In this document: positions 1-64,000 of the stretch, one piece after another
Layout of the letters: each line of letters starts with the position of its first letter
Position numbering within the stretch: the first letter of the stretch is position 1
Source of the DNA: Spirochaetae bacterium HGW-Spirochaetae-3
Lineage (GTDB): Bacteria > Spirochaetota > Spirochaetia > Treponematales > UBA12059
DNA length: 64,000 bases
Direction: 5' to 3'
Assembly (NCBI GenBank): GCA_002839315.1
Contig: PGXV01000001.1
Coordinates: 310,001 to 374,000, forward strand
Notes under the pieces: model-generated
The model's database searches: none
Told to the model about the DNA's origin: nothing
The model's input: the letters and a program-made list of their open reading frames with translations, nothing else
Position numbers and translations under genes: made by a program

Positions 1-1
1 G

Positions 2-136
2 GCCGGTACGGTACAGGACTACATCGGGCAGCTTCTCGCGAAGCAACGCGAGAACGAGTTCCTCAAGAAGACCTTCGGCGAACTGTTCGCCAAGCTGAGG
101 GGCCAGGCCGAGATCAAGATCATCGGAAAGCCCTGA
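2..136 (+). CDS. C-terminal end of a possible parvulin/SurA-like peptidyl-prolyl isomerase (partial)
   Basis: An open frame enters from the left edge and stops at 134-136, one base before the nusB start codon. Only 44 residues are visible. They are charged and helical (pattern around QLLAKQREN and FLKKTFGEL) and end in AEIKIIGKP. Long helices closing with an 'AEIKI' strand are typical of the C-terminus of SurA/PpiC-type periplasmic isomerases, and such genes occur beside nusB in treponemes. No catalytic domain is in view, so the identification is inference. The single-base gap to nusB indicates one operon. Confidence 0.5.
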   Translation, partial: AGTVQDYIGQLLAKQRENEFLKKTFGELFAKLRGQAEIKIIGKP

Positions 137-137
137 G

Positions 138-563
138 ATGGCTTCGCGTAGAAAGGCGAGAATAGTCGCGTTCCAGGCGCTCTACGCGTGGGACGCGTCA
201 TCGATGGGGTTCGACGAATTGCTCTCGTTCTCATGGCTGGGTGAAGACAGCGCGGCTAGTACAGACGAAGAGTTGAAGACCTTCGCTGGATTGATCGTGT
301 CCGGCACCATAGAGAATATCGAGGCGATCGACCTACTTATAAAGAAGCACCTCGATCATTGGGCCTTCGAGCGTCTAAAGAAGGTCGACCTGGCCATACT
401 CCGGGTCTCCGTCTATTCGCTCGTGTTCCAGTCGGACATCCCCGTCCAGATAACCATCGACGAGGCGATAGAGATAGCCAAGGAATACGGCGCAGAGGAT
501 TCGTACCGCTTTATCAACGGCGTTCTGGATGCCGTATGGAAAGAACGCGAATCCGCGAGCTGA
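138..563 (+). CDS. nusB: Transcription antitermination factor NusB
   Basis: 141 residues, the usual NusB length. The N-terminus (ASRRKARIVAFQALYAWD) is the family's helix 1, which contacts boxA RNA. The C-terminal half has the conserved region around FERLKKVDLAILRVSVYSL and the IDEAIEIAKEYG segment, ending in FINGVLDAV. NusB with NusE (S10) binds boxA in rRNA leader transcripts and prevents premature termination. The ATG lies one base after the upstream stop. The 3' end overlaps the next gene by 28 bases, so the genes are probably co-transcribed and translationally coupled. Confidence 0.95.
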   Translation: MASRRKARIVAFQALYAWDASSMGFDELLSFSWLGEDSAASTDEELKTFAGLIVSGTIENIEAIDLLIKKHLDHWAFERLKKVDLAILRVSVYSLVFQSDIPVQITIDEAIEIAKEYGAEDSYRFINGVLDAVWKERESAS

Positions 564-2119
564 CGCGCCGCGGCGGAGTCGCCGCCGCGGTCGCTATCTC
601 CTTGTCGCTTTTCGGCGCGTGCCGCGGAGCGGAGCCGTCCTTCGGCGCCCTTCTCGCCAAGATAGACGCGGATCCCGCGGCGGCGACGCGTTCCGCGTAC
701 CTCAACGCCGCCGCCCTCGCGTCCGGCACTGAGGAGCGCCTGCGCCTCCTGAAGCGAGCCTCCGCCCTCGATCCCGTTATATACGCCGATTCCGCCAGGG
801 AGATCATGGCGGCCGGGCCGGTATCGGAACCGGTAGCTATGGCCGTCCTCGACGCGTACCTCGGCGCGGGATGTTTTGAAGAGGCGCTGGCGCTTTTCGA
901 CGGGCCGCTCGATCCCGCCGATAAAGCGGCCGCACTCGCCGAGACGCTCGTCCTCGCCACGCGTACCGGGTATTCTCCCCCGCGGCAATCGGTCGATCGT
1001 TTAGTCCTATGCTCAGACGCGACGATGGACGGCAGATTCATGGAATCGGCCGCGGTAGATTCCATGCTTGAAGGCGATCGTCCAAGAGCCCGCGCGTTGC
1101 TCGACGACGCTACGAAATTCTCCGTGCGTAACGGGCGGCGTATTCCGTACCGGCTGCTATGGGACGCCGTCGCCGTCGAGGCCCTGTGCGACCGCGTTCC
1201 CGATCCGTCCGACCCCCTCGAAATATCGGTCGGCGCCGACGCGGAGTACCTGCGCGGGAATATCGCCTCCGCCTGCGCAGCCTACGCTGACTTGATAGGA
1301 CGATTCCCCTCGTGGTCGTGGAAACCCTACGCAGCGTTGGCCCGATCCGGCGTCCCCGTAGCCGACGAGTCTCCGTCGGAATGGCCGCATGCCTTAAAGG
1401 CAGATTCATACGCGGCGCTTTCGAACCCGACGAGGATAACGGCCAGGCTTTTTTCCGATATGGCCGAACGCTTCCCCGATTCTACGGGAGCGGCGCTGGA
1501 GCGAGCTCGCTGGCTCGCGTCAATCGGCCAGCGGGAACGGGCCGCCTCCGAAGCGGCGACCGTTTCCGGCGAGGCCGCCGCGATAGCGGGGGTGCGTTAC
1601 GGGCCGCTCGCGAGGGCCGTTCCCGATGCATTGCGCCTCGCGGCCGAGTATCCAGCCTCGCCGCGCGCAATAGACGAGGCGCTCGCTGCGTTAGCCAAGA
1701 GCGGCGCATGGGAGCGCTTCTCGGAAATCGCCGCCAGGAGCGCCGCTTCCGGTATCGAGACGGAACGATCGTGGTTCTGGCGCATCGTAGCCTATTCGTT
1801 ATCGGGCGATGCCATCGCGGCAGCCAAGGCAATCCGGGACTATGGGATCGAATCGGCGGGCTATCCCGGCGCGTACGATCTTGGTATTCTGGAACTGGCC
1901 GCGTCGCGACCGGCGAAGTCTGCCGCCGCGTTCGTACTCGCCGCCGGGCTGGCCGCGTCGCCCGAGGAACGCGCCGACGCGTACGTCATGGCGGGCGACG
2001 CCCTGAGGGCGACGGATAGCAGGGAAGACGCGAGATCGGCGTATGAGGCGGCGTTGAGCGCGTTTCCCGCATCGCGGGTGGCCAGGTCGCGCCTCGAACG
2101 ACTTACCATTGACGATTGA
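536..2119 (+). CDS. Lipoprotein with TPR-like alpha-helical repeats
   Basis: The frame is open from 359, but the ATG at 536 is the sensible start. It gives a basic N-terminus, a hydrophobic stretch and a lipobox LFGAC (lipidated Cys about residue 28). The remaining 500 residues are Ala-rich helices in repeated pairs (for example EEALALFDGPLD and DAYVMAGDALRATD), characteristic of TPR or Sel1-like solenoids, with the clearest TPR units near the C-terminus. The product is predicted to be lipid-anchored outside the cytoplasmic membrane and to act as a protein-binding scaffold. Partners are unknown. It overlaps nusB by 28 bases. Confidence 0.75.
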   Translation: MERTRIRELTRRGGVAAAVAISLSLFGACRGAEPSFGALLAKIDADPAAATRSAYLNAAALASGTEERLRLLKRASALDPVIYADSAREIMAAGPVSEPVAMAVLDAYLGAGCFEEALALFDGPLDPADKAAALAETLVLATRTGYSPPRQSVDRLVLCSDATMDGRFMESAAVDSMLEGDRPRARALLDDATKFSVRNGRRIPYRLLWDAVAVEALCDRVPDPSDPLEISVGADAEYLRGNIASACAAYADLIGRFPSWSWKPYAALARSGVPVADESPSEWPHALKADSYAALSNPTRITARLFSDMAERFPDSTGAALERARWLASIGQRERAASEAATVSGEAAAIAGVRYGPLARAVPDALRLAAEYPASPRAIDEALAALAKSGAWERFSEIAARSAASGIETERSWFWRIVAYSLSGDAIAAAKAIRDYGIESAGYPGAYDLGILELAASRPAKSAAAFVLAAGLAASPEERADAYVMAGDALRATDSREDARSAYEAALSAFPASRVARSRLERLTIDD

Positions 2120-2173
2120 TCGTCCCGCGCGTCGCGGAGCGATAGGGGCTACCGAGCCCGGAAAGGTTACTTC

Positions 2174-2932
2174 GTGATCCGCTTAAAGAATGAGACTCAG
2201 TTGGCCGGCATACGGGCGTCGTGCGCGTTGCTGTCCAGGATGTACGCGGAACTGCGGCCGCTGATAGTAGAAGGCGTCGCTACCATCGACCTTGACCGCT
2301 TCGCCGAGAAATTCATCCGCGATAACGGAGGGAAGCCCGCGTTCCTCCACTACGGAGATAAATCCAATCCGTTCCCCGCTACGCTGTGCATATCCATAAA
2401 CGAGGAAGTCATCCACGGTATCCCAGGCAAGCGCAGGGTTCTGCCGGGCGACGTTGTCGGGATAGACTGCGGCATAGACCTCGGAGGGTACTTCAGCGAC
2501 GCGGCCTTCAGCGTGCCCGTCCCTCCCGTAGCTCCCGAGACCGAGCGATTGTGCCGCGTCACGACGGAATGCCTGAACCGGGCCATCGCGGCCGTCAGGC
2601 CGGGCGCTCGAATCCATGACATATCCCGCGCCGTATTCTCGCACGCCAGGGCCAACGGTTTCGGAGTCGTCAGGCAATACTGCGGCCATGGCGTCGGATT
2701 CTCCCAGCACGAGGATCCCCAGGTTCCCAACTACGTGGGATCCGGCCCAAATCCGCGCGTCGTGCCCGGCATGGTGCTGGCGATAGAGCCGATGATCAAC
2801 GCCGGCGGCGACGGAGTCACCGAGCTCGACGACGGCTGGACGGTCGTTACGATGGACGGATCCGCCTCGGCCCATTTCGAGCATACGATAGCCGTGACGG
2901 CGGACGGCGCCGAGGTTCTCACCGCTTGGTGA
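2174..2932 (+). CDS. map: Methionine aminopeptidase, type I
   Basis: 252 residues with a pita-bread fold and no N-terminal zinc finger. All five metal ligands are visible: D98 and D109 (GIDCGIDLGGYFSD), H172 (CGHGVG), E205 (AIEPM) and E236 (HFEHT). The substrate-side H81 lies in VIHGIPG. The enzyme removes the initiator Met from new proteins when the second residue is small. It starts with GTG, preceded by an AAAGG Shine-Dalgarno 8 bases upstream. It lies 54 bases after the TPR lipoprotein gene, probably in the same transcription unit. Confidence 0.97.
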   Translation: MIRLKNETQLAGIRASCALLSRMYAELRPLIVEGVATIDLDRFAEKFIRDNGGKPAFLHYGDKSNPFPATLCISINEEVIHGIPGKRRVLPGDVVGIDCGIDLGGYFSDAAFSVPVPPVAPETERLCRVTTECLNRAIAAVRPGARIHDISRAVFSHARANGFGVVRQYCGHGVGFSQHEDPQVPNYVGSGPNPRVVPGMVLAIEPMINAGGDGVTELDDGWTVVTMDGSASAHFEHTIAVTADGAEVLTAW

Positions 2933-2976
2933 CACGACCTCCCCATATCCAGTAACCGATCGTAGGGCTACGGCAT

Positions 2977-3009
2977 TATATTAGTACGACGAACGGCCGA
3001 ACGGCCTTC
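2977..3009 (+). promoter_or_regulatory. Probable htrA promoter -10 and 5'-end hairpin
   Basis: A -10-like TATATT lies at 2977-2982 in the map-htrA gap, with no convincing -35. The expected transcript start is near 2989. The RNA from 2991 to 3009 can fold GAA-(C)-GGCC / GGCC-TTC with a GAAC loop, followed by CCTTTTTC. This could be a transcript-stabilising 5' hairpin or a weak attenuator ahead of htrA. The assignment rests on inspection only. Confidence 0.35.
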
Positions 3010-3041
3010 GATCCTTTTTCGATATTCCGGAGGTGCTTCAT

Positions 3042-4553
3042 ATGTCGCTAACCAAGAAGCTTTTCTCTAAGAAGATCTTCCTGATCAATCTAGTGCTCGT
3101 AGGCATAATGATAGGATTCGCCGCCGCCTTCGCCATACTGGCCAAGGCGCCGTCCTCTGAAGGCCCGGCGATAGCGCATGCCGATACCGCCGTTTCCAGG
3201 TCGGCGGACGTATCAGACGCGATCGCCCACGCGAAAGGCATACAGTCGGCCTTCAATAACGTCGCTCGCACGGTATTGCCTTCGGTGGTCGAGCTGGACG
3301 TCGTCGGCACATCGACGAGTCAGGGCGGCGATGAATTCCCGTGGCGTTTCTTCTTCGGCGATCCCAACCAGGCGCCGGACGAGAAGAGCGCGCCTAAAGA
3401 ATTCGAGGAACGCGGACTAGGTTCCGGAATTATCGTCAGGAAGACAGGGAAGACGGCCTATGTGCTGACGAATAACCACGTCGTTACCGGCGCGAAGGAA
3501 ATCACCGTGAAGCTCCACGACGAGCGTGAATTCGTCGGGACGGTCGTCGGCACCGATACGAGGCGGGACCTCGCCGTGGTTTCGTTCCAATCGACAGACG
3601 CGGACATCAGGCCCGCGAGGCTAGGGGATTCGGACGCGATCGAGGTAGGCGACTGGGCGATAGCCATCGGTAGCCCGTACGGCCTCTTCTCATCGGTCAC
3701 GGCGGGAATCGTCAGCGCCATAGGACGCGACGGCGGCCCCGAGGGTAACATCAGCGACTTCATCCAGACCGACGCGGCGATCAACCGCGGCAATTCCGGG
3801 GGCGCCCTCGCCAACATCGACGGCGAGGTAATCGGCATCAATACGTGGATCGCCTCTACCACCGGCGGTAGCGTCGGACTCGGGTTTTCCATCCCGATCA
3901 ATAACGCCGTCCGCGTCATCGACGATATCATCTCAAAGGGCGCCGTCAGGTACGGTTGGCTCGGCGTGCTTCTCTCGGATCTTCCCAAGCCCATGCTCGC
4001 CGAGCTCGGACTGGGCGATAGACACGGCGCGTTCATCGGCCACGTCTTCACCGACGGTCCCGCGGCCAAGGCCGGCGTCAGGCCCGGCGACTACGTGACG
4101 GAGATCGACGGTAAGGCCATCTCGACGCTCGACCAGCTCGTGCGGATCGTAGGCGACCTTCCCGTCGGCTCCAAGTCTATCTTCAAGGTAGTACGCGAAG
4201 GCAAGGTAGTAGAGCTCAAGGTGACGATCGACGAACGGAAGGAGGCGAGCGCCTCCGACTATTCGAAGCTGTGGCCGGGGCTCGAAGTGACCGCTATCAG
4301 CAATGAGATAACGGAGGCCAGAAAGCTTCAGAAGGGCGTCAAGGGCGTCATCGTGACGAGCGTCATCGCCAAGAGCCCCGCCTCTACCCTCGGCCTCAAG
4401 TTAGGCGACGTCATCACGGCTATCAACGACAAGGCCGTCGACGGACCGGCCGCCTACTACCGGATGCTCAACGCTCCCGACGGCCAGAAGATGCAATTCA
4501 CCGTGCTGCGCGATGGCCAGACCCTGACTACGCTTGCGCTCATACGCAAGTAA
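3042..4553 (+). CDS. htrA: HtrA/DegP-family periplasmic serine protease with two PDZ domains
   Basis: The ATG at 3042 is chosen over GTG 3033 because GGAGG sits 8 bases upstream of it. Residues 12-34 form an uncleaved or cleaved hydrophobic signal/anchor. The trypsin-like domain carries the triad H146 (TNNHVV), D176 (RRDLAVV) and S252 (NRGNSGGA). PDZ1 covers roughly residues 300-395 and PDZ2 about 415-500. At 503 residues it matches DegP/DegQ. Such proteases degrade or refold damaged envelope proteins, with the PDZ domains controlling oligomer state and substrate capture. A phosphoribosyltransferase gene follows after 30 bases. Confidence 0.95.
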   Translation: MSLTKKLFSKKIFLINLVLVGIMIGFAAAFAILAKAPSSEGPAIAHADTAVSRSADVSDAIAHAKGIQSAFNNVARTVLPSVVELDVVGTSTSQGGDEFPWRFFFGDPNQAPDEKSAPKEFEERGLGSGIIVRKTGKTAYVLTNNHVVTGAKEITVKLHDEREFVGTVVGTDTRRDLAVVSFQSTDADIRPARLGDSDAIEVGDWAIAIGSPYGLFSSVTAGIVSAIGRDGGPEGNISDFIQTDAAINRGNSGGALANIDGEVIGINTWIASTTGGSVGLGFSIPINNAVRVIDDIISKGAVRYGWLGVLLSDLPKPMLAELGLGDRHGAFIGHVFTDGPAAKAGVRPGDYVTEIDGKAISTLDQLVRIVGDLPVGSKSIFKVVREGKVVELKVTIDERKEASASDYSKLWPGLEVTAISNEITEARKLQKGVKGVIVTSVIAKSPASTLGLKLGDVITAINDKAVDGPAAYYRMLNAPDGQKMQFTVLRDGQTLTTLALIRK

Positions 4554-4583
4554 TGCTACAGTAAGGAACAAAGAGAGGTTCCG

Positions 4584-5189
4584 ATGAGCAAGGAATTCAT
4601 ATCGTACAACGAGGTGCGCAATAATGCTCTCAAGCTCGCGCATCGCATACACCTTGACGGATTCATTCCCGATATCATCTACGTATCCTTGCGCGGCGGA
4701 GCCTATCTCGGCAACGTTATGTCGGAGTACTTCAAGGCCGTCAGGAACGACGCCAGGCCGGTATTCTACGCCGCCGTAGTCGCCAGGTCCTATACCGACG
4801 TCCGCAAGCAGGAACAGGTCAGGGTCGACGGCTGGACCTACAGCCCCGAGTACCTGAGGAACGGCGACAAGGTGCTGCTCGTCGACGATATCTACGATAC
4901 CGGCCGCACCATAAACCATCTCGCTAGCATAATCCTCGAGAAGGGAGTGCCTCGGCGCGACCTGAAGATAGCGGTACACGATTACAAGATAGTCGATTAC
5001 CGCGGCGAGCAGCTGTCCATAAAGCCGGATTACTGGTGCAGGAAGCACGAGATAAAGACGCCGGAGGACGAGCGCTGGATACACTATATGAGCCACGAGC
5101 TCGTAGGCCTTACCGAGGAAGAACTCAGGGAGCACTACTACCCGGAGGATCCGGAGCTCCAGGAGATCCTCTCCGTGCTGAAGGGCTAA
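4584..5189 (+). CDS. Phosphoribosyltransferase (hypoxanthine/xanthine type family)
   Basis: 201 residues with the type I PRTase fold. The PRPP-binding loop VLLVDDIYDTGRT (around residues 93-105) has the paired acidic residues, and the earlier YVSLRGGAYLG is the PPi loop. A C-terminal extension with WCRKHE and a Glu-rich tail is unlike standard Hpt. It resembles archaeal/bacterial proteins annotated as hypoxanthine or xanthine phosphoribosyltransferase, which form nucleotides from a purine base and PRPP. Substrate cannot be fixed from sequence. The stop codon overlaps the ATG of the next gene (TAATG), suggesting coupling. Confidence 0.8.
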   Translation: MSKEFISYNEVRNNALKLAHRIHLDGFIPDIIYVSLRGGAYLGNVMSEYFKAVRNDARPVFYAAVVARSYTDVRKQEQVRVDGWTYSPEYLRNGDKVLLVDDIYDTGRTINHLASIILEKGVPRRDLKIAVHDYKIVDYRGEQLSIKPDYWCRKHEIKTPEDERWIHYMSHELVGLTEEELREHYYPEDPELQEILSVLKG

Positions 5190-8100
5190 TGACGGGTAAA
5201 CGATTCCCGATACTCTGCGCGGTCGCCGTCATGGCGGCCGCGTTTTGCCATGCCGAGCCTGCGGCTCTGCCGGAAGAGGTACTGCCGGGCGTCATGGGCC
5301 CGAGACAGGGCGCCTACGCCGAGGCTCAGGTGCTTATTCCCGCGACGCTGGCGACCGGAACCATGGCGCGCTATCGTTTTTCCGGGCAAGGAACATGGAT
5401 AGCCTTCGACCGACCCTTATACCTTTCCGCGTTCTCCGGTGAAGAACGTACCTACGCGATAGAGTTCCTCCTGCCGGACCGATCGGCCCCGGCCGGCTTA
5501 ACCTATTCGATCGACCTACGATCTCCGGAACCGCCGTCGTTCACGGTTGAGCAGGGAGACGTCGGACCCGTCCTCCGCCTATCGGTCGACGGTTCAGACG
5601 ATATCAGGCTCAGCGTAGACGGGGCGCCTTTCGAATCGGTTCGGCCCGGGGAAATCCTCGAGTATTTCGCTCCGAGCGACTCCACGCGTATCGTGGTCGC
5701 CTCGGCGTACACCGTAGATCCGGTCGGTAACGCGTCGCGCCTGACTACGGGCCGATGGCGCTTGCATCCCGAGGGGCTCGTCCCCTCGTACCCGCTCGTC
5801 CCGTACCCCGGGGCTAGCGCCGTCTACCGCGACGCCTCCATCTCGCCGACGATCGCCGAGCTGACCGATCTGGCGGGTTCCGCGCGCCTTACGGTACGCG
5901 CGCCCGAGGGGGCACTGCCGTGCGCGGCCGTAAACGCGTCGAACCCGTTCGAGTCTACGGCGGCCTTCGTCGAGCTGTCGGGTACGCAACCGACAGCTTC
6001 CTGCGAGATTCCTTTCCCGTGGGGCTATGAACGGCCTATCGTCGTGTACTACGGCTACGTCGAGGGCGGCGTCCTGCACGTAGCGCCGGAGCCGATAAGC
6101 CTGAAGCCGCGATTCACCGCGGAAGAGTCGCCCGATACGCCGACGCCCCCCGTCACACCCGCCGTCGTCCTCGAGGGCTCGACCGCTCTCGTGGATTGGC
6201 CCGCGAGCCCCTGGACCGTCATGTATTCGGTAGGCGATACACCGTTCGCCGCTTATGAGGCTCCGTTCCGAGTCGATCTGGGCGACGCCGTTACAGGCCT
6301 GCGCTATTACGCGCTCGGGCCCTACGGATCCAGATCCGCCATGGGCGTCATGAAGCTACCGGCCCGCCGCGCCGTTATCGATCCCGCGCTCGCTGGCGTC
6401 GCCCATGGCGCGAGCTACGGCACCGCGGTGACCGCGCTTCCCTTGGGGGAAAGCCGGATTCGCTATTCTTCATCCGAGGGCGACGAGCCGCCTCCGCCAG
6501 TAAGCGAACGGAGCCCGTCGCTCGGTACGGCCGGGCTACGTTTCGAGGGTAGGCCCGGCGAGGAAGTACGATACCGGCTTCGCCTCGTAGCCGAGACGCC
6601 CGGGGCCGACGCCGGATTCGATCCGGCTCGATATTCGGAACGCTTTGTAAGCTTTACCGTAGACAGGAAGCCTCCTCCGATCCCCGAAGCCGCCCACGGG
6701 CTACGTAGCTATTCGTCCTCGGATTCTTTCGTTTCTTTCATGCCCCAGGATGGGTCGATATTCGTTTCGGTTTCCGAGGAGGGCGACGGCCCCTTCGTTC
6801 CGTATGAAGGCCCGACGGCGATTAACGGATCCGACGAGGGACGCAGGCGATTCGTCATCAGGGCCTACGCCGAGGACGAATTCGGCAACCGTTCGGCCGA
6901 AATGAAGCCCCTCGGCCTTCTGATCGACCGATCGTCGCTGTACGCCGATCCCCGGGGACGACCCGGTGCGTCTGGATCACCCGACGATCCTATCCCGTAC
7001 CTGGACGACGCGATCGATGCGGCTCAGGCCGCGGGCAAGCGCTTCGTCTATCTTCGCGGCGCGATGCCTCTCCGCAGGACCGTCGTCGTTACGACCCGAC
7101 TCGCCATAGCCGGCGGCTTCGACGAAGGGTGGAACGAATCGGGCTCCGCGGTCGCGGAGATACGGGCGAGCGTCGCGCCGTCATCCGCTGCCTACGCCTT
7201 CGTCGTAGACGGCGGAGAGCTGAGCCTTTCGTCGATAGACGTCTACATGAAGGAAGAAGGCCGAGGCGGCATCATCCTGGCCAGAACGGGCTCGGTCTCG
7301 GTACGCCGTTCCGCGCTCAGGCTGTCCGGGGGCGTCGAGATGGCCGCTATCAAATCGACCGGAGCGTCCGTCCGTCTCGAATCTTCGTCGATACGGCTCG
7401 AGTCCACGGTGACGGGCCGAGGCGTCGACGTCAGCGGCGCGGCGCTTTCGATTTCTGATTCCACGATCGCCTGCGATCCGTCGGTCCGGCTGTTCGACGC
7501 CGTCAGGGTCAACGAAGGACAGGCCGACATAGCGGGACTCAGGATCGACGCCTCTCCCTCGCAGTCCTTATCGGCTATTAGCGCGACGCGCTCGAGGGTG
7601 GGCGTCGCGCGTTCCGTCCTCTTCGTCGACGGCGGAGCCTCCTCATGCAGGTTGTTCGGCGCAAGCGCCTCGAGCCTGTTGGTTTCATCCGTATACGTCG
7701 ACGTATCGTGGAAGGGTTCGGTAGAGGCGTTCAGCGCGTCTTCCGGATCGACCGTTCGCATCGCTCACGTAACGTCGGTAGTCCGATCGCCCAAGGCGGT
7801 TTTCGCGGCGTCTTCCGGATCGTCCGTCGAGCTGAAGAACTCGATAGCGGAATTCTACGGCGGCGACTCGGCTTTCCTTCGAAGCGATTCCGCCCAGGCC
7901 GTCGGGTCCGTCGCCGCTAATTGCCTGTGGGGATTCGCCCGCCTCGTCGAGGGACGTTCGCCTATCGGCGCCATCTCGGTCGCCGCGATGGCCGAGCTTA
8001 ATCGGTACGCCGGCAACGAAAGACCGAACGTGACCGAGGCGCCCGACAAGACGTTCTACGCCTCCGTAAAGGGGCTCATGAGGCTGTCGCCGTCATCGGC

Positions 8101-8206
8101 ATGCGTCGACTCGGGCGTAGTCCTCGGATGGATCGCCCCCGTTGACCTGCTCGGCTCGGCGCGCGGCGCCGAGAACCCGCCAGACATAGGCGCCGAGGAA
8201 TTGTAG
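5189..8206 (+). CDS. Large secreted protein with predicted C-terminal beta-helix
   Basis: The frame is open from 5036, but the ATG at 5189 gives an N-terminal signal peptide (basic MTGKR, hydrophobic core, probable cleavage after CHA near residue 22) and overlaps the previous stop. It is about 1005 residues. Residues 25-580 look like beta-sandwich modules, with repeated 'YSVGDTPF..YEAPFRV' and 'SVSEEGDGPFVPYEGP' type strands. From about 590 there is a DUF1565/pectin-lyase-like entry (YADPRGRPGASGSPDDPIP then a DAA..G.. helix). Ser/Val-rich coils follow, as in right-handed beta-helices. Probably outer-membrane or surface associated. No catalytic motif was recognised. Confidence 0.7.
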   Translation: MTGKRFPILCAVAVMAAAFCHAEPAALPEEVLPGVMGPRQGAYAEAQVLIPATLATGTMARYRFSGQGTWIAFDRPLYLSAFSGEERTYAIEFLLPDRSAPAGLTYSIDLRSPEPPSFTVEQGDVGPVLRLSVDGSDDIRLSVDGAPFESVRPGEILEYFAPSDSTRIVVASAYTVDPVGNASRLTTGRWRLHPEGLVPSYPLVPYPGASAVYRDASISPTIAELTDLAGSARLTVRAPEGALPCAAVNASNPFESTAAFVELSGTQPTASCEIPFPWGYERPIVVYYGYVEGGVLHVAPEPISLKPRFTAEESPDTPTPPVTPAVVLEGSTALVDWPASPWTVMYSVGDTPFAAYEAPFRVDLGDAVTGLRYYALGPYGSRSAMGVMKLPARRAVIDPALAGVAHGASYGTAVTALPLGESRIRYSSSEGDEPPPPVSERSPSLGTAGLRFEGRPGEEVRYRLRLVAETPGADAGFDPARYSERFVSFTVDRKPPPIPEAAHGLRSYSSSDSFVSFMPQDGSIFVSVSEEGDGPFVPYEGPTAINGSDEGRRRFVIRAYAEDEFGNRSAEMKPLGLLIDRSSLYADPRGRPGASGSPDDPIPYLDDAIDAAQAAGKRFVYLRGAMPLRRTVVVTTRLAIAGGFDEGWNESGSAVAEIRASVAPSSAAYAFVVDGGELSLSSIDVYMKEEGRGGIILARTGSVSVRRSALRLSGGVEMAAIKSTGASVRLESSSIRLESTVTGRGVDVSGAALSISDSTIACDPSVRLFDAVRVNEGQADIAGLRIDASPSQSLSAISATRSRVGVARSVLFVDGGASSCRLFGASASSLLVSSVYVDVSWKGSVEAFSASSGSTVRIAHVTSVVRSPKAVFAASSGSSVELKNSIAEFYGGDSAFLRSDSAQAVGSVAANCLWGFARLVEGRSPIGAISVAAMAELNRYAGNERPNVTEAPDKTFYASVKGLMRLSPSSACVDSGVVLGWIAPVDLLGSARGAENPPDIGAEEL

Positions 8207-8210
8207 CCGG

Positions 8211-8894
8211 CTATTTCTCTTCCGACTCCGCGTACGCCCGAATCAGGTGTACCGGCGCCGCGGACAGGAACTCGGACTCCACGACGTGGCCGCCGCAGAC
8301 GCCTCGCGAGGCGAACAACGATGCATCATGATCGTCGACGCTATAGTCGGCCTGCCCATCCTCGACGTGGACTACGATGAATCCTCTCTCGGAGGCGTCC
8401 CTGGCGGTGGTGTCGACGCATTGGCTCGTAGCCAATCCCGTCATCACGACCGCCCCTACGCCCCTGGCCCGTAATTCCCTCTCTAGCATAGGCGACGAGA
8501 ATCCTGAATAGCCGGATTTATCTATGACGACGTCTCCAGGGCCGGGCGCTATCTCGGGCGCGATGTCGGCCCATGGATCGCCGGATAGCGGATAGGCGTC
8601 GTCGAAACCCGCCTCGCGAGCAGAGGACCAGAACGTCCTGAAGAATCTATGCAGGTCCGAACGCTGCTGGTCCTGCGCGCAGAGGCGAAGGTAAACGGTC
8701 GGCCAGCCTATGGCGCCGAACGCCGCCTTAAGCCTGGAAACTGCGGGGAAAACCGATGCTCGTACCCGATCGCCGATGTACGACATGCTTCCGGGCCAGC
8801 ACTTCTCCGAGTACGTATAGAGCGACGAGCCCGGTTCCAGATAATATCGCTGGACGTCGACGACGATGAGCGCGGCGACAACGTTTCGAATCAT
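8211..8894 (-). CDS. Isochorismatase-family cysteine hydrolase
   Basis: 227 residues with the alpha/beta fold of the nicotinamidase/isochorismatase family. The D-K-C catalytic set is visible: D13 (LIVVDVQ), K126 (VVIDKSGYSGF) and C159 (ATSQCVDTTARDA). The cis-peptide region before the cysteine is conserved. Family members hydrolyse amides or vinyl ethers such as nicotinamide, carbamates or isochorismate, and the substrate here is unknown. The start has GGAGG 8 bases upstream. It converges on the beta-helix protein gene with a 4-base gap, and glgC lies upstream on the same strand. Confidence 0.85.
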   Translation of the reverse strand: MIRNVVAALIVVDVQRYYLEPGSSLYTYSEKCWPGSMSYIGDRVRASVFPAVSRLKAAFGAIGWPTVYLRLCAQDQQRSDLHRFFRTFWSSAREAGFDDAYPLSGDPWADIAPEIAPGPGDVVIDKSGYSGFSSPMLERELRARGVGAVVMTGLATSQCVDTTARDASERGFIVVHVEDGQADYSVDDHDASLFASRGVCGGHVVESEFLSAAPVHLIRAYAESEEK

Positions 8895-8936
8895 AGGGAA
8901 AGCCTCCCGGGCGCCATAGCGTCCTTTTTAAAATTA

Positions 8937-10208
8937 TTAAATAATAGTCCCTGACTCGATGGTGCCGTTCTTCGGAACAACGATGATGCCGTCCACGATA
9001 TAGTACGAACCGTATTCTCCGTCGGTTCGATCCATGTGGTCTATGCCTATGCGGCAGTTGGATCCGATGCGCGCGTTCTTGTCTATGATGGCGCCCTTGA
9101 TGATGGACCCCTGCCCGATCCCTATGTTCGGAATACGGCGCGCCGCGTTCTGAGCCTTCTGCGTCTCGGTCTCGTAATAGTCGGCTCCCATGCATACGAC
9201 CCCGTCGAAGCTCGCGCCCGACTCGATGATGGTGCGTATGCCGACGATAGATCTGGATATCGACGCATTGGTTATGATGCATCCGTCGGAGGTTATGGCC
9301 TGATTCATCGTGCTGTAGTTGATCTTGGAAGACGGTAGGTTTCGCCTATGGGTAAATATCGGGCTGACCTCGTCGTAAAAATTGAATTCCGGCGCTATAT
9401 CCGTCAGGTTGAGGTTGGCGTCATAGAAGTTCCTGATCGTTCCTATGTCCTCCCAATAGCCGTCGAAGATATAGGCGTTGACATCGTTATGGGCGAGGAT
9501 GTCGGGGATGACGTCCTTGCCGAAGTCGTTCAGATCGTTATCAAGGCTCTGTTCCATCAACGCGGCGTCGAAAATATAGATGCCCATGGACGCGAGGTAT
9601 TCCTTCGAGCCTCGACGCTCCTTTAGAAGCTCCTTCGGAATTTTATAATCCGTTATATCCTTGGCTGGGCCGGGTTTCTCCTGGAATTCTACGATCCGGC
9701 TTTCAGCGTCTATCTTCATGATGCCGAAAGAACTGGCATCCTCCCTGCATACGGTGGTGCAGGCGATGGTCAGGGCTCGACCGGATTCGACGTGCTTGCG
9801 GAACATGTCCGCAAGGTCCATCCTGTATAGCTGGTCGCCCGAGACTATCAGGTAATGCGTCGGGGTCTGCGTGCGGAAATGCACCAGATTCTTCCGTACG
9901 GCATCCGCGGTCCCCTCGTACCAGCCCGAATGCGTCAGCGTCTGCTCCGCGGCCAGGACTTCCGCGAATCCATCGGAAAAGTTGTCGAAAACGTAGGTCT
10001 TGGCGATATGAAGGTGGAGCGAGGCCGAGTTGAACTGAGTCAGTATATAGATCTGCTTAAAGCCAGAGTTGATGCAATTGGATATAGGTATGTCGACGAT
10101 CCTGTAGCGGCCACCGAACGGCACGGCGGGTTTCGCCCGGTCTTTCGTCAACGGGAACAGTCTCGATCCCTTGCCTCCGCCGAGAACGATCGATAGAACC
10201 TTGTTCAT
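8937..10208 (-). CDS. glgC: Glucose-1-phosphate adenylyltransferase
   Basis: 423 residues, standard length. The N-terminal nucleotidyltransferase domain has the GGGKGSRL loop (residues 10-17) followed by K-A-K-P-A type substrate contacts, the VSGDQLYRMD metal-binding Asp region, FQEKP and the GYWEDIGT motif. The C-terminal third is a left-handed beta-helix (DNVI-like hexapeptides, for example IDKNARIGSNCRIG). The enzyme makes ADP-glucose from ATP and glucose-1-phosphate for glycogen synthesis. GGAGGG lies 5 bases before the ATG. No other glg gene is in the window. Confidence 0.95.
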   Translation of the reverse strand: MNKVLSIVLGGGKGSRLFPLTKDRAKPAVPFGGRYRIVDIPISNCINSGFKQIYILTQFNSASLHLHIAKTYVFDNFSDGFAEVLAAEQTLTHSGWYEGTADAVRKNLVHFRTQTPTHYLIVSGDQLYRMDLADMFRKHVESGRALTIACTTVCREDASSFGIMKIDAESRIVEFQEKPGPAKDITDYKIPKELLKERRGSKEYLASMGIYIFDAALMEQSLDNDLNDFGKDVIPDILAHNDVNAYIFDGYWEDIGTIRNFYDANLNLTDIAPEFNFYDEVSPIFTHRRNLPSSKINYSTMNQAITSDGCIITNASISRSIVGIRTIIESGASFDGVVCMGADYYETETQKAQNAARRIPNIGIGQGSIIKGAIIDKNARIGSNCRIGIDHMDRTDGEYGSYYIVDGIIVVPKNGTIESGTII

Positions 10209-10308
10209 TATTGCCCTCCGATTACCATGGAACGTACCGTAGTCGAGTATATCATGTCATCCTCAAGGGCGATGGAGCAATCGCACATGAGGGGAGGCTG
10301 CGCCATGA

Positions 10309-10337
10309 TTTACCAATCGCGGCGTTTGCCGTATCAT
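10309..10337 (+). promoter_or_regulatory. Promoter of the mrfA-mrfB pair
   Basis: -35 TTTACC (10309-10314), 17-base spacer, -10 TATCAT (10332-10337), then 9 bases to the ATG at 10347. Transcription would begin about 2-3 bases before the start codon, with no Shine-Dalgarno, making a near-leaderless mRNA. Confidence 0.5.
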
Positions 10338-10346
10338 AGTATAGCC

Positions 10347-12683
10347 ATGATAAAAGCTGACGCCAGAGACCCGATAGCGGAATTCCTCTCGGATCCGGAA
10401 ATAGCACCGTTTATTACGAGCGTCCGTCGCGTTCCCGCATCGGACGCCGTATACTCAGGTTTTCCTCCGGGGCTCGATCCCAGGCTGAAGGCGGCGCTTT
10501 CCGGGCGCGGCGTAGGAAGCCTGTATAGCCATCAGCGCGCGGCCTGGGACATGGCGGCCGCCGGGCGGGATTTCGTCGTCGTCACGCCTACCGCGAGCGG
10601 CAAGACTCTGTGCTACAACCTGCCGGTCGTACAGGCCCTGCTGGACGACGCCGACGCGCGAGCGCTCTACCTGTTTCCTACGAAGGCCCTGTCCCAGGAC
10701 CAGCAGGCGGAGCTCAACGCCCTCGTCGACGCGGGAGCCCTTCCCATAAAAGCGGCTACATACGACGGCGATACGCCCCAGTCTACGCGCAAGGCCGCGC
10801 GCGACGCGGGCCGCATCATCATAAGCAATCCCGATATGCTCCATTCCGGCGTGCTGCCCAACCACGCGAAATGGATCAAGTTCTTCGCCGGCCTCAAGTA
10901 TATCGTCGTGGACGAGATGCACGCCTATCGAGGCGTCTTCGGCAGCCACGTATCGAACGTATTCAGGCGCCTCCTCCGCGTCGCCGCCTATTACGGCGCC
11001 TCGCCCCGTTTCATCCTATGCTCCGCTACGATCGGCAATCCGTCCGAGCTGGCGGAGGCTCTGATCGGCCGTCCCGTCTCGGCTATAACGGAGAACGGGG
11101 CTCCTCGGGCCGAGAAGATAGTCGCATTCTATAACCCGCCGGTCGTCGACGCGGTACAGGGCATAAGGAGAAGCTCCGCCGACGAATCGATGGCGATCGC
11201 GGCCAAGCTCCTGGCGTCGGGCACCAGGACGATACTCTTCGCCCGTTCCCGGCTCAGGGTGGAAATCCTGGCCTCGTACCTCAATAGCCGCTTCGAGAAC
11301 GTCTATACCGACAACAGCCGCATACGCGTCGAACCGTACCGTTCAGGCCTCCTGCCCGGCGAGCGCAGGCAGATAGAGCGCGGCCTGCGCGAAGGCGCCG
11401 TCCACGGCGTCGTGTCGACCAACGCGCTCGAGCTCGGTATCGATATCGGCGGACTCGACGCCGCCGTCATCGCCGGCTGGCCCGGTAGCCTCGCGTCCTT
11501 CTGGCAACAGGCGGGCAGGGCGGGACGGCGGCGCGGCGCGTCCATGGCCGTCTACGTCGCCTCGAGCGCGCCGGTCGACCAGTACCTCATCGAGCACCCG
11601 GATCGATTCTTCGGCGCCTCCGCCGAGAAGGCGAGGATCGACCCGGACAATCCGTATATCTACGCCGACCACGTCAAGTGCGCGGCATTCGAGCTGCCGT
11701 TCCGCGACGGCGAGGTCTTCGGTCCCGATCCGGAAGCGGTCCTTTCGTTCCTCGAGGAGGAGGGCACCGTAAGGAATACCGGAGGGCGATGGTATTGGTC
11801 TGACTCGGGATACCCGGCCGAGAAGATATCGCTCCGGTCGGCTACGGCCGATAACGTCGTCATCATCGATACGACGGCCGGCCGGAACGAGGTCATAGGC
11901 GAGATGGACAGGCCGAGCGCGAAGGAGCTCGTCTTCGACGACGCGATATATATACATCGCGGCAGGCAGTTCATCGTGCTCAAGCTGGATATCGATAACC
12001 GGCAATGCCTCGTCGAGGAACGGGAGACGAATTACTACACGGACGCCGTCGTAAAGAACGATATCAAGGTCCTGACTGAGGACGAACGCACCGGAGCCGC
12101 CGGCCTGCCCGTCGTGATCGGCGACCTCCTCGTTCGATCCAGCGCGGAAAAATTCAAGAAGCTCCGGTTCCATTCCAACGAGAATATCGGCTACGGCGAG
12201 ATATACCTGCCGCCCGAGGAGATGCAGACCCGGTCTCTCGCCATGCTCTTCCCGGAGGAGGGCGAGCCGGGACGGTTGCTCGCGGGTATGGGTGAACTCG
12301 AGCGAGCGGCCGCGCTCGCCGCGTTCTGCGGAACCGTGCGGTCCTTCGCTCCCGTGTCCCTGCTGTGCGATCGCTCGGATATCGGTTCCGCGTGGCGCGT
12401 CAGGGACGATCATTTCGGCGTGCCCGCGATCTATGTATGGGATCGTTACCCCGGCGGTACCGGCCTCTCGGAAGCCCTCGCCCCGAGTCTTCGCATGGTG
12501 CTGAAGGCGGCAGCGGAACGCGTGGCGTCATGCGATTGCGAGGACGGTTGCCCTTCGTGCATCGGCCTCGCCGGCGAGTCGTTCTCCGCCGTACGTCATA
12601 GGAAGAACGGCGCGGCGCGCCTGCTGCAGGCGACGCTGGCCGCGCTTGGCGATAGCCTCGTCGCCGCCCGGGAGCCGCGGTAA
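10347..12683 (+). CDS. mrfA: MrfA/YprA-type DNA helicase with C-terminal zinc-binding (MZB) domain
   Basis: 778 residues from ATG 10347, chosen because the promoter lies immediately before it; the frame is open 40 codons further upstream. Superfamily 2 helicase motifs: Walker A TPTASGKT (80-87), DEMH Walker B (189-192), CSATIGNP motif III, and QQAGRAGRR motif VI. The C-terminal DUF1998/MZB domain ends with the cysteine cluster C729, C731, C735, C738 (CDCEDGCPSC). Bacillus MrfA is a DNA-dependent ATPase needed for mitomycin C damage repair outside UvrABC. The next gene is the MrfB nuclease homologue, 5 bases downstream, exactly as in Bacillus. Confidence 0.88.
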   Translation: MIKADARDPIAEFLSDPEIAPFITSVRRVPASDAVYSGFPPGLDPRLKAALSGRGVGSLYSHQRAAWDMAAAGRDFVVVTPTASGKTLCYNLPVVQALLDDADARALYLFPTKALSQDQQAELNALVDAGALPIKAATYDGDTPQSTRKAARDAGRIIISNPDMLHSGVLPNHAKWIKFFAGLKYIVVDEMHAYRGVFGSHVSNVFRRLLRVAAYYGASPRFILCSATIGNPSELAEALIGRPVSAITENGAPRAEKIVAFYNPPVVDAVQGIRRSSADESMAIAAKLLASGTRTILFARSRLRVEILASYLNSRFENVYTDNSRIRVEPYRSGLLPGERRQIERGLREGAVHGVVSTNALELGIDIGGLDAAVIAGWPGSLASFWQQAGRAGRRRGASMAVYVASSAPVDQYLIEHPDRFFGASAEKARIDPDNPYIYADHVKCAAFELPFRDGEVFGPDPEAVLSFLEEEGTVRNTGGRWYWSDSGYPAEKISLRSATADNVVIIDTTAGRNEVIGEMDRPSAKELVFDDAIYIHRGRQFIVLKLDIDNRQCLVEERETNYYTDAVVKNDIKVLTEDERTGAAGLPVVIGDLLVRSSAEKFKKLRFHSNENIGYGEIYLPPEEMQTRSLAMLFPEEGEPGRLLAGMGELERAAALAAFCGTVRSFAPVSLLCDRSDIGSAWRVRDDHFGVPAIYVWDRYPGGTGLSEALAPSLRMVLKAAAERVASCDCEDGCPSCIGLAGESFSAVRHRKNGAARLLQATLAALGDSLVAAREPR

Positions 12684-12688
12684 GAGCC

Positions 12689-13819
12689 ATGGCCGGCAAT
12701 CTACGGGCGAGGCTGTCGCGCATACGCGCGACCCCGGATCGCCCCAGGCCCGCGCGCGCCGTAGCGGCGTCGGCCTTTCCCGAAGGATGGGCCGCGATAG
12801 GCGAGGGCATCCGCTTCAAGGAATCAATATCTCCGACGCCCTCGGTGTCCCCGGGTAAAAGCATGAGGCTCGCCGCGTTCTCCGGGCGCTTCAGCGCCGA
12901 GGAGGCCCGTATCGGCGATATCGTATTCTTCGACCTCGAGACGACGGGGCTCTCGGGCGGATCGGGCACGGTAGCGTTCCTGGCAGCGATCGGTAGCGCC
13001 CGCGAGGATGGTACGTTCTCCGTCAGGCAATACTTCATGGACGATTACCCGTTTGAGCCGGCTTTTCTAGAATGCCTGGCTTCGGAGTTCTCCCGCGCGG
13101 TCGCCGTCGTCACCTACAACGGATCCTCGTTCGACATGCCGCTGTACGCCGTTCGCCGCGCGATGAACGGGTACGGGCCGCCCGGTAGGCTCGTACATGT
13201 CGACGCCCTCCATGCCGCGCGGCGCCTTTGGCGCGAAACCCTCAGGGATTGCTCTCTGGGAAGCCTTGAGGAGGCTATCCTCGGCGTTCGCCGCGAGGAC
13301 GACATCCCGGGTTTCGAGGTCCCGCAAGCCTGGTTCGATTATCTCAGGCTCGGCGAGACCGAGCGGCTGTCGAGGGTATTCCGCCATAATGAGTTGGACG
13401 TACGTTCGCTTGCCTCGCTGTTCTTCCTGATAGACGGCGCCGCGAACGGCCTGCAGTCGGTTACGGCAGGCGATCCCGTCGGCCTCGCGAGCCTGCAGGA
13501 GCGAGTAGACGAGGCCTTGGCTGAACGGAGCCTGAAGACGGCGCTGGAAGACGGCTGCCTACGCGCGGTACGGCCGTTGATGCGCCTGTACCGAAGGCAG
13601 GGGCGCGCCGCCGAGCGGCTGGAGCTCGTGCCTTCACTCCCGGACGACCCCGCCGGCCTGTTCTCCAGGTCCGTGTACGCCGAGCGGGCGACGGGGGACC
13701 GCGTCGAATCGCTACGCCTGGTCAGGATGTGCCGGGAATCCGCCGGGGGAGCGTTGCTGGAACGGGCGGAACGGCGCGAGAGCAGGTTGAAGAGAAAGAT
13801 CGAGGAAAAGGAGACCTAG
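12689..13819 (+). CDS. mrfB: MrfB/YprB-type DnaQ-like 3'-5' exonuclease
   Basis: 376 residues. The RNase H-like DEDD exonuclease core has Exo I FFDLETTG (D82, E84), Exo II YNGSSFD (D149) and Exo III HNELDV (H233, D237). The C-terminal 120 residues are helical, matching the TPR-like tail of Bacillus YprB. The protein is expected to degrade the damaged strand unwound by MrfA. The 5-base gap to mrfA indicates one operon. The stop overlaps the rlmN stop on the other strand within a shared CTAG palindrome (genes overlap by 4 bases). Confidence 0.85.
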   Translation: MAGNLRARLSRIRATPDRPRPARAVAASAFPEGWAAIGEGIRFKESISPTPSVSPGKSMRLAAFSGRFSAEEARIGDIVFFDLETTGLSGGSGTVAFLAAIGSAREDGTFSVRQYFMDDYPFEPAFLECLASEFSRAVAVVTYNGSSFDMPLYAVRRAMNGYGPPGRLVHVDALHAARRLWRETLRDCSLGSLEEAILGVRREDDIPGFEVPQAWFDYLRLGETERLSRVFRHNELDVRSLASLFFLIDGAANGLQSVTAGDPVGLASLQERVDEALAERSLKTALEDGCLRAVRPLMRLYRRQGRAAERLELVPSLPDDPAGLFSRSVYAERATGDRVESLRLVRMCRESAGGALLERAERRESRLKRKIEEKET

Positions 13820-14889
13820 TCCTCTTCGGCGTCCTCTTCGTAGAGGGCGTCTACGGTTCCGGAGGCGCCGAGCGTGTCGCCGAGCTGCCCGCATGCCCCG
13901 GAGACGCCGCGCCCACGCCGCGCCCGCCTGACGGCATTGACGCCGCGGCGCTCGAGCTCGGCCTCGAAGGCGCCGACCTCGCCGCGCTCCGGTTCCCGGT
14001 ACGGCAGCCCCGGAATGGGATTCCACGGTATTACGTTGACCTGGGCGTTCATAGGGCGTATCCAGTCGGCCATCGCCGAGGCGCTGGCGACGCTTGAATT
14101 CTCTCCGCCCATGATCGCCGCTTCCAGGGTTATCCTGTCGCCCGTCTTTCCTTGGTAGTAGAGGAGGGCGTCCTTGAGGGTCGCGAGATTCCACCTACGG
14201 TTGACGGGCATAAGCGCGTCGCGGAGTTCGTCCGTAGCCGCCGTCAGGGACACGGCGAGGCGAACGTGCGGGCCCGAGTCGGCGAGGTCGCGGATACCGG
14301 GGACGATGCCGCATGTGGATATGGTTATCTTGCGTCGCGAGACGGCCAGCCCGTCGGGATGCATGAGGATGCTTATGGCTTTCCTGAGCGATTCGAGGTT
14401 GAGGAGCGGCTCTCCCATCCCCATGAATACGATATTCGACGGCTTGCCCCGTATCGCCGCGAGGTGAAGGTATTGTTCTACGATTTCAGCGGGGTCGAGG
14501 TCGCGCAGGAAACCGAGCGTCCCCGTCTTGCAGAACGCGCACGCCATCGGACAGCCGACCTGAGTGGAAAGGCAGGCCGTCATGCGGCCCTCGGCGTCAA
14601 CGAGGAGCACCGACTCGATCGCAGCTCCGTCTCCCAGTCGTATCTTCAGCTTCACGGACCCGTCGTCGCCCTTCAGGGACGAATCGACCGCCGTAGAGAA
14701 CAGCGGCCTGCGGGATAGGCGCTCGCGGTCGGAGGCCGGCAGGTCGCTCATCTCGGCGAACGAAGCGGCTCCCCTGGCGATCCACTTGAATACCTGCTTT
14801 CCGCGAAACGCGGGCTTCAGGGATAACGCCTCGGCGATATCCTCGGGTAGCATCCCCGTCGCGGAGAGGAGCGAGCTACCCTCGGTCAC
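13816..14889 (-). CDS. rlmN: 23S rRNA A2503 / tRNA A37 C2-methyltransferase RlmN
   Basis: 357 residues, radical-SAM fold. The cluster is C113-x3-C117-x2-C120 (CPMACAFC). The two methyl-transfer cysteines characteristic of RlmN are present as C106 (TACLSTQVG) and C333 (GACGQL). SAM contacts include FMGMGEPLLN and the late ITLEAAIMGG segment. It methylates A2503 in the peptidyl-transferase centre, using a cysteine-bound methyl intermediate. The start codon overlaps the stop of the upstream TPR gene by 4 bases, so translation is likely coupled. Confidence 0.95.
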   Translation of the reverse strand: MTEGSSLLSATGMLPEDIAEALSLKPAFRGKQVFKWIARGAASFAEMSDLPASDRERLSRRPLFSTAVDSSLKGDDGSVKLKIRLGDGAAIESVLLVDAEGRMTACLSTQVGCPMACAFCKTGTLGFLRDLDPAEIVEQYLHLAAIRGKPSNIVFMGMGEPLLNLESLRKAISILMHPDGLAVSRRKITISTCGIVPGIRDLADSGPHVRLAVSLTAATDELRDALMPVNRRWNLATLKDALLYYQGKTGDRITLEAAIMGGENSSVASASAMADWIRPMNAQVNVIPWNPIPGLPYREPERGEVGAFEAELERRGVNAVRRARRGRGVSGACGQLGDTLGASGTVDALYEEDAEED

Positions 14890-16025
14890 TGGTTCTGGAT
14901 CTTAGACATAAGATCCTGTATATGCGGATTACGGATCCCGAGCCGCATGAAGTCCTGCAACGTCTCTTCCGCCTTGCGCCTGTCTCCTATGGCGAGGTAA
15001 CACTGGGCGAGCTCGAGGTGCAGGCGATAGTTCTTCGCGTCGTTCTGCACGAGGCGCTTGAGCGATTCGATGGCGGACTGCACCTTGCCCTGGAGCCGGG
15101 ATATCGTAGCCAGGCCGAGCACCGCGTACACGTCGAACTCTATGTTGAGGGCGCGCTCGTAATAGTCGGCCGCCTCGTCGTACCGCTCCATGCTGCGGTA
15201 CGCGTCGCCGGCGCGCGTCAGTATCACCTTGTTGCGGGGATCCTTGTCGAGTATGCAGTTCCAGTAGTCGAGGGATCGCTGGGGCTCCCCCGTGCCTCTG
15301 TAGCAGTCGGCCAAGCCGAACAGCGCGTAGAAATTCTCGGGTTCCTTGGCCAGGGCCTTCTCGAAATACGGCACGCCCTGGTCGAACTGCTTCAGCTTCC
15401 TGTAGCAGTTGCCTATGGACGTAAGGACCCGGATATCCACGAGGTCCCCCTGCGCGTCGACCATTCGCTGCCAATAGTGGAGGGCGTCGCGGTATTCCTT
15501 GAAATCATAATGGAGGTGGCCGAGGCCGATCAACGCGTACGGATTATCGAATTCCATCTCGAGGACGCGCAGGTAGATGGCCTTGGACTTCCTGAAATCG
15601 CGAACCTTGCGATACGCGTCCGCTATCCTCGTTAGCACCGTTATGTTCTTGTTATCGTGGAGCAGGTACTGTTCCCATATCTCTATCGCCTTCTGGTACT
15701 GGTTGAGCGCCTTATAGCAGTCGGCGAGGCCGAACAGGGCGTAGTTGTTTCCCGGATGATAAACCAAGCATTTCTTATAATAATCGACGGCGTCCCGGTG
15801 AGCCGTTCGCTTTCGGGCGGCGTCGCCGAGTCCGACGAGCGCGTAGTTATTCTCCGGGTCGTTCTCGAGGATCTTCTTGAAATTCTGCTCGGCCTCGCCG
15901 ATACGATTCTCCTTGAGAAACTGGTAGCCCTTTTTGGATAATTCGGCGATCTCAATGAGTTCGTTATTCTCCTGAGGAGTCTCGTCGAACTCGCGCCCCT
16001 CATCGTGATTGATTGAATCGCTCAT
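14886..16025 (-). CDS. TPR-repeat protein
   Basis: 379 residues without a signal peptide. After an acidic N-terminal 40 residues there are about nine consecutive 34-residue TPR units with the usual W/L-G-Y-A-F-A-P pattern (for example NNYALVGLGDAARK, NNYALFGLADCYKA, NPYALIGLGHLHYD). This is a superhelical scaffold for protein-protein contacts, and the partner is not evident. It overlaps both neighbours by 4 bases (rlmN downstream, a small TPR-like gene upstream), so the three form one operon. Confidence 0.85.
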   Translation of the reverse strand: MSDSINHDEGREFDETPQENNELIEIAELSKKGYQFLKENRIGEAEQNFKKILENDPENNYALVGLGDAARKRTAHRDAVDYYKKCLVYHPGNNYALFGLADCYKALNQYQKAIEIWEQYLLHDNKNITVLTRIADAYRKVRDFRKSKAIYLRVLEMEFDNPYALIGLGHLHYDFKEYRDALHYWQRMVDAQGDLVDIRVLTSIGNCYRKLKQFDQGVPYFEKALAKEPENFYALFGLADCYRGTGEPQRSLDYWNCILDKDPRNKVILTRAGDAYRSMERYDEAADYYERALNIEFDVYAVLGLATISRLQGKVQSAIESLKRLVQNDAKNYRLHLELAQCYLAIGDRRKAEETLQDFMRLGIRNPHIQDLMSKIQNQ

Positions 16026-16360
16026 TCGTTTTCCTTCTCGTCGAGCATTTTTCGTATAGCCAAGGCCGCTTTTTCCAGCAATTCAGCGGTCCTCGGCTGG
16101 TCGTGCGATAGTTTGAACATCTTTAGCGCGTCGATAGGACGTCCTGATTCTAGATACGATTCACCGACCCTCATGAGCCCGTCGGAGTAGCCGGTCGTCT
16201 GGAAGATACGCCTGGCCGTTTCTATATCGCCTTTATTGAAAATGGCGTTTCCCCGCCGGTTCAGATGCACCTTCTGCTCCGGAGATAATTCCAGGTTAGG
16301 TTCATCGACGGTCTTTATCAGGCCGCCTTCGGGGAAGTTTTTAAATATCGAATCGTCCAT
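16022..16360 (-). CDS. Small helical (TPR-like) protein
   Basis: The frame runs back to 16441, but the ATG at 16360 has GGAG 5 bases upstream and starts the compositionally normal part (MDDSIFKNFPEGG). That gives 112 residues. The segment from about 35 onward (RRGNAIFNKGDIETARRIFQ ... GESYLESGRPIDALKMFKL) reads as two TPR-like helical hairpins. It is probably functionally tied to the following TPR gene, whose ATG overlaps its stop by 4 bases. Function unknown. Confidence 0.7.
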   Translation of the reverse strand: MDDSIFKNFPEGGLIKTVDEPNLELSPEQKVHLNRRGNAIFNKGDIETARRIFQTTGYSDGLMRVGESYLESGRPIDALKMFKLSHDQPRTAELLEKAALAIRKMLDEKENE

Positions 16361-16487
16361 CTGGACTCCGTCCCGGGCGTCGTTCCGCCATGCTATACGG
16401 TTTATCACTATTAATATAAAGGACATTATATAAATAATCAATTCTAAGCGTAGTTACCGAAATCACTGAAATAACATAGCGCCGTGG

Positions 16488-16493
16488 TATAGT
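16488..16493 (+). promoter_or_regulatory. Candidate -10 element before the 56-codon gene
   Basis: TATAGT at 16488-16493 in the 203-base divergent gap between the small TPR gene (minus) and the 56-codon gene (plus). No good -35 was found. The predicted transcript would have a leader of about 65 bases containing AGGAGGG before the ATG at 16564. The rest of the gap is AT-richer than its surroundings, and I see nothing else in it. Confidence 0.35.
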
Positions 16494-16563
16494 AAGTGTG
16501 AATACATACTAAATTCAGGCGAACGGAGACCGCGAATCGGCGCCTCCGGAGTAGGAGGGTTCG

Positions 16564-16734
16564 ATGGCATACGACGATCTCGGACTTGAGCCTGTAGAGG
16601 CGTTAGCCAATGACGATCGCATCCAGCCAACGAACTCCACGATGCGGGATTCGATGCCCGCGGCCACGGTGACGCCGGAAATAGACGGGCTAGACGAGCG
16701 TCTTATGCGCATCATACGGGCGCTGGATCGATAG
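16564..16734 (+). CDS. Small protein of unknown function (56 residues)
   Basis: A strong Shine-Dalgarno (AGGAGGG, 16553-16559) precedes an ATG whose frame runs 56 codons to TAG at 16732-16734. The product is acidic at the N-terminus (MAYDDLGLEPVEALAND), Pro/Thr-rich in the middle and ends in a predicted amphipathic helix (GLDERLMRIIRALDR). No signal peptide, membrane segment or recognised domain. It converges on rsmD with a 9-base gap. The intact ribosome-binding site and the absence of any competing gene support it as real. Function unknown. Confidence 0.6.
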   Translation: MAYDDLGLEPVEALANDDRIQPTNSTMRDSMPAATVTPEIDGLDERLMRIIRALDR

Positions 16735-16743
16735 CGAGTCACA

Positions 16744-17295
16744 TTAGGTCGATCTCGTATAGAACCTAACCATAGACCGTCCGTACGCCCGCTCGTCTGA
16801 CATAGTCAGCGAACCGTGCGATTCCGGCAGCAGGTCCTCCGACGGATAATGGATGAGGAGCAATCCTCCCGGTTCTACGAGCCCTCCGTCGGCGATCGAT
16901 CGGACGAGGTCCGCCTTGTGCGCGTACGGGAACGGCGGGTCGCAGAATATGACCGAATATGATCGTTCGCAACGCAATACGAAGCGCTCGACGGGTACGC
17001 AACGGCAGTCGATGCGTTCTGGAGCTATCGATACGTTCTGTATCAGCAACCCTAGCTTCGCCCTGTCGCGCTCGACGCATGCTACGGGGGAGGCCCCGCG
17101 GCTCGCCGCCTCCAACGCTATGATGCCGGAACCGGAGAACAAGTCCAGGAACGACCTTCCCCGGAGCGGCCCGAGTATCGAGAATAGCGATTCCCTCATC
17201 CGATCCATCGCCGGCCTGATCTCGAAATCCCCCTTCGGAACCTCGATACGGCGCCCTTTGAGCGTACCGCCGGTAATTCTAAGCGTGCCGCCCAT
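16744..17295 (-). CDS. rsmD: 16S rRNA (guanine966-N2)-methyltransferase RsmD
   Basis: 183 residues with a Rossmann methyltransferase fold. The N-terminus ITGGTLKGRRIEVP and IRPAMDRMRESLFSIL are RsmD signatures. SAM motif DLFSGSG is at 51-57 and the catalytic DPPF at 119-122. It methylates the exocyclic N2 of G966 in 16S rRNA during 30S assembly. It lies 4 bases after smpB in a minus-strand operon led by the FGE-like gene. Confidence 0.93.
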   Translation of the reverse strand: MGGTLRITGGTLKGRRIEVPKGDFEIRPAMDRMRESLFSILGPLRGRSFLDLFSGSGIIALEAASRGASPVACVERDRAKLGLLIQNVSIAPERIDCRCVPVERFVLRCERSYSVIFCDPPFPYAHKADLVRSIADGGLVEPGGLLLIHYPSEDLLPESHGSLTMSDERAYGRSMVRFYTRST

Positions 17296-17299
17296 GGCT

Positions 17300-17758
17300 C
17301 TAGCTTTGCCTGTCGCGGATTATACGCTGTATATCGCGCTTGACGTCGCGTTCCTTGATCGACTCTCGCTTGTCGGAGTATTTCTTGCCTCTGCACAGGC
17401 CAAGCTCGACCTTGACCCGTCCCTTGCGGAAATGGAAATCAAGAGGCACGAGCGTGAAACCCTTCTCATTGACGCGCCGCTCGAGGCGCTTTAGCTCCAT
17501 CGCGTGCGCGAGGAGCTTCTTGGGCCTGTCGGGGTCATGATTAAAGATGGAACTGCAGGTGTACTCCGCGATATGCACATTCCGTAGCCATAGTTCCCCG
17601 TTCTCGAAAGCGGCGTATCCGTCGGGAAAGGATGCCCTGCCGATGCGTAACGACTTCACCTCGGACCCGAGAAGGGCTATACCGCATTCGAGCGTCTCCT
17701 CGACCGTATAGTCGAATCGGGCGCGCCTGTTCAGCGCGATTATCTTGACGCCTTCCAT
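17300..17758 (-). CDS. smpB: SsrA (tmRNA)-binding protein SmpB
   Basis: 152 residues from ATG 17758. Another in-frame ATG lies directly upstream at 17761, but GGAG is only 2 bases from it and 5 bases from 17758. OB-fold landmarks: ALNRRARFDY, GIALLGSEVKSLRIGRASF, LLAHAMELKRLE and the basic C-terminal tail (KRESIKERDVKRDIQRI) that enters the mRNA channel. SmpB delivers tmRNA to stalled ribosomes. Its start overlaps the upstream stop (TGATG). Confidence 0.96.
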   Translation of the reverse strand: MEGVKIIALNRRARFDYTVEETLECGIALLGSEVKSLRIGRASFPDGYAAFENGELWLRNVHIAEYTCSSIFNHDPDRPKKLLAHAMELKRLERRVNEKGFTLVPLDFHFRKGRVKVELGLCRGKKYSDKRESIKERDVKRDIQRIIRDRQS

Positions 17759-19311
17759 CATCGCTCCGAGTCGGGCGCGAGCGCCACGCGGAATCCGAGG
17801 TAGGGGGAGCATTCGGTTTCGCGCATCGGGCCGCGGGAGGCGAGGCTCACGAGGTCCGGAAGATTAGCCCATGAACCGCCGCGCACTAGCGCCTCGGAGG
17901 ATGGATAGCGATCCCTGTTCGCCATGCCCGCCGCCGGATGGGCGGCATAGGAGTCGCCGCACCACTCCCAGACGTTGCCGAGCATGCCCTTGAGCCCCGC
18001 GGCGTCGTATCGTAGCGATCCGGGGGGGACTGGGCCGGTCGAGCCCGAGCCGGCGAGGACGGCGTCGCCGGGCGCGGATAGGCCGGCGGCGCTCGAAGCC
18101 GCGGCGGCGTACGACCACTGGGCTTCTGTCGGTAGGGCGAAACGCATGCCGACCGGAGCCGCCGTCTCGGTGAGCCAGTCGCAATAGGCTATGGCGGCCG
18201 GACGCGAAACGTATCGGAGGACGTCACCCTGGTCGGCTTCGGTGAATCCCTTCAGGTAATCCGCCTCCGCGAGGCCCTTAGAGGTCAGGTCGGCGGCCGC
18301 TCCGTAGCCCCACTCGGGCCGAGCCGCCACGAAGCGCCTGAACTCCCCGACCGTCGTCTCGGCCGAGGCGATACCGAAGCGCGGTACGAATGAAACGGCC
18401 GAGAGCGCCGCGCCCGCGGTTACGACGGTTCGCCCAGGGCCCATCGCCACGAATTCCGCGCCCGCGAGGATAGAGGTAGGGCCCACGGTCGACGCAGCTA
18501 CCGAGGCTGCCGCTACGGTCCGCTCTAGAAGGGAGCGGTACAGCCCGCTGGACTCGAGCCGTTCGCGTGTCGCGCCGGTCGAATACGCGGCGAGCGCCGT
18601 GAGCATGGCGGGGTCGTCCCGCAGCTCGGTCGCGAGGGCCGATACGAGCCTGCCGAGCGATACCGGCGTTACCGCGGCGGATCGGCCGTACGCGATGCTT
18701 ACGGCCCTCGCCGCGTCACGGAGCGACTGGGCATGGTTAGCGTACGAAGCCGCGACGCCGGCTAGGCCGTCCGCGTCGATCGAGGACGGCAGGATAGACG
18801 CGGCCCGTGCGGCGTCGGAAAGAACCATCGGTATCTGGTAGGATTCGCTCGGAGTGCCCGAAAGCGCCCACGAAGCGTACGAGCGCATGCCGTCGCCGAG
18901 CAGGGAATAGCCAGGCGAGCGCGAAAGCGTTACGGCCAGGTCGGCCCGCGGCTTGACGAAGAGCGTCCCGAACAAGCGCGCCTTGGATCGGATCGCGCCT
19001 TCGTAGGCGTCGAAACCGGGCCTGTTCACGCGTACGGCTCGATCGCCCGCCGCGACGAATACGTCGCATGGCGCGAACCCCCGATAGACGCCATCTACGT
19101 ATATCGCGGATCCCGGAGGATCGGCCGTGATGGAATAGACGACGCCTGGGCGCCTGATACCGGGATATAGGAGGAGAAGGAAGGCCGCGACCAGAACGGC
19201 GGCGCCGTATACGGCGGCCAGGTATTTCCTCGGCGGGACTCCCAGGATGGGTTTCAGGCGTACGGTCGCGTCGTCGATATCCTGTTGAGTCAAGGTCTTA
19301 TCATCTTTCAT
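17758..19311 (-). CDS. Membrane-anchored protein with PEGA and formylglycine-generating-enzyme-like domains
   Basis: 517 residues from ATG 19311, chosen because a near-perfect promoter ends 6 bases before it. A cytoplasmic N-terminus of about 30 residues precedes a transmembrane helix (about 32-53). Next is a PEGA-type beta domain (DPPGSAIYVDGVYRGFAPCD), an Ala-rich helical middle, and a C-terminal FGE-sulfatase fold (about 300-510) with PTEAQWSYAA, GNVWEWCGD and VRGGSW. Many such domains are not oxidases but adhesion or regulatory folds. The catalytic cysteine pair of true FGE is not evident. Extracytoplasmic, function unknown. Confidence 0.8.
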   Translation of the reverse strand: MKDDKTLTQQDIDDATVRLKPILGVPPRKYLAAVYGAAVLVAAFLLLLYPGIRRPGVVYSITADPPGSAIYVDGVYRGFAPCDVFVAAGDRAVRVNRPGFDAYEGAIRSKARLFGTLFVKPRADLAVTLSRSPGYSLLGDGMRSYASWALSGTPSESYQIPMVLSDAARAASILPSSIDADGLAGVAASYANHAQSLRDAARAVSIAYGRSAAVTPVSLGRLVSALATELRDDPAMLTALAAYSTGATRERLESSGLYRSLLERTVAAASVAASTVGPTSILAGAEFVAMGPGRTVVTAGAALSAVSFVPRFGIASAETTVGEFRRFVAARPEWGYGAAADLTSKGLAEADYLKGFTEADQGDVLRYVSRPAAIAYCDWLTETAAPVGMRFALPTEAQWSYAAAASSAAGLSAPGDAVLAGSGSTGPVPPGSLRYDAAGLKGMLGNVWEWCGDSYAAHPAAGMANRDRYPSSEALVRGGSWANLPDLVSLASRGPMRETECSPYLGFRVALAPDSER

Positions 19312-19317
19312 CGCCGG

Positions 19318-19347
19318 ATTATAGGAGTCCATGGCGAGGCTTGTCAA
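19318..19347 (-). promoter_or_regulatory. Consensus promoter of the FGE-like/smpB/rsmD operon, leaderless
   Basis: Reading the minus strand: -35 TTGACA (19347-19342, perfect), 18-base spacer, -10 TATAAT (19323-19318, perfect), then CCGGCG and the ATG at 19311. The expected +1 coincides with the A of the start codon, and there is no Shine-Dalgarno. Its -35 overlaps the opposing lepB promoter's -35. Confidence 0.8.
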
Positions 19348-19369
19348 CGCGATCGAAAGATGGTAGCCT
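19341..19369 (+). promoter_or_regulatory. Promoter of the lepB-lepB-hemW-pdxY operon, leaderless
   Basis: -35 TTGTCA (19341-19346), 17-base spacer, -10 TAGCCT (19364-19369), 7 bases, then ATG at 19377. No Shine-Dalgarno. The -35 shares five bases with the perfect TTGACA of the divergent promoter, so only one polymerase can bind at a time. Confidence 0.55.
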
Positions 19370-19376
19370 CGTTTCG

Positions 19377-20342
19377 ATGGACGCAAAAACCGACTTTCTC
19401 GCGTCGCTGGAGTCCTTCACGGAGCGCGCCCTGACGCGCCGCAAGAAGCGCCGGCTCGCCCAGAAGATGAAACAACAGGCCAAGCACTGGATCAGGGATT
19501 GGGCAGAAGCCATCCTCTGGGCCGTATGCATGGTTCTCCTCATCAATCAATACCTCTTCCAGATGTATCGTATACCTTCCGGCTCCATGTCCGGGACGCT
19601 CGAGATAGGGGACATGATCTTCGTCGACAAGCTCGTGTACGGCCCCGAGCTGCTTCCCGGCGTCGCGAAGATGCCGGGCGTCAGACAGGCGAAACGAGGC
19701 GAGATCGTCGTTTTCGAGAACCCCGCGTATTTGTCCAAGGGGCCCGTGTTCACGATACTGCAGCAATTCGTCTATATGGCCACGTTGACCCTCGTCGACA
19801 TCGACAAGGACGAGCTCGGCCAGCCGCGCGTCCACTACCTGATAAAACGGGCGGTCGCGGTGGGCGGCGATACCGTAAGAGTCGCCGACGGGGAAGTGAG
19901 CTTCCTGTTCCGCGGGGCGTCGGATTGGGTTGGCGAGCGGGAATACCAGAAGCTATCCGGTTTCGCCTATCCGCTCAGGCGCATGGTGAAGCCGGAGGAT
20001 TACCCCTCTATCCACGCGACCGGAAGGCAGGCCGCCGAGGTAGACATGAGGCTCATCGGCGATACGAAACCGTCTGCGTATAACCCGTACGACGATCAGG
20101 CGCTCTTGGCCTCCCGGTTCGCCGAACTTGCCTCTGCATATCCTCACGACGCGCGTTTCGTCGCCGAAGACAGGAAGGTACGTTCCGGCTGGTATATCCC
20201 GGAAGACAGGATATTCACGATGGGCGATAACCGGGACAACTCCAAGGACGCGCGCTGGTTCGGCGCCGTCTCGCTGGACAAGGTGCTCGGGCACGCCCTG
20301 TTCATCTACTGGCCGCTCGGACGCCTTGGCGGCATCAGGTAG
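19377..20342 (+). CDS. lepB: Signal peptidase I (first of two)
   Basis: 321 residues. A basic cytoplasmic N-terminus (RRKKRRLAQKMKQQ) precedes one transmembrane segment (about 45-62). Box B IPSGSM has catalytic S70; box D LIKRAVAVGGDTV has the general-base K157; box E is GDNRDNSKDARWFG. An insert between boxes D and E makes it longer than typical single-span enzymes. It cleaves signal peptides from Sec/Tat substrates on the outer face of the membrane. First gene of a four-gene operon, followed after 2 bases by a second signal peptidase gene. Confidence 0.93.
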   Translation: MDAKTDFLASLESFTERALTRRKKRRLAQKMKQQAKHWIRDWAEAILWAVCMVLLINQYLFQMYRIPSGSMSGTLEIGDMIFVDKLVYGPELLPGVAKMPGVRQAKRGEIVVFENPAYLSKGPVFTILQQFVYMATLTLVDIDKDELGQPRVHYLIKRAVAVGGDTVRVADGEVSFLFRGASDWVGEREYQKLSGFAYPLRRMVKPEDYPSIHATGRQAAEVDMRLIGDTKPSAYNPYDDQALLASRFAELASAYPHDARFVAEDRKVRSGWYIPEDRIFTMGDNRDNSKDARWFGAVSLDKVLGHALFIYWPLGRLGGIR

Positions 20343-20344
20343 GC

Positions 20345-21076
20345 ATGATGAAACGAGTACAATCCTTCGAGGATACGAGGAAGCGTCGTTCGCGTATTTT
20401 CCGCCTGCTGAAGTATGTAGGATTGCTCTTCATCGCGTTCGAGGTATTCTCCGTTTTCGGCTTGAAGTCGTGGGTCGTGGGGTCGTCGTCGATGCTCCCT
20501 ACGCTGGCTCCTAAGGACAGGATCATCGTCGCGTCCTCGGCATACGGGTTGAATAATCCGATTACCGGTAGCCGCGCGGCTTTCAAGGCGCCTGAGCGCG
20601 GGGACGTCGTGCTCCTGCGCCTGCCTTCGTCGCGCCTGAGCCCGTGGCAGGATCGCTTTTTCGACTCCTTGATACGTTTCCTGACGCTTCAGATGACCGG
20701 CTCCACGCGGCGGGGAGCGCCCGAGGGCATGCCTGTCGTCAAGCGCGTCGTCGCCTGTCCCGGCGACTCCGTCATGCTGGACGGCTTCGTCGTCTACGTA
20801 AAGGCGAGCGGCACTTCGCATTACCTTACCGAGTACGAGACGTCCGGCGGCGATTATGCAATCAACGGGGGGCGCCCCGTGGACGACTGGGACGCCAGCA
20901 TGCCCCTTTCGGGTACAATGGCTCCGGTAGAACTCGGAGCCGATGAATTCTTCGTCGTCGGTGACGATCGCTTCTCTAGCGCCGATTCCCGGTTCTTCGG
21001 TCCGGTCAAGGGCGGTCACATCATAGGCAAGGTGATACTGCGCTATTGGCCCGTCGACCGGATTTCCGGGCTTTAG
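20345..21076 (+). CDS. lepB: Signal peptidase I (second of two)
   Basis: 243 residues; ATG-ATG at 20345/20348. Basic N-terminus, one membrane helix (about 22-40), box B VGSSSM with S49, box D VVKRVVACPGDSV with K133. Box E reads GDDRFSSADSRFFG, so the usual GDN is GDD. The protein shares little with its neighbour outside the catalytic boxes, suggesting an old duplication or distinct substrate sets. hemW follows after 9 bases. Confidence 0.9.
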   Translation: MMKRVQSFEDTRKRRSRIFRLLKYVGLLFIAFEVFSVFGLKSWVVGSSSMLPTLAPKDRIIVASSAYGLNNPITGSRAAFKAPERGDVVLLRLPSSRLSPWQDRFFDSLIRFLTLQMTGSTRRGAPEGMPVVKRVVACPGDSVMLDGFVVYVKASGTSHYLTEYETSGGDYAINGGRPVDDWDASMPLSGTMAPVELGADEFFVVGDDRFSSADSRFFGPVKGGHIIGKVILRYWPVDRISGL

Positions 21077-21085
21077 GATTACGTC

Positions 21086-22294
21086 GTGGCGCCCGCGCCT
21101 TCGCTGTACGTACATGTTCCCTTCTGCGCGTCCAGATGCTCGTATTGCGACTTCCACAGCGAAGCCTGCGGCCCGTCCGCCCTCGCCGATAGATCCGAGG
21201 CGTGGCTACGGGCGATCGAAATTCATCTGACCGCTCTGGATCGCCGTTTCGGGCATGCCGGTTTCAATACTGTATACGTCGGAGGGGGCACGCCATCCTG
21301 GTTGCCGCGCGACGTCCTTCGCCGCGCGCTCTCCGCCATAGGCGCCGCGGCTACCTCAGCCGGCTCTTCCCCGGCCGAATGGAGCGTCGAGGCTAACCCT
21401 GAGGACGTAGACGGCGACTTCCTCTCGATGCTGAACGACTCGGGCGTCGATCGCTTAAGCGTCGGGGTACAGAGCCTGGAGGATGCGGCGCGGATGACGG
21501 CCGGGAGGCGTGGTGACGCCGGCGATACGAAAGACCGCCTCGAGGCGATAGCGCGCGGATGGGGACACGGCTGGTCGGCCGATCTCATATTCGGGCTACC
21601 GGGGCAGACGACGCTCGGTATGGCTAGCGACGTATCGTTCATTTCGGGACTAGGAGCGGGTCACGTGTCGCTGTACGAGCTGACGATAGAGGCGGGTACG
21701 CCGCTATGCGTCGCCGCAGAAACGGGATCGGTTAAGCTACCCGACCAGGATGAACGCGCCGACCTGTACGATGCCGCGGCAGAGACCCTGAGGTCCGATG
21801 GATTCGCTCGCTACGAGGTGTCGAACTGGACGCGCCCGGGAAACGAATGCATACATAACGAGGTCTATTGGGATATGGGCGATTGGCTCGCGCTGGGCCC
21901 GTCGGGAGTAGGGAATATCACGGCGGGGCGAGGCGAGTTCTTGCGTCTCGAGAATTCCCGCGATGACGGGACGTATGCGCTCGATCCGTCAGGATCGGTT
22001 AACGAGTACGCTATAGCCGGCAAGGACGCGGCGTTCGAATGCCTCATGACCGCGCTCAGGACGACCAAGGGGCTCGACCTGAAACGATTCGGCGCACGTT
22101 TCGGCGTCGATCCGCAGGAAGCGTTCGGGCGGCTGCATGAATCGTTCCCGGCGCTCGTACGGCTGGAAAGCGGAAAATGGATCGCCACGGATCGTGGGCT
22201 AGACACGCTCAACGTTCCGCTCGTCGCCGCGCTTTCCGTCGCCGATGGCTATTTCGGCGGATCGGCCGGCGAGAACGGAGCAGAGAGAGCATGA
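21086..22294 (+). CDS. hemW: HemW-like radical SAM protein
   Basis: 402 residues, GTG start. Radical-SAM cluster C14-x3-C18-x2-C21 (CASRCSYC) is followed by F, the HemW-type aromatic that distinguishes it from true HemN coproporphyrinogen oxidase. YVGGGTPSWL, EANPEDV, SVGVQSLED and DLIFGLPGQT are family landmarks, and a C-terminal winged-helix-like HemN_C domain is present. HemW proteins bind heme and are proposed heme chaperones. The last bases overlap the pdxY start (ATGA), so the two are coupled. Confidence 0.88.
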   Translation: MAPAPSLYVHVPFCASRCSYCDFHSEACGPSALADRSEAWLRAIEIHLTALDRRFGHAGFNTVYVGGGTPSWLPRDVLRRALSAIGAAATSAGSSPAEWSVEANPEDVDGDFLSMLNDSGVDRLSVGVQSLEDAARMTAGRRGDAGDTKDRLEAIARGWGHGWSADLIFGLPGQTTLGMASDVSFISGLGAGHVSLYELTIEAGTPLCVAAETGSVKLPDQDERADLYDAAAETLRSDGFARYEVSNWTRPGNECIHNEVYWDMGDWLALGPSGVGNITAGRGEFLRLENSRDDGTYALDPSGSVNEYAIAGKDAAFECLMTALRTTKGLDLKRFGARFGVDPQEAFGRLHESFPALVRLESGKWIATDRGLDTLNVPLVAALSVADGYFGGSAGENGAERA

Positions 22295-23139
22295 GCATCC
22301 TTTCTATACAGTCCCATGTCGTCTACGGTCATGTCGGGAACCGGTCGGCGGTATTCCCGCTGGAGCGCCTCGGTTTCGATGTCTGGCCGGTCAATACCGT
22401 ACAGTTCTCGTGCAACACCGGAATCCCCGGCTGGACCGGTTCCGCGTTCGGCGCCGATCACGTGTCGGATATCGTCAGGGGGCTCGAGACGCTCGGCGTC
22501 TTGAGCCGCTGCGAGGCTGTCCTGTCGGGCTACATGGGTAGCGTTGAAACGGGAGCCGCGATAATGACCGCGGTAGACGCGGCGAAGAGGGCTAACCCCG
22601 GTTCGATATACTGTTGCGATCCTGTCATGGGCGACGAGCCCGAAGGCGTGTACGTGCATAGCGGCATACCCGAGTTCATCGCTGCCGAGGCCCTACCGAG
22701 AGCCGATATCATATGCCCCAACGTCTTCGAGGCCGAGATGCTCTCCGGGACCAGGATATCGTCATCCCGCGAGGCCGCCGAGACCGCGGACATCCTTCAC
22801 GGCATGGGGCCTCGCGTCGTCGTTATTACGAGCTACCGGCCCGATAACGACGGGCGCATGGGATTCTTCGTCAGCGACGGGACGATGAAACGAACCGTCG
22901 TTGCGCCCGTCCTGCCGTTCCCCAAGCCTCCGAAGGGCTCGGGCGACCTCGCGAGCGCGCTCTTCCTGGCCTATTACCTCAAGGCCGGGAACGTGTCGGA
23001 TGCGATGGAAGCGACTATAGGAGCCCTGTACGCCGTACTGGAGGCGACGCTGGCCTCGGGACGCGAAGACTTGGCCATCGTGGCGGCCCAGGAATCTATC
23101 GCGTCGCCTACGAGGAAATACAAGGCGGAGCCTGTCTGA
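22291..23139 (+). CDS. pdxY: Pyridoxal kinase PdxY
   Basis: 282 residues from ATG 22291; longer upstream reading frame is inside hemW. Ribokinase-fold features: N-terminal SIQSHVVYGHVGNRSA and VNTVQFSCNTG (B6 pocket), DPVMGDEPEGVYV, ICPNVFEAEML, and the GSGDLASA anion-hole/catalytic Asp segment. It phosphorylates pyridoxal (and possibly pyridoxine) in PLP salvage. It overlaps hemW by 4 bases and closes the lepB operon. Confidence 0.93.
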   Translation: MSILSIQSHVVYGHVGNRSAVFPLERLGFDVWPVNTVQFSCNTGIPGWTGSAFGADHVSDIVRGLETLGVLSRCEAVLSGYMGSVETGAAIMTAVDAAKRANPGSIYCCDPVMGDEPEGVYVHSGIPEFIAAEALPRADIICPNVFEAEMLSGTRISSSREAAETADILHGMGPRVVVITSYRPDNDGRMGFFVSDGTMKRTVVAPVLPFPKPPKGSGDLASALFLAYYLKAGNVSDAMEATIGALYAVLEATLASGREDLAIVAAQESIASPTRKYKAEPV

Positions 23140-23148
23140 GACTCCGCC
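23124..23148 (-). terminator. Possible terminator of the DUF2147 gene
   Basis: Inverted repeat GGCGGAG / CTCCGCC (7 bp, 11-base loop) spanning the pdxY stop. On the minus strand it is followed by TTGTATTT; on the plus strand there is no T run. Better read as a weak terminator for the minus-strand gene ending at 23167. Confidence 0.4.
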
Positions 23149-23166
23149 CGAGTGTGGGGCCGAGCG

Positions 23167-23700
23167 TTATTTCTTCGTCGGTATGACGGGGACGAACGAC
23201 TTGGCGTCGGGTAGCGTGAATCCCGCCGGCAGCTCGCGTACGCTGGCGAGCTGCCAGGTCTGGTTCCTGCCGAGGAGCCCGCCCGTGCCCTTGAGCGATC
23301 CGCGTACGACGAGCTTGTCGCCTTCGCGCTTGATCGTGCAATCGTAGACCTTGCCGTCGCCCGGATCGATGATCGAACCCTTGTAGTCCTTGCTCCTGGT
23401 CTGGAGCTGGTATACGAAGTCGAGCCCGCAATTGGGCGGGTCGCCCGCCAGGGCATCAGCCTTGAGGGTCTTCGTGGCGATCGTATCGTCTACGAGCCCC
23501 GTATCGAGGTTGATCGTCGCCATCATCCTCCCGTAAAGCATGCCGCCGTTAGAGTATATAAGGACGTATGCGTTGGGCTTGCCGCTCTTGTCGTCTATGA
23601 TTTTCCATAGTCCCAGGATGTCGTCGGCGGCCCATGCGGCTACCGTACCGAACGCAAGTAGAATAATCGTCAATACGGCCATCATCCTCGTCTTTTTCAT
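23167..23700 (-). CDS. Exported DUF2147-family protein
   Basis: 177 residues. N-terminal signal peptide (KKTRMM, hydrophobic stretch, AWA-AD cleavage near residue 25). The mature part begins with ILGLWKIIDDKSGKPNA and carries GSIIDPGDGKVYDCTIKREGDKL and LVVRGSLKG....GRNQTW, the pattern of DUF2147 (compact beta-barrel, periplasmic). Characterised relatives are few. GGAGA lies 8 bases before the ATG. It is separated from the next minus-strand gene by about 110 bases and is likely monocistronic. Confidence 0.85.
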   Translation of the reverse strand: MKKTRMMAVLTIILLAFGTVAAWAADDILGLWKIIDDKSGKPNAYVLIYSNGGMLYGRMMATINLDTGLVDDTIATKTLKADALAGDPPNCGLDFVYQLQTRSKDYKGSIIDPGDGKVYDCTIKREGDKLVVRGSLKGTGGLLGRNQTWQLASVRELPAGFTLPDAKSFVPVIPTKK

Positions 23701-23809
23701 ACAGACATTCTCCTTGGATTAATAAGCGCTATCGATGTTCGATAGGCCGGTTCATGATACCGAGGAAGTATAGGTCCGGCCATCGCGTCCTGTAAAGCGA
23801 AGAAAAAAC

Positions 23810-24415
23810 CTATATAAAGAGGTCGTAGTGATCGCGATTCAGCTCGGACCTGGTCTTCTTCCAACCGAGATTATACAGTTTCTCCGCCCCGATGGTAGAT
23901 GGCGGCCCATGGCCGGGCAATACCATGCAATCGTCGGAAAGGCTCAGTATCTTCTTGACCAGCTGTTCCTTCAGAAGCCTGTTGCCGTATTGGCTCATGG
24001 TCTTTCCAATGAGCCCGGCGTGCAGCACGTCGCCGGTAAAGAGAAGCCTGTCGAAGAGGTAGACGATCGAGTCGGCGGAATGGCCCGGCACCGAGAGCGC
24101 CTTGACGTCGATGCCGCAAACGGTGAACTCCTCCGCGTCCTGTACCATCCTGCAGGGAATTTCCCCGAGCGTGGCGTTGCTTGAATAGACTTCCGCGTCG
24201 TATATGCGGAGGAGCGTTCGAAGGCCGTCGACGTGATGGGCATGGTTGTGCGTTACCAGAACGGCCTTCACCGCATAGCCTTTCCCCTCGATGAAATCGA
24301 GGAGCCCTATCGTGAAGGCGGCCGGATCGATAATGAGCGCTTCGCGCGTTGCGTCGTTCCCTACCAGGTATACGTTCGCGGAGCCATGCACGGAGTAGTG
24401 GAAGAAGACGGTCAC
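23810..24415 (-). CDS. Metallo-beta-lactamase-fold hydrolase with altered metal motif
   Basis: 201 residues from GTG 24415, whose GTGA overlaps the upstream stop; the frame extends to 24469 inside that gene. MBL landmarks: IIDPAA, THNHAHHVDGL, PGHSADSIVYLF, LFTGDVLHAG, LPGHGPPS. The canonical HxHxDH reads H56-N-H58-A-H60-H61, so the Asp that binds the second metal is replaced by His. Glyoxalase II-like architecture without the C-terminal helical domain. Substrate unknown. Confidence 0.82.
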   Translation of the reverse strand: MTVFFHYSVHGSANVYLVGNDATREALIIDPAAFTIGLLDFIEGKGYAVKAVLVTHNHAHHVDGLRTLLRIYDAEVYSSNATLGEIPCRMVQDAEEFTVCGIDVKALSVPGHSADSIVYLFDRLLFTGDVLHAGLIGKTMSQYGNRLLKEQLVKKILSLSDDCMVLPGHGPPSTIGAEKLYNLGWKKTRSELNRDHYDLFI

Positions 24416-25011
24416 TGGTCTATCCTGTCGAGATCGCGTATGGCCTCCTGGGTGTTGGACAATCGCCACGAGACGTCCGTCTCCTTGGTCGGGAAGATGA
24501 AGGTCCTCTTGAGATTGCAGTCTATGAAGTCCGTCTTCTCGAATTCGGCCATGATGAAGCGTGAATTATAGAGATTGGTATAGTTGAAGGTGCAATAGCT
24601 CGCCTGTACGCCGTCGAAGTTGTTATGGACCAGCTCGGAGTGCTCGAACGAGGCGTTGAGGAAACGGGCTCCGGCGAACGAGCAGAATTGGGCGTCGATT
24701 CCCGAGAAGTCGCAGGAATCGACCAGGCTAAAATCGAAGAAGCACATCCTGAAGGTGCAACCGGTGAAGGTCATGTTCCTAAGCACGGTCCTCGAGAACG
24801 AGCAGGAGTAGAATCGTTTGCCTGAGAGGTCCGCGCCCTCGAAGCGCAGGCCGGCGACGTTAAGATTCTTGATGAGGCCGACGTCTCTGAACGATTCGAC
24901 GACGGACGCGGCCATCGCGCCGGGATCCGGATGGTGGTCGGCGCAGCTATCGGCATTTGAAAGCGCCGTCGCCTCGCATCCGGGAACTGAGCAGCGTCGG
25001 AACTCGTACAT
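24412..25011 (-). CDS. Pentapeptide-repeat-like protein
   Basis: 199 residues from ATG 25011 (GGAGG 8 bases upstream); an earlier GTG at 25026 overlaps that Shine-Dalgarno. The N-terminus has a small Cys/His patch (CSVPGCEATAL...CADHH). Residues about 55-185 form irregular pentapeptide repeats with central Phe/Leu (FEGADLSGKRFYSCSFS, FSGIDAQFCSFAGARF, LYNSRFIMAEFEKTDF), predicted to make a right-handed quadrilateral beta-helix. Probably cytoplasmic. Function unknown; coupled to the downstream MBL gene by a 4-base overlap. Confidence 0.75.
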   Translation of the reverse strand: MYEFRRCSVPGCEATALSNADSCADHHPDPGAMAASVVESFRDVGLIKNLNVAGLRFEGADLSGKRFYSCSFSRTVLRNMTFTGCTFRMCFFDFSLVDSCDFSGIDAQFCSFAGARFLNASFEHSELVHNNFDGVQASYCTFNYTNLYNSRFIMAEFEKTDFIDCNLKRTFIFPTKETDVSWRLSNTQEAIRDLDRIDQ

Positions 25012-25138
25012 AGCCGCGGCCTCCACGGGATTGGTCGATAGCGCTTAGCGGCGCAGGGGTACAGGATAGCCTAAATAATGGCCCTCCTCAAGCCGCCGAA
25101 GAAGGCGAGAGCGCAATTGGTTAAACCTTAACTATCGC

Positions 25139-25167
25139 TTGAAATTAAGCGGTCGTCCGCGTACACT
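25139..25167 (+). promoter_or_regulatory. Leaderless promoter of the 93-residue cysteine-rich protein gene
   Basis: -35 TTGAAA (25139-25144), exactly 17 bases, -10 TACACT (25162-25167), then GCGTGT and the ATG at 25174. No Shine-Dalgarno precedes the ATG. Confidence 0.7.
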
Positions 25168-25173
25168 GCGTGT

Positions 25174-25455
25174 ATGTGCTCGTATTGCGGTGTCAAGCTA
25201 CCCGAAGGCGCGATAGGCTTCCGGGATCTATGCGCCTCCTGCGGCAGGGAACTGCATATATGCAGGCATTGCCGGTTCTTTAAGCCCGGCGTCTTCCAGG
25301 ACTGCACCGAAACGGTCCCCGATGCCGTCAAGGAAAAGGATCGCATGAATTTTTGCGAGTATTTCAAGGCGGATCCGAAGACCGTCGGGGGATCGCAAGG
25401 GCTTGACGCGTCGAAGTCGGCCAAGAGCTCCTTCGACGACCTCTTCCGAATTTGA
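25174..25455 (+). CDS. Small cysteine-rich (zinc-ribbon-like) protein
   Basis: 93 residues. Three CxxC-type pairs: CSYC, CASC and CRHC, plus later single cysteines (FQDC, FCEYF). The CRxCRFFxPG...C...FCEYF pattern looks like a zinc-binding module found in spirochaete and delta-proteobacterial hypotheticals. The tail after residue 70 is low-complexity Ser/Lys/Asp. Cytoplasmic. It starts a transcription unit with murI (22-base gap). Function unknown. Confidence 0.7.
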   Translation: MCSYCGVKLPEGAIGFRDLCASCGRELHICRHCRFFKPGVFQDCTETVPDAVKEKDRMNFCEYFKADPKTVGGSQGLDASKSAKSSFDDLFRI

Positions 25456-25476
25456 ATCCCACTATCAGGATACCAG

Positions 25477-26289
25477 ATGCATCATGACGAACGACCCATA
25501 GCCTTCTTCGATTCGGGGGTAGGCGGCCTCCCGTACCTGGACTCCGCCCGCAACCTGATGCCGACGGAACGGTTCGTATACGCGGCCGATCGGGATGGCT
25601 TTCCCTACGGCACCAAGTCGAAGGAGCAGGTCGTGGCGCTTTCTATCCGCGCTATATCCGCGCTGATCGCCAGGACCGATCCGAAGGCCTTGGTCGTGGC
25701 CTGTAATACGGCTACCGAACTGGCCATAGACGAGATCAGGGCCGCCAATCCCGGCATTCCCGTCATAGGCACAGTGCCCGCGATTAAGCCCGCGGCCGCC
25801 CTTTCGGCGACGAAGCGGATCGGCGTCATCGCCACCCCGGCGGCGGCGGCGGCCGAGTACCTTTCCGCGCTGGCCCGCGAATTCGCCGCCGACTGCGAAC
25901 TGGTCAAGATAGGGGACGGGGCCCTCGTCGATTTCGTGGAGCGACGATTCCTGGGATCGACGCGCGAGGAGCGCATCGAGGCCGTCGCGCCCAGCGTACG
26001 ATCGCTTGTCGATAGGGGAGTGGATACGATCGTGCTCGGGTGCACCCACTTCCTGCATCTATCGCGCGAATTCAGGGAAGCCGCGGGTCCCGGCATAGCT
26101 ATCGTCGACTCCAGGGATGGTATCTCTACGAGGCTGAAGTCGGTGCTCGGATCGGGTAGGGAGCGCGGCGCCGCGATAGCCGCCGATAGGCACGACGCGA
26201 TGTATTTGACCGGCCTCGGAGCATTCGGTCCCGTATACGGCGGGTTCGCGGCTCTGTTCCGCCTGGAATGCGCGGGAACGCTCGAATGA
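25477..26289 (+). CDS. murI: Glutamate racemase
   Basis: 270 residues. FFDSGVGGLP at the N-terminus is the substrate loop. The two catalytic cysteines are C76 (VVACNTAT) and C189 (LGCTHF). GVIATPAA and IVDSRDG are further conserved stretches. It interconverts L- and D-glutamate for peptidoglycan synthesis. Its stop overlaps the rsgA ATG by 4 bases, so the two are translationally coupled. Confidence 0.95.
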   Translation: MHHDERPIAFFDSGVGGLPYLDSARNLMPTERFVYAADRDGFPYGTKSKEQVVALSIRAISALIARTDPKALVVACNTATELAIDEIRAANPGIPVIGTVPAIKPAAALSATKRIGVIATPAAAAAEYLSALAREFAADCELVKIGDGALVDFVERRFLGSTREERIEAVAPSVRSLVDRGVDTIVLGCTHFLHLSREFREAAGPGIAIVDSRDGISTRLKSVLGSGRERGAAIAADRHDAMYLTGLGAFGPVYGGFAALFRLECAGTLE

Positions 26290-27260
26290 GCCTCGGTACG
26301 GTACTGTCCGGAGCTAATAACGTTTTTTCCCTGTTGGCCGAGGATGGCTCCATCGTCCGTTGCGCGCTGAAAGGAAAGAAGCTCAAGGGCGCCGAGAGAT
26401 TCTATAATCCGCTCGCGGCCGGGGACGTCGTCGAATGGGAAGCGGCGTCAGCCGGAACGGGCATGATACAGTCGCTCGTTCCCAGGAAGAGCCTCTTCTG
26501 GCGCTATAACGAGAAGGGCAAGGCCATCCAGGCCATCGCCGCGAATATGGACGTGCTCGTCTGCGTGACGAGCGCGGCGCTCCCGCCGTTCAGGCCGCGC
26601 TTCATCGACCGCGTCTCGCTCGAGCCGTCGTCGGAACGGCTCCCGTTCATCATCGCGCTCAACAAGACGGACCTCGGTATCGAGGACGAGGTAGCCGAAC
26701 GCATGGAGGATTACCGGCGTATCGGTTTCGAGACCATGGAACTGAGCGCCGACGCCGGCGAAGGCGTCGACGCCTTGAGAAAACGCATCGCCGGCAAGAC
26801 GAGCGCCTTCGTCGGGCAGTCGGGCGTCGGCAAGAGCTCCATACTCAACGCGCTCGAGGCCGGTCTGGGGCTCAAGGTCGGCGAGGTCTGCGAGAAATTC
26901 GAGCGCGGTCGGCATACGACCGTCGCCGCCGTGCTCTCGGTACTATCCGACGGCGAGACCCGCGTTATCGATACCCCCGGATTCAGGCGGCTCGCCGTCA
27001 GGGGGATAGACCCGGCGACTCTCGGGGCGTGCTTTCCCGAGATACGCGGGATATCGGCCCGCTGCGCGCTCGGGGCGCGATGCAAGCACCAGGACGAGCC
27101 GGGCTGCGCCGTCGCGGCTGCAGTAGAAGACGGCCTCATCCACGAGGACCGCTACGAGAGCTACGCGCGAATACTCGCCGAGCTCGAGGATACTCGCGCC
27201 TACGCCAAGAAGGCTGGCAAGCCGCGCCGGTATGAAGAGGACGACTACGAAGATGCATGA
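26286..27260 (+). CDS. rsgA: Ribosome small subunit biogenesis GTPase RsgA
   Basis: 324 residues from ATG 26286, inside the murI stop (ATGA). N-terminal OB fold, then a circularly permuted GTPase: G4 NKTD (126-129) precedes G1 GQSGVGKS (177-184) and G3 DTPGF. The C-terminal zinc knuckle is CALGARCKHQDEPGC. RsgA checks late 30S maturation and dissociates on GTP hydrolysis. mutS2 overlaps its 3' end by 8 bases. Confidence 0.95.
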   Translation: MSLGTVLSGANNVFSLLAEDGSIVRCALKGKKLKGAERFYNPLAAGDVVEWEAASAGTGMIQSLVPRKSLFWRYNEKGKAIQAIAANMDVLVCVTSAALPPFRPRFIDRVSLEPSSERLPFIIALNKTDLGIEDEVAERMEDYRRIGFETMELSADAGEGVDALRKRIAGKTSAFVGQSGVGKSSILNALEAGLGLKVGEVCEKFERGRHTTVAAVLSVLSDGETRVIDTPGFRRLAVRGIDPATLGACFPEIRGISARCALGARCKHQDEPGCAVAAAVEDGLIHEDRYESYARILAELEDTRAYAKKAGKPRRYEEDDYEDA

Positions 27261-29595
27261 TCACGCGCTATCGTTACTGGATTTCTATAGGATACGCGAG
27301 GACGTCGCCGGGTATTGCCTGAGCGAGGAGGGCTCGCGCGAAATTCGCGGGGCTCTCCCGTTCGTCGACGCGGCGCTCGTAACCGACGCGAAGGCCCGTT
27401 CATCCGCCGTCAGGGAGCTGTTCCGGGACGCGCGAGGCCTGCCTGCCGGATCGTTCGCCCCTGTCGACGAATCGGCGCGCGTCGTGAGCAAGCCGGGCGC
27501 TTGCCTGTCGGTAGAGGAGCTATGGGCGCTCGGCATGTGGGCCGACGCGTTCGGCGGCCTCGTACGCTGGTTGACTGGAGCCAGGCACGACGTGCTCGCC
27601 GCGGAGCTGGCGGTGGCGCCCGACCTCTCTCCGGTGGCCGCCGCCGCGTTCAGGATCGTCGGCCCCGACGGCGAGGTGAAGGACCTGCCTGAGCTCCGGG
27701 AGATACGCTCGCGGATCCGTAGGCTCAATATGGACATCGAACGGACTACGGCTTCCTTCTTCCAGGACGACGCGACCCGGGCCTATCTCCAGAGCGACGT
27801 GCCGACGCAACGGGACGGAAGGACCGTGCTCGCCGTCAAGGCCGGATCGAAGGCGAGGCTCAAGGGCATCGTGCACGAGGTCTCATCGACCGGCCAGACC
27901 GTGTACCTCGAGCCCGAGGCGCTCGTGCAGAAGAACAATGAGCTCGTCGAGGAAGAGGCGCGGTTCCAAAGAGAGCTCCATCGCGTTCTCCGCGAGACGA
28001 CGGCCCGGCTCAACGGCTATTCCGAGGCGATAGCGACGGCGGGCGTGGCCTGCGCCTCCTTCGACGCGCTATACGCGCGCGCGCGATACTCGCACATGAA
28101 CGACGGCGTATACGCCGCGGACAGCGCCTCGGGCATCGACCTCGTCCGCGCGCGCCATCCCGTACTCGGCTCCAAGGCCGTACCTATAGACCTCCGCATG
28201 CCAGAGGGCGCGCGTACGCTCATCGTCACCGGCCCGAATACGGGAGGGAAGACGGTGTCGCTAAAGACCGCAGGCCTCCTGTCCTTGATGAACCAGTTCG
28301 GATTGGCTATTCCCGCCGCCTACGGTTCGGCCCTACCCGTATTCGACGGCGTCTGGGCCGACATCGGCGACGAGCAGTCGATGGACCAGTCCCTTTCTAC
28401 TTTCTCGGGTCATATGAAGGCCATCTCGGCCATCGTCGGAGGCGCGACCGGCCGGAGCCTCGTGCTGCTCGACGAGCTCGGCTCGGGCACCGATCCCGAG
28501 GAAGGCTGCGCCATAGCCATGGCCCTGCTCGACCTGTTCATCGAACGCGGCGCGTTGACGCTCGTGACGACGCACCACGGCATACTGAAAAACTTCGGGT
28601 ATACCAAGGAGGGAGTGCTCAACGCGTCGGTCGATTTCGACAAGGATACGCTATCGCCCACCTACCGTATCCTGATGGGCGTCCCGGGAGAGAGCCGGGC
28701 GCTCGACATAGCCCATAAAAACGGCGTGGCCGACGAGGTCGTAGACGGAGCGAGGCTCTATCTACGCGAGGAGCGAACCGATATCTCGGCCCTGATACGC
28801 GGCCTTTCCGACAAGCACCGCGAGCTCGACTCGTTACGGGAAGAGGAAAAGCGCAGGTTGCGCGACGCGATGGAGGAACAGCGGAAGGCCGACCTCAAGG
28901 AGCTCAAGCTACGCCAGCGCGAGTCCGAGCTCAGGACGCAAGGCGTATCGGAGCTCAAGAGCCTCCTGTCGGATAGTCGCAAGACGCTGGAGAACCTCGT
29001 CAGGGAGCTACGGGAAGGCGAGCTGACGAAGGAAAAGACCCAGGCGGTCAAGGAATACCTTGCTGAACTCGAGACGAGCGTAGAGGCGGCTAATCGGGAA
29101 GCGAAGATACAGGAACGCGACCTGAAGGCGGGAAGCAGGCCGCCTACCGAAATCACCGAGGGAATCTCGGTACTCGTGCTGCCGGCGAGGAAACGAGGCA
29201 AGGTGCTGCGCGCGGTAAAGGGCGGTAAGTGGCTCGTCGAGACGGACGCGCTTAGGCTCACCGTCGACGAGGCGGACCTTGAACCGACGGTCGATCTAGA
29301 GCGCAAGGCGCCGAGCGTATCGATAGAGTCCAGCTCCAGCCGGGAGAATAGGGCGGTCCTCGAACTGGATCTACGCGGCTTCCGGCTGCTCGAGGCCATA
29401 GCCGCCCTAGAGCGCCAGCTGGACGCCGCGACGATGGATGGGCTCTCGGGTTTCTCGATCATACACGGCACGGGCGAGGGCGTGCTGCAGCAGGGCGTCA
29501 AGGAGACGCTGGCCAGATATCCGGGCATCAAGGACTTCCATTACGCCAGGCCCGAGGAAGGCGGCCACGGCAAGACGGTCGTCACGTTCGGCTGA
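27253..29595 (+). CDS. mutS2: MutS2 endonuclease/ATPase
   Basis: About 780 residues from ATG 27253; an alternative ATG at 27232 would add 7 residues. N-terminal lever/core, ABC-type ATPase with Walker A GPNTGGKT (about 327-334) and Walker B LLDELGSGTDP. A long coiled-coil region (about 500-640) follows, then the C-terminal Smr domain (about 705-780) with LDLRGF and HGTGEGVL. It lacks the mismatch-recognition domain of MutS1. Relatives suppress recombination or split collided ribosomes. Overlaps rsgA by 8 bases. Confidence 0.95.
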   Translation: MHDHALSLLDFYRIREDVAGYCLSEEGSREIRGALPFVDAALVTDAKARSSAVRELFRDARGLPAGSFAPVDESARVVSKPGACLSVEELWALGMWADAFGGLVRWLTGARHDVLAAELAVAPDLSPVAAAAFRIVGPDGEVKDLPELREIRSRIRRLNMDIERTTASFFQDDATRAYLQSDVPTQRDGRTVLAVKAGSKARLKGIVHEVSSTGQTVYLEPEALVQKNNELVEEEARFQRELHRVLRETTARLNGYSEAIATAGVACASFDALYARARYSHMNDGVYAADSASGIDLVRARHPVLGSKAVPIDLRMPEGARTLIVTGPNTGGKTVSLKTAGLLSLMNQFGLAIPAAYGSALPVFDGVWADIGDEQSMDQSLSTFSGHMKAISAIVGGATGRSLVLLDELGSGTDPEEGCAIAMALLDLFIERGALTLVTTHHGILKNFGYTKEGVLNASVDFDKDTLSPTYRILMGVPGESRALDIAHKNGVADEVVDGARLYLREERTDISALIRGLSDKHRELDSLREEEKRRLRDAMEEQRKADLKELKLRQRESELRTQGVSELKSLLSDSRKTLENLVRELREGELTKEKTQAVKEYLAELETSVEAANREAKIQERDLKAGSRPPTEITEGISVLVLPARKRGKVLRAVKGGKWLVETDALRLTVDEADLEPTVDLERKAPSVSIESSSSRENRAVLELDLRGFRLLEAIAALERQLDAATMDGLSGFSIIHGTGEGVLQQGVKETLARYPGIKDFHYARPEEGGHGKTVVTFG

Positions 29596-29598
29596 GCC

Positions 29599-30747
29599 CT
29601 ATCTCCCGGAGTCCGGTACCCGATCGCCCAGGTCGGCCCATTCCAGGCCTTCACCGTCCGGTACGTCCCGGGCCGCGGCCCTGCCTATCGCCAACGGCAG
29701 GTATCGCGGATCGAGTCCGGGTCTCAGCACCTTCTCGGTCCTCAGCACGGCAAGATTGTCGTATCCGAGCGTCGCGCCCATGGCTATAGGGCGCGACGCG
29801 TGTATGGATCTGTTCGTCCTCGAGTAGTTCGCCCGCTCGCTCGGTGCAAGGCGCTTGCGCCCGTTTCCGAGCGTTGCCTCTACGCGTTCGACGCCGAACT
29901 CAGCCGCTAGTTCGGATATGGCCGCTTCCGAACCGCCAGGCCCGGCCGCTATCGCCGATATGCGCCCGATCGCGTCGACCATCCGCCTGAAATCGCCTGG
30001 AGGCAGAGCTATGGGATCGTCCAGGCCCAGATCGTCCCGGGACAGGCAGAAATGCTTCTCCACGATGCACGCGCCCGAGGCTACGGCGAGCGCGGGCACG
30101 AGGACGGGATCGAGCGAGTGGTCAGAGACGCCGACGGGGACGCCGAACAACGTAGATAACGCTCCTAGAACGCGCAGGTTATAGTCTTCCTCGGGCGCGG
30201 GATAGGCCGTCACACAATGGAGCAGGGCGAGCGGCGAGCCGGAGAGGCGCTCGATGGCGCCCTCTATATCGGCAAGCTTCGACACGCCGCTCGACAGGAT
30301 GGTAGGAAGCCCGTAGGTCGCCAATTCGTCGAGTAGTTGCGCGTAGTTCAATTCAGGGCTGGCTATCTTCATGACGCCTACGCCCATATCGCGCAGCTCC
30401 CGGGCGCTCTTCGGCCCGAAAGGCGTGCAAAGGAATACGGCGCCGAGCGACTCGACGCGCTCCTTGAGGCGCGACATGAACTTCGGGCCCGTCTCCAAGG
30501 CCCGGAAGCGGTCGTATAACGCGACCGGCCCGCCAGGTAGAGGTACGTAACCGGTCGCCGGATGAATGATCTCGTCTGCGTAGACATGCTGGAATTTCAC
30601 GCTGACGGCGCCGGCTCCAATCGCGGCGTCTATAAGTTCCGCGGCCTTGTCCTCGTCTCCGCCGTGTCCAGTGCCTATCTCGGCGATTATCAAAGGCCTG
30701 CCGCCGTCGTACCGTACGTCGCCGATGCGGAATCCGTATTCCTTCAC
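29599..30747 (-). CDS. N-acetylneuraminate synthase-family protein (NeuB/SpsE-like)
   Basis: 382 residues from GTG 30747 (GGGGG 5 bases upstream); the open frame extends further, but that part is in the promoter region. TIM-barrel with LIIAEIGTGHGGD, VKFQHVYADE, PFGPKSARELRD, MKIASPELN, ILSSGVS, LLHCVTAYPAP and GVSDHSLD, then VEKHFCL. The C-terminal SAF/antifreeze-like domain starts about residue 300. The family condenses PEP with N-acetylmannosamine or a related hexosamine to form sialic, legionaminic or pseudaminic acid. No other nonulosonate gene is nearby. Confidence 0.85.
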   Translation of the reverse strand: MKEYGFRIGDVRYDGGRPLIIAEIGTGHGGDEDKAAELIDAAIGAGAVSVKFQHVYADEIIHPATGYVPLPGGPVALYDRFRALETGPKFMSRLKERVESLGAVFLCTPFGPKSARELRDMGVGVMKIASPELNYAQLLDELATYGLPTILSSGVSKLADIEGAIERLSGSPLALLHCVTAYPAPEEDYNLRVLGALSTLFGVPVGVSDHSLDPVLVPALAVASGACIVEKHFCLSRDDLGLDDPIALPPGDFRRMVDAIGRISAIAAGPGGSEAAISELAAEFGVERVEATLGNGRKRLAPSERANYSRTNRSIHASRPIAMGATLGYDNLAVLRTEKVLRPGLDPRYLPLAIGRAAARDVPDGEGLEWADLGDRVPDSGR

Positions 30748-30842
30748 GTTGCCCCCGTTCCCGTCGGAAATTCCTATTCCTCTCGACAATCCAAGTAGGA
30801 TACTATAGAATCGTCGGCACGACCGCAATCGAGGAGAGTCAA

Positions 30843-31088
30843 ATGAAACACCTGTTCTGCGATGTCTGCAAGAAAGAAGTAATCGAGCCCATCCCGTCGA
30901 GGACGTTTTTTCAATTACGCGAATACGATCTGTGCGAGTCATGCCGCGACGACCTGGAGGCGGCGGTAAAGTATACCGTACGCGACAAGAAACCGTTTGA
31001 CTTCGCGTGGTTCGACAAGCTTCGCATAGAACTTGTACAGGACGGCGTCAAGAAGAACAAGATCAACGTCGCCAAGGTCTCGCGCTAG
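30843..31088 (+). CDS. Small zinc-ribbon-like protein
   Basis: 81 residues with two CxxC pairs (CDVC at 6-9, CESC at about 32-35), the spacing of a treble-clef or rubredoxin-like zinc knuckle. The rest is Lys/Asp-rich and ends in VKKNKINVAKVSR. GAGGAG lies 6 bases before the ATG, and TACTAT/TATAGA at about 30801-30807 are possible -10 sites. Divergent from the NeuB-like gene. Function unknown. Confidence 0.65.
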   Translation: MKHLFCDVCKKEVIEPIPSRTFFQLREYDLCESCRDDLEAAVKYTVRDKKPFDFAWFDKLRIELVQDGVKKNKINVAKVSR

Positions 31089-31216
31089 CGCATCGAGGGG
31101 ATAGAGAGCCCCCGTCCATACGGACGGAGGGCCCGCGTTGCCGTTTCGCTTATCCTTCGTCGCATCTCTGTCGTTCTTTACGCTTTCTGCGAGTATCCCG
31201 CCGTTTAGTCCAATCG
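31089..31216. other. Intergenic stretch without a gene
   Basis: With the promoter and leader that follow, the gap before yebC is about 320 bases. This part holds an imperfect hairpin at 31109-31130 (CCGTCC / GGACGG core, 4-base loop) without a T run, possibly a weak terminator for the small zinc protein gene. Short overlapping frames here look non-coding. Confidence 0.4.
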
Positions 31217-31246
31217 TTGACAGTAAATCGCGCTATATGGTAGTAT
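31217..31246 (+). promoter_or_regulatory. Promoter of the yebC-ruvCAB-queA-cca operon
   Basis: -35 TTGACA (31217-31222, perfect), 18-base spacer, -10 TAGTAT (31241-31246). The expected start near 31253 leaves a leader of about 157 bases, unlike the leaderless promoters elsewhere in the window. Confidence 0.7.
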
Positions 31247-31252
31247 CGGCGA

Positions 31253-31409
31253 CGAAAAACGCGAACGGACGCTCCCGTTTCAAACGCCTTTCGCCTAGCG
31301 GCGTTCCAGCCCCGGCTCACGATGCCGAGAATGGGCGGCTTTGACGGAATAGAGGATCGCTCATCGTCGATCCGTTCGAACTGCTTAATCCGCACGGCAA
31401 GGAGTCACA
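31253..31409 (+). promoter_or_regulatory. Long, potentially structured 5' leader of yebC
   Basis: The 8-base arms CGAACGGA (31262-31269) and TCCGTTCG (31371-31378) can pair and enclose about 100 bases. Inside are AACGCC/GGCGTT (31283-31288 with 31300-31305) and CGGC/GCCG (31313-31316 with 31324-31327). The Shine-Dalgarno AGGAG follows the outer stem and is not in it. I do not recognise a known riboswitch class. It could be a cis-acting RNA or a processed small RNA. Confidence 0.4.
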
Positions 31410-32150
31410 ATGTCAGGACATAGTAAATGGGCGACAATCAAGCACAAGAAGGGTGCGGCGGACGCCAAGCGTGGCCAGATTTTCACCAAGTTGATTAAAG
31501 AAATCTCGATAGCGGCGCGCATGGGCGGCGGTGATCCAGATTCCAACGCTCGCCTTAGAACCGCGATCCTCAAGGCGCGCGGCGCTAACATGCCCAAGGA
31601 CAATATTGACAGGTCGATCAAGAAGGGTACGGGAGAGTTCGGAGACGCAGTGTATGAGGAGCTCGTCTATGAAGCCTATGCCCCCGGCGGCGTGGCCGTG
31701 CTGATCGAGGTCCTTACCGATAACAAGAACCGCGCGGCCGCTGAAGTCCGCAATATCCTGACCCGTTCCGGCGGATCGCTGGCTACGTCGAACGCCGTGC
31801 TTCGGCTCTTCGCCCGTAAGGGCGTCATCTCCCTCGATGGTGAGAAGTACGCAGAAGACAAGGTGATGGAACTGGCGCTAGAGGGTGGAGCCGACGATAT
31901 CGTCAACGAAAACGGCGAGATCGTCGTATATACCACGCCGGAAGCCTTCGAGAGCGTACTCAACGCCATCACCGAGGGCGGAATGGAGACCGACGGCGCC
32001 GAGATCTCCATGGTTCCAGAGTCCTATGTCGCCACCGACAAGGATTCCGGCGCCAAGATACAGAAGCTCATAGACAAGCTAGAGGAAAGCGACGACGTAC
32101 AGAACGTCTATCATAACGCCGAGTTGCCCGATCAAGAAGAAGAAGAGTAA
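31410..32150 (+). CDS. yebC: YebC/PmpR family protein
   Basis: 246 residues with the invariant N-terminus SGHSKWATIKHKK, then FTKLIKEISIAARMGGGDP and NIDRSIKKGTG. Three-domain DUF28 fold with an acidic C-terminal tail (PDQEEEE). Members have been described as transcription regulators near ruvC and, more recently, as ribosome-associated factors that relieve stalling. AGGAG lies 6 bases before the ATG. First gene of the operon containing ruvC, ruvA, ruvB, queA and cca. Confidence 0.95.
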   Translation: MSGHSKWATIKHKKGAADAKRGQIFTKLIKEISIAARMGGGDPDSNARLRTAILKARGANMPKDNIDRSIKKGTGEFGDAVYEELVYEAYAPGGVAVLIEVLTDNKNRAAAEVRNILTRSGGSLATSNAVLRLFARKGVISLDGEKYAEDKVMELALEGGADDIVNENGEIVVYTTPEAFESVLNAITEGGMETDGAEISMVPESYVATDKDSGAKIQKLIDKLEESDDVQNVYHNAELPDQEEEE

Positions 32151-32156
32151 TCCGAA

Positions 32157-32687
32157 GTGGGCGGACCCGTTAGCGTCCGCGTCCTCGGTATCGATCCCGG
32201 CCTGGCGGCCGTAGGATGGGGCGTCGTCGACCTAGACGGCGCCCGAATCGTCTATAGAGGGCACGGCTGCTTCAAGACCAGCTCTTCCGATGACGCCTGC
32301 GAGCGACTCGCGCAGATACGCGACCAGCTGATCGCCGTAATCGCCGAGTACGGCCCCTCGGAGGCCGCGATGGAATCGCTATTCTTTTCACGCAACGTGA
32401 CGAGCGCGCTCGGCGTGGCCGAGGCGAGGGGCGTCATCAGGCTGACCTGCCGCGACGCGGGATTGTCCATGAGCGAGTACGGGCCGATGGACGTAAAGAA
32501 GGCCGCTACCGGTTCCGGCCGATCGGGCAAGGAAGAGGTTCAGGCCTTCGTCAAGCTGGTACTGGGCCTCTCGGCGATACCGAAGCCGGATCACGCCGCG
32601 GACGCCCTCGCCGTCGCGCTGTGCCATTGCCAGGGGCGAGCCGTGCGTTCCGCGTTGGTTGATACGCCCCGCTCCGGCCGTCTATAA
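32157..32687 (+). CDS. ruvC: Crossover junction endodeoxyribonuclease RuvC
   Basis: 176 residues, GTG start (an alternative GTG lies 5 codons in). RNase H-like fold: D13 in VLGIDPGLAAVGWG, the ESLFF acidic residue, and the C-terminal DHAADALAVALCH acidic pair. The KKAATGSGRSGKEEVQ segment binds DNA. It resolves Holliday junctions with RuvAB. A 6-base gap separates it from yebC. Its TAA stop lies inside the -10 hexamer of the ruvA promoter. Confidence 0.95.
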   Translation: MGGPVSVRVLGIDPGLAAVGWGVVDLDGARIVYRGHGCFKTSSSDDACERLAQIRDQLIAVIAEYGPSEAAMESLFFSRNVTSALGVAEARGVIRLTCRDAGLSMSEYGPMDVKKAATGSGRSGKEEVQAFVKLVLGLSAIPKPDHAADALAVALCHCQGRAVRSALVDTPRSGRL

Positions 32688-32688
32688 T
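32659..32688 (+). promoter_or_regulatory. Internal leaderless promoter of ruvA
   Basis: -35 TTGATA (32659-32664), 18-base spacer, perfect -10 TATAAT (32683-32688), then CCCGTC and the ATG at 32695. It lies wholly within the 3' end of ruvC; the ruvC TAA is part of the -10. There is no Shine-Dalgarno for ruvA. Confidence 0.7.
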
Positions 32689-32694
32689 CCCGTC

Positions 32695-33288
32695 ATGTTC
32701 AACGCGATACGAGGAACGCTCTGCTACAAGGGCGCGGATACCATACGGCTTGACAACAACGGCGTGGAATGGGAATTCTCCGTGCCCGCCCGTTCCGTAG
32801 ACTCGTTCGGGCGCCTCGGCGATGAATCGCGCGTCCTGTGCTGGCTCCTCCATCGAGAAGACCAGATGCGGCTCTTCGGATTCTGTAGCGAGGCCGAGCG
32901 CACCGTCTTCATCGAGCTCATGACCGTAGACGGCGTCGGTCCCAAGCAGGCGCTGAAGATACTCGGCGGCATCGGCGCCGACGAGCTCGAGCGCGCGCTC
33001 GAAGCGGAAGACCTGGCGAGGCTCGAAACCATCCCGGGGCTCGGGAAGAAAACCGCGCAGAAGCTGGTGTTTACGCTCAAAGGCAAGCTCCCGTCCCGTT
33101 TATCGCCAGCGGCGCAGGCGCCCGGCGGCCCGCACGAAGACATCGCGAGGGCGCTCGTCGACATGGGCTACGATCGCCGCAGGGTGACCGACGCGCTCGC
33201 CAGGATCGATCCCGGCTTGCCGGAAGCCTTTCCCGAACGCGAGCGCGAGCTGTTCCGTCGCGCCATCGTAGAATTGAGCGCGAGGTGA
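32695..33288 (+). CDS. ruvA: Holliday junction branch migration protein RuvA
   Basis: 197 residues from ATG 32695. N-terminal OB fold (MFNAIRGTLCYKG...), two helix-hairpin-helix motifs (GVGPKQALKILGGI and IPGLGKKTAQKLVFTLKGKL), and a C-terminal domain III (ARALVDMGYDRRRV) that binds RuvB. Tetramers hold the four-way junction open. The GTGA at the end is shared with the ruvB start (4-base overlap). Confidence 0.95.
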   Translation: MFNAIRGTLCYKGADTIRLDNNGVEWEFSVPARSVDSFGRLGDESRVLCWLLHREDQMRLFGFCSEAERTVFIELMTVDGVGPKQALKILGGIGADELERALEAEDLARLETIPGLGKKTAQKLVFTLKGKLPSRLSPAAQAPGGPHEDIARALVDMGYDRRRVTDALARIDPGLPEAFPERERELFRRAIVELSAR

Positions 33289-34301
33289 GCGAGATCGTAT
33301 CGGGAGCCTTCGACCCCGTAGAGGACGAGCGCGAGAACGTGCTCAGGCCCAGGCGGTTGGCTGATTTCCTCGGGCAGGCTTCTATCAAGGCGAACCTCGC
33401 CGTATTCATAGAGGCCGCCGCAAAGCGCGGCGACGCGCTCGACCACGTATTCCTGATGGGGCCGCCGGGCCTCGGCAAGACGACGCTGGCCGGCATCCTG
33501 TCGCACGAGCTCGGCGTCGACTTCAAGGTGACGAGCGCCCCGGCCCTCGAGAAGCCGAAGGACCTAGCGGGCATCCTGACGACGCTGGCCCCGAGGTCGA
33601 TCTTCTTCATAGACGAGATCCATAGGCTCAAGCCGGCGATCGAAGAGATGCTGTATATGGCGATGGAGGACGGCGAGCTTGACTTCATCATAGGCCAGGG
33701 GCCCGCGGCGCGTACCCTGCGCATCCCGTTGCCGCCGTTCACCCTCGTCGGCGCTACGACGAGGGCGGGCATGGTGGGAAGCCCTCTCGTCAGCCGCTTC
33801 GGCATCAACGTGAGGCTGGGATTCTACGAGAAGGCCGACGTAATGGCGATACTCCGGCGATCGGCTGGCATACTCGGCACGACGGTGGACGACGACGCCG
33901 CGGAACGGCTCGCGCTGGCTAGCCGAGGCACTCCGCGAGTCGCGAACAGGCTCCTCAGGCGCATGCGCGACTTCGCGCAGGTCGGCGGCTCCGCATCGAT
34001 CAGTTCCGCCGTCGTCGAGGACGCTCTCGCCCGCCTCGAGGTCGACCGATACGGTCTCGAGCGGCACGACAGGGACGTACTCACCGCCATAATAGAGAAA
34101 TTCGGCGGCGGCCCGGTCGGGGCGGATACGCTCGCGGTCTCCACGAGCGAGAGCGTAGAGACCCTTGAGGATTACCTGGAGCCCTTCCTTATCCAGTCGG
34201 GCTTCATCATGCGCACGCCGCGCGGCCGCATAGCCACGCCGCTCGCGTACGAGCACCTAGGATACAGGAAAGATCATGCTGACGACGGATTTCAGTTTTA
34301 A
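33285..34301 (+). CDS. ruvB: Holliday junction branch migration ATPase RuvB
   Basis: 338 residues, GTG start overlapping the ruvA stop. N-terminal LRPRRLADFLGQ, Walker A GPPGLGKTT, Walker B FFIDEIHRL, sensor 1 LVGATTRAG, arginine finger region SPLVSRFGI, and the winged-helix C-terminus with RTPRGRIAT. Hexameric motor for branch migration with RuvA. Overlaps queA by 26 bases. Confidence 0.97.
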   Translation: MSEIVSGAFDPVEDERENVLRPRRLADFLGQASIKANLAVFIEAAAKRGDALDHVFLMGPPGLGKTTLAGILSHELGVDFKVTSAPALEKPKDLAGILTTLAPRSIFFIDEIHRLKPAIEEMLYMAMEDGELDFIIGQGPAARTLRIPLPPFTLVGATTRAGMVGSPLVSRFGINVRLGFYEKADVMAILRRSAGILGTTVDDDAAERLALASRGTPRVANRLLRRMRDFAQVGGSASISSAVVEDALARLEVDRYGLERHDRDVLTAIIEKFGGGPVGADTLAVSTSESVETLEDYLEPFLIQSGFIMRTPRGRIATPLAYEHLGYRKDHADDGFQF

Positions 34302-35304
34302 CCTTCCCGAGGAACTCATAGCCCAGGCGCCGACGGCGGAGCGGGGCGCTTCGCGCCTTCTCGTGCTCGATAAGGCGAGCGGCGCCGTGACGCATTCGAG
34401 CGTCCGGGAATTGGCCGCGTTCCTGCCGGCGGGCGCGACGATGGTCTTTAACGATTCTAAGGTCAGGAAGGCGCGCCTCTTCGCCGAGAGCTCGGGCGGC
34501 GGGAAGGTAGAGGTGCTACTCCTGCGTCGCGAGGTCTCTCCGTCGGACGACTCGCTCTGGGCCGCCCTTACGACGCGCATGGCCAAGCTGACGCCCGGGA
34601 AGCGCCTGTCCCTGCCGGAAGGGATCGCGGCGGAGGTCGTCGAGGCCCGCCCGGACGAGCGTCTGTTCCGATTCTCCGGCGAGATCGACGACGAATACCT
34701 GGAGCGTAACGGCCACCTGCCGCTGCCTCCGTATATCCGCAGGGCCGACTCCGTCGAAGACGCGGATCGGTACCAGACCGTATACGCCAAGGAGCGCGGA
34801 TCCGCCGCCGCGCCTACGGCCGGCCTTCACTTCACTCCGGAGATCCTCGAGAGCCTGCGATCCGCCGGCGTAGACATACGCTTCGTCACGCTGCACGTCG
34901 GGCTCGGAACCTTCCTGCCGGTTCGAGCGGAATCGATAGAGGACCACCGCATGCACGCGGAGGAGTACACCGTGCCGCCCGAGACGGCGCGCGCCGTATC
35001 GGACGCTAAGCGGGAGGGCCGGCCCGTCATCGCGGTCGGCACGACGAGCGTTCGAACGCTAGAGAGCGCCTGGACCGAGGACGGCCTCGCGAGCGGCCCG
35101 GGTTCTACGCGTATCTTCATGTATCCGGGATACCGCTTCAACGTCGTCGACGCGATGTTCACCAATTTCCATACGCCGGAATCGACGCTGTTGATGCTCG
35201 TATCGGCCTTCGCCGGGCGGGAACGCATCCTGGCCGCGTACGAGGAGGCGGTCCGCGAGCGCTACCGCTTCTTCTCCTACGGCGACGCGATGCTGATACG
35301 GTAA
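34276..35304 (+). CDS. queA: tRNA preQ1-34 S-adenosylmethionine ribosyltransferase-isomerase QueA
   Basis: 342 residues. Conserved starts FNLPEELIAQAP and SRLLVLD, MVFNDSKVRKARLF, HLPLPPYI, YQTVYAKERGSAAAPTAGLHFTPE, VTLHVGLGTFLPVR and NFHTPESTLLMLV. It transfers the ribosyl of SAM to preQ1 in the wobble position of Asp, Asn, His and Tyr tRNAs to give epoxyqueuosine. A His tRNA is encoded in this window. ruvB overlaps its start by 26 bases, and cca follows after 12 bases. Confidence 0.97.
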   Translation: MLTTDFSFNLPEELIAQAPTAERGASRLLVLDKASGAVTHSSVRELAAFLPAGATMVFNDSKVRKARLFAESSGGGKVEVLLLRREVSPSDDSLWAALTTRMAKLTPGKRLSLPEGIAAEVVEARPDERLFRFSGEIDDEYLERNGHLPLPPYIRRADSVEDADRYQTVYAKERGSAAAPTAGLHFTPEILESLRSAGVDIRFVTLHVGLGTFLPVRAESIEDHRMHAEEYTVPPETARAVSDAKREGRPVIAVGTTSVRTLESAWTEDGLASGPGSTRIFMYPGYRFNVVDAMFTNFHTPESTLLMLVSAFAGRERILAAYEEAVRERYRFFSYGDAMLIR

Positions 35305-35316
35305 GGGAGGCTGTAC

Positions 35317-36672
35317 GTGACCAAGCGCATAGGCGTCCCCAAGGACCTTCGAGATTTTACGGAGGTATTCGCCGCGGCGGGCTTCTCGTGCTATTTCGTG
35401 GGGGGCGCCGTTCGCGACAGCCTCCTCGGGCGCCCGGTGAGCGACTGGGACGCGGCGACGGACGCGAAGCCGGAACAGGTCCGGCGCCTCTTCAAGACGG
35501 TGATACCGACGGGCGTACAGCACGGCACCGTTACGGTGCGCTGGCGCGGTTCCTCCATCGAGACGACGACGTTCCGCGTCGACGGCGAGTACAAGGACGG
35601 TCGACGCCCCGAGTCCGTACGCTTCACCTCCGAACTTGAGGAAGACCTGTCAAGGCGCGATTTTACCATAAACGGCATGGCGGTCGATCCCCGCACGGGT
35701 GAAGTCGTCGATCCCAGCGGAGGCCTCGCGGACCTCGACGCTGGCCTTATACGCGCTATAGGAGACCCGATTACGCGCTTTACCGAGGACGGCCTGCGGC
35801 CGCTACGCGCGGTCAGGTTCGCCGCCAGGTTCGGATTCGCTATAGACCCGGCGACGTTGGCCGCCATCCCGGCGACGCTGGCGCGGTTCAGGCTGGTATC
35901 CGCCGAACGTATCCGCGATGAATTCACAAAGATACTCGTCTCCGACAGGGCCGGAGAGGGCGTACTGCGGCTCGACGAGACGGGCCTGCTGGCGGAATTC
36001 CTTCCGGAGCTGTCATCGTGCAAGGACGTAGGGCAGGGCGGGCCCCATCGCTACGACGTCTTCAGGCATCTCGTCGCCGCCTGCGACGCCGCGCCACCCG
36101 ATACGGTCATTCGCCTTGCGGCGCTCCTCCACGACATCGGCAAGCCTGCGAAGAAGACCGAGGGCGCCGACGGGGCGTTGACCTTCTACGGGCACGATAT
36201 AGAATCGGCGCGGCTAGCCGCGGAGGCCCTGCGGCGGCTGAAGTACCCTAACTCGGTCGTCGACGACGTCGTCCTCCTCGTACGCCACCATATGTTCGAC
36301 TACTCCGACGAATGGACCGACGCGGCCGTCAGGCGTTTCGTCTCACGGGTAGGCTTGGAATACGTCGAGCGGCTCGCGATCCTCAGGCTGGCCGATACCT
36401 CGGGCATGGGCCACGGCCCCGCGGATCCTCGATCGGTGCTGCCGCTGATAGACCGCGTCGAGGCGTTGCGCGCCAAGGACCAGGCCTTCGGAATCAAGGA
36501 TCTGGCCATAGGCGGGAACCAGCTCGCGGAGATAGGCTGGCCGAAGGGCCCGTCTATGGGGAAGGCGCTCTCCGAGCTCCTGGAAGCCGTGCTCGACGAC
36601 CCCGAGCTCAATACGGAGCGTAAACTGATTGATATAGCCGAGCGTATAAAGGGAAAGTACGGGGTGGGCTGA
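35317..36672 (+). CDS. cca: CCA-adding tRNA nucleotidyltransferase with HD domain
   Basis: 451 residues, GTG start. Class II nucleotidyltransferase head: GGAVRD (29-34), catalytic DWD (D43, D45), ETTTFRVDG, RRDFTINGMA, then FTEDGLRPLRAVRFAARFGF and the SAERIRDE helix. An HD domain follows (LLHDIGKP at 270-277). It adds or repairs the 3' CCA of tRNAs without a template. The five tRNA genes in this window lack an encoded CCA, so this activity would be essential. Last gene of the operon. Confidence 0.94.
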   Translation: MTKRIGVPKDLRDFTEVFAAAGFSCYFVGGAVRDSLLGRPVSDWDAATDAKPEQVRRLFKTVIPTGVQHGTVTVRWRGSSIETTTFRVDGEYKDGRRPESVRFTSELEEDLSRRDFTINGMAVDPRTGEVVDPSGGLADLDAGLIRAIGDPITRFTEDGLRPLRAVRFAARFGFAIDPATLAAIPATLARFRLVSAERIRDEFTKILVSDRAGEGVLRLDETGLLAEFLPELSSCKDVGQGGPHRYDVFRHLVAACDAAPPDTVIRLAALLHDIGKPAKKTEGADGALTFYGHDIESARLAAEALRRLKYPNSVVDDVVLLVRHHMFDYSDEWTDAAVRRFVSRVGLEYVERLAILRLADTSGMGHGPADPRSVLPLIDRVEALRAKDQAFGIKDLAIGGNQLAEIGWPKGPSMGKALSELLEAVLDDPELNTERKLIDIAERIKGKYGVG

Positions 36673-36682
36673 CCGCGGCGCC

Positions 36683-37507
36683 CTATAGACGCTTCATGGA
36701 CAACAGCCGCTCGGCCTCAGTGCCGCCCCCGGCGACGATGGCATCGTACGCGATAGCCGCCGCGGCCTGCTCCGCGTCCTTCTTCGTCTTCCCTGAAGCC
36801 GGACCGTATGCCGAGCCGAGTAGATCGCACTTCATCCAGTACGTCCTATCGTGATCGGGCCCGGTCTTGCGATCCAGTTCGTATAAGGGGTAGCAGCGGT
36901 GCCACTTCTGCGCGTATTCCTGCAGCAGGGTCTTATAGTCCTTGCGGTGCCTGTCGGTGAGGACTTTCTCTATTTCCGGGTTGATAAGCGACAGCACCAG
37001 TTCCTGGGCCTTGTCGAAACCCGAATCCAAGTAGGCCGAGCCGAAGACGGCCTCGAGGGCGTCCGCGAGGATGGCCTTCTTGTTCCTGCCGCCCGATCGT
37101 TCCTCGCCCTTGCCGACCATCAGCAGCGCGTCCATGCCAAGGACGGCCGCTATCTCCGACAGGGTATCCTCGGAAACGACGAAGCTCTTTATCCTGGCGA
37201 GGTCGCCCTCCGACTTGTCGCCGAGCGCCGTGAAGAGCCTCGCGGCGGTAGCCATGCCTAGGACCGCGTCGCCGAGGAATTCGAGCCGCTCGTTATTGCC
37301 TAGGGATCGCGGGTCCTCGTTGACGTACGAGCGGTGCGTCAAGGCTCGATCGAGAAGGGCTTGGTCCTTGAAGCGGAATCGTAATGAACGCTGAAAAGCC
37401 GCGAGCGCTTCCAGCCGATCACGACCTATGTCGTCGTAACGGAAGGGCACGTCCGCGGCCTCCTCATTCTCGATCGGCGCGAACGGGCTATGAGCCCGTT
37501 CGGCCAT
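36683..37507 (-). CDS. rnc: Ribonuclease III
   Basis: 274 residues, with an N-terminal extension of about 35 residues relative to E. coli. The signature NERLEFLGDAVLG (72-84) holds the catalytic acidic residues, the second cluster is ADALEAVFGSAYLDSG, and a double-stranded RNA-binding domain occupies about 195-265 (KTLLQEYAQKW ... GKTKKDAEQAAAAIA). It processes rRNA precursors and other duplex RNA. The start lies 1 base after the acpP stop. Converges on cca. Confidence 0.95.
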   Translation of the reverse strand: MAERAHSPFAPIENEEAADVPFRYDDIGRDRLEALAAFQRSLRFRFKDQALLDRALTHRSYVNEDPRSLGNNERLEFLGDAVLGMATAARLFTALGDKSEGDLARIKSFVVSEDTLSEIAAVLGMDALLMVGKGEERSGGRNKKAILADALEAVFGSAYLDSGFDKAQELVLSLINPEIEKVLTDRHRKDYKTLLQEYAQKWHRCYPLYELDRKTGPDHDRTYWMKCDLLGSAYGPASGKTKKDAEQAAAAIAYDAIVAGGGTEAERLLSMKRL

Positions 37508-37508
37508 C

Positions 37509-37742
37509 TCATACCTGGGACTTTATGAATTCGTACGCGTCTCGAACGGTCTCGAATTCGTTAGCCTTCTCGTCAGGGATACGAATCTTCAGCTCTTCCT
37601 CGATGCCGTAGACCAGCTCGTATGTATCGAGGCTGTCGGCTCCGAGATCCTGCCTGAAGCTAGCGTCGAGATTTATCTTCGACTCTTCGACTTCAAGCTT
37701 ATCGGCAATGATCTTCTTGATCTTCTCATACAACTCGTCCAT
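37509..37742 (-). CDS. acpP: Acyl carrier protein
   Basis: 77 residues, acidic, with the phosphopantetheine-attachment serine S37 in GADSLDTYEL. The partner-binding helix II follows (ELVYGIEEEL), and the end is AYEFIKSQV. It carries growing acyl chains in fatty-acid synthesis. GGAGA lies 6 bases before the ATG. It sits between rpmF and rnc, a very common bacterial order. Confidence 0.96.
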   Translation of the reverse strand: MDELYEKIKKIIADKLEVEESKINLDASFRQDLGADSLDTYELVYGIEEELKIRIPDEKANEFETVRDAYEFIKSQV

Positions 37743-37754
37743 AGCGAGTCTCCT

Positions 37755-37943
37755 TTACGCGTTGGTTTCGGGAGTCAAAACCTGCCTGCCGCGATAGAAA
37801 CCACACTTCGGGCACACCCGATGGAACAATACGGCGTTGCCGCAGTTCCCGCAGGATACGATCGTCGGCGCGACGAGCTTCATGTTTATGGAGCGGCGCC
37901 TTCGCGATCGAGCCTTCGAAGTATTACATCTGGGTACAGCCAT
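37755..37943 (-). CDS. rpmF: 50S ribosomal protein L32
   Basis: 62 residues. N-terminal MAVPRCNTSKARSRRRRS is the L32 signature, and the zinc-ribbon pairs are CGNC and CPKC. The C-terminal tail QVLTPETNA matches the family length. A component of the large ribosomal subunit. GAGG lies 8 bases upstream of the ATG. First gene of the rpmF-acpP-rnc operon. Confidence 0.95.
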   Translation of the reverse strand: MAVPRCNTSKARSRRRRSINMKLVAPTIVSCGNCGNAVLFHRVCPKCGFYRGRQVLTPETNA

Positions 37944-37991
37944 ACTATAACCTCATTCCCACAATAACGTGCCTGTAACGGATACCGGCGC

Positions 37992-38020
37992 ACGATAACG
38001 AAATACGTACTATTTGTCAA
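37992..38020 (-). promoter_or_regulatory. Promoter of rpmF-acpP-rnc
   Basis: Minus strand: -35 TTGACA (38020-38015, perfect), 17-base spacer, -10 TATCGT (37997-37992). The expected start near 37985 gives a leader of about 42 bases with a Shine-Dalgarno, so this operon is not leaderless. Confidence 0.7.
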
Positions 38021-38054
38021 GTCGGAAGGGGCTTCCTCGATGCTTGCCCAAGAA

Positions 38055-38543
38055 TTACGACCCTTTTTTTATGCGGAATCGCTCCATGGCCCTGGCTATG
38101 ACCGGAGGGACCATGCCGCTCACGTCTCCTCCGAGCGATGAGAGCTCCTTTATGGCGCTCGATCGGAGCACGAAGAATTTCTGGTCGGTCGGCATGAAGA
38201 ATGTCTCTATCTCCGGCCCGACTCCCTTGTTGAGTATGGAAAGCTCGAACTCGTAGGAAAAATCCTGAACGCTCCTGACGCCCCGCAACAGCACCCTGCA
38301 TTCGTGCAGGCGGGCGAACTCAACGATAAGGGTGTCGCACATGTGCACCTCGACGTTGGGCCAGGGCGCCACCAGCTCGCGCATGAAAGCCAGCCGTTCC
38401 TCGGCTGAGAAGAGGTAATGCTTCTCGCTGTTGACGGCGACAACGACGAGAACCCGCTCGAATATCGTACGGGCGCGCTCGATGATGTTCAGGTGACCGA
38501 AAGTCGGGGGATCGAATGATCCGGGGAAAACAGCCTTTACCAT
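38055..38543 (-). CDS. coaD: Pantetheine-phosphate adenylyltransferase
   Basis: 162 residues from ATG 38543; the longer frame to 38627 would run through the promoter. Nucleotidyltransferase signature [12 protein letters not shown] (H17 catalytic), [57 protein letters not shown] and a basic end. It transfers AMP to 4'-phosphopantetheine to give dephospho-CoA. Monocistronic and divergent from lnt. Confidence 0.96.
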
Positions 38544-38549
38544 GCCGGA

Positions 38550-38578
38550 AACATAAACCGGGTACGCTGAGGCGTCAA
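38550..38578 (-). promoter_or_regulatory. Leaderless promoter of coaD
   Basis: Minus strand: -35 TTGACG (38578-38573), 17-base spacer, -10 TATGTT (38555-38550), TCCGGC, then ATG at 38543. No Shine-Dalgarno. Confidence 0.65.
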
Positions 38579-38642
38579 GGGCGGCCCGGAGCCGCAGGCC
38601 GTCACTGGCGCGTCCTGCGTTCAGCATGTATCATGCTAGGCT

Positions 38643-40298
38643 ATGAGATCGATACGCGTACTAGCACTTTCAGCCCTGTCGAGCGCGTTGCTCGCGCTCG
38701 CCTTGCCCAACGAGTTGTTCCCCTGGGGCAATTGGGCGTTTGGCCTCATCGCGCTGACTCCTCTGTTCGTCGCGCTGGCGAACACCGAATCCTATCGCGA
38801 GGCCTATGTCGCCGGCGCGGTGTTCGGCGGCCTCGCCCACGGGCTTTCCAGCTACTGGCTGTGGTTCTTCAAGGATTTCAGGTTCTGGACCCTCGGTTCG
38901 GCTATCCTCGCGTATATGTTCGTATACGGATTCGTCGCGGTATACCTGCGCGGCGCCATCAAGCGCGGGGGCCTCGCGAGGCCGTTCGTCTTCGCGCTAG
39001 CGTGGGTCGTCTATGAGTGGGGGAAATCCTCCGGCTTCATGGGGTATCCATGGGGGCTCGTCGCGTATAGCTGGAACACGGTGCTGCCGGCGACGCAGAT
39101 AGCCGAGTCGACCGGCGTGTACGGATTATCCTTCGCCTTGGCTCTGTTCTCCGCTACCATCGGAGACGTCCTCTGCCCGCCTCCGAAGCCGCTCGCTTCG
39201 CCGGCCGACAAAGGAGCGGAGCGATCGCCCCGCGGCCGCCTCCGGTCCGTTCTTCCCGGTCGCCCGGCAGGCAAGGATAGCCGCGTCCTCGCCGCGGGGC
39301 AACTCGTCGTAGCCATCGTATTGCTGGCGGCGATTTACTCGTACGGGCTCGTCGCTCTGGACAGGCCGCGGGTCGAGCGGGGCACCGTCCGCGCCGTCAT
39401 GGTACAGCAGAACGTGGATTCATGGAGCGGTACCGAGTCGGACAACCTCGCGATATCCATAGCCCTCGCCAGAAAGGCGATACGGGAGGCCGGCCGCGAC
39501 CCGGATATCGTGCTTTTCAGCGAGACGACGCTCAGGCGTCCCTGGAACAGGTTCCAGCGCTTCTTCGCGAAGACGCCGCAAGGCGATCCCCTGGCGAAAT
39601 TCATAGCCGATAGCGGAGCATACCTGTTCACCGGAGCGCCGGAGATACTCGACTACGAAACCTTCGAAGCCACCAATTCGGTCATACTCATCGATCCGGA
39701 GGGCCGGCAGACTGGAACGTACGCGAAGATCCATCCGGTGCCATTCGCCGAGGCGATACCGTTCTGGGAGTACGATGCGTTCAGGTCGTTCATACAGGAT
39801 GTCGTAGGCCTCGAATCGGGTTGGGTCATGGGTAGCGAGCGCACGGTGTTCGAACTGCCGACGAAAGAGGCCGGCGTCGTGCGGTTCTCTGCTCCCATAT
39901 GTTTTGAAGACGCGTTCGCGTACCTGTGCCGCGAATTCGTCATGGACGGCGCAGAGCTGCTCGTCAACCTGACGAACGATTCCTGGTCGAAGACGGATTC
40001 GGCCGAGATACAGCATTTCGTAGCCGCTCGCTTCAGGGCCATAGAACTCAGGCGGACCCTCGTCCGCTCGACGAACGGCGGCGTGTCGGCCGTCATCGGT
40101 CCCGACGGCCGCATCCTCGACTCGCTCCCGCTTTTTGTATCGACCGCGAAATTCGTCGAGATACCCGTCTATACCGGCGAGATAACGCCCTACCTGGCGT
40201 ACGGAGACTGGTTCGCGGCTGTTCTCGCCTGTATTCTAGTCGCGATAGCGCTTATACTCTTCATTGACGACTCGATGTCGGGGAAGGAGCTTGCATGA
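38643..40298 (+). CDS. lnt: Apolipoprotein N-acyltransferase
   Basis: 551 residues. About six N-terminal membrane helices, then a nitrilase-like periplasmic domain (about 245-520) with the E-K-C triad in VLFSETTLRRP, AKIHPVPFAEAIPF and APICFEDAF. A final membrane helix is near 525-545. A linker rich in charged residues (about 180-215) is longer than in E. coli. It N-acylates the lipid-modified cysteine of lipoproteins, of which several are encoded in this window. A -10-like TATCAT lies 8 bases before the ATG, so the mRNA may also be nearly leaderless. Confidence 0.93.
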   Translation: MRSIRVLALSALSSALLALALPNELFPWGNWAFGLIALTPLFVALANTESYREAYVAGAVFGGLAHGLSSYWLWFFKDFRFWTLGSAILAYMFVYGFVAVYLRGAIKRGGLARPFVFALAWVVYEWGKSSGFMGYPWGLVAYSWNTVLPATQIAESTGVYGLSFALALFSATIGDVLCPPPKPLASPADKGAERSPRGRLRSVLPGRPAGKDSRVLAAGQLVVAIVLLAAIYSYGLVALDRPRVERGTVRAVMVQQNVDSWSGTESDNLAISIALARKAIREAGRDPDIVLFSETTLRRPWNRFQRFFAKTPQGDPLAKFIADSGAYLFTGAPEILDYETFEATNSVILIDPEGRQTGTYAKIHPVPFAEAIPFWEYDAFRSFIQDVVGLESGWVMGSERTVFELPTKEAGVVRFSAPICFEDAFAYLCREFVMDGAELLVNLTNDSWSKTDSAEIQHFVAARFRAIELRRTLVRSTNGGVSAVIGPDGRILDSLPLFVSTAKFVEIPVYTGEITPYLAYGDWFAAVLACILVAIALILFIDDSMSGKELA

Positions 40299-40669
40299 GC
40301 ATACGAGAATACCTTTCGGGTACGTTTTTCGAGATTCAGGCATATAAGAGCGATCCGCCCCAGGACGCGCTCGCCTTCACCGGATCGCCGCGCAAGCATC
40401 CCTACGACGACGGCAAGATCATCCTCATCGAGGAACCGAAGGACGGCGACTCGGCGATATACGAATTCAAGGCGGCCGACGTCGTGGGCGCCCAGGACCT
40501 GCCGAGCCCCGTGACCGAGGCGGGAGAGAGCTACCGTATCGTCAGGCTGTGGATACGCCGCGGGTCGATAGGCATCAAGTACGAACCCTTCGAAGTGGAA
40601 TCGCCGCTGCGGTTCATGGCCGAGTCGCACGTCTTGAAGGATAAGCTTTTCGGCCGGCACCGGGGCTGA
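40295..40669 (+). CDS. Conserved hypothetical protein downstream of lnt
   Basis: 124 residues, overlapping lnt by 4 bases (ATGA). No signal peptide or membrane segment. Predicted mixed beta/alpha, with a central DGKIILIEEPKDGDSAIYEFKAADVVGAQD region and a basic end (FGRHRG). Mildly acidic overall. I do not recognise the family. Coupling to lnt suggests an envelope-related or simply co-regulated role; the radical-SAM gene follows after 4 bases. Confidence 0.65.
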   Translation: MSIREYLSGTFFEIQAYKSDPPQDALAFTGSPRKHPYDDGKIILIEEPKDGDSAIYEFKAADVVGAQDLPSPVTEAGESYRIVRLWIRRGSIGIKYEPFEVESPLRFMAESHVLKDKLFGRHRG

Positions 40670-40673
40670 TGCC

Positions 40674-41693
40674 ATGCCTGGACGCGAGGCCGTCGAGGCC
40701 CTTTACTACGAGAAGGAACCGGGCGGCTTCGCCCGATGCTCGCTCTGCCCTCACCGTTGTCGGATGGCGCCGGGAGCGACGGGGCTCTGCCACGTTCGCC
40801 GTAACGACGCGGGAAGGATTTCGCTACCGTTTTACGGCGACGCGAGCGCGCTTTCCGTCGATCCCATCGAGAAGAAGCCCCTCTATCATTTCTTCCCCGG
40901 CAGTTCGGTTTACTCTATCGGGTACGTCGGATGTAACCTTCATTGCCCCTTCTGCCAGAACTTCGGCATATCCCAGTCTACCGACGCCATAGTCGAGCAC
41001 GTCACCCCCGCGGGGCTGGTAGCGGCGGCGATTCGTTCAGGTTGCCCCTCCATAGCGCATACATATTCCGAGCCCGTCGTTCACGCAGAATTCGTCGAGC
41101 AGAGCATGCGGGCGGCCAGGGCGGCCGGCCTCCGGAACGTCCTCGTGACGAATGGCTACGCCGGCGCTGACGCGGCCACGGCGCTTCTATCGCTATGCGA
41201 CGCGGTTAACGTGGACATCAAGGCCTGGGATCGGGAATTCTATCGCGAAGAACTGGGCGGAGACCTGGAAACCGTCAAGGAATTCGTCAGGATGGCCTAC
41301 GAGTTCGGCGTTCACGTAGAGGCGACGACGCTCGTCATTCCCGGCAAGAACGATGAGCCGGACCAGGTAGAAGGCATCGCCGACTTCCTCGCGACGCTGT
41401 CGCCTGATATCCCGTTGCATCTTTCGGCTTACAGGCCGATGTACCGCTATTCCGTGCCCGCTACGCCGTCGGCTACCGTCCATCGGCTCGCCGAAGTCGC
41501 CAAGCGGCGGCTCAGGTACGTTTACGCGGGGAACGTACTCGGCGAACGCTCTATTACGGCTTGCCGCGCCTGCGGCGCCGTGCTTGTTTCGAGGCGTGGA
41601 TACTCGGTAGACGCGTCGGGTCTCGACGATTCCGCGTGCGCTTCATGCGGCGTCGACAGCCCGATAAAAAATCGACGAAAAGAAAGTTATTAA
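40674..41693 (+). CDS. amrS: AmmeMemoRadiSam system radical SAM enzyme
   Basis: 339 residues. N-terminal Cys-rich entry (CSLCPHRCRM...GLCHVR) precedes the radical-SAM motif C87-x3-C91-x2-C94 (CNLHCPFC). The IAHTYSEPVVHAEF and GLRNVLVTNGY segments are typical of this group, and a C-terminal zinc-ribbon-like CRACG...CASCG is present. Its usual partners, the AMMECR1 and MEMO1 proteins, are encoded about 10 kb away (51.7-53.2 kb). The reaction of the system is not established. Ends just before the tRNA promoter. Confidence 0.85.
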   Translation: MPGREAVEALYYEKEPGGFARCSLCPHRCRMAPGATGLCHVRRNDAGRISLPFYGDASALSVDPIEKKPLYHFFPGSSVYSIGYVGCNLHCPFCQNFGISQSTDAIVEHVTPAGLVAAAIRSGCPSIAHTYSEPVVHAEFVEQSMRAARAAGLRNVLVTNGYAGADAATALLSLCDAVNVDIKAWDREFYREELGGDLETVKEFVRMAYEFGVHVEATTLVIPGKNDEPDQVEGIADFLATLSPDIPLHLSAYRPMYRYSVPATPSATVHRLAEVAKRRLRYVYAGNVLGERSITACRACGAVLVSRRGYSVDASGLDDSACASCGVDSPIKNRRKESY

Positions 41694-41700
41694 AATCCTA

Positions 41701-41731
41701 TTGACACTTTTTTACGGTTTTGGCATAGTAC
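41701..41731 (+). promoter_or_regulatory. Promoter of the tRNA cluster
   Basis: Perfect -35 TTGACA (41701-41706) with CATAGT (17-base spacer) or TAGTAC (19-base spacer) as the -10. It lies about 17 bases before tRNA-His in an AT-rich patch. Confidence 0.55.
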
Positions 41732-41747
41732 GTCTCGCCAAGCGCAC

Positions 41748-41820
41748 GGTGGATGTAGCTCAGCGGTAGAGTCCCAGAATGTGGATCTGGATGTCGCGGG
41801 TTCGACACCCGTCATCCACC
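41748..41820 (+). tRNA. tRNA-His (GTG)
   Basis: Cloverleaf with acceptor GTGGATG / CATCCAC, anticodon stem CCAGA / TCTGG and loop ATGTGGA, giving anticodon GTG. An extra G at position -1 (41748) faces a C discriminator (41820), the identity pair of bacterial tRNA-His. The 3' CCA is not encoded. It is a substrate for queuosine at G34. Confidence 0.93.
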
Positions 41821-41863
41821 CTAGTACGTTCGAAGCCGGTACTTAGGGACCGATCGGCGTCGG

Positions 41864-41937
41864 GCGTTCGTAGCTCAGCTGGATAGAGCGACGGACTTCG
41901 AATCCGTAGGTCGGGGGTTCGACTCCCTCCGGACGCA
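41864..41937 (+). tRNA. tRNA-Arg (TCG)
   Basis: Acceptor GCGTTCG / CGGACGC, anticodon stem ACGGA / TCCGT, loop CTTCGAA, anticodon TCG. Discriminator A; no encoded CCA, and a T run follows. Confidence 0.93.
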
Positions 41938-41974
41938 GTTTTTGCGATGTGTGTTGGGTTTTGTTTTTGTACCA

Positions 41975-42047
41975 GGGCCGTTAGCTCAGCTGGTAGAGCA
42001 GCAGACTCTTAATCTGCGGGTCGCAGGTTCGATCCCTGCACGGCTCA
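41975..42047 (+). tRNA. tRNA-Lys (CTT)
   Basis: Acceptor GGGCCGT / ACGGCTC (one G-U), anticodon stem GCAGA / TCTGC, loop CTCTTAA, anticodon CTT for AAG. Discriminator A; followed by AAA, so CCA is not encoded. Confidence 0.93.
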
Positions 42048-42087
42048 AAAGGGCGCCTCTCGCGAGCGATCGCGGTTGCGTTCTCCC

Positions 42088-42117
42088 TTGACAGGGTTTG
42101 CCGGTTTTTAGTATGTT
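42088..42117 (+). promoter_or_regulatory. Second promoter, before tRNA-Leu
   Basis: Perfect -35 TTGACA (42088-42093); -10 either TAGTAT at 42109 (15-base spacer) or TATGTT at 42112 (18-base spacer). It splits the cluster into His-Arg-Lys and Leu-Gly transcripts. Confidence 0.5.
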
Positions 42118-42135
42118 CGGTGCCTTATAGCCCGA

Positions 42136-42217
42136 GCGAGAGTGGTGGAATTGGCAGACACGCCAGACTTAGGATCTGGTGCCTTACGGCGTGAGGGTTC
42201 AAGTCCCTTCTCTCGCA
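42136..42217 (+). tRNA. tRNA-Leu (TAG)
   Basis: 82 bases with the long variable arm of class II tRNAs. Acceptor GCGAGAG / CTCTCGC, anticodon stem CCAGA / TCTGG, loop CTTAGGA, anticodon TAG. Discriminator A; no encoded CCA. Confidence 0.93.
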
Positions 42218-42261
42218 GTTGGTCGGACGTACCGAATGCCGGCGAAAGTTGGAACTGCAAT

Positions 42262-42333
42262 GCGGGAATAGCTCAGTGGTAGAGCGCCACCTTGCCAAGG
42301 TGGATGTCGCGGGTCCGACTCCCGTTTCCCGCT
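42262..42333 (+). tRNA. tRNA-Gly (GCC)
   Basis: Acceptor GCGGGAA / TTCCCGC, anticodon stem CCACC / GGTGG, loop TTGCCAA, anticodon GCC. Discriminator T; no encoded CCA. A terminator follows. Confidence 0.93.
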
Positions 42334-42342
42334 CGACGTGAA

Positions 42343-42376
42343 GGCGGTCCGGAGAAACCCGGATCGCCTTTTTTTT
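42343..42376 (+). terminator. Intrinsic terminator after the tRNA cluster
   Basis: Ten-base-pair stem GGCGGTCCGG / CCGGATCGCC (one G-U), 6-base loop, directly followed by eight T residues. The clearest intrinsic terminator in the window. Confidence 0.92.
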
Positions 42377-42399
42377 ATCAATAACGCCTCCGATACCCA

Positions 42400-42429
42400 T
42401 TAACGTATCCGGGGCGCTTCCGATACGTA
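42400..42429 (+). promoter_or_regulatory. Candidate promoter of tig-clpP-clpX-lon
   Basis: TTAACG (42400-42405), 18-base spacer, TACGTA (42424-42429), just after the tRNA terminator. The leader would be about 40 bases and includes the Shine-Dalgarno AAGGGG (42461-42466). Confidence 0.4.
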
Positions 42430-42473
42430 TGCGATCGGACCCGAGCCGGTCCGAAACAAGAAGGGGTATACAC

Positions 42474-43832
42474 GTGGTAGTTACGAAGAACATCGAGAAG
42501 CTGGAGCGCTCCGCAGTCAGGCTCACCGTTACCGTCGGCAAGGCCGATGTCCGCTCCGCGTACGAGAGTCTCCTTAAGGACTACGCTAAGAACGTCAGGA
42601 TTGACGGCTTCCGCAAAGGGAAGGTCCCTTCGAACATCCTGGAGCGGAAATTCGGCGACCAGCTCAGGCTCGACGCGATGGGCCGCGTGATGGACGAGGC
42701 CGTCGAGAAGGCGCTCGAAGGCGAGACCCTCGTGCCGTTGTCCTACGCGCAACCATCCCTCGACGGCGAGCCCAAGTTCGAGCTCGACGCCGACTTCTCC
42801 TTTTCGGTTACCTACGACGTGTTCCCCGATGTCGCCGCCGGCGACATATCGGGCTCCGAGATAGAATTGCCCCAGGTCTCCATCGCCAAGGCCGACGAAG
42901 AGCGAGAGCTGGACGAGATACGCGAGCGCAATGCCATCGTCATGGACAAGGACGATAAGGCCGCGGCGAAGAAGGGCGATATCGCCACCGTCGATTACAG
43001 CGAGCTCGACGACGCCGCCGCCCTCGTCGCTAATTCCGAGCGCCAGGACTTCGTCTTCGAGATAGGCACCGGCCATAATATCTACAAGTTCGACGACGAG
43101 GTCGTCGGTATGAAGAAGGGCGACGAGAAGGTATTCGACAAGGCCTTCCCCGCCGACTTCGAGTACGCCGAATTCGCAGGCCAGACGAAGAAGCTTAAGG
43201 TCAAGCTCACCAAGCTCAAGGAGAAGAAGCTTCCGGCCCTCGACGACGAGCTCGCCCAGGACGTTTCCGAGAAGTTCAAGACCCTGGACGACCTGAAGGC
43301 CGACGTCAAGGCCAAGCTGGACAAGCGTCTGTCCGACCGGATGAAGTCTCTCCGCGAGAAGGCTATCATCGACGTCCTCGTAGATAAGTCGACCGTCGAC
43401 ATCCCCGCGTCGATGATAGCCGCCGAGCTGGAGATGAGGCTGCGCAACCTGATGCAGCGCATGGGCATCGAGAACGAGGAGCGCCTCGCCCAGATCGTCA
43501 GCATGAGCGGGCGTTCCATCGACCAGCTCCGCGACGAATGGCGCCCCGAGGCCGAGAAGTCGATAAAGACCCGCCTCGTGATGGATAAACTGGTCGCGGA
43601 CGGCGCCTATGAGGCTTCCGACGAAGAGATATCAGCCGAGTACGCCAAGATGGCCGTAGATTCAAGCCTCTCCGTCGAGGACGTCAAGGCGGAATACGAG
43701 CGCCGCGGTATGGTCGAATACCTCAAGGACAGGATAAAGGAAGACAAGCTTCTCGCCGATCTAGAGAAGAAGATCAAGACGAAGAAGGGCAAGAAAGTCG
43801 CCTTCGTGGACTTGTTCAAGGAAAATGAGTAA
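42474..43832 (+). CDS. tig: Trigger factor
   Basis: 452 residues from GTG 42474, chosen because AAGGGG is 7 bases upstream; the frame is open back to 42429. The ribosome-binding loop GFRKGKVP lies at about 43-50. The FKBP-like PPIase domain (about 160-250) is followed by the long helical C-terminal chaperone arms. It binds nascent chains at the ribosome exit. First gene of tig-clpP-clpX-lon, a classical quality-control operon. Confidence 0.95.
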
Positions 43833-43852
43833 TCTTGTCCTCGAGGTACAAC

Positions 43853-44473
43853 ATGATTGAGAAGATGCATAACCTCGTCCCGGTCGTTATCGAGCAGACC
43901 GGAATAGGCGAGCGTTCCTACGATATCTATTCAAGGCTCCTGAAGGACCGGATCGTTTTCGTCGACGGCGAGATCAACGACCTTACGGCCGACCTCGTCG
44001 TCGCCCAGCTCCTGTTCCTGGCCTCCCAGGACGCCGAGAAGGATATCGACCTGTACATCAATTCACCCGGCGGCGCGGTCACGGCCGGGTTGGCCATCTA
44101 CGATACGATGCAGATCGTCCAGCCCGACGTGAAGACCATATGCGTCGGGCAGGCCTCCAGCATGGGCGCCCTGCTCCTCGCCGGCGGAGCCGCGGGCAAG
44201 CGCATGGCCCTGCCTAGTTCGCGCATCCTGATACACCAGCCCTGGGGCGGCGTGCAGGGGCAGGCCTCCGACATAAGCATCCAGGCTCGCGAGATCATCC
44301 GGATGAAGAAGATGACGGTGGAGTACTTCGCCAGGCATACCGGCAAGCCCGTCGAACGCGTCGCCCAGGATATGGAACGCGACTTCTTCATGTCCGCCCA
44401 GGAAGCCGTCGAGTACGGGCTGGTCGATTCGATACTCGAACGGAGGAAGAATGTCCCGGTCGAAAATAAATAA
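43853..44473 (+). CDS. clpP: ATP-dependent Clp protease proteolytic subunit
   Basis: 206 residues from ATG 43853 (CGAGG upstream), preferred over the TTG at 43835. Catalytic S103 (ASSMGA) and H128 (LIHQPWGG), with the Asp in the MERDFF segment. N-terminal [23 protein letters not shown] forms the axial loops. Forms a double heptamer fed by ClpX. clpX starts inside its last 23 bases. Confidence 0.97.
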
Positions 44474-45710
44474 GGGCTCCGACGGGGACGAGTCCCACGA
44501 GTGCTCGTTCTGCGGAAAGTCGGCCGAGTTCGCCAAGCGGCTGATCGCCGGCCCCGGCGTATACATATGCGACGAGTGCATCCAGGTCTGTAACCGTATC
44601 CTCTCCGAGGACGAGAGCACCGCATCCGGGGATTTCTCTACCGACGTGCCGAAGCCCAAGGATATCAAGGACTACCTCGACCAGTACGTAATCGGCCAGG
44701 ATTACGCCAAGAAGGTGCTGTCGGTAGCCGTGTACAACCACTACAAGCGTATCGCCAACGCTCACACCCTGAGCGACGGCATCGAGCTGGAGAAGTCCAA
44801 CGTCCTGCTCCTCGGCCCCACGGGCACGGGAAAGACGCTGTTGGCGCGGACGCTGGCCAAGAAGCTCAACGTGCCGTTCGCGATCGCCGACGCCACGACG
44901 CTGACCGAGGCCGGCTACGTCGGCGAGGACGTGGAGAATATCCTCCTCAAGCTGATACAGAACGCCGGCGGCAACGTATCCCTCGCAGAGAAGGGCATTA
45001 TCTACATCGACGAGATCGACAAGATAGCCCGCAAGACGCAGAACGTATCGATTACCCGCGACGTGTCGGGCGAGGGCGTACAGCAGGCCCTGCTCAAGAT
45101 CATCGAGGGCACCGTCGCCAACGTCCCGCCCCAGGGGGGCCGCAAGCATCCGCAGCAGGAATACATCCGCATCGATACGACCAACATACTGTTCATATGC
45201 GGAGGAGCGTTCGTCGGCCTTGACAAGACCATCGAGTCGAGGGTCTCCAAGGCCGCGCTCGGATTCGGCGCCGAGGTGCAGTCGCGGACCAAGATCGGCC
45301 TGCGCGAGCTCTTCACGAATATACACCCGGACGATCTCGTCAAGTTCGGCATGATCCCCGAGTTCATCGGCCGCCTTCCGATTCAGGTCGCGCTGGATAA
45401 CCTCGAGGCCGAGGATCTCAAGCGAATCATCACCGAGCCCAAGAACTCTATACTCAGGCAATTCCAGGAGAGCTTCAAGCTGGACGGAGCCGACCTGGTA
45501 TTCGCGCCAGAGGCCATCGACGCGATCGCCGAGCAGGCGATAGTACGCAATACGGGCGCGCGCGGCCTCCGGTCCATCGTCGAGAATCTCCTCGTCGATG
45601 TGATGTTCGACCTTCCTAGCGATTCCGAGAACAAGCGCGTGATCGTGACCCGCGATACCGTCGTGTCGAAGAAGCCGCCGATCGTAGAAGGATTGAAGAA
45701 GAGCGCATGA
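44451..45710 (+). CDS. clpX: ATP-dependent Clp protease ATPase subunit ClpX
   Basis: 419 residues. N-terminal zinc-binding dimer domain with C18, C21, C40, C43. Walker A GPTGTGKT (122-129), pore loop GYVG, Walker [12 protein letters not shown], the IGFGAEV loop that docks into ClpP, and sensor 2 region [10 protein letters not shown]. It unfolds tagged substrates, including SsrA-tagged ones produced with SmpB. Overlaps clpP by 23 bases and lon by 4. Confidence 0.97.
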
Positions 45711-48145
45711 GCATACTGGAATCCCTGCGTCCCAAGGGAGACGCTACGGAAATTCCGCTCGTGTACGTCAGGGACGCGGTCGTATTCCCGCATACGATCG
45801 CTCCCGTGCTCGCGGCTACGAAATTCTGCGTCACCGCGGCCGAGATGGCCGGCAAGTCAGACAAGAAAATATTCATATCCCTGCTCAAGAACCTCCCCGC
45901 GGACGGCGCTAACGACATAGACGTCCACGAGATCGGAACGGTCGCCCACGTGCTCCAGTCTATAAAGCTAGCGGACGGATCCGTCCGCCTGCTCGTCGAG
46001 GGACAGAGGAGGGCTCGGCTGAAACGGACGGTATTCCGCAAGGAGTACCTGGGCGCGCTCGTCGAGCCCTTGCCCGACGAGGACGAAGCCGTCCCCGACG
46101 ACAAGGAGTTCGGCGCGCTCGTCCAGATCGTTCGCCGCGATTTCTCCGCCTACGCCGAACTGGCCAAGAAGATCCCGAGCGAGACACTCATCGGCGTCCA
46201 GCGCGCCGACGATCCGAGAAGGCTCTGCGATACCGTCGCCAACGCCATGGGCCTTAAGCTGGAGCGTAAGCAGGATCTCCTTTCCGTGGTTCCGCTACGG
46301 GAACGTCTCGAGGCGACGGCTCAGGCCTTGTCGCAGGATATAGAGCTCTTGACCATACAGCGCCGCATCTCGCAGAAGGTCCGCGCCAGGATGGACAAGA
46401 CCCAGAAGGACTATTTCCTCCAGGAGCAGCTCAAAGAGATTAACAAGGAGCTCGGTCGGGAAGACGACGAGACCGAATTCGCGGAGCTCCTGCACCGGAT
46501 AGAGGAAAAAGCCCCTCCTCAGGAGGTCGTCGACAAGGCCAGGAAGGAATTGGCCAGGCTCTCGAAGCTTCAGGCCCTTTCCCCGGAGGCCGGCGTCATA
46601 CGAGGATACTGCGAATGGCTCGCCGATCTTCCGTGGTCCGCCAGGACGACCGATTCAAAGGACCTGGACGCAGCGAAGCTCGCGCTCGACCAGGACCATT
46701 ACGGCATGAAGAAGGCCAAGGAACGCATCCTCGAGTTCATCGCCGTCAGGCAGCTCAACGATTCACTGAAGGGTCCTATCCTGTGCCTCGTCGGGCCTCC
46801 CGGAACGGGCAAGACGAGCCTCGGGCGCTCGATAGCGAGGGCGCTCTGCCGCGACTTCGTCCGGATGAGCCTGGGCGGCGTCAGGGACGAGGCCGAGATA
46901 CGCGGACACCGCAAGACCTATGTCGGCGCCTTGCCCGGCAAGATCATCCAGAGCATGCGAAAGGCGGGCTCGTCCAATCCCGTTTTCCTCCTCGACGAGA
47001 TAGACAAGATGTCGAGCGATTTCAGGGGCGATCCGGCGAGCGCGCTGCTCGAAGTGCTCGATCCGGAGCAGAACGCTACCTTCGTCGACCATTACCTGGA
47101 GCTACCGTACGACCTCTCCGGCGTCATGTTCGTGACCACGGCCAACAGCATACACTCCATCCCCTACGCGCTCCTCGACAGGATGGAAGTGATAGAGATC
47201 CCCGGCTATAGCGAGTACGAGAAGCTCGAGATAGCGAAGCATTTCATCGTCCCTAAGCAGATACGCGAGAACGGGCTCGGAGACTCCGCGCTTCGCATAC
47301 GCGACGACGCGGTCCTGGAGATAGTCAGGCACTATACCATGGAATCGGGCGTCCGTTCCCTGGAGCGGGAAATTGCGCGCGTCGTCCGCAAGACGGCCGA
47401 GCGAGCCGTCGCCGATGGGTTCGCCGGCGGGGACAAATCGATAGCCGACTTCAAGCGGGTCATAGGGGCTTCCTCGCTACACAAGCTGATCGGCAAGCGC
47501 CGCCACGAGAACGACCTGATTTTTACGGAGCCGGGGCCGGGGCTCGCTTGCGGCCTCGCCTGGACCGAGATGGGCGGCACGGTTCTTCCGGTAGAGGCCT
47601 CCGGCTTCGAGGGAGAGGGCGAGCTTATACTGACGGGCAACCTCGGAGACGTCATGAAGGAGAGCGCCAGGGCCGCGCTGACGTATCTCCGGGCGCATGC
47701 GACAGAGTACGGCCTCTCGGCCAAGAGTTTCTCCGGACGCACGCTGCATATCCACGTTCCGGAGGGCGCGATACCCAAAGACGGCCCTTCGGCGGGTATC
47801 ACGCTGGCGGCCGCCATCGCTTCGGCCCTTACCGAGCGTCCGCTTTCTCCCGGCTGGGCCATGACGGGAGAGATAACACTGACCGGGCGCATCCTAGCGA
47901 TCGGCGGGGTTAAGGAGAAGATCCTGGCGGCCCATCGCAACAAGATCGCCAAGGTCCTGTTACCGGAAGCCAACCGCAAGGACATAGACGATATCCCCGC
48001 CGAAGTGGCCCAGAGCATGGAACTCCGGTTCAGCTCGACGATAGCCGACGCGTTCACCGTATTGCTACCGTTCGCGAAGCCCTCCGAAAAGAAGGATAAG
48101 CGCCCCGGCAAGGGAACGGCGCGCGAAGGGCGCGACGCGGTATGA
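45707..48145 (+). CDS. lon: ATP-dependent protease Lon
   Basis: 812 residues. N-terminal LON substrate domain (about 8-205), coiled region with [19 protein letters not shown]+ module with Walker A GPPGTGKT (363-370) and Walker [10 protein letters not shown]. The protease domain has the Ser-Lys dyad S695 (PKDGPSAGI) and K736 ([12 protein letters not shown]). A basic C-terminal tail ([16 protein letters not shown]) is extra. ATG overlaps the clpX stop by 4 bases. Confidence 0.97.
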
Positions 48146-48483
48146 GGGGAGACGCGGCCAACCTGGCTCGCTCGATGCTCGTTCGTCTGTCCGTGGCCTC
48201 GGCCTTCATGTCGCTCGTCGGTCTTTCCATGTACGTCGCCGGTAATTTCAGCCTCCTTTCAGGAGACGCCCTGTCTGCCGTGACCTTCGCCACCGGCTCC
48301 GCCGGGATAGCGGCCATCCTGTTCTCCTGCGCGGGCCTCGCCGTCATATTCGCGGCTCCGACGGTCGGGGGCAAGCTCTCCGGCGCGTCAGTCGGAGTAT
48401 CGGCGGCTTCGGGCGCGATAGGCCTCGCGGCCCTTGTCTTCGCCGGACTAGTACGGGCTCTGAGCGGCGGCCTGTCCTTCTAG
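48142..48483 (+). CDS. Small membrane protein coupled to lon
   Basis: 113 residues, ATG overlapping the lon stop by 4 bases. Three hydrophobic segments (about 15-35, 50-72, 80-108) rich in Ala, Gly and Ser, with few charges; no signal peptidase site evident. Family not recognised. The overlap indicates it is translated with lon. Its last 36 bases overlap the opposite-strand peptidase gene. Confidence 0.6.
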   Translation: MRGDAANLARSMLVRLSVASAFMSLVGLSMYVAGNFSLLSGDALSAVTFATGSAGIAAILFSCAGLAVIFAAPTVGGKLSGASVGVSAASGAIGLAALVFAGLVRALSGGLSF

Positions 48484-49545
48484 TCCCAACCGTTCCGCCA
48501 TCGCCTTCTTTACGTCTTTTCCGGCCTTGCCGGCAATGACCTTTACGGTAGACACGAAGTTCGCCAGCGATCCGGCGGCGACACGGTCGAACCATTCTTC
48601 GTACATCCCCAGGTCTTCTTCATATAGTCTGTATAGATCGATATACGCATTATTTATGGCGCCCATATCGAAATTCCTGAATCCTTCGTCATGGAAGCGA
48701 GCCTCTGCTTCCCCTCGGAATACGGCGGCCCGTTCGGACAGTATCGCCGCCTTGGCCGACAGTTTTTCTTCATGGCTCATCGACGAATCCCCGTACGCCG
48801 CGTCCAGGAGGCTCGCGGTCCCCTTGAGGAAGGCGACGAAAGCCTCGCCGTCCTCGTATTTGAAACGCCTTGCAGCGAGCGCCTCCGAATCCGGTCCGTA
48901 TCGTTCCTCGAGATATCCCTGGGCGCCCTTGCGTCCGACGAACGTGGCGAATTCCTCGTTGAACTGATCGGCTCCCTTGACGAATAGCGTCGCGTGCGCG
49001 GATTCGTGAAGGATCAGCTCCGCTATTTCGCCTTCATCGTAATCCGCCATGAATGAATAGAGCGGATCCCTGAAATAGCCAAGCGAACTGAACGCGTCGA
49101 CCTGTCTGACGATGACGTCGAGGCCGGATGCCTCGAGGCGAGCCGCCTCTCTTTCAGCATCGGCCTTATCGTAGAAGCCCTTGTACGGCATAGCCCCGAG
49201 AACGGGATAGGTCCAGTAATGCCGTTCGAACGAGTCGACCGCGCAGGCGGACACGACGTCGGCCGCGTATCCTTTATCGGTCTCGACGTAGCGAGTGTAG
49301 TTCTTCGTCGGAGACAGCCCCGCGCCGACGACGGAGAATCGCCTGACCTCCTCGACCGAGGCGATGAGCGCCGCTACCGAAGCAGGCGTATCGGGCTCGC
49401 GGGCGATGCGGTCGAGGGGAATCGCCTCCGCCCGATCAGCCAGGAAACGAGTAGCCTGCTTGGCGTACCAGCATGACGATAGGCACAGGGCTAGCATGAC
49501 GGACGCGGCGGTCGTCGTAGCGACTCTAGCGATGGATACGGTCAT
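48448..49545 (-). CDS. Lipoprotein zinc aminopeptidase-like (COG4324 type)
   Basis: 365 residues. Signal peptide with lipobox LSSC (C25). A zincin motif HESAH (H180-H184) and downstream glutamates E197/E198 in FNEEFATFVG match the putative aminopeptidase family COG4324 (DUF2265). The rest is helical with a C-terminal segment after about 310. Anchored in an envelope membrane and likely acting on peptides outside the cytoplasm. Its 3' end overlaps the lon-linked gene by 36 bases (convergent). Confidence 0.8.
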   Translation of the reverse strand: MTVSIARVATTTAASVMLALCLSSCWYAKQATRFLADRAEAIPLDRIAREPDTPASVAALIASVEEVRRFSVVGAGLSPTKNYTRYVETDKGYAADVVSACAVDSFERHYWTYPVLGAMPYKGFYDKADAEREAARLEASGLDVIVRQVDAFSSLGYFRDPLYSFMADYDEGEIAELILHESAHATLFVKGADQFNEEFATFVGRKGAQGYLEERYGPDSEALAARRFKYEDGEAFVAFLKGTASLLDAAYGDSSMSHEEKLSAKAAILSERAAVFRGEAEARFHDEGFRNFDMGAINNAYIDLYRLYEEDLGMYEEWFDRVAAGSLANFVSTVKVIAGKAGKDVKKAMAERLGLEGQAAAQSPY

Positions 49546-49551
49546 ACGGAC

Positions 49552-49580
49552 AGTCTATCATGAAGCCGTACGCCGATAAA
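49552..49580 (-). promoter_or_regulatory. Leaderless promoter of the zinc-peptidase lipoprotein
   Basis: Minus strand: -10 TAGACT (49557-49552) then GTCCGT and ATG at 49545. The -35 is weak (TTTATC, 17-base spacer). No Shine-Dalgarno. Confidence 0.5.
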
Positions 49581-49590
49581 ACGCGGCCGC

Positions 49591-49619
49591 TTGCCCTGAG
49601 CCGCTTCCGCCGATACACT
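49591..49619 (+). promoter_or_regulatory. Leaderless promoter of the EamA-type transporter gene
   Basis: -35 TTGCCC (49591-49596), 17-base spacer, -10 TACACT (49614-49619), 7 bases, ATG at 49627. A GAGG lies only 1 base from the ATG, too close to act as a Shine-Dalgarno. Confidence 0.6.
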
Positions 49620-49626
49620 CCGAGGC

Positions 49627-50520
49627 ATGAAAAGCAGCGATTCCGCACCATCGGCGACTACGTACGAGTCGCTCCTCTTTATAACGGCGGCCATATGGGG
49701 CACGGGTTTCGTGGCCCAGCGCCTCGGTATGCAGAACCTCGGGCCGTTCTCGTATAATGCGGCTCGCTTCCTCGTAGGAGCGCTGACGCTCGTTCCTGTA
49801 CTTCTAGCGAGGAAGGTTCCCTTCGCGTCCGTTCTTTCCGCGCTCGGTCCGGGCCTGGCCGCGGGTTCGGTCCTGGCCGTCGCCGCCGGATTCCAGCAAG
49901 CCGGGCTGCAGTATACGAGCGCGGGCAAGGCTGGCTTCATTACCGGCATCTACGTCGTGCTCGTGCCTATCGCCGCCATGGCGATGGGGAAGCATACCCC
50001 GCCTCGGACCTGGTTCGGAGCCCTCTGCGCGTTCATCGGCCTCTATATCCTATCCTTCTCGTCGATCGCCGGTATCAACCGCGGAGACGCGCTCGTGCTC
50101 GCGAGCGCGTTCTTCTGGACGGCTCATATCCTGGTGCTCGACCGCTGGGCCTCCAGGGTCGACCCGATCGCTCTCGCATGCGTACAGTTCGCGGTATGCT
50201 CGGCTCTGTGCTGGGTCGGCGCCGGCTTCACGGAGGCCCCCGCCGTAGCCGATTTCGTCGCGGGCGCGCTCCCGATAGCCTACGGCGGAGTATTGAGCAT
50301 CGGCGTCGCCTATACCCTTCAGGCGATAGCGCAGAGCAAGGCTCACCCGGCTCGCGCGGCGATCATCATGTCGCTCGAATCGCCTTTCGCCGTCATAGCG
50401 GGATTCTTCTTCCTCTCGGAACGCATGGGCATACGAGAGCTGGCCGGTTGCGCGCTGATGCTGGCGGGAACCTTCCTGGCGCAATGGCCGGCCAAGGTGA
50501 AGGAGCGCGCCCGAGGGTAG
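49627..50520 (+). CDS. EamA/RhaT-family drug-metabolite transporter
   Basis: 297 residues with about ten membrane helices in two EamA repeats. The first repeat begins LLFITAAIWGTGFVAQRLGM and the second is around GDALVLASAFFWTAHILVLDR; the end is LMLAGTFLAQWPAKVKERA. Such proteins export amino acids or metabolites, and the substrate is unknown. Single gene, divergent from the zinc-peptidase lipoprotein and followed by the amidohydrolase with its own promoter. Confidence 0.88.
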   Translation: MKSSDSAPSATTYESLLFITAAIWGTGFVAQRLGMQNLGPFSYNAARFLVGALTLVPVLLARKVPFASVLSALGPGLAAGSVLAVAAGFQQAGLQYTSAGKAGFITGIYVVLVPIAAMAMGKHTPPRTWFGALCAFIGLYILSFSSIAGINRGDALVLASAFFWTAHILVLDRWASRVDPIALACVQFAVCSALCWVGAGFTEAPAVADFVAGALPIAYGGVLSIGVAYTLQAIAQSKAHPARAAIIMSLESPFAVIAGFFFLSERMGIRELAGCALMLAGTFLAQWPAKVKERARG

Positions 50521-50532
50521 GCCCGGCCTGGC

Positions 50533-50561
50533 TTGCCAAATACATCGTATGGCTATATCGT
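50533..50561 (+). promoter_or_regulatory. Leaderless promoter of the amidohydrolase gene
   Basis: -35 TTGCCA (50533-50538), 17-base spacer, -10 TATCGT (50556-50561), TCCACC, then ATG at 50568. TATATC at 50554 is an alternative -10. No Shine-Dalgarno. Confidence 0.6.
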
Positions 50562-50567
50562 TCCACC

Positions 50568-51785
50568 ATGACTACGACCATACCGCTGCTTCACGACAAC
50601 CATAACCACGTAAGCCTCTATGCCGCGTTCTCCTCTTGCATCGATATTTCGAGATCCGCGCCCGACGCGGCCTTGGCTCTCCTCCGCGGCTTGCCCGAGG
50701 ACCGTCTATCCGTCGTGCGAGGATGGAAGTCCTTCGAGTTGCCGATGACCTCGGAGGAGCTATCGTCGTTGCCGCCGATCATACTCATCAATTTTAGCCT
50801 TCACGGATTCGTCGTCAGCGATTCCGGCGTTCCCTTCCTCGAGACGACGGTACCGGAAGTCGCCTCGATGCGAAACGATCAGGCGTGGTGCGAAGCGAAC
50901 GTCCCGCCCATCTTCGCGGCGTACTGCGGTCTGGCCGGGCTCGACGCGAAAAAGTTGGGCGAGTATATCGATAGGATGCTGCCGCTCGGCATAGGCTCGA
51001 GCGACGAGATGACCGTGCCTACGATCCAGGCGCTCGACGTGTGCTCTTCATCCCCGTACGATAAGCGCCTGAACTATTGGGTGGCTCCGGCCTTGTATGA
51101 GAAAATGGACATAGCGAGGCGCGGCTTGGTTTCGGGTATCAAGCTGTTTCTCGACGGCGCGGTCGGTTCCAGGAGCGCCGCCATCGAAGGTCCCTGGATC
51201 GGTCCGGGCAAGGCCATGTTCACGTATGCCGACGATGTCCTGCTAGCCATCCTTCGACGGGCGGGAGCGTATGGAACGGGGCTGTCGGCACACGCTATCG
51301 GAGAGCTGGCCATAGAGCAAGCGCTATCCGCTATCGAGGTCGCGGTACGCGAAGGCGCGCGGTTCAGGACCATTCGGTTGGAGCATGTTCAATATATCGA
51401 CGTTAACCAGGCGCGCCGGGCTAAGGATCTCGGTATCGTATTGTCGATGCAACCCAATTTTACGAGCGACTCGATAGATTATACCGATCGGCTGACTGAA
51501 TCCTACCTGAAACGTAATAATCCGTTCAGGATGCTGATAGACGAGGTCGGGTTCGAGCCGGGACGGGACATGCTATTCGGTTCCGACGGCATGCCCGACG
51601 GTATAGCCTACGCGGCTACCCAGGCGCTGTTCCCGGCGTACCCGTCGCAACGCCTCTCCCTCGACGAGCTCGTGGCGGGATACGGAACGGCGAAGGGCGT
51701 GTCCGGTACGGTCACCCTGGATATCGACGATACCGAGAGGCGCGTCAGCGTGTCGGGAACGAGTCCTGTTCGCCTGGCTCCCTGA
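50568..51785 (+). CDS. Amidohydrolase (YtcJ-like, compact)
   Basis: 405 residues from ATG 50568; the long upstream frame lies inside the transporter gene. Metal-dependent hydrolase: HxH as H12-N-H14, KLFLDGAVGSRSAA, AHAIGE, LEHVQYI and the final Asp in FGSDGMPDG. YtcJ-type enzymes are usually over 500 residues with an N-terminal beta-sandwich. Here the protein starts directly at the HxH strand, so that subdomain is reduced. Substrate unknown. Its 3' end overlaps the AMMECR1 gene by 41 bases on the other strand. Confidence 0.8.
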   Translation: MTTTIPLLHDNHNHVSLYAAFSSCIDISRSAPDAALALLRGLPEDRLSVVRGWKSFELPMTSEELSSLPPIILINFSLHGFVVSDSGVPFLETTVPEVASMRNDQAWCEANVPPIFAAYCGLAGLDAKKLGEYIDRMLPLGIGSSDEMTVPTIQALDVCSSSPYDKRLNYWVAPALYEKMDIARRGLVSGIKLFLDGAVGSRSAAIEGPWIGPGKAMFTYADDVLLAILRRAGAYGTGLSAHAIGELAIEQALSAIEVAVREGARFRTIRLEHVQYIDVNQARRAKDLGIVLSMQPNFTSDSIDYTDRLTESYLKRNNPFRMLIDEVGFEPGRDMLFGSDGMPDGIAYAATQALFPAYPSQRLSLDELVAGYGTAKGVSGTVTLDIDDTERRVSVSGTSPVRLAP

Positions 51786-52332
51786 ATACGGTAGCGGTGA
51801 AGCGGTATAGCTTGGCTCCGGGGCTCGTATAGGCGCCGCTTTCGAGACCGGCCTTGACGCAGAGCTGCTCCAATAGCTCCACGCGATCCCAGCCCTGTTC
51901 GGACGCCACCTGGGGCAGGAACACGCCCGACCTGAACCCGCGCGTCAGTAAGACGCCATGCTTGCCCGGGACCACGTCGTCGGGCGAGCACGGCTCGAAG
52001 GGCGAAAGGACCGATATCTCTATGTCGATGCGATCCAGCTCGCTATCGATAAGCGGGGGGAACCTCGGATCGTCGAACGCGGCGGCCTTGGCCATATCGC
52101 GGACGGTAGCGTAAAGCGGTTGCTCCGCGCTCATCCTGCCGATGCAGCCCCGCAGGAGTCGTCGACCGGCGGGAGATCTCTTGTGGAGCGTCACGAAGGC
52201 GCCTAGCGCTTCCTCGAGCGCCGGACCATACGCGGGCCAGCGCGGGGGCCGCCCCTCGAGACTCGCGGCGATGGCCTCCCGAGCGGTACCCAACAAGGAA
52301 GAGCGATCCGCTGGTAGAAATTCCTGGCTCAC
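51745..52332 (-). CDS. amrA: AMMECR1-family protein (AmmeMemoRadiSam protein A)
   Basis: 195 residues from GTG 52332, whose GTGA overlaps the upstream stop and has GGAGG 6 bases before it; a longer GTG start at 52353 is possible. The invariant LRGCIGRM motif is present, with FDDPRFPPL and DIEISVLSPFEP. AMMECR1 proteins accompany MEMO1 and radical SAM proteins in bacteria and archaea. Molecular function unresolved. Operonic with amrB. Confidence 0.88.
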   Translation of the reverse strand: MSQEFLPADRSSLLGTAREAIAASLEGRPPRWPAYGPALEEALGAFVTLHKRSPAGRRLLRGCIGRMSAEQPLYATVRDMAKAAAFDDPRFPPLIDSELDRIDIEISVLSPFEPCSPDDVVPGKHGVLLTRGFRSGVFLPQVASEQGWDRVELLEQLCVKAGLESGAYTSPGAKLYRFTATVFREPGEQDSFPTR

Positions 52333-53177
52333 GCTGATCCTCCCGAATGCCACGACGCGGCGGCGTAATTTACGATACTCTCCATTCCTGGAGCGCCTGG
52401 CCTATGCGAATCGCTACGGCGTAGCAGGCTGAACCTCGAATCGCGCATGGTTCCAACGGCCAATGCAGACGCGATCGCGGTGGAACCGGCGAAATCTCGC
52501 CTGGCCGCCAGGGTACGCCAATCCATCCTGGCCATGATCCTCAAGAGGTCGTAGGATCGGCGGCGCGCGTCTGCCGCGACGATCGATGAAGCGAGGTTCG
52601 AGGAGGCGACTATCAGGGTTCTATCCATGTCGTCCCCGAAGACGACGTCTATGGCGCGCGCCAGGCTCGACGCTACCTTCGCGTCGCCGCCGACGAGCAC
52701 CGGCACGAGCGACGCTCCCGGGAAGATCCTACGCATGAACGGCAACTGTACTTCTATCGCGTGGCTCTCGAAATGGGGTATATCACTGCATGAAAAGAGC
52801 GTTCCGCACGATTCCAGGTCGGCGCACGCGCCGGTATCTACCTCTACGTCGCCGATAGGCGTCTGAAACACGTCGGCCTCGGGCAGGTACACGCCGGATT
52901 CCCCGATTCTCTTGAGCGGCGCTATAATAACGACCCTGTCGACGGGGCCGACGGATGCCGCGAACCATGCGGCCGCCTGAATGTCCCCTGAATACTCTAA
53001 CGCGGCGTGGGGCGTCAGGATCGCCGACGGTCGCGTCTTGGTTACGCCGCCGAACGAGATGGCTACGCGTTCCAGCGCGGCATCGACGGCCGCCATGAGC
53101 GTAGCCGCGTCGTCGGGATAGAAAATTCCCGAGACCATCGCTTCGCGAACCCTGCGGTTTACTCCCGTGTAACCCAT
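52329..53177 (-). CDS. amrB: MEMO1-family protein (AmmeMemoRadiSam protein B)
   Basis: 282 residues. N-terminal AGIFYPDDA-like start (SGIFYPDDAATL), LTPHAALEYSGDIQAAA, then FESHAIEVQLPFMRRIFPGASLVPVLVG and SSNLAS. MEMO1 is related to extradiol dioxygenases and binds copper or iron through conserved His/Asp/Cys. It lies directly upstream of amrA (4-base overlap), while the radical SAM member is about 11 kb away. Divergent from the NtrC-type regulator. Confidence 0.9.
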   Translation of the reverse strand: MGYTGVNRRVREAMVSGIFYPDDAATLMAAVDAALERVAISFGGVTKTRPSAILTPHAALEYSGDIQAAAWFAASVGPVDRVVIIAPLKRIGESGVYLPEADVFQTPIGDVEVDTGACADLESCGTLFSCSDIPHFESHAIEVQLPFMRRIFPGASLVPVLVGGDAKVASSLARAIDVVFGDDMDRTLIVASSNLASSIVAADARRRSYDLLRIMARMDWRTLAARRDFAGSTAIASALAVGTMRDSRFSLLRRSDSHRPGAPGMESIVNYAAASWHSGGSA

Positions 53178-53184
53178 GCGGTAC

Positions 53185-53190
53185 AGTATA
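53185..53190 (-). promoter_or_regulatory. -10 element of the amrB-amrA promoter
   Basis: TATACT on the minus strand (53190-53185), 7 bases before ATG 53177, no Shine-Dalgarno; the -35 is unclear (GGCGTC at 17 bases). Confidence 0.45.
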
Positions 53191-53214
53191 GTCGCTGGAC
53201 TAGCCCGGACGCCA

Positions 53215-53220
53215 TATAAT
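53215..53220 (+). promoter_or_regulatory. -10 element of the response-regulator gene
   Basis: Perfect TATAAT at 53215-53220 with an expected start near 53227, a leader of about 16 bases and GGAG (53234-53237) 5 bases before the ATG. No convincing -35. It faces the amrB promoter across a 65-base gap. Confidence 0.45.
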
Positions 53221-53242
53221 TTTTCGTTATATCGGAGTATGC

Positions 53243-54625
53243 ATGCGAATATTAGTCGCCGACGACGAACCGAATCTCCTGAGCTCTATCGGTACCTTCC
53301 TCAAGGCAGAAACGATAGACGCCGCACTCTCCCCCGACGGCGCGAAGGCGAAGGCCTTGCTTTCCGAGGAGTCGTTCGACGCCGCGGTGCTCGACATACG
53401 GATGCCCGGCCTTGACGGCATATCGCTGCTGCGATGGATCAAGGACGAGGGATTGACCCTGCCGGTCATCATGATGAGCGCGCACGGAGACGTACGGGAC
53501 GCGGTAGAAGCGATGCGGCTCGGCGCCTTCGATTATCTCGTAAAGCCGTTCGATCCGGATGAATTGGCCATAAGGCTACGCAAGGCCGTCAGGGACAGGC
53601 GATTGAGCGCCGACAGGGAGGCGTCAAGGCGCCCGTCCGGCGATCATGTACGGATGATCGGCGACAGCTCGGCGGTCAAGGATGCCGTACGATTGATAGA
53701 GCGGGCGGCCCCGACTCCGTCGACCATCCTGATCACCGGCGAAAGCGGTACCGGGAAGGAAGTAGCCGCGAGGCTCGTGCACGAGCGATCTGGACGGCAG
53801 GGCGCCTTCGTCGCGGTTAACCTCGGAGCGGTGCCCGAGAACCTGCTCGAGAGCGAGCTGTTCGGCTACGAGAAAGGCGCGTTCACCGGGGCGACCGACC
53901 GCAAGCTCGGCTTGTTCGAACTGGCCGACGGCGGGACGCTATTCCTTGACGAGATAGGCGAGATGCCGGCGCACATGCAGGTAAAGATCCTCAGGGTCAT
54001 ACAGGAACGCAAGGTGTCGCGGCTCGGAGGTACCAAGGGCGTGCCCGTGGACGCGAGGATAGTGGCCGCGACCAACCGAGACCTGGAGAAGATGGTAGCC
54101 GACGGATCGTTCAGGGAAGACCTGTATTACCGTATAAACGTCGTACGCATCAACTTGCCGCCATTGCGGGAAAGGCCGGGCGACGCGCGCGAGCTGACGG
54201 TCCATTTCGCCCGGGACATGGCGCCGCGCATGGGCCGGCACGGAATTACCGTATCGACGCAGGCACTGGACATGATCGCCGCCTATCCGTTTCCGGGCAA
54301 CGTGCGGGAGCTGATGAACGCCGTCGAACGCGCCTTGATCCTGGCCGAGGGCGACGAGTTGTCTCCGGCCGACTTCCAGTTGGGCACGGGCGCGCCGAGC
54401 CTTCCCGGGCCGAGGCTCGGGGCGGACCTCGGGAACGGCTCGTCGTCGGGAGCCCCGTTTGTCGACGAGTCAGGAGCACCCCTCAAGCTGGCGGAAATCG
54501 AGCGGCGCGCGATACTCGTCGCGCTCGGGCGCAACGGCGGCAAGCGGGAATCGACTGCCGCCGAGATGGGCATAACGCGGCGGACGCTGCTGAACAAGCT
54601 CAAGGAATACGGATACAAGGATTGA
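53243..54625 (+). CDS. NtrC-family sigma-54-dependent response regulator
   Basis: 460 residues. Receiver domain with D51 phosphoacceptor (VLDIRMPG) and K-containing VKPFDPDEL. AAA+ domain with Walker A GESGTGKE, GAFTGA sigma-54 contact loop, Walker B LFLDEIGEM and arginine finger region. C-terminal Fis-type HTH (TAAEMGITRRTLLNKLKEYG). It activates sigma-54 promoters when phosphorylated. No histidine kinase is adjacent, so the partner is elsewhere. A degraded copy of its C-terminal tail follows the stop. Confidence 0.93.
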   Translation: MRILVADDEPNLLSSIGTFLKAETIDAALSPDGAKAKALLSEESFDAAVLDIRMPGLDGISLLRWIKDEGLTLPVIMMSAHGDVRDAVEAMRLGAFDYLVKPFDPDELAIRLRKAVRDRRLSADREASRRPSGDHVRMIGDSSAVKDAVRLIERAAPTPSTILITGESGTGKEVAARLVHERSGRQGAFVAVNLGAVPENLLESELFGYEKGAFTGATDRKLGLFELADGGTLFLDEIGEMPAHMQVKILRVIQERKVSRLGGTKGVPVDARIVAATNRDLEKMVADGSFREDLYYRINVVRINLPPLRERPGDARELTVHFARDMAPRMGRHGITVSTQALDMIAAYPFPGNVRELMNAVERALILAEGDELSPADFQLGTGAPSLPGPRLGADLGNGSSSGAPFVDESGAPLKLAEIERRAILVALGRNGGKRESTAAEMGITRRTLLNKLKEYGYKD

Positions 54626-54745
54626 TATCGAGGAATAATTCGCTGCCCTTACCTTCGCTTCGTACTCCGAGAACAAGCGGATGGCCGTATCAGGTTCCGC
54701 CGTGCGCTCCTCGACGAGCTGAAGGAATACGGTTGCTCCGACTAA
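54626..54745 (+). pseudogene. Decayed partial copy of the regulator's C-terminus
   Basis: Reading on in the same frame after the regulator stop, 39 codons end in TAA at 54743-54745. The last 19 residues (RIRFRRALLDELKEYGCSD) resemble the regulator's own end (TRRTLLNKLKEYGYKD), with identical LKEYG and identical DNA around it. No start codon or Shine-Dalgarno; probably a remnant of a second HTH or a tandem duplication. Confidence 0.45.
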
Positions 54746-54757
54746 CGTCGAGAGGGT

Positions 54758-55831
54758 TTAATCGGCAGGCAGGATGCGCGTTCTGTCAACCGATACCGTG
54801 AAGCGGTACGCGGTGCCTGGCGCCGGCGCCTCGCGTACCGGGAACCTGAGGTTGAATCGCTCGCCGCCCGAATCCATGAGGCAGTCCACCGCGTCGCCCG
54901 CGAAATCGACCCTGAGGCATGACGCCGCGAACGAGCCCGCATTCCCGGAGTTACCGGCGCCGACCATGGCCGCGGAACGCTCGAAGAACAGGTAGTACCT
55001 TCCGTTCGGCGACAGGGCATCGACGCTATAGTCGGGCGGTAACGGGAAACGGCCCGCCGCGGTGATGGCTTCCAGGCCATTCGGGGCGAGTTCCATGCGC
55101 ACTACGGGCAGGCACGGTCCGCTGCCCATGAAACGGGCGACGGCGACGCTTGACGGCGCCGACCAGACCTCCCGAGGCGACGCTGACTGCAGTATCCGGC
55201 CGGATTCCATGACGGCGAGCGAATCTCCGATCGCCATAGCCTCCTCGAGGTCGTGAGTCACGTATACCGCGGTGAACCCGAGTCGCCTCTGCTCGTCGAC
55301 GATATCGGAGCGGAGGCGCTTCCGGAGGGCCGCGTCGAGTGATGACAGCGGTTCGTCGAACAGGACGATCGACGGCTCTACCGCGAGCGTCCTGGCGAGG
55401 GCTACCCGCTGACGCTCGCCGCCGGACAACTCGTGCGGCTTCCTGCGTCCGAAACCAGCCAGGTCGACGGCGTCCAGGAGCTTGGATACGCGCGCGGCTA
55501 TCTCGCCGCTACTCGGCCGGTCCTGCCGCCTGGAGCGCAACCCGTAGGACACGTTGCCGGCCACGTCGAGGTGAGGGAACAGCGCGTAATCCTGGAACAC
55601 CATGCCTATGCCGCGGTCGCGGCTCTCGGCGTCGGTCACGTCGCGGCCGCCGACGAGCACGCGCCCGGAATCGGGACGCTCCAATCCCGCCGCCATGCGG
55701 AGCATGGTGCTCTTGCCGCAGCCGGAGGGACCGGCGACCGCGAGTACCTTGCCGGCTTCGGCTATGAGCGATACGTCGACAGTCGCGCCGGGCCAGGACT
55801 TCGTCAACGCGCATAGTTCAAGAGAGACCAT
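54758..55831 (-). CDS. thiQ: Thiamine ABC transporter ATPase ThiQ-like
   Basis: 357 residues from ATG 55831 (AAGGA 8 bases upstream); another ATG lies 3 codons earlier. Walker A GPSGCGKST (34-42), Q-loop FQDYALFPH, signature LSGGERQR, Walker B VLFDEPLSSLD, switch VTHDLEEA. A C-terminal TOBE-like extension of about 120 residues makes it longer than E. coli ThiQ. Energises the permease ThiP, whose gene overlaps its 5' end by 14 bases. Confidence 0.85.
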   Translation of the reverse strand: MVSLELCALTKSWPGATVDVSLIAEAGKVLAVAGPSGCGKSTMLRMAAGLERPDSGRVLVGGRDVTDAESRDRGIGMVFQDYALFPHLDVAGNVSYGLRSRRQDRPSSGEIAARVSKLLDAVDLAGFGRRKPHELSGGERQRVALARTLAVEPSIVLFDEPLSSLDAALRKRLRSDIVDEQRRLGFTAVYVTHDLEEAMAIGDSLAVMESGRILQSASPREVWSAPSSVAVARFMGSGPCLPVVRMELAPNGLEAITAAGRFPLPPDYSVDALSPNGRYYLFFERSAAMVGAGNSGNAGSFAASCLRVDFAGDAVDCLMDSGGERFNLRFPVREAPAPGTAYRFTVSVDRTRILPAD

Positions 55832-57440
55832 CGCGAGCATCCTTGAGGAAGAAGATAGACCCCGTCGCGAGGGCCAGTATCACCGCCGCGGCGCAGGCCT
55901 CGTCGAGACGGTACGCGCCCGCGAGCCTGAAGAGAAGCAGCGCCAGCGTCTCGAAGCCGCTTACGGGCGCGGCTATCATGGCGTTCGCGTCGCCGGCGCT
56001 CATCGCGAACGCGAGCGCGAATCCCGACGCTATGGACGGCGCGGCCATGGGCAGGCGGACCCTGAGCGTAGCCCCGAGCCTGGACGAGCCGAGCGACCGC
56101 GCGGCCTCGGCGTACCGCTCGTCGGAGAGCCCGACGGACGATTGTATAGCGCGGAGCGCGAAGGGGTAGGCCGACACCGCCTGCACCATCGCGATGGCGA
56201 GCACGGAAGGCCGGCCTATGGCGGCGTTCCATCCGTATGCCAGGACCACGCTCGATACGCCCAGCGGAAGCAGGGGAAGCAGTCTGGAGACGATGCCCGA
56301 GCGCGTCCGCTTTAGGCCGACCGATAGAGCGAAGCCCGTCGCGGCCGCTAGGGCGGCGCTCGACAAGCCGAGAAGGATCGTATTGACGATAGCGGCGCCG
56401 AAGCCTTTCCTGGCGAACAGCGACGCGTAATTGCCCCATCCGAAGCCTCCCGCGCTCCGGGCGGCCGTACGTATCGTTATCGACTCGACGAAGATGGACG
56501 CGAGCGGGCCGACGAAGCACACGACGATGAAGGCGCCGTAGAGGAAGGATGCGAAGACCTCGCCTCCGTTCCGGAAGCGGGAAGGGACGGAACGCTCGGC
56601 GTCGCGGCGATCGCCGACGGTTCGTCGCTCGAATGCGCCGTATGCGGCTAGCGCGAGCATCGCTACGAGCGTCTCGACGAGGGCGAAGGAGCTGGCCAAC
56701 GGCCTGTCGAATTCGAAGCGGGCCGCGCGGTATAGCTCTACCTCGGGCGTACCGACGCCGGGACCGCCGAACAGCAACACGATAACGAAGCTATAGAAGC
56801 ACATGAGGAAGACGAGCGATAGCGCAGCGCCCAAGGCCGGTAGTATAGACGGCAGGGTCACCGTCATGAAGACGCGCGCCTCCGAGGCGCCGAGGAGGCG
56901 CGCCGCATCCTCGTGCCGCTTCGGGGCGCTGGCCCAGGCGTCGCCTACGAGCCGCATCACCACCGGGAAGTTATAGAACCCGTGCGCCATCACGACGCCG
57001 GCGAACGAGTACAGGAACCGTATCGGGGGCTCTGAAAATCCGAAAGCGGACTGGAGCGTTCGGTTGAGGAAGCCTTCCCTGCCGTAATACAGCACGAATC
57101 CTATCGCTATGATAAGCGGCGGAACGCAGAACGGCACGGCAGACAGGGCCGATAGAATGCGCTTGCCCGGGAATCGCCGCTTGGCCAACAGGAAGGCGCC
57201 GGGCAAGCCGACGACGGCCGCAAGCGCCGCGCTCGCCGCGGCCTGGGACACGCCGTAGCCGAACGAGCGCAGGAACCGCGGATCGGAGAAGGCGCGCTTC
57301 AGGTTCCCGACCGCGCCTCCGTCGAATATAGGGATGAAGGCCGCCGCCAGCGGAACGAGGAGGATAAGCCCGAACGCCGGGAACAGTACGGCGCCGGGAC
57401 GAGCCGCCAGGCGAGCGAGCGGGGCCTTCACGGACGTCAC
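55818..57440 (-). CDS. thiP: Thiamine ABC transporter permease ThiP-like
   Basis: 540 residues, the length of fused two-domain permeases such as ThiP and FbpB. About twelve membrane helices in two homologous halves, each with an EAA-type loop (EDAARLLGASEARVFMTVTLP and AEAARSLGSSRLGATLRVRLP). Sequence alone cannot separate thiamine from iron permeases, but the TPP riboswitch and the upstream binding protein support thiamine. Overlaps thiB by 4 bases and thiQ by 14. Confidence 0.87.
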   Translation of the reverse strand: MTSVKAPLARLAARPGAVLFPAFGLILLVPLAAAFIPIFDGGAVGNLKRAFSDPRFLRSFGYGVSQAAASAALAAVVGLPGAFLLAKRRFPGKRILSALSAVPFCVPPLIIAIGFVLYYGREGFLNRTLQSAFGFSEPPIRFLYSFAGVVMAHGFYNFPVVMRLVGDAWASAPKRHEDAARLLGASEARVFMTVTLPSILPALGAALSLVFLMCFYSFVIVLLFGGPGVGTPEVELYRAARFEFDRPLASSFALVETLVAMLALAAYGAFERRTVGDRRDAERSVPSRFRNGGEVFASFLYGAFIVVCFVGPLASIFVESITIRTAARSAGGFGWGNYASLFARKGFGAAIVNTILLGLSSAALAAATGFALSVGLKRTRSGIVSRLLPLLPLGVSSVVLAYGWNAAIGRPSVLAIAMVQAVSAYPFALRAIQSSVGLSDERYAEAARSLGSSRLGATLRVRLPMAAPSIASGFALAFAMSAGDANAMIAAPVSGFETLALLLFRLAGAYRLDEACAAAVILALATGSIFFLKDARDGLS

Positions 57441-58456
57441 CGGTTCTGGAGCGCGTCCAGAACCGTCTTCACCGCGTCGTCGAGCCCCGCGGCGTTCGCG
57501 GTCAGGGTCTTCCCGGGTATCCGGGAATACTCGTAGCTGGCCGGTAGCGCTATGCCTTCGACCGCCGGGTACATCCAGTTGGTCGTAGGCAGGGCCGACT
57601 GGAATTCCGGCGTAAGCATGAAATCGATGAAGGCCTCCGCGGCCTTGCGATGCCTCGCCTTTGCGACGATTCCAGCGCCTTCTATCTGGATAGGATGGCC
57701 TTCCGGGAATTCGAGGGCCTTGTAACGGCCCGCCGTCTCGTATTCAGCGTGATAGGCGGCGCTCGTCGTGTACGATATCACGAGCGGAGCCTCTCCCGCG
57801 GTAAACAGCCCGTAACCGGTATCCCAGCCCGGCGACATCGTCAGTATGGACGGACTAAGGCGTTTCCAATAGTCGGAGAGACCATCGCCGTATATAGCCG
57901 CCGTCCAGGCTACGAAACCGAGGCCCGGCGTCGATGTACGCGGATCCATGAGTATCAGTTTCTTGGCGTATTCGGGCCCGGTAAGGGCCTCGAGGGAAGC
58001 GGGCGGAACGGCGAGCTTCTCGGAGTCCCACATGATGCAGAAGCTACTCCAGTCGTACGGAGTAAGCCGCCACTCGTCGTCGAGGACGAGCTTCCGCGGT
58101 ATCGTCTCTCTGCCCCGGGGGGCGTACGGCGCCAATACGCCGGCCGACAGGGCCTTGGGCAGCAGGTTGCCGTCTATGCCTATGATGACGTCGGCTATCG
58201 GCTTCTTCTTCTCGTCTATGGCCTTGGCGAGCACCTGGCCGGCGTCTCCCGGCACGACGAGCTCCACCTTTATGCCGGTCGCGGCCTCGAAGGCGGGGAT
58301 GACGATAGGGCCTGGTCCCCATTCGCTGGCGAACGAGTCGTAGGCGTATATGACGAGCTGGGCTTCGTCCTTCTTGACGCATGACGAAGACAGGGCGACG
58401 AGCGCGGCGAACAAAACCGCGAGTCCCCCCTTGATGGAAACGGGACGAGTGCGCAT
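57437..58456 (-). CDS. thiB: Thiamine ABC transporter substrate-binding lipoprotein ThiB-like
   Basis: 339 residues. Lipobox LSSSC (C26). Mature domain begins LVIYAYDSFASEWGPG and contains KVELVVPGDAGQVL, DVIIGIDGNLL, DWSSFCIMWD and NWMYPAV, all characteristic of ThiB/TbpA. It captures thiamine or its phosphates at the outer face. First gene of thiB-thiP-thiQ, directly after a TPP riboswitch whose 3' conserved segment contains the Shine-Dalgarno. Confidence 0.92.
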   Translation of the reverse strand: MRTRPVSIKGGLAVLFAALVALSSSCVKKDEAQLVIYAYDSFASEWGPGPIVIPAFEAATGIKVELVVPGDAGQVLAKAIDEKKKPIADVIIGIDGNLLPKALSAGVLAPYAPRGRETIPRKLVLDDEWRLTPYDWSSFCIMWDSEKLAVPPASLEALTGPEYAKKLILMDPRTSTPGLGFVAWTAAIYGDGLSDYWKRLSPSILTMSPGWDTGYGLFTAGEAPLVISYTTSAAYHAEYETAGRYKALEFPEGHPIQIEGAGIVAKARHRKAAEAFIDFMLTPEFQSALPTTNWMYPAVEGIALPASYEYSRIPGKTLTANAAGLDDAVKTVLDALQNR

Positions 58457-58537
58457 GGTACTCCCTCCGCCGGTACTAACCGGATCAGGTTCATCGGGTC
58501 TGTTCTCAGACGGCTTTAGTCCCTACGGAACCGTACC
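58457..58537 (-). promoter_or_regulatory. TPP riboswitch (thi-box)
   Basis: Minus strand carries the conserved thi-box core: CTGAGA then ACCC, TGAACCTGATC, a CCGG/CCGG hairpin and GCGGAGGGA at the 3' side. Flanking GGTAC (58537-58533) and GTACC (58461-58457) can close P1. The GGAGGGA is the Shine-Dalgarno of thiB, 5-6 bases from its ATG, so TPP binding should directly hide it and block translation. Confidence 0.92.
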
Positions 58538-58554
58538 GCCACCCCGGCGCGCTC

Positions 58555-58584
58555 ACCATACGCCCGCTCGCGTCGTCGGGTCAA
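58555..58584 (-). promoter_or_regulatory. Promoter of the thiamine transporter operon
   Basis: Minus strand: -35 TTGACC (58584-58579), 18-base spacer, -10 TATGGT (58560-58555). Expected start near 58548, placing the riboswitch at the very 5' end of the transcript. Confidence 0.65.
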
Positions 58585-58604
58585 GGCCGCTTCGAGACGA
58601 AACC

Positions 58605-59870
58605 TCAGCCGACGAGGCTCAGCCACGCCGTGCCTATAGCGAGCGTGAGTACCGTTATAGGAAGCCCGGCCTTGAGATAGTCCATGAAACCGAGCCTCGC
58701 GCCGCGGCCCGCGGCGCCCTCGGCGACGATCAGGTTGGCGACCGAGCCTATGAGCGTCAGGTTGCCGGCGAAGGTGCTCGCCATCGCGAGTAGCAGCCAC
58801 GCGGCTTTCGGGTCGGTAGCGCCCGACGCTAGCGGAGAGAGTATCATCACGGCCGGTACGTTCGAGACGAGGTTGGATACGGCGACGGTCGCCGCCGAGA
58901 ATAGCCATGGCGACGCTGACGCCCCGTTCAGGACGGTACGCTCTAGCCACGCGAACGCGGCGGTGCGCGATACGGCGTCAGTGATGACGAAGAGCCCCGC
59001 GAAAAATACCAGCAGGTTGAAGTCGACGCCGGAGAACAGCCGCTCGGACTTGATCCTTGAGACGAGCATGAACGAGGCCGACGCGAGCGCGGCGAGAACG
59101 ACGGGCGCGCCAGCGAGGAATGCCGCGAGCATCGCCGCGATGGCGACGCAACTCTTTGCGACGAGGGCGCGATCGATCCTCACGGCGCCCATCACGTTGG
59201 CGCTAGAAATGGCGGCGGCGGCGGTACGGTCGTCCGCGACCGACCTTGCGTCCTTGCTACGCCGGAATTCCTTAGGGAAAACCATGACGATGACGAGCCA
59301 GCATACGCCGAGCCCTATCAGGGAAGGAGGACCGATACGCGAGGCGAACTCGACGAACGGGACGCCGCTCCTTTGCCCGATCAACATGTTCTGCGGGTTC
59401 CCTATGATCGTGGCCGCCGATCCGACGTTGGCGGCGGTCGCCGTGGCGACGAGGTACGGCACGGGGTCGCGCCTCGCGCGGAGGCTCGTCTCCGCGACGA
59501 CCGGAGCGAGCACCAGGCACATCGTATCGTTGAGGAAGATAGCAGACAGGATGCCGGCGATCGCTACGATGGCGGCCAGGAATGCTCGCGGGTACCCGGC
59601 GAGGCCGGACAGCCGCGCCGCGACCAGGTCGAGGAGCCCCGAGATGCGTATGGATGAAACGAGGAGCATCATCGATAGAAGAAGGGCGATAGTGCCCATG
59701 TCGATCGACGCCAGCGCGTCGCCAAGAGGGATGGCTCCGATAAGGACGAGGCAAGTCGCCGCGGTACACGCGATACCCGCTCGGTTCATGCGCAGGCCGG
59801 GGACGCGGCCGGCGGCTATCGCGGCTATGCCGGCGACGAGCAGGAGATCGGTCAATACTTCCTTCAACAT
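58605..59870 (-). CDS. ArsB/NhaD-type ion transporter
   Basis: 421 residues with about eleven or twelve membrane helices. IT superfamily features: NDTMCLVLAPVV in the first half, ATAANVGSAATIIGNPQNMLIG as a re-entrant signature, and NLVSNVPAVMIL with FAGNLTLIGSVANLIVAE in the second. This repeat pattern is shared by arsenite (ArsB), Na+/H+ (NhaD) and citrate/dicarboxylate carriers. Which ion it carries cannot be told. Own leaderless promoter, divergent from the helicase gene. Confidence 0.82.
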   Translation of the reverse strand: MLKEVLTDLLLVAGIAAIAAGRVPGLRMNRAGIACTAATCLVLIGAIPLGDALASIDMGTIALLLSMMLLVSSIRISGLLDLVAARLSGLAGYPRAFLAAIVAIAGILSAIFLNDTMCLVLAPVVAETSLRARRDPVPYLVATATAANVGSAATIIGNPQNMLIGQRSGVPFVEFASRIGPPSLIGLGVCWLVIVMVFPKEFRRSKDARSVADDRTAAAAISSANVMGAVRIDRALVAKSCVAIAAMLAAFLAGAPVVLAALASASFMLVSRIKSERLFSGVDFNLLVFFAGLFVITDAVSRTAAFAWLERTVLNGASASPWLFSAATVAVSNLVSNVPAVMILSPLASGATDPKAAWLLLAMASTFAGNLTLIGSVANLIVAEGAAGRGARLGFMDYLKAGLPITVLTLAIGTAWLSLVG

Positions 59871-59876
59871 GCCGGG

Positions 59877-59906
59877 AGTATATCTAAAGCGGGGGTCCTT
59901 TGATAA
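59877..59906 (-). promoter_or_regulatory. Leaderless promoter of the ion transporter
   Basis: Minus strand: -35 TTATCA (59906-59901), 18-base spacer, -10 TATACT (59882-59877), CCCGGC, ATG at 59870. No Shine-Dalgarno. The -35 overlaps the helicase promoter's -35. Confidence 0.6.
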
Positions 59907-59927
59907 TCGCTCCGTTTCGACTACAAT
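59900..59927 (+). promoter_or_regulatory. Leaderless promoter of the DEAH helicase
   Basis: -35 TTGATA (59900-59905), 16-base spacer, -10 TACAAT (59922-59927), GGGATC, ATG at 59934. No properly spaced Shine-Dalgarno. Confidence 0.6.
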
Positions 59928-59933
59928 GGGATC

Positions 59934-62483
<2,550 letters not shown>

Positions 62484-63194
62484 TCAGCGCTTGATGAATT
62501 TCAGTTCGCGGATCGGGCGGCCGTCGTTTATGGCGCGCTGCTCGAATTTCGTCACCGGGCGCCATGCCTCACGGTCCGCCCAGCGACCGTACGCGTTACG
62601 TAGCGCGGGCTCGGCGGACATCGTCTCGAGCGTCGCCTCGGCGTATTCTTCCCAGTCGGTTACGTAGTAGAGATAGCCGCCGGCCTTGAGGCGGCTCGCC
62701 ATGAGCCTGACGAAATCCGCGCCCATGATGCGCCGCTTGTGGTGGCGCTTCTTGGGCCAGGGGTCGGGGAAGAATACGTGGAACCCGTCTACCGATTCTG
62801 GCGCCAGCATCGAATCGACGACCTCGACGGCGTCGTGCCTGCAGACGCGCAGGTTGGCTATCGTCCTGGCCTCTATCTCGGACAGAAGCTTGCCTACGCC
62901 CGGCGCGTGCACTTCCAGCCCGAGGAAAGCCACGTCGGGCAGCGCCTCGGCTATCGCCACGGTAGCGGTTCCCATGCCGAAGCCTATCTCGACGATAAAT
63001 GGCGCGTCGCGGCCGACGACGTCGACGGGGCCGAGCGTCCGGGCGGGTTCCCAGTCGAAGCCGTACTTGGGATAGAGTCCGACGAGCGCGTCTTTCTGCA
63101 TATCGGTCATGCGGCCGGAGCGCACGACGTAGCTCCGTATGCCGACCTCGCGGACTGATAGGGGGCCGTTTAATCCGGCAGGCGAATTTTCCAT
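62484..63194 (-). CDS. trmB: tRNA (guanine46-N7)-methyltransferase
   Basis: 236 residues from ATG 63194; the frame continues upstream inside the neighbouring gene. SAM motif EIGFGMG (69-75), GLEVHAPGVG, FFPDPWPKKRHHKRR and the C-terminal T-x-x-E-x-R region (TKFEQRAINDG) are TrmB hallmarks. Makes m7G46 in the tRNA variable loop. AGGA lies 8 bases upstream. It overlaps the upstream lipoprotein gene by 25 bases. Confidence 0.94.
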   Translation of the reverse strand: MENSPAGLNGPLSVREVGIRSYVVRSGRMTDMQKDALVGLYPKYGFDWEPARTLGPVDVVGRDAPFIVEIGFGMGTATVAIAEALPDVAFLGLEVHAPGVGKLLSEIEARTIANLRVCRHDAVEVVDSMLAPESVDGFHVFFPDPWPKKRHHKRRIMGADFVRLMASRLKAGGYLYYVTDWEEYAEATLETMSAEPALRNAYGRWADREAWRPVTKFEQRAINDGRPIRELKFIKR

Positions 63195-63856
63195 GAGAAG
63201 AATCCTATCTCCGCCTTCGGCTCCAGGCCGTAGACGGCAATGTAATCGGAACCGGAGCGCCACTGTCCATCGGCCCACAGCGAATCGAGCGATGTCTCGC
63301 CCTCCGCGACGGGGACCGTCAACACGACGTTACCGCCTGAATCAAAGAAGAACGCGGTATTCACGGGATACGCCGTATCGACGATCACCCTGTCGCCGGA
63401 CAGGCGGACGGCGGGGAGATCGTAAGCGCTCGTCTCGGGCGCGCTCAGGCTGAATACTCGCTCGGCCCGCTCGCCGGCCAGGTCCACGAGCACGACGCGG
63501 TACTGTCCCCGCGGCATGGTCGGCCCGGGCGCGTCGAGCGAATTGGCCCCTAGCCAAACCGCGGCTCCGGCATCGTCGCGTTGCCAGTCGTCGCGGGTCA
63601 TGGTCCAGCACAGCTCGTCTCCGTCGTGCACTACGTACAGGTAGTCGAGGTCGTCGACGCCATCACCGTCCGCGACGGAGGCGAACAGGGACAAGCGCTC
63701 GTCCCTGCCGCCGTCGGGGCCCGTAGCGACGACGACGAGCCTCGCGCCCGTCGCCGCGATCACGGGCGTCGCAACCGAGCAACCCGTCGTTACCGTAATC
63801 GCCAGAATCGACACCGCGACGATATTCAGGACCGGTCTCCGGGAAGATCGCACCAC
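63170..63856 (-). CDS. Lipoprotein of unknown function
   Basis: 228 residues from GTG 63856. Signal peptide with lipobox VTTGC (Cys about residue 26). The mature part is mostly beta-strand with Asp-rich loops (ADGDGVDDLDYLYVVHDGDELCW) and three repeated sheet units, perhaps Ig-like. Predicted to be lipid-anchored in the envelope. Family not recognised. It overlaps trmB by 25 bases, so the two are co-transcribed, and starts 9 bases after the probable hisS stop. Confidence 0.65.
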   Translation of the reverse strand: MVRSSRRPVLNIVAVSILAITVTTGCSVATPVIAATGARLVVVATGPDGGRDERLSLFASVADGDGVDDLDYLYVVHDGDELCWTMTRDDWQRDDAGAAVWLGANSLDAPGPTMPRGQYRVVLVDLAGERAERVFSLSAPETSAYDLPAVRLSGDRVIVDTAYPVNTAFFFDSGGNVVLTVPVAEGETSLDSLWADGQWRSGSDYIAVYGLEPKAEIGFFSWKIRLPD

Positions 63857-63865
63857 CCTTGCCTT

Positions 63866-64000
63866 CTAGGCGCCTTGGAGGACCGCTATGACGGCATCTA
63901 CGCTCGCGTACTCGGCGTTGGCCCGCTCGGACAGATTCCTGAGTAGCCAGGCGCCACGGCCCTTCTCCTCGGGCCCGCGGATGAGCGCGAAGGCCGCTCC
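63866..64000 (-). CDS. C-terminal end of a probable histidyl-tRNA synthetase (partial)
   Basis: 44 codons enter from the right edge and stop at 63866-63868. The residues (AAFALIRGPEEKGRGAW, then LLRNLSERANAEYASVDAV) fit the end of the HisRS anticodon-binding domain, where a strand with IxGxxE is followed by LKxLxxxxxxxV. Only the last 44 residues are seen, so other class II synthetases with the same fold remain possible. Confidence 0.4.
   Translation of the reverse strand, partial: GAAFALIRGPEEKGRGAWLLRNLSERANAEYASVDAVIAVLQGA

Follow-up and report, generated by a model that had tools for sequence, protein, structure and literature searches.

The question raised by this locus was whether a short gap between two divergent genes represents a recurring compact module, in which one -35 region couples two leaderless genes, or two ordinary promoters packed into little space. 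The window (the whole stretch of 64,000 nucleotides analysed) corresponds to positions 310001–374000 of contig 11 in a 3.88 Mb genome of 18 contigs. Among named genomes, those nearest by its helicase were Spirochaetes and Spirochaetales metagenome genomes; therefore, the genome was assigned to Spirochaetota. The best NCBIfam match of the helicase was TIGR01967 (E = 2.6e-171), which lies under that profile's curated cut-off, and the protein is shorter than the HrpA profile. The relevant features of the window are as follows.

19312–19376, unstranded: 65-bp divergent gap between a signal peptidase S26 gene (plus strand, from 19377) and an FGE-sulfatase/PEGA protein gene (minus strand), with a shared TTGTCAA
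57437–58456, minus strand: thiB, with a TPP riboswitch upstream (58445–58556, minus strand; RF00059, 57.6 bits)
58605–59870, minus strand: CitMHS/ArsB-type ion transporter, 421 aa, PF03600
59871–59933, unstranded: 63-bp divergent intergenic gap, with ATGs at 59870 (minus) and 59934 (plus)
59877–59882, minus strand: predicted transporter promoter -10, TATACT, 6 nt before the ATG; predicted start site 59870
59900–59905, plus strand: predicted hrpA promoter -35, TTGATA; lies within TTTGATAA, which does not vary among eight orthologous gaps
59901–59906, minus strand: predicted transporter promoter -35, TTATCA, 4/6; overlaps the hrpA -35 by 5 bases
59922–59927, plus strand: predicted hrpA promoter -10, TACAAT, 6 nt before the ATG; predicted start site at the A of the ATG at 59934
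59934–62483, plus strand: hrpA-type DEAH-box RNA helicase, 849 aa

The original prediction placed two divergent promoters in the 63-bp gap, with 6 nt between -10 and ATG on each side, and the boxes were found as claimed. On the plus strand, the order is TTGATA, a 16-bp spacer, TACAAT, 6 bases and ATG. On the minus strand, it is TTATCA, an 18-bp spacer, TATACT, 6 bases and ATG. TTATCA is a weak -35, matching four of the six consensus bases. By the usual sigma70 geometry, both predicted start sites are the A of each ATG. At this GC content, a -35 with at least four of six matches at one of five spacings arises with a 13% chance per side. This rate favors a reading by chance, in which at most one of the promoters is real and the symmetry arose by accident, but both -10 boxes and the -35 are conserved across species, and we consider that reading very improbable.

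The comparison between species used an alignment of eight orthologous gaps. One comes from a more distant relative (L045), and the others represent seven of the eight genus members compared (the window's genome included). TTTGATAA and TACAAT were identical in all eight gaps, whereas the 15 bases of plus-strand spacer between them were 46% identical; since the gaps had been found via CTTTGATAA and TACAAT, the identity of the boxes is partly due to selection. The remaining congener (G006, locus L046) lacks TTTGATAA and CTTTGATAA and has TATAAT-N6-ATG. All six aligned species that possess the transporter retain the minus -10 (TATACT or TATAAT), at 17–18 bp from the shared -35 and 6–7 nt from the ATG, and the minus spacer of these species was 47% identical. 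The central -35 region proposed to be common to both divergent leaderless promoters, with hexamers overlapping by five bases, held up in congeners. Where the boxes lie, how they are spaced and that they persisted while the spacers diverged can all be read from the sequences themselves. Such conservation supports a function of the predicted boxes more than it does chance. For the hrpA promoter, the chance reading was ruled out by cross-species conservation.

In two loci, L126 and L127, the transporter was not found, and the divergent neighbour of hrpA was thiB. CTTTGATAA persists in both despite the absent transporter; therefore, the element is retained at least for hrpA. Judged from these alignments, TTTGATAA is kept mainly for hrpA, as its predicted -35, and the putative transporter promoter uses the other strand. 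Two more distant relatives (L048 and L072) carry CTAGGATAA at the place of TTTGATAA, as expected for a drifting -35.

TTTGATAA exceeds a -35 hexamer, and an extra factor may bind there. A putative transcription-factor binding site that regulates both genes from the gap centre would account for eight invariant bases, which is longer than a -35 hexamer, and for the occurrence of CTTTGATAA 16 times in the genome versus 4 times for the reversed pattern. However, TTTGATAA lies 16 bp from the -10, exactly where a -35 belongs, the CTAGGATAA variants of L048 and L072 fit -35 drift, and 5 of the 16 CTTTGATAA copies are on one contig (C5). Regulation from such a site is unlikely.

Leaderless expression was examined in 864 kb of the genome. 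TA[TC]ANT peaked 6–8 nt before ATG (34, 28 and 23 occurrences vs about 9–21 at other distances), and no such peak was observed before GTG or TTG starts in the same 864 kb. At hrpA, the -10 places the predicted +1 at the start codon, and no Shine–Dalgarno sequence precedes it. Among the 43 spirochaete hrpA loci with an aligned start codon, 38 had TANNNT 5–8 nt before the ATG (24 at exactly 6), and a Shine–Dalgarno-like motif was present in one. A further 25 loci, mostly from Treponema, had a start a few codons upstream; most of them have a Shine–Dalgarno sequence, and 3 of the 25 have TATAAT or TATACT 6 nt before the ATG. In many of the Shine–Dalgarno-led loci, an apparent coding frame reaches the hrpA start, so leaderless initiation may accompany a promoter of hrpA's own. 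For most of the Spirochaetia covered (loci L041–L120), these upstream sequences predict a leaderless hrpA. Leptospira is known to produce leaderless mRNAs (PMC5243855), and such mRNAs are predicted in Spirochaetes (PMC3160421). The literature was also searched for a connection of HrpA with leaderless mRNA, and nothing usable emerged.

The original prediction further held that the same geometry occurs twice in the window, at unrelated gene pairs. The other pair it had in mind was most likely the gap at 19312–19376. The layout there is the same, and the gap is conserved in five congeners; the plus -10 is TAGCCT, which is weak and lies 7 rather than 6 bases from the ATG. The 17-bp plus spacer of this second pair, ACGCGANCGAAAGATGG, varies at one position only across six species, and a similar sequence is present in two further genera. 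Its conservation exceeds the needs of promoter boxes, and a putative extra binding site is possible.

The claim drawn from the two gaps was that of a recurring compact divergent module. In its full form, the lineage would employ gaps of one set length, about 64 bp, again and again, and a single shared, symmetrical -35 would couple two leaderless genes. Statistics were based on 1.66 Mb of stretches (43% of the genome) and on whole-genome pattern searches. Genes were called by a simple coding-score script, and 183 divergent pairs with gaps of 20–400 bp were used. Full leaderless promoters were found on 21 plus and 20 minus sides of these pairs, versus 2.1 and 1.1 under a Markov-1 (dinucleotide) null, an excess that also speaks for the predicted promoters being more than chance. 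Both sides were leaderless in 4 of the 183 pairs, versus 2.3 expected from independent sides. A shared or overlapping -35 was present in three double-leaderless pairs, at 59871–59933, 19312–19376 and C13:127917, with gaps of 63, 65 and 66 bp, respectively. Among the ten gaps of 60–70 bp, 3 minus and 5 plus sides were leaderless. As single sides are already so often leaderless at this length, 1.5 double cases are expected, and three were seen; these are small numbers. The -35 is shared because two promoters of about 34 bp must share it in a gap of about 64 bp. Three such gaps in 43% of the genome, all with a -35 offset of -1, speak for a module, but the double-leaderless pairs agree with independent side rates within small numbers, and the offset is merely the register of best agreement between TTGACA and its complement. 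Other shared -35 matches in this genome (C4, C16 and C18) lie between divergent frames and have a leader of about 20–60 nt on at least one side, which also argues against a module.

Gap length was compared for the transporter–hrpA pair. It is 62–65 bp in close relatives and 47, 100, 114 or 191 bp elsewhere (among these other relatives, the transporter start of L109 is provisional). Thus, compactness is a state of the close relatives and no fixed design.

A family-wide scan gave a similar outcome. Two -10 boxes around a symmetrical TTGNCAA were found at 39 sites in 21 of 23 family genomes, versus 3 sites with the centre TTCNGAA, which would favor a module, as would the apparent conservation of the 19312–19376 pair and of G000:C4:97123 in several genera. 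A one-sided control, in which one -10 was mirrored and a single promoter kept, gave 46 matches; about ten of these are two-sided as well. The excess is therefore due to TTGNCAA being a good -35, not to pairing; the apparent tenfold enrichment of a two-sided promoter pattern vanishes when one-sided promoters serve as the control. Inspection of the site sequences assigned about fifteen of the 39 to two orthologous loci (the 19312–19376 pair, and C4:97123 together with its relatives). The idea of a recurring compact divergent module was not borne out: three cases stand against 1.5 expected and 39 sites against 46 in the control, and the gap length of a gene pair is not conserved. The layout was not more frequent than independent promoters would make it, and the scan for further gaps with a shared -35 revealed essentially no excess beyond chance, the outcome that the original prediction itself had named as counting against it. 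A reused module is very unlikely. It was rejected after gene calls with the Markov null, gap bins, whole-genome patterns and the two pattern controls.

Other divergent gaps were also observed. At L016:6986–7032 (G000:C4:106986–107032), a YjbQ-family gene and a divergent radical SAM gene are separated by 45 bp that contain the inverted pair AGTATAGC...GCTATACT, with both -10 boxes 6 nt from the ATG. Each -10 sits at the expected -35 position of the opposite promoter, and G001:C269 and G004:C105 show this 45-bp spacing too. At L182 (G000:C4:97123–97175), TTGCCAA is shared by a divergent pair, neither gene of which has a confident family match; most congeners conserve it, as do, apparently, two further genera.

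Very probably, the hrpA/transporter gap holds two ordinary sigma70-type leaderless promoters placed back to back, with overlapping -35s, in the smallest space that holds both. The case is real and conserved, and it is of a known type: ordinary promoter packing in a short gap. Transcription would begin at the A of each ATG, and both mRNAs would be leaderless and undergo leaderless translation. As TTGATA and TTATCA on opposite strands overlap by five bases, RNA polymerase would occupy the site in one direction at a time, and polymerases would be mutually exclusive at the shared -35, as their footprint leads one to expect. Neither a dedicated module nor a regulator would be needed. It is highly improbable that the shared -35 is a one-bit switch, in which one sigma-binding site imposes exclusive and anti-correlated firing on two leaderless genes, selected at both the hrpA/transporter and the signal peptidase/FGE-PEGA pairs.

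The packed promoters provide a clean, conserved spirochaete example in which two leaderless promoters have a -35 in common, and the results suggest leaderless hrpA genes across a broad phylogenetic range of spirochaetes. In known leaderless genes, a TANNNT -10 lies about 12 bp upstream of the start codon (PMC3160421; start-site map of Leptospira interrogans, PMC5243855). The genes studied here resemble them in that the -10 ends 6–8 nt before the ATG, there is no Shine–Dalgarno sequence, and the phylum is the same. They differ in that two lie back to back in one gap, and in that their start sites are predicted, whereas those in Leptospira interrogans were mapped. Overlapping divergent promoters such as those of plasmid pLS20 (PMC4207663) likewise involve divergent genes with overlapping promoter DNA; unlike there, no regulator or DNA looping was seen or would be required at hrpA/transporter. 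Bacterial bidirectional promoters share a symmetrical -10, with start sites 7–25 bp apart (PMC10268837), and polymerases compete noticeably in them only if one direction has been strengthened (PMC12825309). The hrpA/transporter gap shares a -35 instead; its -10 boxes do not overlap reciprocally, and 64 bp separate its predicted start sites (59870 and 59934). Like bidirectional promoters (PMC10268837; PMC12825309), it has one DNA element read on both strands, with polymerase exclusion expected. By this analogy, the gap may work similarly to bidirectional promoters, though it is no member of that class.
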